IMG/VR virus record: IMGVR_UViG_3300030390_001213
Coordinates: 1 to 24,504 of that record
Reading direction: 5' to 3' (one strand)
DNA from: a virus
DNA: 24,504 nucleotides
Of this stretch, positions 1 to 24,504 are shown piece after piece (within the stretch, counting starts at the first letter, position 1; every line of letters starts with the position of its first letter). Under the pieces are notes generated by a model. The model was not told the origin of the DNA. It searched no databases and worked only from the letters and a program-made list of their open reading frames with translations. Both the position numbers and the translations under genes were made by a program.

Positions 1-2109
1 GATCTTGTTGTTATATCTAGAACTGGTCAGATAGGTGAGATATACGAGATACAGAATTTTAAAATAGCATTGCCAAAAGCAGGTAGTGTGTATAGCAACA
101 AAGAAAAAAAGTGGAAACAGTTTGAATATCCTAAAGAATTATCAAGACTTAAAAGTATATTTGATTGGAAAGCATATCCAGAACAAAATAAAGAACAGTG
201 GCATGACTATATTGACGAAGAATTTAAACGAAGAGATGATGGGTTTTGGTTTGATAATAATGGGACGAATACCTATATTACTGGTACTCATTACATGTAC
301 TTACAATGGAGTAAAATTGATGTAGGTGCGCCAGATTTTAGAGAAGCAAATAGATTATTTTACATATTCTGGGAAGCGTGCAAAGCGGATAAGAGATGCT
401 ACGGTATGTGTTATCTTAAAAACAGAAGATCTGGGTTTTCTTTTATGTCCTCTGCTGAGACTGTCAATCAAGCTACGATTTCGACAGATGCAAGGTTTGG
501 CGTTTTATCTAAGACAGGAGCTGATGCCAAGAAAATGTTTACAGATAAAATTGTACCTATATCAATTAACTACCCGTTTTTCTTTAGTCCTATTCAAGAT
601 GGTATGGATCGGCCTAAATCAGAACTCGCTTATCGAGTACCTGCGTCTAAGTTTACTAGAAAGAAGATCACAACAAACGAAAAACTTGAAGACATACAAG
701 GATTAGATACAACTATAGACTGGAAAAACACAGGTGATAATAGTTATGATGGTGAAAAGCTAAAGTTACTAGTACATGATGAAAGTGGTAAATGGGAAAG
801 ACCTGATAATATTTTAAATAACTGGAGGGTTACAAAAACATGTTTACGATTAGGTAGTAGAATTATAGGTAAATGTATGATGGGCTCAACTTCAAATTCA
901 TTAGACAAAGGTGGAGAAAACTTCAAACGATTATATAATGCATCAGATGTTACTAAGCGAAACAGAAACGGACAGACAGCGTCTGGTTTATATTCTCTTT
1001 TTATCCCAATGGAGTGGAACTACGAAGGATTTATTGATGAACACGGAAGTCCAGTCTTCGATAATCCGGACCATGAAGTCTTTGACCCACACGGAGAGTT
1101 AATAGACATAGGTGTTATAGAGAACTGGCAAAATGAAGCTGATGGTTTAAAAGGTGATCAAGATGCTTTAAATGAATTTTACAGACAGTTTCCAAGAACT
1201 ACTGAACATGCTTTTAGAGATGAAACAAAAAACAGTATATTTAATTTAGTAAAAATATACGAACAAATAGATTACAACGAAGAAATGTCTAGAACATTAG
1301 GTATTACTCAAGGTAATTTTCAATGGGTTAATGGAATAAAAGATAGCCAAGTTATATTTTATCCAGATAAAAAAGGTAGATTTAAAGTAAGCTGGGTGCC
1401 ACCATCAAACATACAAAACAAAGTTGTAATTAAAAATGGTGTCAAACACCCGGGAAATGTACACATGGGTGCTTTTGGTTGTGATAGCTACGACATATCA
1501 GGTACTGTTGACGGTATCGGCTCTAAAGGAGCTTTGCATGGGTTAACTAAGTTTAGTATGGAAGACGCACCAGCTAATCAATTTTTTTTAGAGTACCTAG
1601 CAAGACCACAAACAGCAGAGATGTTCTTTGAAGATGTTCTAATGGCATTAGTATTTTATGGGATGCCTATACTCGCAGAGAACAATAAACCTCGTCTATT
1701 GTATTATTTACGAAGACGTGGTTACAGAGGTTTTAGTATGAATAGACCTGATAAAATATGGAATAAATTATCTGTAGCTGAAAAAGAAGTTGGTGGAATA
1801 CCTAACTCAAGTGAAGATATAAAACAAGCTCATGCTGCCGCGATTGAAATGTATATTCAAGATCATGTAGGTTTAAGCACTGATGGTATTTATGGTAGTT
1901 GTTATTTTAATGAATTACTAAATGACTGGGCTAAGTTTGATATAAACAAAAGAACAAAGCATGATGCATCTATAAGTTCTGGTTTAGCTATAATGGCAAA
2001 CAACAGACATTTATACGCTCCTAATGCAAAGGTAGAAAAACCTAAACTAAATATAAGTATTGCTAAATATGCAAACAAGGGTAATACATCTAAATTAATT
2101 AAAAAATAA
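1..2109 (+). CDS. terL: Terminase large subunit (5'-partial)
   Basis: ATPase-nuclease motor that packages phage DNA through the portal. The frame is open from base 1, so the true start lies upstream; 702 codons are visible and end at TAA 2107-2109. Numbered from base 1, the atypical Walker A of terminases is seen at residues 141-147 (NRRSGFS), Walker B at 256-261 (LLVHDE) and a coupling motif at 295-297 (GST). The C-terminal RNase H-like nuclease shows candidate metal ligands D495 (GCDSYD; D498 is an alternative), E560 (ILAENN) and D655 (KHDAS). All key motifs are intact, so the protein should be active. An in-frame TTG at 70 is not needed as a start, because the reading continues upstream of it in the same style. 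The portal gene follows after 2 bases. The family assignment is firm; phage-group placement is not. Confidence 0.95.
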   Translation, partial: DLVVISRTGQIGEIYEIQNFKIALPKAGSVYSNKEKKWKQFEYPKELSRLKSIFDWKAYPEQNKEQWHDYIDEEFKRRDDGFWFDNNGTNTYITGTHYMYLQWSKIDVGAPDFREANRLFYIFWEACKADKRCYGMCYLKNRRSGFSFMSSAETVNQATISTDARFGVLSKTGADAKKMFTDKIVPISINYPFFFSPIQDGMDRPKSELAYRVPASKFTRKKITTNEKLEDIQGLDTTIDWKNTGDNSYDGEKLKLLVHDESGKWERPDNILNNWRVTKTCLRLGSRIIGKCMMGSTSNSLDKGGENFKRLYNASDVTKRNRNGQTASGLYSLFIPMEWNYEGFIDEHGSPVFDNPDHEVFDPHGELIDIGVIENWQNEADGLKGDQDALNEFYRQFPRTTEHAFRDETKNSIFNLVKIYEQIDYNEEMSRTLGITQGNFQWVNGIKDSQVIFYPDKKGRFKVSWVPPSNIQNKVVIKNGVKHPGNVHMGAFGCDSYDISGTVDGIGSKGALHGLTKFSMEDAPANQFFLEYLARPQTAEMFFEDVLMALVFYGMPILAENNKPRLLYYLRRRGYRGFSMNRPDKIWNKLSVAEKEVGGIPNSSEDIKQAHAAAIEMYIQDHVGLSTDGIYGSCYFNELLNDWAKFDINKRTKHDASISSGLAIMANNRHLYAPNAKVEKPKLNISIAKYANKGNTSKLIKK

Positions 2110-2111
2110 AT

Positions 2112-4514
2112 ATGGCAGATTCTGTTATCAATAATTATTTTCCAAGCCAAGTCGTAAGTGATTTGGAAAAAATGAGCTATGATTATGGTTTAAGTGTTGC
2201 TAGAGCGATAGAAACAGAGTGGTTTCATGTTGATAGAGGTTCTAATAGATATAGAAGTAATCAAAATGATTTTCACAAGTTAAGATTATACGCTAGAGGA
2301 GAACAATCGATACAAAAGTATAAAGATGAGTTATCAATAAATGGTGATTTATCTTATTTAAACTTAGACTGGAAACCAGTACCTATAATACCTAAGTTTG
2401 TTGATATAGTTGTAAATGGTATAGCAGAAAGAATGTATGATGTAAAAGCTTATTCACAAGATCCATTTGGCGTTAGCAAGAGAACAGAATACATGGAGTC
2501 TATACTGTCTGACATGAGAACTAAAAAAATTAGCGAGTTTACTGAACAAGCTTTTGGTATGTCACTGTTAGATAATCCAAAAGAATCTTTACCAGATTCA
2601 AAAGAAGAACTAGACTTGCACATGTCGTTAACATATAAGCAAGCTGTAGAGTTAGCAGAAGAACAAGCTATCAGTGTTTTGTTAGAAGGTAATGATTATG
2701 AATTAATCAAAAAAAGATTTTATTACGATATTACAACAATAGGTATTGGTGCTGTAAAAACAAGTTTTAATACATCTGAAGGTGTTACTATTGATTATGT
2801 TGATCCAGCTGACTTAGTTTATTCTTACACTGAGTCACCGTACTTTGACGATATATATTACGTTGGTGAAGTTAAAATGATACCTGTAAATGAACTTGTA
2901 AAACAATTTCCACATTTAACAGAAAGTGATTTAGCTGATATAGTTAAAAACAAAAGTTACCACAAGTCTAATTACCACAACAGCAACTACAATTTAAACG
3001 AAGAAGATAATAATAAGGTTCAAGTTTTATATTTTAATTATAAAACATATATGAACGAAGTTTACAAAGTAAAAGAAACATCTACAGGTGCTGATAAAGT
3101 TTTAGCAAAAGATGATACGTTTAATCCACCACAAGATATGGAAGGTGAATACGGTAAACTGCAAAGATCTGTAGAGTGTTTATATGAAGGAGCTTTGATA
3201 CTTGGTACTAAAAAATTACTTAAGTGGGAAATGTCTAAGAACATGATGAGACCTAAGAGTGATTTTACTAAAGTAAAAATGAACTACGCTATTGTTGCAC
3301 CGCGTATGTACAAAGGAAGAATAGAGTCTTTGGTTGGTAGAATTACTGGTTTTGCTGATATGATACAGCTTACACATTTAAAGCTACAACAAGTAATGTC
3401 TCGTATGGTACCTGATGGTGTTTACTTAGATGCTGATGGTTTAGCTGAAATAGATTTAGGTAATGGAACAAACTATAGTCCACAAGAAGCGTTAAACATG
3501 TTTTTCCAAACAGGATCTGTTATTGGTAGATCATTTACTTCAGAAGGTGATATGAATCCAGGTAAAATACCTATACAAGAAATACAATCAGGTTCTGGTA
3601 GTGGTAAAATGCAAACTTTAATTCAAACATATAATTATTATTTACAAATGATAAGAGATGTGACTGGATTAAACGAAGCTAAAGATGGTAGTACACCAGA
3701 CAAGTATTCTTTAGTTGGTGTACAAAAACTAGCTGCGGCTAATTCTAACACAGCAACAAGACATATACTACAATCAGGTTTGTTTTTAACAAAAGAAGTT
3801 TGTCAATGTTTATCAATGCGAGTTTCAGATATATTAGAGTATTCGCCAACAGCAAACGCTTTTATACAGCAAATAGGATCTCATAACGTTGCTACATTAA
3901 AAGAAATGTCACAACTACACTTATATGACTTTGGTATATTTATAGAGCTTATGCCTGATGAAGAAGAAAAAGCAATGCTTGAAAACAATATTCAACAAGC
4001 GTTATCTCAACAAGGTATTGATTTAGAAGATGCTATTGATCTTAGAGAAATAAAAAGTATTAAACTTGCTAATAGATTATTGAAGATAAGACGTAAAAAG
4101 AAAAAAGAAGAAGATCAAAAAATGCAGCAAGAAAATATAAAAGCTCAATCAGAAGCTAATATACAAGCTCAAAACGCTGCAGCAATGATGGAAGTTAAAA
4201 AGAACGAAGCAGTTACCATGAGTCAATTGCAGTTAGAAGAGGCAAAGGCTAATTTCAAAGCTAAAGCTTTAGAACAAGAAGCAGCTATTAAAAAAGATTT
4301 AATGGAGCATGAGTTTAGGCTTAACATACAATTAGAACAAGCTAAAAACCAGTCTGTTGATGGTAAAGAAAAAATGAAAGAAGATCGTAAAGATGAAAGA
4401 ACTAGAATACAAGCTTCTCAACAAAGTGAACTTATAGAACAAAGAAATAACGGTAAATCACCTAAAAGCTTTGAGTCTGCAGGTAACAATAACTTAGGAG
4501 CAAGAGGTATTTAA
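2112..4514 (+). CDS. Portal protein
   Basis: An 800-aa portal forming the dodecameric ring at the capsid vertex, docking TerL outside and connector proteins below. It is assigned by position (TerL-portal-scaffold-capsid), by size, and by a region around residues 517-550 (VTGLNEAKDGSTPDK, then LVGVQKLAAANSNTATRH) that I recall from portals of marine podovirus-like phages. Residues about 657-775 are very rich in K, E, Q and A with no proline, predicting a long coiled coil; this recalls the helical barrel at the C-terminus of P22-type portals, which is an inference from composition only. The tail after about 775 is polar and likely disordered. The start ATG has no Shine-Dalgarno box and follows the terminase stop by 2 bases (TAAATATGG), suggesting coupled translation. 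Confidence 0.88.
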   Translation: MADSVINNYFPSQVVSDLEKMSYDYGLSVARAIETEWFHVDRGSNRYRSNQNDFHKLRLYARGEQSIQKYKDELSINGDLSYLNLDWKPVPIIPKFVDIVVNGIAERMYDVKAYSQDPFGVSKRTEYMESILSDMRTKKISEFTEQAFGMSLLDNPKESLPDSKEELDLHMSLTYKQAVELAEEQAISVLLEGNDYELIKKRFYYDITTIGIGAVKTSFNTSEGVTIDYVDPADLVYSYTESPYFDDIYYVGEVKMIPVNELVKQFPHLTESDLADIVKNKSYHKSNYHNSNYNLNEEDNNKVQVLYFNYKTYMNEVYKVKETSTGADKVLAKDDTFNPPQDMEGEYGKLQRSVECLYEGALILGTKKLLKWEMSKNMMRPKSDFTKVKMNYAIVAPRMYKGRIESLVGRITGFADMIQLTHLKLQQVMSRMVPDGVYLDADGLAEIDLGNGTNYSPQEALNMFFQTGSVIGRSFTSEGDMNPGKIPIQEIQSGSGSGKMQTLIQTYNYYLQMIRDVTGLNEAKDGSTPDKYSLVGVQKLAAANSNTATRHILQSGLFLTKEVCQCLSMRVSDILEYSPTANAFIQQIGSHNVATLKEMSQLHLYDFGIFIELMPDEEEKAMLENNIQQALSQQGIDLEDAIDLREIKSIKLANRLLKIRRKKKKEEDQKMQQENIKAQSEANIQAQNAAAMMEVKKNEAVTMSQLQLEEAKANFKAKALEQEAAIKKDLMEHEFRLNIQLEQAKNQSVDGKEKMKEDRKDERTRIQASQQSELIEQRNNGKSPKSFESAGNNNLGARGI

Positions 4515-4542
4515 AATTTATTAACTATTATTATATTATATT
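4515..4542 (+). promoter_or_regulatory. A/T-only leader before the scaffold gene
   Basis: These 28 bases are A/T apart from a single C and end TTATATTATATT directly before the ATG. They share the pattern ATTAACT, then TTATATTATAT, with the leaders at 7222-7249 and 17931-17953. There is no Shine-Dalgarno box. The element could be a translation leader (ribosomal protein S1-type binding, as in Bacteroidetes) or a phage promoter giving a very short leader; the sequence does not decide. Confidence 0.45.
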
Positions 4543-5721
4543 ATGGAAGAAAACGTAGAAAACGTAGTTGAAGAAACTACACAAGACCAAGTTGTCGCTG
4601 ATGAATCTAAATTTGCATCTGCTGGAGACGACACTATTTTAAAGGTAGACTTAAGTCAACCACCACCAGAACCAACACAAGATGAAACTAAAGAAAATAA
4701 CCCTGACAACGAGGGAGTGGTTACAGAGCTTGATAATGCCGAGTCCACAGAAAAACAAGAAGAAGTACAACCGCAAGAGCAAGCACAAGAAGCTCCAGTA
4801 TTAGAAGAAATTACAGACGAAGAAGTTAAAGAGCAAACAGAAGATTTAACTGAAGAGATAATAGAAGCTCAAGAAACTGGAAAAGCTTTGCCAGAGAATT
4901 TACAAAAAGTTGTAGATTTTATGGAAGATACAGGCGGAAGTCTAGAGGATTATGTAAAACTTAATCAAGATTATGCTAGCTATGACAATGATACATTGTT
5001 AAGAGAGTATTACCACAATACAAAACCTCATTTAGACAATGAAGAAATAAGTTTCTTAATGGAAGATCAGTTTTCATATGATGAAGATGCTGACAATGAA
5101 AGAGACATAAAAAGAAAAAAATTAGCATTAAAAGAGCAAGTTGCCGATGCTAAGGCCCATCTGGACAGGCAAAAGTCCAAGTACTATGAAGAAATTAAAG
5201 CTGGATCGAAACTCACTACTGAGCAACAGAAGGCAGTTAATTTTTTTGATAGATACAACAAGGAGTCGGAAGAAAGTCAGAGAATAGCAGAAAAAGGTAA
5301 AAATGTATTTGTAGAAAAAACTAATCAAGTATTTAACAACGAATTCAAAGGTTTTGATTATAACGTTGGTGATAAGAGATACAGATATAATGTTAAAAAT
5401 CCTGATAACGTGAAACAAACTCAAAGTGATATTAATAATTTTGTTCAAAGATTTACTGATAAAAAGAACGGACAAATTAATGATGCTAAAGGTTATCACA
5501 AATCATTATTTACAGCTATGAACCCAGATGCTATTGCTAATCATTTTTACGAGCAAGGTAAAGCTGATGCTATGAAAAATAGCGTTGCTAAATCTAAAAA
5601 CGTTAGTATGAATCCTAGACAATCGTTTAGTAATGAAAATACTAGTGGTATGAAAGTAAGAATAGTTAACGATCAGCTTTCTGAAACGGCATCTTTTAAA
5701 TTTAAAACTAAAAATAAATAA
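4543..5721 (+). CDS. Capsid scaffold / assembly protein (probable)
   Basis: A 392-aa, strongly acidic protein between portal and major capsid genes, the usual place for a scaffold. Residues 1-120 are dominated by E, D, Q and P and are probably disordered. A more ordered helical core spans about 120-290, with GGSLEDYVKLN near 135 and EEISFLMEDQFSYDED near 167, followed by a basic helical stretch (RDIKRKKLALKEQV). The C-terminus is basic and ends KFKTKNK. An acidic N-terminus, helical middle and basic tail fit scaffolds that bind capsid protein through their C-terminus. No protease motif is seen, so self-cleavage cannot be argued. The 28-base leader is purely A/T. The role is inferred from context and composition; a minor head protein is the alternative. 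Confidence 0.7.
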   Translation: MEENVENVVEETTQDQVVADESKFASAGDDTILKVDLSQPPPEPTQDETKENNPDNEGVVTELDNAESTEKQEEVQPQEQAQEAPVLEEITDEEVKEQTEDLTEEIIEAQETGKALPENLQKVVDFMEDTGGSLEDYVKLNQDYASYDNDTLLREYYHNTKPHLDNEEISFLMEDQFSYDEDADNERDIKRKKLALKEQVADAKAHLDRQKSKYYEEIKAGSKLTTEQQKAVNFFDRYNKESEESQRIAEKGKNVFVEKTNQVFNNEFKGFDYNVGDKRYRYNVKNPDNVKQTQSDINNFVQRFTDKKNGQINDAKGYHKSLFTAMNPDAIANHFYEQGKADAMKNSVAKSKNVSMNPRQSFSNENTSGMKVRIVNDQLSETASFKFKTKNK

Positions 5722-5741
5722 ATAATTAAAAATATTAAAAA

Positions 5742-7175
5742 ATGGCAATTACTAGAAGAACGGAGTTTCAAGCTGCACCAGTGCAAGCTGTTACTTCACA
5801 GAATTACTTAGACATCCAAAACAACGGATGGGCACAGCAATACTTACCAGACTTAATGGAAAAAGAAGCTGAGGTTTACGGAAAACGTACAATCTCTGGT
5901 TTCTTATCTCAAGTTGGTGCAGAGGAAGCTATGTCAGCTGATCAAGTTATTTGGTCAGAACAAGGTAGATTACATCTATCTTACGAGTGTGACATGTTAG
6001 ACGTTACAGCAAGTACAATTAATATCACTAAAGATATTGATGGTGTTGCTCAAACAACTACACACGGTATTAGAGTTGGTGATCAAGTATTGATCGCTGG
6101 AGGTGGACAAACTGTTACAGCTCGTGTAAGCGTTGCTGCTGCAGGTAATCAAACTATTACAGTAACACCTTATAGATTTGCACACATGACAAATGCAGGT
6201 TTTGCTAATGGGGACAACACATGTACTATATTAGTATTTGGTTCTGAAAACGCAAAAGGAGTTGCATACGTAGGAGGTAGATCTAACGAGCCAGCTTTCA
6301 CTACATTCACAAACAAACCAATCATTTTAAAAGACATGTATGAGGTTTCAGGATCTGATGCTGCTCAAGTTGGTTGGGTTGAAGTTTCTGGTGAAGAAGG
6401 ACAAAATGGTTACTACTGGTACTTAAAAGCTGAAGGAGACACAAGAGCTAGATTTACTGATTACTTAGAAATGAGTATGATTGAATCAGAGTTAGTTGCT
6501 GCTGCTTCTGTTATTGCTCTACCAACTGATGGTGGTGCAGGTACTGCGGGTACTGAAGGATTATTTGCTGCAATCAGATCAAGAGGTAATCAAACTTCAG
6601 GAGTTACGGGTACTAACCCTTCTACTGATTTTGCTGAATTTGATTTAATCTTAGCTGAATTTGACAGAAATGGTGCAATTGAAGAAAACATGATGTTTGT
6701 AAATAGAGCTACGTCTCTTGCAATGGACGATATGTTAGCTTCATTAAACTCTGGTTATTCTGGTGGTACTTCTTACGGAGTATTTAACAACTCAGAAGAC
6801 ATGGCTTTAAATTTAGGTTTCTCTGGTTTTAGACGTGGATCTTACGATTTCTACAAGTCTGACTGGAAATACTTAAACGATTTAGCTACTAGAGGTGGTA
6901 TAAACAATGCTGCTACTGCAGGTGAAGATATTAGAGGGGTTGTTATACCAGCTGGTACTTCTTCAGTTTATGACCAACAATTAGGTAAAAACCTTAAGCG
7001 TCCTTTCTTACACGTAAGATATAGAGCTTCTCAGTTAGAAAGCAGAAAAATGAAGACATGGGTTACTGGTTCCGTTGGAGCTGCTACGTCTGATCTTGAT
7101 GCAATGACTGTAAACTTCTTATCAGAAAGATGTTTAGTTACACAAGGTGCTAACAATTTCATGTTAATGAACTAA
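5742..7175 (+). CDS. Major capsid protein
   Basis: A 477-aa coat protein of presumed HK97 fold. Assignment rests on position after the scaffold, the family length, and segments I recall from capsid proteins of marine and crAss-like phages: residues about 50-82 (GKRTISGFLSQVGAEEA, VIWSEQGRLHLSYE) and the C-terminal part (PFLHVRYRASQ, MKTWVTGS, SERCLVTQGANNF). Residues about 85-175 are rich in T, V, G and A and look like a beta-rich insertion domain. Codon use differs from the neighbours: TTC, TAC, AAC and GAC are frequent although the genome is AT-rich, as expected for the most highly expressed gene. The ATG follows an A-rich leader with no Shine-Dalgarno box. A strong intrinsic terminator begins 12 bases after the stop, so the transcript can end with this gene. 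Confidence 0.9.
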   Translation: MAITRRTEFQAAPVQAVTSQNYLDIQNNGWAQQYLPDLMEKEAEVYGKRTISGFLSQVGAEEAMSADQVIWSEQGRLHLSYECDMLDVTASTINITKDIDGVAQTTTHGIRVGDQVLIAGGGQTVTARVSVAAAGNQTITVTPYRFAHMTNAGFANGDNTCTILVFGSENAKGVAYVGGRSNEPAFTTFTNKPIILKDMYEVSGSDAAQVGWVEVSGEEGQNGYYWYLKAEGDTRARFTDYLEMSMIESELVAAASVIALPTDGGAGTAGTEGLFAAIRSRGNQTSGVTGTNPSTDFAEFDLILAEFDRNGAIEENMMFVNRATSLAMDDMLASLNSGYSGGTSYGVFNNSEDMALNLGFSGFRRGSYDFYKSDWKYLNDLATRGGINNAATAGEDIRGVVIPAGTSSVYDQQLGKNLKRPFLHVRYRASQLESRKMKTWVTGSVGAATSDLDAMTVNFLSERCLVTQGANNFMLMN

Positions 7176-7187
7176 GCACAAAACTTT

Positions 7188-7226
7188 AAAAGAGCCGGGG
7201 CTTCGGCCTCGGTCCTTTTATTTTTA
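7188..7226 (+). terminator. Intrinsic terminator after the capsid gene
   Basis: A 14-bp stem (7188-7201 with 7206-7219) closes on a TTCG tetraloop flanked by C and G, the extra-stable cUUCGg class. It contains two G-U pairs and one A-C mismatch and is followed by TTTTATTTTTATT. The GC-rich stem stands out in an AT-rich genome. It should end transcripts running through the capsid gene, with some read-through to the genes behind. Confidence 0.92.
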
Positions 7227-7249
7227 TTAATTTTATTATATATTATATT
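7222..7249 (+). promoter_or_regulatory. A/T-only leader after the capsid terminator
   Basis: An A/T-only stretch between the capsid terminator and the next ATG, ending TTATATATTATATT. It matches the leaders before the scaffold gene and the cupin gene. Its place directly downstream of a strong terminator makes a promoter function more plausible here than elsewhere, since the next genes need their own or read-through transcription. Confidence 0.45.
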
Positions 7250-8092
7250 ATGGCAAAGACAAAAACAAAAGCTTACGCTGGAGATCCTGGTGATGAGCAC
7301 GTAGAAAAAGTAATACCGGTTATGGAAACACCAAAACCAACAAGAGTAGAACCAAAAAGTCAAAAAACAAATGACGGCTGGAAAATACAAGATAGAACAT
7401 ACCTTTTAACAGACGGTTCAAAACCTTTAAGTAAGTCAATAAAAAGTGCAGGTATATATCACTTTGATGAAGAAGTAGGTTATGAAAGAGAAATGAAGTA
7501 TTGTGAAAATCAAAAAACTCATTTTGTTGATGAAATGAAAGGAGAAATGAGATTATCTCATATTGTATTTAGAGCTGGTGTTTTATTTGTTCCTAAAAAC
7601 AAAGTTACACTACAAAAACTTTTAGCGTTACATCCTTACAACGGTAAAGTTTTTTATGAATTAAAACCTCAAAAAATAGCAGAGTTCGAAGTTGAAAACA
7701 TTGAAATAGAAATAGAAGCTTTAAATGCTGCTCAAGGCTTAGACATTGACATGGCTGAAGCAGTTATGCGTGTAGAACTAGGTTCTAGAGTTACTAAGAT
7801 GAGTTCTAAGGAGCTTAAGCGAGATTTACTATTATATGCTAAGAGAAACCCTAGTTTGTTCTTAGAATTAATAAACGACGAGAACGTACATCTTAGAAAT
7901 ATAGGTATTAGAGCTACTGAAATGGGATTATTAAAACTATCACAAGATCAAAGAACTTTCACTTGGAAAGATACTAATAGAAAATTAATGAACGTACCAT
8001 TTGATGAGCATCCATATTCAGCTTTAGCCGCTTGGTTTAAGACTGATGAAGGTATGGAAATCTTCACAAATATAGAAAAAAGATTGAAGTAA
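7250..8092 (+). CDS. Conserved head/connector-region protein of unknown function
   Basis: A 280-aa protein that I recall as a conserved unnamed neighbour of the capsid gene in marine phage contigs. Residues 1-45 are basic and proline-rich, likely disordered. The middle (about 45-135) looks beta-rich (DRTYLLTDGSKPLSKS, SHIVFRAGVLFVP). The C-terminal half is helical and includes MSSKELKRDLLLYAKRNPSLFLEL, here at about residues 183-206, and LRNIGIRATEMGLL, resembling a small winged-helix or helical-repeat unit. No catalytic motif or membrane segment is visible. Its place between capsid and ring-protein genes suggests a minor head or connector component, but no function can be assigned. Confidence 0.72.
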   Translation: MAKTKTKAYAGDPGDEHVEKVIPVMETPKPTRVEPKSQKTNDGWKIQDRTYLLTDGSKPLSKSIKSAGIYHFDEEVGYEREMKYCENQKTHFVDEMKGEMRLSHIVFRAGVLFVPKNKVTLQKLLALHPYNGKVFYELKPQKIAEFEVENIEIEIEALNAAQGLDIDMAEAVMRVELGSRVTKMSSKELKRDLLLYAKRNPSLFLELINDENVHLRNIGIRATEMGLLKLSQDQRTFTWKDTNRKLMNVPFDEHPYSALAAWFKTDEGMEIFTNIEKRLK

Positions 8093-8097
8093 AAACC

Positions 8098-8138
8098 TTG
8101 TAGAAGCGGTCGCTCTACGGGGCGATCGCAAACTACAA
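8098..8138 (+). ncRNA. GC-rich structured RNA element in the intergenic gap
   Basis: An inner stem of 8 bp (8106-8113 with 8122-8129, one G-U pair) and an outer stem of 6 bp (8098-8103 TTGTAG with 8133-8138 CTACAA) are separated by a small A-rich internal loop. The 8-base hairpin loop contains CTAC (8115-8118), which can pair with GTAG (8100-8103) instead, so an H-type pseudoknot is an alternative fold. No T-run follows on the + strand, so it is not a normal terminator there; read on the - strand the hairpin is followed by GGTTTTT. The element is about 75% G+C in its core, within an AT-rich genome. Function unknown: processing site, stability element or translation control are options. Confidence 0.6.
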
Positions 8139-8151
8139 ACAAAAAAGAAAT

Positions 8152-8862
8152 ATGGCGGTAAATATAGATACAGTATATCAAAGAGTTTTAGCTTTAGCTA
8201 ACAAAGAACAAAGAGGTTACATAACGCCTCAAGAGTTTAATTTACATGCCAACCAAGCTCAAATGAATATTTTTGAGCAATATTTTTATGACACTCATCA
8301 GTTTCAAGCTACTCAAAAAGGTAACAGCACAGAGTATTCTGATATGATAGATTTATTGTCAGAAAAAATTAGTCCTTTTGAAAAACACAAAGTAGCAGTT
8401 AGCATGTCAGGTAACACTGGTACATTAGCAACTGATCTTTATAGGTTAGGAACTGTATTCTTTGCTGTTGGTGGTACAAAAGATGTTGAAGTTGAAAGAA
8501 TAGAAAAAAACGACTTTGCATATATAGAAAACTCACCACTAGCATCACCCACAACAAACAGACCTGTGTACAATCGTACATCAGCAACAAAAATCAAAAC
8601 TTTTCCCTCAGCAACTATAACATCTAACGTTACACATAACTATGTAGCTAAGCCAGCAAAGTGTGAGTGGGCATACGTAGTTGTAAACGAAAAAGCTTTA
8701 TTCAATGGAAATCAAGCTGTAGACTTTGAGTTACACGCATCTGAAGAAGAAAGTTTAGTTATAAACATATTAGAGTTATCAGGAATAACAATTAACAAGC
8801 AAGGTTTAGTATCAATAGCTTCTAATATGGAGAATTCAAACATACAACAAGAAAAACAATAA
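8152..8862 (+). CDS. Head-tail connector / ring protein (probable)
   Basis: A 236-aa protein whose start, VYQRVLALANKEQRGYITP, with EFNLHANQAQMNIFEQYF following, is a helical region I recall from many marine phage contigs next to the adaptor gene. The middle (about 75-190) is beta-rich and Thr/Val-rich; the end (about 185-230) has acidic and hydrophobic alternation (SEEESLVINILELSG). It lies directly before the adaptor-like gene, from which it is separated by a double stop (TAATAAATG) in the same frame, implying coupled translation. Context suggests a ring or neck component bound under the portal. This role is inferred; no enzyme motif is visible. Confidence 0.68.
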   Translation: MAVNIDTVYQRVLALANKEQRGYITPQEFNLHANQAQMNIFEQYFYDTHQFQATQKGNSTEYSDMIDLLSEKISPFEKHKVAVSMSGNTGTLATDLYRLGTVFFAVGGTKDVEVERIEKNDFAYIENSPLASPTTNRPVYNRTSATKIKTFPSATITSNVTHNYVAKPAKCEWAYVVVNEKALFNGNQAVDFELHASEEESLVINILELSGITINKQGLVSIASNMENSNIQQEKQ

Positions 8863-8865
8863 TAA

Positions 8866-9741
8866 ATGGGATTACTAGGAACTACATCACAACAAACATA
8901 TCAAAACTCTGGCGACCTTGGAAGTTATCAATACACTTCTCTTGAAGATATTATTAATAATTTTATCGTTGGGTATGTTGGTGAAAACAAATTAATAGGT
9001 AAAGTAAGAAGAACAGATGTTGCTTTCCACGCTCAAAGAGGATTAGCAGAATTAAGTTATGATACTTTGCGATCTAGAAAATCACAAGAAATAGAAGTAG
9101 CACCAAGTTTAAAAATGTTGCTACCACAAGATTATGTTAACTACGTAAAAATATCGTGGCATGATGCTAATGGTATGGAAAGAATACTATACCCAGCTTT
9201 GAATACAAGTAATCCTACTGCTATACTACAGGACGGTAACTTTGATTACAGTTTAGATAGCAATGGAGCTTTGCAGTTTGCAAGCGAGTCTGATACTTGG
9301 AAAGCTTTTAAAGCTACAACACCTAGCTCAACAGGTAATTTAGATGCAGATTCAGATTACTATGCTGATATGTTTAGCGGTAGATTTGGATTAAGTCCGG
9401 AAAAAACTCAAGCTAATGGTAATTTTTATATAGACTATGCATTAGGTTTTATACATTTTAGTTCAAATTTAAATGGTGAGACTGTTACTTTAAAATATAT
9501 AAGTGATAGTCTAGGTGTTGACGGCGATCAAATTGTTCATAAATTTGCTGAAGAAGCTTTATACAAACACATTGCTTACGCTTTATTATCAGGGTCAGCA
9601 ACAGTTCAAGAACATGTAATTAGAAGATTTAAAAAAGAAAAGTTTGCAGCCACAAGACAAGCTAAATTAAGACTATCAAACATTAAAATTGAAGAACTTG
9701 CTCAAGTAATGAGAGGCAAGTCGAAACAAATAAAACACTAG
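8866..9741 (+). CDS. Head-tail adaptor / tail-tube ring protein (probable)
   Basis: A 291-aa protein with an N-terminal helical part (SLEDIINNFIVGYVGENKLIGKV... AFHAQRGLAELSYD), a central beta region (VAPSLKMLLPQDYVNYVKI... FYIDYALGFIHFSSN) and a C-terminal helical part ending VMRGKSKQIKH. I recall this ending and overall layout from proteins of marine podovirus-like phages placed between capsid and giant tail genes, comparable in role to P22 gp4/T7 gp11-type adaptors. It ends with TAG, the only non-TAA stop in the window, and the next gene begins one codon later in the same frame (TAG TAT ATG), so amber read-through would fuse it to the 1979-aa protein. The adaptor role is an inference from context and recollection. 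Confidence 0.72.
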   Translation: MGLLGTTSQQTYQNSGDLGSYQYTSLEDIINNFIVGYVGENKLIGKVRRTDVAFHAQRGLAELSYDTLRSRKSQEIEVAPSLKMLLPQDYVNYVKISWHDANGMERILYPALNTSNPTAILQDGNFDYSLDSNGALQFASESDTWKAFKATTPSSTGNLDADSDYYADMFSGRFGLSPEKTQANGNFYIDYALGFIHFSSNLNGETVTLKYISDSLGVDGDQIVHKFAEEALYKHIAYALLSGSATVQEHVIRRFKKEKFAATRQAKLRLSNIKIEELAQVMRGKSKQIKH

Positions 9742-9744
9742 TAT

Positions 9745-12700
9745 ATGGCTGAGCTAAAGCATAATTTTACTAAGGGTCGAATGAACAAAGATGCTGACGA
9801 AAGATTAGTGTCTAATGGTGAGTATAGAGATGCCATGAACATTGAGGTTTCTACTTCTGAAGATTCTGACGTTGGTACTATACAAACAACTTTAGGTAAC
9901 ACTTTAAAATCAGCTACTGGAACAAGCACTGCGTTTACAGTTGGATCTATTGTAGATCATAAAACAAACAAAGTATATTGGATGGTTCACAACGACCAAA
10001 AAATTGTTGGAAGCGGTATCACAAGAGACATGATTGTAGAGTACAACCCAAACACAGAAACAAACAAATATGTTTTTGTTGACATTTATAAGGTTGTATC
10101 TTCAATAGGAACGTCAAATGGTGGTGCCGTTAAATATTTATATATAGCTCTTGGCAATAGCACAGCAACTAATAACATTACTGGTATTAGAAAAGGTATG
10201 CAAGTAACAGGTACTTTTAACAATGTGTTTTATGGATCAAATTCACTATACAATATTACTGTTGAAGATGTAGAGTTTGATGCTACTTATGGATGGAAAA
10301 TAACTTTAAACAGAGCAGTTCAAACAATAGCTGGTGAGCAAGTAAATTTTATAGCAGAAAGAGTTTTAAACTTTTCAAGAAACAGATTAGTGTCAGGTAT
10401 AAATATTGTTGATGATATGTTATTCTGGACAGACGGAGGTTCAGAACCTAAAAAATTAAACATTATAAGAGGTATAAAAGGTACTGGTGGTTCTAGAACT
10501 TTAAATACAAATGCAACAACTACTTTTAATGGAGACAATTTCAACCATCATACTAGACTTGTTATTGATGATATAGACAGTGCACCTGGTGTATACGAGG
10601 TTGTTACAAATAGATTAGCTACGTATCCTGTTTTTTGTAAAGAATCACACTTAACAGTTCTTAGACCAGCACCTCAAACAGTATTGCAATTAGAAATGTC
10701 TAGAACTTCTTATAATAGAGGTAATGGAAATACTGGCGCTGTAAATAGAACTGATGCTCAAGCAACAATACAATTTTTTGATCCACTAGTTACAACCCAA
10801 CCTTTAGTAAGTGGTAGTTTGGTGCAAGTTACTTTTGATCAAGCACCTGATTACAGAGTTGGAGATCATATAATAATAACAAACGACACAAGTGTTTTAC
10901 CAACAGACTATACAGATTATAAAGTTAGATGTAAAGTGTCACAAATACCAACTGGTCACACTAACAATAATTTAATGTTAGGTATATTTGAGTTAGAAAT
11001 TATTACAATTTCTCAAGACTTAGTTTACAATGCTAACGGTGAACAGTTTTTTACTTTGCTAGAACAAAAAGACTCTGTGTTTGAGTTTAAATTTCCTAAG
11101 TTTAGTTATAGATATAAATATACTGATGGTGAGTATTCAGCTTTTGCACCTTGGTCTGAAATAGCTTTTTTAGCTGGTAGTTTTGATTATGAACCTAAGC
11201 ACGGTCACAACTTAGGTATGACAAATCGTATGAAGTCTTTGTGTTTAAAAAACTACGTACCAGAACCTGGAGAGATTGGTGCATCAAGACCTGGTGATGT
11301 TATTGCTATAGATATTTTATATAAAGAGTCTAACAACACAAACATATACACTGTTAAAACAATAACTTCAAACGATGACCACCCTGTGTGGCCTGATCTT
11401 GCTACAAAAGCTTACGCAAGAGGAGAGTTAGTTATTGACACAGAAATGATACATGCTGTTTTACCATCTGATCAATTTTTAAGACCTTTTGATCTTGTTC
11501 CAAGAAAAGCCAAAGCTCAAGAAGTAACTGGTAATAGACTTGTTTATGGTAACTACACACAAAATTATAACGTTGATGAAATTATAAACATTGAAACAAC
11601 ATTGCAAGTAGGAAGTTTTGTTACAAACTCTGACACAGGGCAAAAGTCTGTAAAGTCATTAAGAGATTATCAAGTTGGAGTTGTTTATCTAGATAAGTAT
11701 GGTAGAGAAACACCAGTTTTAGTTGGGCCAGAAAAAGGATTTAAAAGAGTTGGTAAAGTATTTAGTGATAACTTTACAAAGCTAAGAGCTAAGCTTACAA
11801 ACCCTCCACCATCATGGGCTAAAGGATTTAAGTTTTATGTGAAAGAACCTTCTAATGAGTATTACAATTTAGCAATGGATAGATGGTATAATGCTAAAGA
11901 CGGTAACATATGGATAAGTTTCCCTTCTTCAGAAAGAAATAAAGTTGACGAAGAAACTTTTTTAATACTTAAAAAATCACATGCTAAAAACAACTCTGTG
12001 GCTAACGATGTTGGTAGGTATAAAATACTTGCTATAGAAAACGAAGCACCAGAGTATATAAAAAAAGATAGAAAAAACTTAGGTGAGATATTTGATAACA
12101 GTGCTAAAGAACATATTGGTAACGGTGGTGATGGTTTTCCTTTTCCAGGTTTTAACTATATAGAAGTACCTTACGCAGCTTTAAATAATAGTAGCATTGT
12201 TGATATAGATGCTTCTGGAACTGTAAATCCTAAATCACCACACTTACAAGATAATCTTTTTATACGCGTAGGTGGTCCTGATCATCTTAGTGCGGAATAT
12301 GAAGTTGTTGGTATTTCTAATACTGGTCAAGGTGGTAATTATAAGTTTAGATTAAACAAACGTTTAGGTGATGATTTAGAATTTACTTCAACAGACGGAA
12401 CATATGCTAATAGAATTAGTGGTTTGTTTATGCAGTTGATACAATACAGAACAGAAAACAAAGCAGAGTTTGATGGTAGATTTTTTGTTAAAATAAATCA
12501 AGATCAAGTAATAAGATCAAACGTTATTGGTGATAAAATAGACGCAAGAGACATGATCGTTTATTCAGCAAGAAATCTTAGATATGTAAAATCTAAATCA
12601 ACTCATCCAAACCACGCTGGTATGCCTAACTCAAATCAATGGCATGGTAGTAATAATTTCAACAGAGCTTGGGGTGGTATTGGAGGTGTTAGTGATCACG

Positions 12701-15684
12701 ATGATATACATAATAAACTTGATGTAAATGGTTATTCATATTGGAAAGGTTTTATAAAGTTTAATAGAAATGGTAATGGTAGTAAGTTCTTTATTGATGA
12801 AGACAGTATAGTTACTATAGGTCCAGATGGATCTCCTGTTAGCTCTAACTTAGCAACTGGTGATATGGCTACTAAAGCTTTTTGTTTTCCAAACATAACA
12901 AACAGTGATAGTTTAACTAAACACGATGGACAAAAAAATACTGGTTATGGTGGCAATAGTGCTAAATATCCAAAAGGAATACACCAAGGAGCTAATGAGC
13001 CTGTTGGTAGTAGAATAGATATATCTTGGGTAGGTTATGAAGATTCTAATTACCCACAAAACTCTCCTCCAGTTTTCTGGAGTCAACATGGTCAAGACAT
13101 TGCACCTGAAGATTATGAGTTTTCAAAAGAGTGGTTTCAAATAGGTACTAAATTTAGATTTGCAGGAGATGATGATGAAACTGTTTACACGGTTAAAGAC
13201 TATCGACATGAGTTTGGTCTTAGAAACTTTCAAACTATAAATGGAAATATTCAAACATCTAATAGAAATAAAGGTTCTGTTTATAGAGATAAATGGACTT
13301 TAAAAGTAGAACCAGCTATAGTAAGAACAGCAACTGGTTTTTATCCTACTGATATAAGACATGACGGTACACAAAACCAATTGGTTGAACTTGTTAGAAG
13401 TCACGTAGAGAATGGTGTGGCAGAGTTTACTGATAATCCTGGTATTTTTGAAACAGAACCAAAAGAAGATGTTGGGCTAGACGTTTATTACGAAGCTAGT
13501 GTTACATATCCAACACAGATAAATTCTGATACAAACGAAATGTTTGCACCTATAGGATCAACAGTAAGTGTTCTTTCTACTAATCAAAATGCAACTGTTT
13601 CTGCTGGCTGTAAGGTATTTAGCTGGAGTGACAACACTGTTACATTAGACGGTTCTGTTACTGATCCTAACCAAGGTGAAATACTTGTATTTACTAGACC
13701 TGACGGTGGAACTGTGCAAGCCAAAGTTGAAGCTATTTCAGCATCTACACAACCGCAAGGAGTACACGTTGCTACTGGTTTAACAATGTTTAGAGATGTA
13801 AGTAATCAAAGATTTACGCTAGGATATACAAATTGTTTTGCTTTTCCACAAGGAATAGAGTCTGATAGAATTAGAGATGATTTTAACCAAGTTACAATAG
13901 GTAAAGGAACTAAAGCATCTACCGTGCTAGCTGAACAGTTTAACGAAGAACATAGAAAGTCAGGTTTAATATTTTCTGGAATATACAACTCTATGACTGG
14001 TGTTAATAATCTAAATCAATTTATAGCATCAAGTGGTATTACTAAAGACTTAAACAATCAATACGGCTCTATACAAAAATTATTTACTAGAGACAACAAC
14101 ATAGTTGCTTTTTGTGAAGACAAAGTATTGAAAGTGTACGCTAATAAAGACGCTTTATTTAATGCTGATGGTAGTTCAAATGTTATTGCTACTAACAGAT
14201 TTTTAGGTGACGCACAACCTTTCGGTGGTGATTTTGGTATATCTAAAAACCCAGAATCATTTGCTCAAGAAAACTTTAGAATATATTTTACTGATAAATC
14301 AAGAGGTGCTGTTTTAAGATTATCTAAAGACGGTTTAACTGTTATATCTAATCAAGGTATGGCAGATTACTTTAGAGATCACTTACCACTAGCAACAGAT
14401 TTAATAGGTAGTTACGATAAAAGAAAAGGTTTGTACAATATTACTTTACATGACAAAGGTGTTAATCCAAACGGTACTGGTATTGGTGCTGGTATAACTT
14501 ACACACCAAAAGTAGATACAACCGTAAGTTTTAGTGAAAAATCTGGTGGTTGGACTTCTTTTAAATCTTTTGTTCAAGAGTCTGGTATAAGTTTAGACAA
14601 CAACTATTACACATTTAAAAGAGGTGAGATATTTCTTCACCACAGCAATCAAGAAACAAATAACTATTACGGTACAATTGCTAACTCAACTAACGGAGCG
14701 TTTTCAAGTGTAACAGTAATGTTAAACGATTTACCTGGTTCTGTTAAAAGCTTTAACACGTTAAACTACGAAGGAACACAATCTCAAATTGATTTATTTC
14801 AAACGGTAACTGTTGGTGGTGTTGTTTATAACGATGGAGAGTTTTACAATTTAAAAGCTAAAAAAGGTTGGTTTGTAGACTCTATGATTACAGACATGCA
14901 GACAGCTAGATTAAAAGAGTTTATCGAAAAAGAAGGTAAATGGTTTAATTACTTATACGGTGAAACAACTACATTAGCTAATTTAGATAGTACAGAGTTT
15001 TCGTATCAAGGTATAGGTCTAGCTGAATCTATAACACACAACGGACCGTCACCTATTTATGGTTGCACAGATTCTACAGCTTTAAATTACAACCCAGCAG
15101 CTACGATTAATGATGGATCGTGTTTATATATTAATAACCCAATACAAACAAATGCTTACTTGTGGAACAATATATTACAACCTTGTAAAGGTAGTTGCTT
15201 ACCTAATTTTACTACAGCTGCTGATTACGATTTTACGCACACTATAACTGTAAGCTCTAGCTTACCAGCAAATACAACTGCTACTGTGGGTGCTATATCA
15301 GTACAACCTTTCCAACAAATAAATGGCTGTGCAGGTACACAAGCAATTGATGGTGTAGCTCCTGACAATACAAATATAGATCCTGTTTATACAATAGTAT
15401 TTACAGCTGATGCAGGTTTCAAGTTTACAGGAATACCATCAGCAACCGTAACTAGTAACGACGCAAATACTTCTATAACTGATTACACTATAACTCAAAC
15501 AGCTCTTGTTTACGATAATAATTCAAATTTAACTGGAGCTACATTTACAGTTTCTTTTGTAACTCCTGGCGCGGCGATGACAGTTCGTGATGATATAAAA
15601 TGGAATATATGTAACACTAGAATACCAACAACAAACAATAGCACTTATACATTAACAGTACAAGACGATCCAAACGATCATTAA
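9745..15684 (+). CDS. Giant tail stabilisation / muzzle-like protein
   Basis: A 1979-aa protein, the largest complete gene. The N-terminus (KHNFTKGRMNKDADERLVS, then NGEYRDAMNIEV) is a signature I recall from the giant tail 'stabilisation' or muzzle proteins of crAss-like and marine phages. Residues about 226-237 (LFWTDGGSEPKK) and 72-76 (KVYWM) resemble YWTD-type beta-propeller blades. Further blocks are about 451-476 (KFSYRYKYTDGEYSAF), 641-660 (QVGVVYLDKYGRETPVL) and about 1395-1550 (SGIYNSMTGVNNLNQF, LKVYANKDALFNADG). A Cys-bounded motif (GCTDSTALNYNPAAT through DGSCLY) sits at 1773-1795, typical of secreted flavobacterial proteins. A Thr/Ser-rich beta module follows to the end. No signal peptide or lytic motif is seen. 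Likely forms the distal tail tube or nozzle; the extra C-terminal part may contact the cell surface. Confidence 0.78.
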   Translation: MAELKHNFTKGRMNKDADERLVSNGEYRDAMNIEVSTSEDSDVGTIQTTLGNTLKSATGTSTAFTVGSIVDHKTNKVYWMVHNDQKIVGSGITRDMIVEYNPNTETNKYVFVDIYKVVSSIGTSNGGAVKYLYIALGNSTATNNITGIRKGMQVTGTFNNVFYGSNSLYNITVEDVEFDATYGWKITLNRAVQTIAGEQVNFIAERVLNFSRNRLVSGINIVDDMLFWTDGGSEPKKLNIIRGIKGTGGSRTLNTNATTTFNGDNFNHHTRLVIDDIDSAPGVYEVVTNRLATYPVFCKESHLTVLRPAPQTVLQLEMSRTSYNRGNGNTGAVNRTDAQATIQFFDPLVTTQPLVSGSLVQVTFDQAPDYRVGDHIIITNDTSVLPTDYTDYKVRCKVSQIPTGHTNNNLMLGIFELEIITISQDLVYNANGEQFFTLLEQKDSVFEFKFPKFSYRYKYTDGEYSAFAPWSEIAFLAGSFDYEPKHGHNLGMTNRMKSLCLKNYVPEPGEIGASRPGDVIAIDILYKESNNTNIYTVKTITSNDDHPVWPDLATKAYARGELVIDTEMIHAVLPSDQFLRPFDLVPRKAKAQEVTGNRLVYGNYTQNYNVDEIINIETTLQVGSFVTNSDTGQKSVKSLRDYQVGVVYLDKYGRETPVLVGPEKGFKRVGKVFSDNFTKLRAKLTNPPPSWAKGFKFYVKEPSNEYYNLAMDRWYNAKDGNIWISFPSSERNKVDEETFLILKKSHAKNNSVANDVGRYKILAIENEAPEYIKKDRKNLGEIFDNSAKEHIGNGGDGFPFPGFNYIEVPYAALNNSSIVDIDASGTVNPKSPHLQDNLFIRVGGPDHLSAEYEVVGISNTGQGGNYKFRLNKRLGDDLEFTSTDGTYANRISGLFMQLIQYRTENKAEFDGRFFVKINQDQVIRSNVIGDKIDARDMIVYSARNLRYVKSKSTHPNHAGMPNSNQWHGSNNFNRAWGGIGGVSDHDDIHNKLDVNGYSYWKGFIKFNRNGNGSKFFIDEDSIVTIGPDGSPVSSNLATGDMATKAFCFPNITNSDSLTKHDGQKNTGYGGNSAKYPKGIHQGANEPVGSRIDISWVGYEDSNYPQNSPPVFWSQHGQDIAPEDYEFSKEWFQIGTKFRFAGDDDETVYTVKDYRHEFGLRNFQTINGNIQTSNRNKGSVYRDKWTLKVEPAIVRTATGFYPTDIRHDGTQNQLVELVRSHVENGVAEFTDNPGIFETEPKEDVGLDVYYEASVTYPTQINSDTNEMFAPIGSTVSVLSTNQNATVSAGCKVFSWSDNTVTLDGSVTDPNQGEILVFTRPDGGTVQAKVEAISASTQPQGVHVATGLTMFRDVSNQRFTLGYTNCFAFPQGIESDRIRDDFNQVTIGKGTKASTVLAEQFNEEHRKSGLIFSGIYNSMTGVNNLNQFIASSGITKDLNNQYGSIQKLFTRDNNIVAFCEDKVLKVYANKDALFNADGSSNVIATNRFLGDAQPFGGDFGISKNPESFAQENFRIYFTDKSRGAVLRLSKDGLTVISNQGMADYFRDHLPLATDLIGSYDKRKGLYNITLHDKGVNPNGTGIGAGITYTPKVDTTVSFSEKSGGWTSFKSFVQESGISLDNNYYTFKRGEIFLHHSNQETNNYYGTIANSTNGAFSSVTVMLNDLPGSVKSFNTLNYEGTQSQIDLFQTVTVGGVVYNDGEFYNLKAKKGWFVDSMITDMQTARLKEFIEKEGKWFNYLYGETTTLANLDSTEFSYQGIGLAESITHNGPSPIYGCTDSTALNYNPAATINDGSCLYINNPIQTNAYLWNNILQPCKGSCLPNFTTAADYDFTHTITVSSSLPANTTATVGAISVQPFQQINGCAGTQAIDGVAPDNTNIDPVYTIVFTADAGFKFTGIPSATVTSNDANTSITDYTITQTALVYDNNSNLTGATFTVSFVTPGAAMTVRDDIKWNICNTRIPTTNNSTYTLTVQDDPNDH
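15061..15129 (+). other. GCTD-type Cys-bounded domain motif in the giant tail protein
   Basis: This codes for residues 1773-1795 of the giant tail protein. Cysteines at 1774 and 1793 bracket an Asn/Asp-rich loop (NYNPAATINDGS). The same pattern occurs, often in tandem, in secreted and surface proteins of marine Flavobacteria, where the Asp/Asn positions suggest calcium binding. Here there is a single copy at the junction between the conserved tail core and a variable beta-rich end. Confidence 0.75.
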
Positions 15685-16552
15685 AATATGGGACATAACG
15701 CAAACACAAACTATACAGTAAGCCAAAGCATAACTAGTGAATTTAGTGGTGATTCAGTAGCTTTAGGAACTCTACCAAATCAAGGTGGTATAAACGGTAA
15801 CGTTATATTAACTATAACGCCAAACACGGGTTTTACTGTTAATGCTTCAGATTTTACTATTGGTAGTTTAGCTGCTGATAGCACTGTTACGGTTACGTCA
15901 ACAACAATATTTAACCCATCTACTGGAAATGCTTTAAGTGTTGTTCAGTATAATTTTATTAGTGTAGGTTCTGGTGGTACAGCTTCTTCTTTGCCAGGTG
16001 AAGTTGAAAGTGTTGCAATGTTCAATAGCGAGCATGACTATGACAGCACGGCAAACGTATATGTTCCAGTTACAGCTAACAACGTTGTATATGTTTACGT
16101 AAGCTTTATGAACAATTTTGTTATGCCTTCTGCAAATCTAGTTTTGAATATAGACATAGACGGAACTGCAGGCACTACAACTATACAATACCCAGCGGTG
16201 TTTGAGACTTGGACAAGTCCATCAAGCAGTGATTACACTTTAACCGCTGTTGGTAATCCTTTGTTAACTAACATGCTTTTAAATCAACAGATAAACACTA
16301 CTAATAATAGTATCACGTTTTTAAAAACAATATCAGGTTTAGTTGATGATGGCGTTCAAACGCTTTTGATGACAAAAACTTTTACAGCTACCTCTGGTTT
16401 TTATTTTACAGACATTACAGAGCTACAACAATTCACACCTTTTGGTTTAGATGATTGGTTGCCTTATTTTCAAGTAATAACATCAAGCCAAGTTTTTAAT
16501 AGCAATGGAGAAGAAACTCAGAGAGTTATTGAGATTTACTATACAAATCCAC
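15235..16552 (+). repeat. Degenerate repeated beta modules spanning two genes
   Basis: Three protein-level modules of about 80-115 residues share the layout hydrophobic strand, 'T-x3-GF-x-F/V', a Thr/Ser-rich run, then a strand ending in F/Y-x-h-x-h. They lie at about 15235-15580 (end of the giant protein), 15700-15981 and 16316-16552 (both in the 615-aa protein). Identity is low and judged by eye, so these may be related Ig-like folds rather than recent copies. Confidence 0.4.
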
Positions 16553-17535
16553 CTGTTAGCAACCCACTTGGTTTAGACCCAACGTTTGGTGGTAGTATAT
16601 ATGGTTTAGGGTTTTTATATGAATACATAATTGGAACTCAAGCAACAGTATACCCATTAGCTGGTGGAGGAACTGGTGGTATTTCACCACTAACACCTCA
16701 ACCACCATTCAGCGGTATAGTTAACACAACCGCAAGCACAGCGCTTGGTGGTGAAGTTGAAGATGGAAACCCAGCTGTAACATCTACACCAGATACAACT
16801 TTCTTTGGAGAAGTTAAAAACGTTGTTTTAGACACAGCTAAAGAAATAAACTCTAACGGCGAATCAAGACCTATAACTTTATATGGTACTCCAGGAGCAA
16901 CTTATTCTATAACTATATCAGATGGTAGTAAAACATATACTGATAGTAATAACACTTTTACTTCTGGAGCTACTGTAATTGAAGGTACAATAGGTAGCGA
17001 AGGAGTAACAAACCACTTGATAACATACCCAGCGGTTAGTGCAACAACAACTTATACTTTTACGTTGAGTAGTAGATTTGGAACTAATTTACCAACCGGT
17101 ATTGTTGACGGTGCTGCCGGTAACTTAGGTACTATAGTTGCTAACATAACAAGAACATTTACATTGTCTTTTGCTTCTGCTAGTGATATATCAAACGACT
17201 TACCTGCAGACATCGTATTCTCTTATTCTACATTAAGCGAAAGACCAAGTAGAACTTGGAAAGTAGAAGTAGTGGGTGATGTTGGTGAAACGTTTGTAAG
17301 TGTTGCTGCTACAGATGATTCTCCAGATGCAACTGTAGTAGCTGCAATGGCTGTAACGGCTGGTAGCGCTAGTGGTTGGGAATGGTCTTTATCAGGTTTT
17401 AATCTTATTCATGGGGGTATTGATTCCGATGGAAGAGATAGATTTACAATGGGAGGAACAATAACTGTTCAAACACTTGGAGGAGCAAATGTAAAATATG
17501 CAATTGCACTAGACACAATAACTAACGTATCATAA
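15688..17535 (+). CDS. Beta-rich tail fibre / adhesin-like protein
   Basis: A 615-aa protein with no recognised enzyme motif. It is rich in T, S, V, G and N with almost no Cys or coiled coil, as in beta-structured fibres and Ig-like surface modules. Module-like stretches with a central 'xTxxxGFxF' core occur at about residues 5-98 (TITPNTGFTV) and 210-290 (TFTATSGFYF), and resemble the C-terminal part of the preceding giant protein (VFTADAGFKF). Residues about 360-615 form a separate Thr/Ser-rich section ending ALDTITNVS. It starts one codon after the giant gene's stop in the same frame (TAA AAT ATG), so it may have split from that gene. Likely role: receptor contact or tail decoration; this is inferred from composition and place only. 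Confidence 0.6.
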   Translation: MGHNANTNYTVSQSITSEFSGDSVALGTLPNQGGINGNVILTITPNTGFTVNASDFTIGSLAADSTVTVTSTTIFNPSTGNALSVVQYNFISVGSGGTASSLPGEVESVAMFNSEHDYDSTANVYVPVTANNVVYVYVSFMNNFVMPSANLVLNIDIDGTAGTTTIQYPAVFETWTSPSSSDYTLTAVGNPLLTNMLLNQQINTTNNSITFLKTISGLVDDGVQTLLMTKTFTATSGFYFTDITELQQFTPFGLDDWLPYFQVITSSQVFNSNGEETQRVIEIYYTNPPVSNPLGLDPTFGGSIYGLGFLYEYIIGTQATVYPLAGGGTGGISPLTPQPPFSGIVNTTASTALGGEVEDGNPAVTSTPDTTFFGEVKNVVLDTAKEINSNGESRPITLYGTPGATYSITISDGSKTYTDSNNTFTSGATVIEGTIGSEGVTNHLITYPAVSATTTYTFTLSSRFGTNLPTGIVDGAAGNLGTIVANITRTFTLSFASASDISNDLPADIVFSYSTLSERPSRTWKVEVVGDVGETFVSVAATDDSPDATVVAAMAVTAGSASGWEWSLSGFNLIHGGIDSDGRDRFTMGGTITVQTLGGANVKYAIALDTITNVS

Positions 17536-17536
17536 T

Positions 17537-17908
17537 ATGCCATTAATAACACTAACATTTCCAGCAATATTAGATTTAAATGTATCTTGTCAAGTAGGTG
17601 ATACAGCTTACTTTAGTCCAACAACTAGTGTAGCTGGTTTTAACACATCAGCACAGTCAGATATTGTTGAAATAGGTTTAATAACATCTATAACATACAC
17701 TAATGGTCAGTGGGTGATCGTGGTTGATACATTGCTTCCAAACGGACAACAACCAGGCACTAGTGATTTTATTAGTTTTTCTAAAAACAACACAGCTAAC
17801 TTAACAAGTGTGCTTGGTTATTATGCAGAAACAAAGTTTGTAAACTCTTCAAGTATAAAATCTGAACTATATTCAGTTGGCAGCGATTACTTTGTAAGTA
17901 GTAAATAA
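17537..17908 (+). CDS. Small conserved structural protein
   Basis: A 123-aa protein that I recall as a common small gene in the tail region of marine phage contigs. The first half is beta-rich (MPLITLTFPAILDLNVSCQ, VGDTAYFSP; WVIVVDTLLP). The second half holds the most characteristic part, ISFSKNNTANLTSVLGYYAE, followed by KSELYSVGSDYFVSSK at the end. There is no signal peptide, membrane segment or catalytic motif. It begins one base after the preceding stop (TAATATG), so it is translated from the same message as the fibre-like gene. A tail or virion decoration role is likely but unproven. Confidence 0.65.
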   Translation: MPLITLTFPAILDLNVSCQVGDTAYFSPTTSVAGFNTSAQSDIVEIGLITSITYTNGQWVIVVDTLLPNGQQPGTSDFISFSKNNTANLTSVLGYYAETKFVNSSSIKSELYSVGSDYFVSSK

Positions 17909-17953
17909 ACGTTAAAAAGTGTAACTATAATATAAATAATTAACTTATATTAT
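17909..17953 (+). promoter_or_regulatory. A/T-rich gap with promoter-like and leader elements
   Basis: A 45-base gap, long for this tightly packed module. It contains TATAAATA at 17931-17938, identical to the T4-type late promoter core, and the ATTAACTTATATTAT leader shared with two other gaps, ending one base pair group before the ATG at 17954. There is no Shine-Dalgarno box and no hairpin with a T-run. In so AT-rich a genome the octamer can arise by chance, so promoter function is tentative. Confidence 0.35.
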
Positions 17954-18415
17954 ATGTCTGATAATTCGGTAGTTACAAAATCAAAAGTAATTGAACTACA
18001 AAATGAGTTGCTTAAAAATGTTGATAATGAAAACATTATAGGTAATAACGGTGAAGTAGTTAGAAGTGAAGTATTTCCACTAAAACATAGTTTTGTAGAT
18101 GGTATATATGTTAGGCAAATGGAAATGAGTAAAGACTCTATGGTTGTTGGCGCTATACATAATCACGAACATTTATGGTTTTTGTTAACAGGTAACATAG
18201 TAATATTAGCAAACGAAAAAACTGAAGAGTATATTGCGCCATGTTATGTTAAATGTCCGCCAGGAATGAAAAGAGTTATATATGCTGTTAGTGATAGTAT
18301 ATTTGTAAATATACACAAAAACCCAACAAACACACAAGACTTAGATAAATTAGAAGCTGAAATAGTTTCAGGAAGTTACGAAGAGTATGAAGAATATCAA
18401 AATAAAAACAAATAA
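17954..18415 (+). CDS. Cupin-fold virion-module protein
   Basis: A 153-aa protein with a single cupin-like barrel at residues about 35-120. Cupin motif 1 is seen as GAIHNHEHLWFLLTG, with three His residues in HxHxH spacing; the usual Glu two to three places after HxH is replaced by Leu, though a Glu lies inside the His cluster. Motif 2 appears as PPGMKRVIYA, where the usual His is Arg, with a further His in FVNIHKN. Some metal-binding capacity is possible but the ligand set is not canonical. The C-terminus is acidic (YEEYEEYQNKNK). Cupin-like genes occur in marine phage tail regions. Here it sits between fibre-like and internal-protein genes; a structural or assembly role, or a small enzyme acting on surface glycans, are both possible. 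The next gene follows after one codon, in frame. Confidence 0.72.
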   Translation: MSDNSVVTKSKVIELQNELLKNVDNENIIGNNGEVVRSEVFPLKHSFVDGIYVRQMEMSKDSMVVGAIHNHEHLWFLLTGNIVILANEKTEEYIAPCYVKCPPGMKRVIYAVSDSIFVNIHKNPTNTQDLDKLEAEIVSGSYEEYEEYQNKNK

Positions 18416-18418
18416 AAT

Positions 18419-19057
18419 ATGAGTTTTATAATAGTAGGAGTAGCTGCTGCCTCAGGATTAACAAAGATAGGTATGGCATTAGCTGGTCGTAAAAAAAGAA
18501 TAGCAGAGCAAAAATCTGCGAACAAAGAGCTTCAACAAAGAAGAGATGCTTACGAAAGTTTAGATACTAGTAACCCGTATTTAAACATGGAAAATACTAT
18601 GGAAGATTTAACTGTAAATCAACAACAAGCACAGTTCCAAAAAGATATGGCTCAACAACAACAGTCAAACATGCTGGGTTCTATGCAGCAAAGTGGTGGT
18701 TTTAATGCTGGTAATATACAAGCTATGGTTAACGCTGGATCAAATCAAGCAAGACAAGCTTCAGCTAGCATAGGTCAACAAGAAGCACAAAACCAAAAAG
18801 CAGAAAGATCTATGGCTGGTCAGATACAAGCTAAAGAAAGAGCAGGCGATGTATATTCAAGAGGTCAGAAAAAAGATAAAGCTGAAACATTGTTTGGTAT
18901 GGCAATGACAAGATCAAAAGAGTCTGACGAAGCTAGACAAAGAGCAGGGCAAATGATTGCTAGTGGTGTTGGTGATTTAGCTAGTGCAGGTATAGGTGCT
19001 GGGCAAGCTGGTGCATTTGGAGAAAAAGCTCAAACATTTTTATCAGGACCTCAATAA
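18419..19057 (+). CDS. Internal virion protein (small, helical; probable)
   Basis: A 212-aa, Gln/Ala/Gly-rich helical protein. The first 22 residues are hydrophobic then basic (VGVAAASGLTKIGMALAG followed by RKKR), suited to membrane contact. The middle holds SLDTSNPYLNMENTMEDL and then a long Q-rich stretch (FQKDMAQQQQSNML). The end has a second Gly/Ala-rich segment (SGVGDLASAGIGAGQAGAFG). Two small hydrophobic ends on a Q-rich helical body, placed before two larger soluble proteins, match the layout of T7 gp14-type ejection proteins, which form the outer-membrane part of a channel. That role is inferred. The start lies one codon after the cupin stop (TAA AAT ATG). Confidence 0.6.
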   Translation: MSFIIVGVAAASGLTKIGMALAGRKKRIAEQKSANKELQQRRDAYESLDTSNPYLNMENTMEDLTVNQQQAQFQKDMAQQQQSNMLGSMQQSGGFNAGNIQAMVNAGSNQARQASASIGQQEAQNQKAERSMAGQIQAKERAGDVYSRGQKKDKAETLFGMAMTRSKESDEARQRAGQMIASGVGDLASAGIGAGQAGAFGEKAQTFLSGPQ

Positions 19058-19067
19058 AACAAACAAC

Positions 19068-20843
19068 ATGGCGAAGAAATTTAAAAAACATATGATGTAC
19101 GGGCCAAAAGGTAAATCTAAAATGGCTAACACTCACAAAGAACATTTAGCTTTAAAGAACAAAGGTTATGGTCATACTAAAAGTCCTTTAAAAATAAATC
19201 AAGCTTTAATAGAAAACTATAAAGGTGTAAATAAATATACTAGAACTGGTGGAGGTACTAGAATACCTGAAATGGACGTTAAAACTGTTGACTCTATGTT
19301 TAAACCTATGGCTGCAACTGCAAGTCAAGGTTTAGAAAAATCTTTTTTAAATCAAAAACCACCAAAACAAGAAGAAGAAACAACTCCAAAAGAAGAAGCA
19401 ACACCAAAAAAATCAACAAATACTAATCTTGTTTCAGAAATAATTAAAGAAGATCTACCAAAAATAAATGATAAAGACGCTCCAATTATTGATGGTCGAA
19501 CTAGGAAACAAAAAAGAGAAGAAAGAAAACAGGATAAGATAGAACAGCAGATAAAAAAGGAACAAGAAAAATTAGACAAAAAAGATAAAGAACAACAAGG
19601 GCCAAATTTAAATGATAACTTTGATAAAACAAATTATGAGCTTAGAAAAAATAAAAGTCTTACATTAGAACAAAATACACTAGCTGGTGATCCAAAACCT
19701 ACAAGATTAAGAGTTAGAAGTGTTTTTGATAAAGGTAGAAGAAATGACAATGTTGTTGAAGTTAATGGACAACGTATGTCTAATGAGGATTTTCAAGAGT
19801 CTTTTGGTACAGCAACACGTAGAGGTAGTGATCCAAATAGAAAAGGTCCTGGTGATTATGATTTTCAGGGTTCGTTAGCGCCTAATTCACCTTTTAAAAA
19901 GCGTGAAGATGATCAAGAAGCGTACGATCCTTTAACTGATCTTCAAATGAGAAATCCAAACATAGAAAGAGAAGTAGATACTTACATTGAAAACACTAGT
20001 TTGGTAGGTGATGAAAAACTAGATATTTTAGGAGCACAAGCTAACTCTAGAGTTTTTGATTTTTCAAAACAATTGAAAGATCAAGCTAATATGTACATTG
20101 AATCAGAGGGTAACAGTAAAGTTGTAAACGATTCTATAAACACATTGAGAGGTTTAGCACAAAAAGTAAACAACTTAGTTGATAAAAAAGCCGAGTGGAT
20201 AGAGAACAACGGTGGAGGTGAGGCTGGTAAGCGTGGTTTTTCAAAAGGATCTTCTGGTAAAAATAAGTTTATGCAAAATTCTATATTTACTGAAAGAGAT
20301 GATTTGTATAAAATGATATTACCTTTGCCTGAGCAAACCGTAAGTGGTGACACAAAGTTTGGAGATATAGAATTTGCTTTTGGAGATTTTAACGATGGGC
20401 AAAGACCAAACGCAGTTGTAAAGTCTGGTCAAATATTTAAAGATGTGTTTATGAAACCAGAAGGTAAGTTTGCAGATTTTAGAAAAGCAGCTGTAAAACA
20501 AGGTGAAAATTCTAGAGACAGAAAACCATTTAATGCTTATCATGCTGAGGTTGTTGTAAACGGTTTGTTAGATTCAAAAGAAAACGTGCTAGCTTTTGCT
20601 TGGGATGATTTTGCTGGACCATCTTTTATAGATCAATACTCAGAAGCTCGTCCTAACGAAGATATTAGCTGGGCAGATGTTGATGATCCAAAATTCAGCG
20701 AAGATAGATTAAAAAAAGAAGTTGGTTACTGGCTTAATCAAAAGCTTAAAACAGAGCATGAGATGACAAAAGCAAATAATCAAGCTATGTCATACTTAGA
20801 CAAAATGTCACCAGATGAATTAATAGCAAAATATTCAAAATAA
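19068..20843 (+). CDS. Virion protein of unknown function (possible ejection protein)
   Basis: A 591-aa protein. The start at 19068 (ACAACATGGCG) is chosen because it follows the preceding stop by 10 bases and begins a plausible N-terminus, MAKKFKKHMMYGPKGKSK; an in-frame ATG at 18996 would overlap the preceding gene by 62 bases. The N-terminal 50 residues are basic (HKEHLALKNKGYGHTKSPLK), a pattern I recall from marine phage structural genes. Residues about 99-180 are charged and low complexity (KQEEETTPKEEATPKK; KREERKQDKIEQQIKKEQ), probably a flexible linker or coiled coil. Residues about 270-591 look globular with aromatic-rich patches (FAFGDFNDGQ; VLAFAWDDFAGPSF). No enzyme motif is recognised. 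It stands between a gp14-like gene and a giant gp16-like gene, so an internal virion protein is the working guess. Confidence 0.6.
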   Translation: MAKKFKKHMMYGPKGKSKMANTHKEHLALKNKGYGHTKSPLKINQALIENYKGVNKYTRTGGGTRIPEMDVKTVDSMFKPMAATASQGLEKSFLNQKPPKQEEETTPKEEATPKKSTNTNLVSEIIKEDLPKINDKDAPIIDGRTRKQKREERKQDKIEQQIKKEQEKLDKKDKEQQGPNLNDNFDKTNYELRKNKSLTLEQNTLAGDPKPTRLRVRSVFDKGRRNDNVVEVNGQRMSNEDFQESFGTATRRGSDPNRKGPGDYDFQGSLAPNSPFKKREDDQEAYDPLTDLQMRNPNIEREVDTYIENTSLVGDEKLDILGAQANSRVFDFSKQLKDQANMYIESEGNSKVVNDSINTLRGLAQKVNNLVDKKAEWIENNGGGEAGKRGFSKGSSGKNKFMQNSIFTERDDLYKMILPLPEQTVSGDTKFGDIEFAFGDFNDGQRPNAVVKSGQIFKDVFMKPEGKFADFRKAAVKQGENSRDRKPFNAYHAEVVVNGLLDSKENVLAFAWDDFAGPSFIDQYSEARPNEDISWADVDDPKFSEDRLKKEVGYWLNQKLKTEHEMTKANNQAMSYLDKMSPDELIAKYSK

Positions 20844-20844
20844 T

Positions 20845-23800
20845 ATGGCTGAAACAATAGAACAGGTAGAAGAATTAACTTTAGAGCAAAAAACAAAGCT
20901 TGCTAATACTATAAAAGGTATGAAGGACGATGGGGTAGCTGACGAAGTTATTCAACAGTCTGTTATAGATATTAAGCAAAACTTTAAAGATAAAAACTCA
21001 CAAGCTATTGTTGCAAAAAATTTGTTTAGAGATAGTGTTATGCTTCCTGAAGTTGAGATCAAAGGTGGAGATGGAACTATTACTAAGAATGACTTAGCTA
21101 CAGAAAATAAAAAAGTAATTTCAGACAAAGGTAATAAATATTTAAACGGAATAAGTTTAGAGCTTAGTCCAGACTTTATTGGAAGTGAAGTTGAGCTTAG
21201 TGATCCTACGAAAAGCGAAGATCCTGACTATGAAAGTTCTAAAATAAAGGTTGGGAAATTTACAAATTATATGAACGAAGACTACGCTGTGCAAGCGGAA
21301 ACTTTTATTAATGAAAAAATAGACACAAAACTTAAAGAATTAGAAGAAGATCCTGATGTATTTTTTGATGCAAAATTGTACAATGAAGCTCATCAGTACA
21401 TGTGGAAAAACACACCAACAATAAATCACCCTACAGAAAATAGATATTTAACTGTTGATGAGTTAGATGTTGATCAATTAGAAGATTATAGAAAAGAAAA
21501 CTACGATAGCATTTTAAACAGTTGGATTGACAGCGAGGAAGGTCAAGATGTTTTTACTCAAATAGAACCTGAAATAACAAGTTTTGTTAATAATCTTTTA
21601 CCAGATATACAAACAGAACTGATTAACGGAGACATTGATTTAGAAGAAGCTACTTATAAAATAAGGTTAGCATATGCAGATGGTCTTAGCAATTCTTTAA
21701 AAGATAACGAACAATACCAAACAGCTAATCAAACAATAGTAAGATCTGTTATGAGTAATTATGACAGCACAATAAATGATAAGAAAAACGGTGAGTATGT
21801 ATCTACTTTTTATCCTCCTTGGTTACAAGGCGATCTTAGTTTTTTCCAAGGTATTTACGATCAAGCTTATATATATGCTCCTAAAGCTGCTAATCTTAAT
21901 AAGTTAGATGCGAACAGTCAAAAACATAGAAATGTTTTGCAAAACCTTAGAATAATAGATGATTATAAAATTGGTGGAGATGAATTGTTTTTAGCAAACC
22001 CATATACAACCGAAAAAATGTCTCACCATATTAGAGAAGAAAAAAGATTAGGTAAGGTTTTTTTCTCTGGTATAGTTAATACTTGGATGGGAGAAAAAGA
22101 AGATGGTGTTTATAAAAACAACTTTACTCTAAAATCTGGTTACTACGACAAGCAAGAGCTTAAAAACAAACTTCTTGATTTACAAAAAGCTTATCAATTT
22201 GAAATGCAATTAGCTATTGCTAAAGACTCTGATTTTAAAAAGAAGATAAGCGCAATGGGTGATACTACTTTTTTAAACGAAATGTATCAATTTACTGCCA
22301 CTGTTGATGATTGGCAAAAAGAATTAGGTAAACAAACGTTTAATACTTTTGCTGGTATGTTTACAGGATCTTTTTACAGTATTGGTATAGAAAGTGCTGG
22401 TGCTTTTGGTGAACTACTTGATGCAGATGCAGTTAAAAGAGTTGGCACAAAAGCTTGGGACGGTATGTCTGAAGAAAAAAGAAATGAATACAGACTTCGT
22501 ATACTAAACGATGGTCTTACAGATGAAATGATTACCACTATGATTCATGGAGGTGTTGATGAAAGATTTGTAGATTCACGTGCTGGTAACATAAGTAGTA
22601 AAGCTAAAAGCGTTGGTATGATAAACGGTGTTTTAGAAACTGGATCAGATGGTTTTGTTCTTTTTAGGTCAGGTAAAATTGTTACAAAACTAATACCAAA
22701 AAGACTGTGGGCTGAAATGATGAAAGGAGTTTATGTAAACGCTATTAAAGCTGGTAAGCGATTAACTAAAGAAATGTTAATGACTGGTCTTGTTATAGAA
22801 CCTATTGTAGAAAACTTACAAGAAATAAGTAAAGAAACAGCTTTGTTTTCTGAAGGCAATGGTTGGGGTTATAGCTTAAATGAAGCAGCTAACTTAACTG
22901 CAACTACAATGTCAACAGCTACGTTTATGCCTCTTGGTGGTGCTGTAACAACTACAATAGCAAATCAATATCAATACTCTACAACAGATAGCGCATTAGC
23001 AAACGACATTAAAAAAGTTGAAGACAAATTGTTAAACGAATTAGCTAAAGATCCAAAAAATAAAGAATTACAAGATCATTACAACAAAGCATTAGAAATA
23101 AACCAAAAATTTCAAGAGATTGTTGACGATGCTACTTATGAAGACATGACTAGTTGGATTAAAGATGAAGACTCTAAGCTAGAAATTATAGAAAATATAG
23201 GTCAGCAAGTAGATGTAATGAAAGAGCTTGGTGTTTTAGAAAAAAGACTTTCAAACTATGAAGGACAAAGTTTTGAAGGTGATAAAGAAATAGAAAACCC
23301 TATAGTAACACAACAACAAGCAACGGTTAAAAAACAAATAGCAGAAAAACAAAAACAATTAGTTCAACTGCAAAGCGAAGTAAAATACGTTCAGCTGACT
23401 CAAGAGTATATGAACGACTTTAATAAAGAAGCTATTATAAACAATGGAGATAAAAACTCTGATTATGTGTTTTTAGCTTTTGAGAACAACAGTGAAATGA
23501 TTACTTATTTAATTAATCAAGGTTTAGACCCAAACACTAGTGAAGGAGCTGCTTATATAAAAGCTGTTAAAGAAGGACGTAATTTTGGTAGTTTTTCAGA
23601 GCTTAAAGATGAAAATGGAAAAAACATTATGGTTATTAGTGAAGAAAACACTTTTGACTACATAAAAGAAAATGCTTTAACTAGTGGTTTTATTGCTGGT
23701 AACGTTATTTTTCATGAAAAACTTCATGCAAATTTAAGAAACTTAGGCGGTAAAAAAATACAAGAAATATCTTTTAACTTACAAAGAATTTTAAACACAA

Positions 23801-24504
23801 GTATTCCTGGTATTCATGATTTTGCTAAGCAGCAAATTATTATGAGCAAGTATGAAAATGGTAAAGATTATAAAATAAACAAAAAAGGTGAATTTACATA
23901 TCTTAGTCCGTTAGTTGCTGAAGAATATATTGCTAAAATATCTGATGGTTTTGCTGGCTACACATTACAAAGCATGACAACAGAAGGTATGCAGGCTTTA
24001 AGTGATTTTAAAGATACTTTTAGTGAAATTTCTCAAGGAAAACTAACTAATGAAAACATATTAGCGTTTATTAAAAGTTACAATAAAAACGATTTGTCTG
24101 GTCCAAGAACAGAGTCAGACATTTGGGTTGATGAAAATGGTATACCATCAAATTTCTATTACAATGAAATTGATATTGTTGACACTATGGACGATTTAAG
24201 AATGGCAGCTTCCTCAGAGTCTACTGTTACAACGTTTGTTGAAACAAAAAACTTAATGTACAACAATCCTAGTAATGAAACAATACTTACTAAGACTAAA
24301 GACATGATGGGTGATTTAATAAACGTTACAGATAATGTTAGAAAAAGTAAATCTTTATTAGATGAGCTAACAATAATAAACTCTGGTAGTGTTGCAAAAA
24401 TATTACAAAAATCTGGCTTTAGAAACGAGCTTGAGTATATACTTAACAAAGAAGATTTTGAACTATCAATGTTAAAAGAGTATGCTACTTTTATGCCACG
24501 CTGG
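20845..24504 (+). CDS. Giant internal virion protein with HExxH zincin motif (3'-partial)
   Basis: The frame opens at ATG 20845, one base after the preceding stop, and stays open for 1220 codons to the window end. Residues 1-490 are acidic and helical. Hydrophobic, Gly-rich stretches occur at about 499-521 (FAGMFTGSFYSIGIESAG), 590-615 and 683-705 (LTATTMSTATFMPLGGAV), which could contact membranes. A Q/K-rich coiled coil is likely at 823-860. At 957-961 there is HEKLH (context NVIFHEKLHANL), the zinc-protease HExxH motif, and AEEYIAKISDGF at 1025-1036 offers a Glu third ligand about 65 residues on, as in gluzincins. The layout suggests a giant ejection protein like T7 gp16 in size and place, but with a metallopeptidase rather than a visible transglycosylase. 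Its target (cell-wall peptides, host protein or itself) is unknown. Confidence 0.7.
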   Translation, partial: MAETIEQVEELTLEQKTKLANTIKGMKDDGVADEVIQQSVIDIKQNFKDKNSQAIVAKNLFRDSVMLPEVEIKGGDGTITKNDLATENKKVISDKGNKYLNGISLELSPDFIGSEVELSDPTKSEDPDYESSKIKVGKFTNYMNEDYAVQAETFINEKIDTKLKELEEDPDVFFDAKLYNEAHQYMWKNTPTINHPTENRYLTVDELDVDQLEDYRKENYDSILNSWIDSEEGQDVFTQIEPEITSFVNNLLPDIQTELINGDIDLEEATYKIRLAYADGLSNSLKDNEQYQTANQTIVRSVMSNYDSTINDKKNGEYVSTFYPPWLQGDLSFFQGIYDQAYIYAPKAANLNKLDANSQKHRNVLQNLRIIDDYKIGGDELFLANPYTTEKMSHHIREEKRLGKVFFSGIVNTWMGEKEDGVYKNNFTLKSGYYDKQELKNKLLDLQKAYQFEMQLAIAKDSDFKKKISAMGDTTFLNEMYQFTATVDDWQKELGKQTFNTFAGMFTGSFYSIGIESAGAFGELLDADAVKRVGTKAWDGMSEEKRNEYRLRILNDGLTDEMITTMIHGGVDERFVDSRAGNISSKAKSVGMINGVLETGSDGFVLFRSGKIVTKLIPKRLWAEMMKGVYVNAIKAGKRLTKEMLMTGLVIEPIVENLQEISKETALFSEGNGWGYSLNEAANLTATTMSTATFMPLGGAVTTTIANQYQYSTTDSALANDIKKVEDKLLNELAKDPKNKELQDHYNKALEINQKFQEIVDDATYEDMTSWIKDEDSKLEIIENIGQQVDVMKELGVLEKRLSNYEGQSFEGDKEIENPIVTQQQATVKKQIAEKQKQLVQLQSEVKYVQLTQEYMNDFNKEAIINNGDKNSDYVFLAFENNSEMITYLINQGLDPNTSEGAAYIKAVKEGRNFGSFSELKDENGKNIMVISEENTFDYIKENALTSGFIAGNVIFHEKLHANLRNLGGKKIQEISFNLQRILNTSIPGIHDFAKQQIIMSKYENGKDYKINKKGEFTYLSPLVAEEYIAKISDGFAGYTLQSMTTEGMQALSDFKDTFSEISQGKLTNENILAFIKSYNKNDLSGPRTESDIWVDENGIPSNFYYNEIDIVDTMDDLRMAASSESTVTTFVETKNLMYNNPSNETILTKTKDMMGDLINVTDNVRKSKSLLDELTIINSGSVAKILQKSGFRNELEYILNKEDFELSMLKEYATFMPRW
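23713..23961 (+). other. Candidate zincin active site (HExxH plus EExxA)
   Basis: This stretch covers residues 957-1039 of the giant last protein. H957, E958 and H961 form HEKLH within a hydrophobic-flanked helix (NVIFHEKLHA). E1026 or E1027 in AEEYIAKI lies about 65 residues downstream in a helix-like setting, fitting the third zinc ligand of gluzincins. The pattern is seen directly; activity is inferred. Confidence 0.6.

Follow-up and report, generated by a model that had tools for sequence, protein, structure and literature searches.

A probable zincin-type metallopeptidase domain within a giant modular ejection-type protein of a marine podovirus

The success of a phage infection depends on proteins delivered into the cell together with the DNA or before it, and the tasks of most of the enzymes they carry are obscure. 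Zincins were predicted in the polyvalent proteins of phages in 2017, with an MPTase core in which three strands are accompanied by an N-terminal helix, a helix bearing HExxH, and a further helix that supplies a glutamate (Iyer et al. 2017, PMC5512222). In the literature searched, with most subscription journals lying outside the search, no experimental test of a polyvalent-protein zincin was found. N4 vRNAP has a conserved HExxH in its C1 domain (PMC12633501) and is packaged uncut (PMC5512222). For crAss001, large cargo proteins stored in the capsid and tail are described (Bayfield et al. 2023, PMC10172136).

The protein studied here is encoded at the end of a 24,504-nucleotide stretch of viral DNA, which we refer to in its entirety as the window. 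Like the polyvalent MPTase proteins, it belongs to a set of very large modular phage proteins with the same core topology and, in some members, lysozyme or transglycosylase domains; the zincin of the window has no significant Pfam or PHROG match by which to assign it to any of the 12 published clades. Like N4 vRNAP, it would be a giant virion protein that is ejected, and its HExxH domain likewise lies inside the chain; an N4-like vRNAP model was among the weak viral fold neighbors, but no RNA polymerase domain was recognized in the giants scanned by Pfam. A possible likeness to crAss001 lies in the large cargo proteins and in the muzzle, which weakly resembles a 1,979-aa tail protein of the window, whereas a term search of PMC10172136 returned no mention of a protease. 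As with T7 gp16, the giant protein is encoded late in the structural block, and some relatives have an N-terminal wall enzyme, in one case SLT; in contrast to gp16, the window protein has no recognized transglycosylase, its zincin lies mid-chain, and the phage group is unrelated. Zincins of the lethal factor and PPEP type (M34) and YbeY are the best structural neighbors of our models, but identities are only about 7 to 15% at Z scores of 5 to 6, and no sequence relationship to them was found. The closest known kind is thus a phage polyvalent protein with a zincin-like peptidase. The theme has already been described under that name (PMC5512222), and by the sequence comparisons the present set is an uncatalogued family, or new branch, within it.

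The window is the whole of IMG/VR record IMGVR_UViG_3300030390_001213, which is linear and probably a fragment. Genes for the terminase (1-2109), the portal (2112-4514), and a probable scaffold (4543-5721) precede the gene for the major capsid protein (5742-7175, + strand; PHROG 13704, E=5e-104), which we used both to place the phage and to fetch its relatives. Ring-type virion proteins follow, and then the gene for the 1,979-aa tail protein (9745-15684, + strand), which is crAss muzzle-like through a weak match to Pfam PF25729 (E=4e-4, below the cut-off) and which also resembles a virion structural protein of phi38:1. Further tail genes lie between this gene and the giant gene. The gene immediately 5' of the giant (18996-20843, + strand) has counterparts of 72 to 84% identity in the related loci L190 and L189. 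The capsid protein is 39 to 47% identical to those of Cellulophaga (Callevirus, Pervagoviridae), Flavobacterium (Elemovirus), and Maribacter phages, and because of this we place the window phage, on sequence, as a marine podovirus near phages of flavobacteria and not near T7. The T7-like setting proposed in the preliminary description was consequently not borne out, as the capsid and tail genes match those of Flavobacterium and Cellulophaga podoviruses and, weakly, the crAss muzzle. Two other features of the tail region were recorded. A 153-aa protein (17954-18415) matches PHROGs for short tail fibre/adhesin (E=7e-26) and appears cupin-like by eye; in spring phage MW202828, the neighboring position is annotated as a putative glycosidase. 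The stretch GCTDSTALNYNPAATINDGSC lies at 15061-15123, within the muzzle-like tail protein, and recurs as matches at several sites of other large proteins encoded on related contigs.

The giant gene (20845-24504, + strand) is an open ORF of at least 1,220 aa with no stop before the window ends, and it would encode a modular protein of the cargo or ejection type. The zincin-type domain, at about residues 830-1090 (23332-24114, + strand), was delimited by an HMM match, an AlphaFold model of residues 830-1110, and the zincin neighbors of that model. It is the sole domain recognized in the cut window protein, and no significant Pfam, PHROG, or PDB sequence family was found for the region. HEKLH occupies residues 957-961 (23713-23727, + strand) within a predicted active-site helix of residues 950-965 (23692-23739, + strand; pLDDT ~90), where it would supply two zinc-ligand histidines and the catalytic E958. 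A predicted glutamate helix at residues 1022-1038 (23908-23958, + strand; pLDDT ~95) contains the EExxA motif, whose E1026 and E1027 (23920-23925) lie 65 to 66 residues past H961; E1027 (23923-23925, + strand) is the likely third zinc ligand. Both motifs were therefore present in this ORF as the preliminary description had read them, and the gluzincin-like layout that it proposed for an ejection-type giant is supported, the third predicted ligand beside H957 and H961 being, most likely, E1027. It had also reported no transglycosylase in the visible 1,220 aa, and none was recognized there by a Pfam scan. When the 1,220-aa window protein was shuffled 5,000 times, any HExxH arose in just 0.64% of the shuffles.

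Relatives were gathered through the capsid protein, after which the DNA further downstream was retrieved. All 14 long giants at the equivalent position (2,292 to 4,058 aa) have HExxH, a single copy in each except for one record with two, and the cultured Flavobacterium elemo phages have HEIFH in their positional equivalent of the giant. The motif is absent from phi38:1 and Panino, whose giants are shorter (1,691 and ~1,830 aa, respectively). With the shared C-terminal module of the giants as the query, we found 80 more loci. Complete giants numbered 75, and 73 of them have HExxH, where shuffling predicts 0.93; no HExxH occurs in the 157,700 aa of the remaining ORFs on these contigs. An in-frame HELLH just upstream of the trimmed start in L145 brings the total to 74 of 76. 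Among the giants readable through the region, every one (76/76) has either HExxH or HDxxH at the aligned place, the latter being HDAFH in L114 and HDGLH in L174, both with the downstream glutamate kept. These two sites, at residue 1030 of the L114 giant and residue 868 of the L174 giant, are natural controls and are possibly altered or inactive. Since the aligned sequences were picked by HExxH, those three columns are invariant by selection, but the E1027 column was not used for picking and holds E in 73 of 74 sequences and D in the remaining one; the D1034 column is acidic in 69 of 74. Meanwhile, the surrounding domain sequence has drifted to about 20% identity, while the glutamate of the motif is kept in 74 of the 76 giants.

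Connecting the window domain to these relatives by sequence search gave mostly negative results. No match was returned by tblastn against phage records with either the window protein or the L109 giant, by viral-contig scans with the window zincin region or with the N-terminal part of the window giant, or by a search of 42 related records with the window protein. No N-terminal signature common to the window and its relatives was found, and the region upstream of the zincin, which looks alike by eye, had an HMM score not above those of shuffles. An HMM built without the window scored 14.9 bits at window residues 863-1082, compared to 5.0 for the best of 492 shuffles, but the score for the whole window protein was not significant after composition correction. 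The link came from L190, which was reached through the gene upstream of the giant (72% identical there). Its giant, of 2,751 aa, is the nearest homologue found. The two proteins align across 1,231 positions with 27.7% identity (E=2e-100), and in this alignment HEDIH falls on HEKLH and EEYI on EEYI. We regard this alignment as the decisive link between the window domain and the zincin set of the relatives, and with it the motif is kept among homologues, as the reading of the preliminary description requires. The L190 giant extends into the conserved C-terminal module at residues 1875-2704, and the window gene was therefore probably cut before that module.

The predicted folds point in the same direction. 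With an alignment anchored on the motif, AlphaFold2 models were obtained for the domain of the relative L109 (mean pLDDT 84) and for window region 830-1110 (mean pLDDT 74.6, with most core blocks at 83 to 95). In both, a helix at the N terminus is followed by a sheet of three strands, beside which lie the helix with HExxH and the one with the glutamate. By the comparison tool's own guide, structural Z scores of 5 to 6 are weak, and in this range zincins come first among the neighbors of L109: lethal factor (Z 5.3, rmsd 4.9, 163 aligned) and PPEP-2 (5.3), with PPEP-3, the YbeY-like AQ_1354, and IrrE also near the top. The neighbors of the window model are the N-terminal region of lethal factor (Z 6.3, rmsd 5.3, 164 aligned), AQ_1354 (Z 4.9), and YbeY (Z 4.7), against 3.6 for the best non-zincin fold. 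Foldseek against the PDB gave no significant match for the models, and weak neighbors among viral models include proteins named large polyvalent, ART-PolyVal, vRNAP, and structural. The zincin helices foreseen in the preliminary description are thus present in the models with zincins as the top neighbors, and the models assign the window domain to the zincin fold class, with weak structural scores.

Beyond the zincin, the homologous giants hold several domains, namely a muralytic N terminus, a Zeta-toxin/AAA kinase-like domain, and HAD-like and C-terminal modules. Most long giants end in a common C-terminal module of about 850 aa, roughly 43 to 73% identical, which includes the HAD-like motifs DFDDTL, LTARP, and DDA; the giants of elemoF and MW202828 are without it. 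The N-terminal parts of the long giants, by contrast, are highly variable, and Pfam recognizes GH108 in two of them, a phage lysozyme in one, and SLT in one. Two giants (L110:2492-3931 and L111:2663-4102) are 93.6% identical from about residue 260 onward, yet the former begins with GH108 and the latter with SLT, which reads as a clean exchange of wall enzymes on one giant. In T7 gp16, too, a giant virion protein begins with an enzyme that cuts the wall. The Zeta-toxin/AAA kinase-like domain is found at residues 2459-2594 of the giant at L088:5394-17567 (E=6e-9) and in three other giants. Taken from their sequences, these are modular giants with an exchangeable muralytic start in some relatives and a constant HAD-like plus C-terminal end in most. 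In phi38:1 and elemoF, the proteins encoded at the equivalent position carry structural-protein annotations, an indirect sign that the giant may be delivered into the host with the DNA. As a separate observation, an acidic/serine stretch such as DPTMSQESMGSQLDDGSSES is common to the N-terminal 120 residues of the giants in G005 (L096), L113, L116, L170, L173, and L124 and is absent from the other ORFs of those loci; it is possibly a packaging or sorting signal.

A short motif, [IVLM]xFS[KR], was examined in the giants of L109-L188 and was picked after the fact. Between the zincin and the HAD-like module it occurs 40 times against 5.2 expected, and in the 60 residues before the HAD-like module 28 times against 0.5, a part of the excess being due to homology, as some of the motif positions are homologous to one another. 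Upstream of the zincin (3 occurrences, 4.0 expected) and in other ORFs (6 occurrences, 6.6 expected) it shows no enrichment. In 59 of 83 giants the stretch from the zincin to the HAD-like module contains the looser FS[KR], and in an unbiased count FSK ranks high in the middle region as one of several over-represented tripeptides. The window ends before the region where sites of this type would lie. The motif is a possible processing site. Co-evolution of enzyme and site was not supported, since the presence of FS[KR] does not follow the zincin tree, on which it needs 19 changes, as against 20 on the C-terminal tree.

We consider it probable that HEKLH belongs to a genuine zincin-type metallopeptidase domain (H957, E958, H961, E1027) mid-way in a giant modular cargo or ejection protein of the phage polyvalent kind. 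The weak family HMM score of the window could be taken to mean that HEKLH arose by coincidence in a protein of helical, coiled character, but its rarity in shuffled sequences and the zincin-like window model speak against this, and the alignment of HExxH and EEYI within the L190 match largely refutes it, leaving coincidence with hardly any probability. The domain might instead keep its fold, and perhaps a metal, for a structural or packaging role without cutting. There is precedent in N4 vRNAP, in which the region with the HExxH domain is needed for packaging and the protein stays uncut (PMC5512222, PMC12633501), and it is in keeping with this that two relatives have HDxxH and that the short giants of phi38:1 and Panino manage without the motif. 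The persistence of the catalytic glutamate through so much drift of the surrounding sequence, however, makes a role of this kind improbable.

In the mechanism that we propose, the giant would be packaged into the virion and leave it together with the DNA or in front of it, and the zincin would bind zinc and cut proteins. The likeliest substrate, put forward tentatively and at somewhat less than even chances, is the giant itself, which would be divided into its working parts as it is ejected or afterwards; self-cutting is favored, as a hint, because enrichment of [IVLM]xFS[KR] is confined to the part beyond the zincin. That same enrichment weighs against an injected zincin that cuts a host protein of defense, transcription, or the envelope in the first minutes of infection, and neither a host target nor a feature pointing to specificity turned up. 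We regard a host substrate as rather unlikely, though it draws on the use of zincins as effectors in other conflict systems (PMC5512222) and on the top fold neighbors, some of which (PPEP and lethal factor, for instance) are secreted peptidases. The place of the giant gene in the structural gene block would suit a protease that cuts capsid or tail proteins at assembly, yet phages with a short, motif-less giant still make a similar capsid protein, and virion maturation seems distinctly doubtful. We know of no cleavage of capsid proteins in these phages. Opening of peptidoglycan cross-links at entry would fit an ejection-type giant, some relatives of which have wall enzymes in the same chain, but where such an enzyme is recognized it is a separate N-terminal domain that already does the wall cutting. 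Zincins of the HExxH...E layout, moreover, mostly cut proteins, so that a cell-wall role is very improbable. Because the wall enzyme is a separate domain in some relatives, the zincin probably serves another task there. Self-cutting of the giant, to return to the preferred substrate, has a more specific and more speculative form, to which we give little weight, in which the giants are self-cleaving polyproteins and the zincin would cut at [V/I]xFS[K/R] in the junctions that separate it from the HAD-like and C-terminal modules, so that individual effectors are freed in the newly infected cell.

Although very divergent, the large set of environmental phages assembled here has retained the active site almost without exception. 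The cultured Flavobacterium elemo phages belong to the same phage group, making mutants and virion proteomics feasible, and the motif downstream of the zincin provides a direct, testable prediction. If the polyprotein idea is true, it would mean a protease with a readable cleavage code within phage polyvalent proteins.
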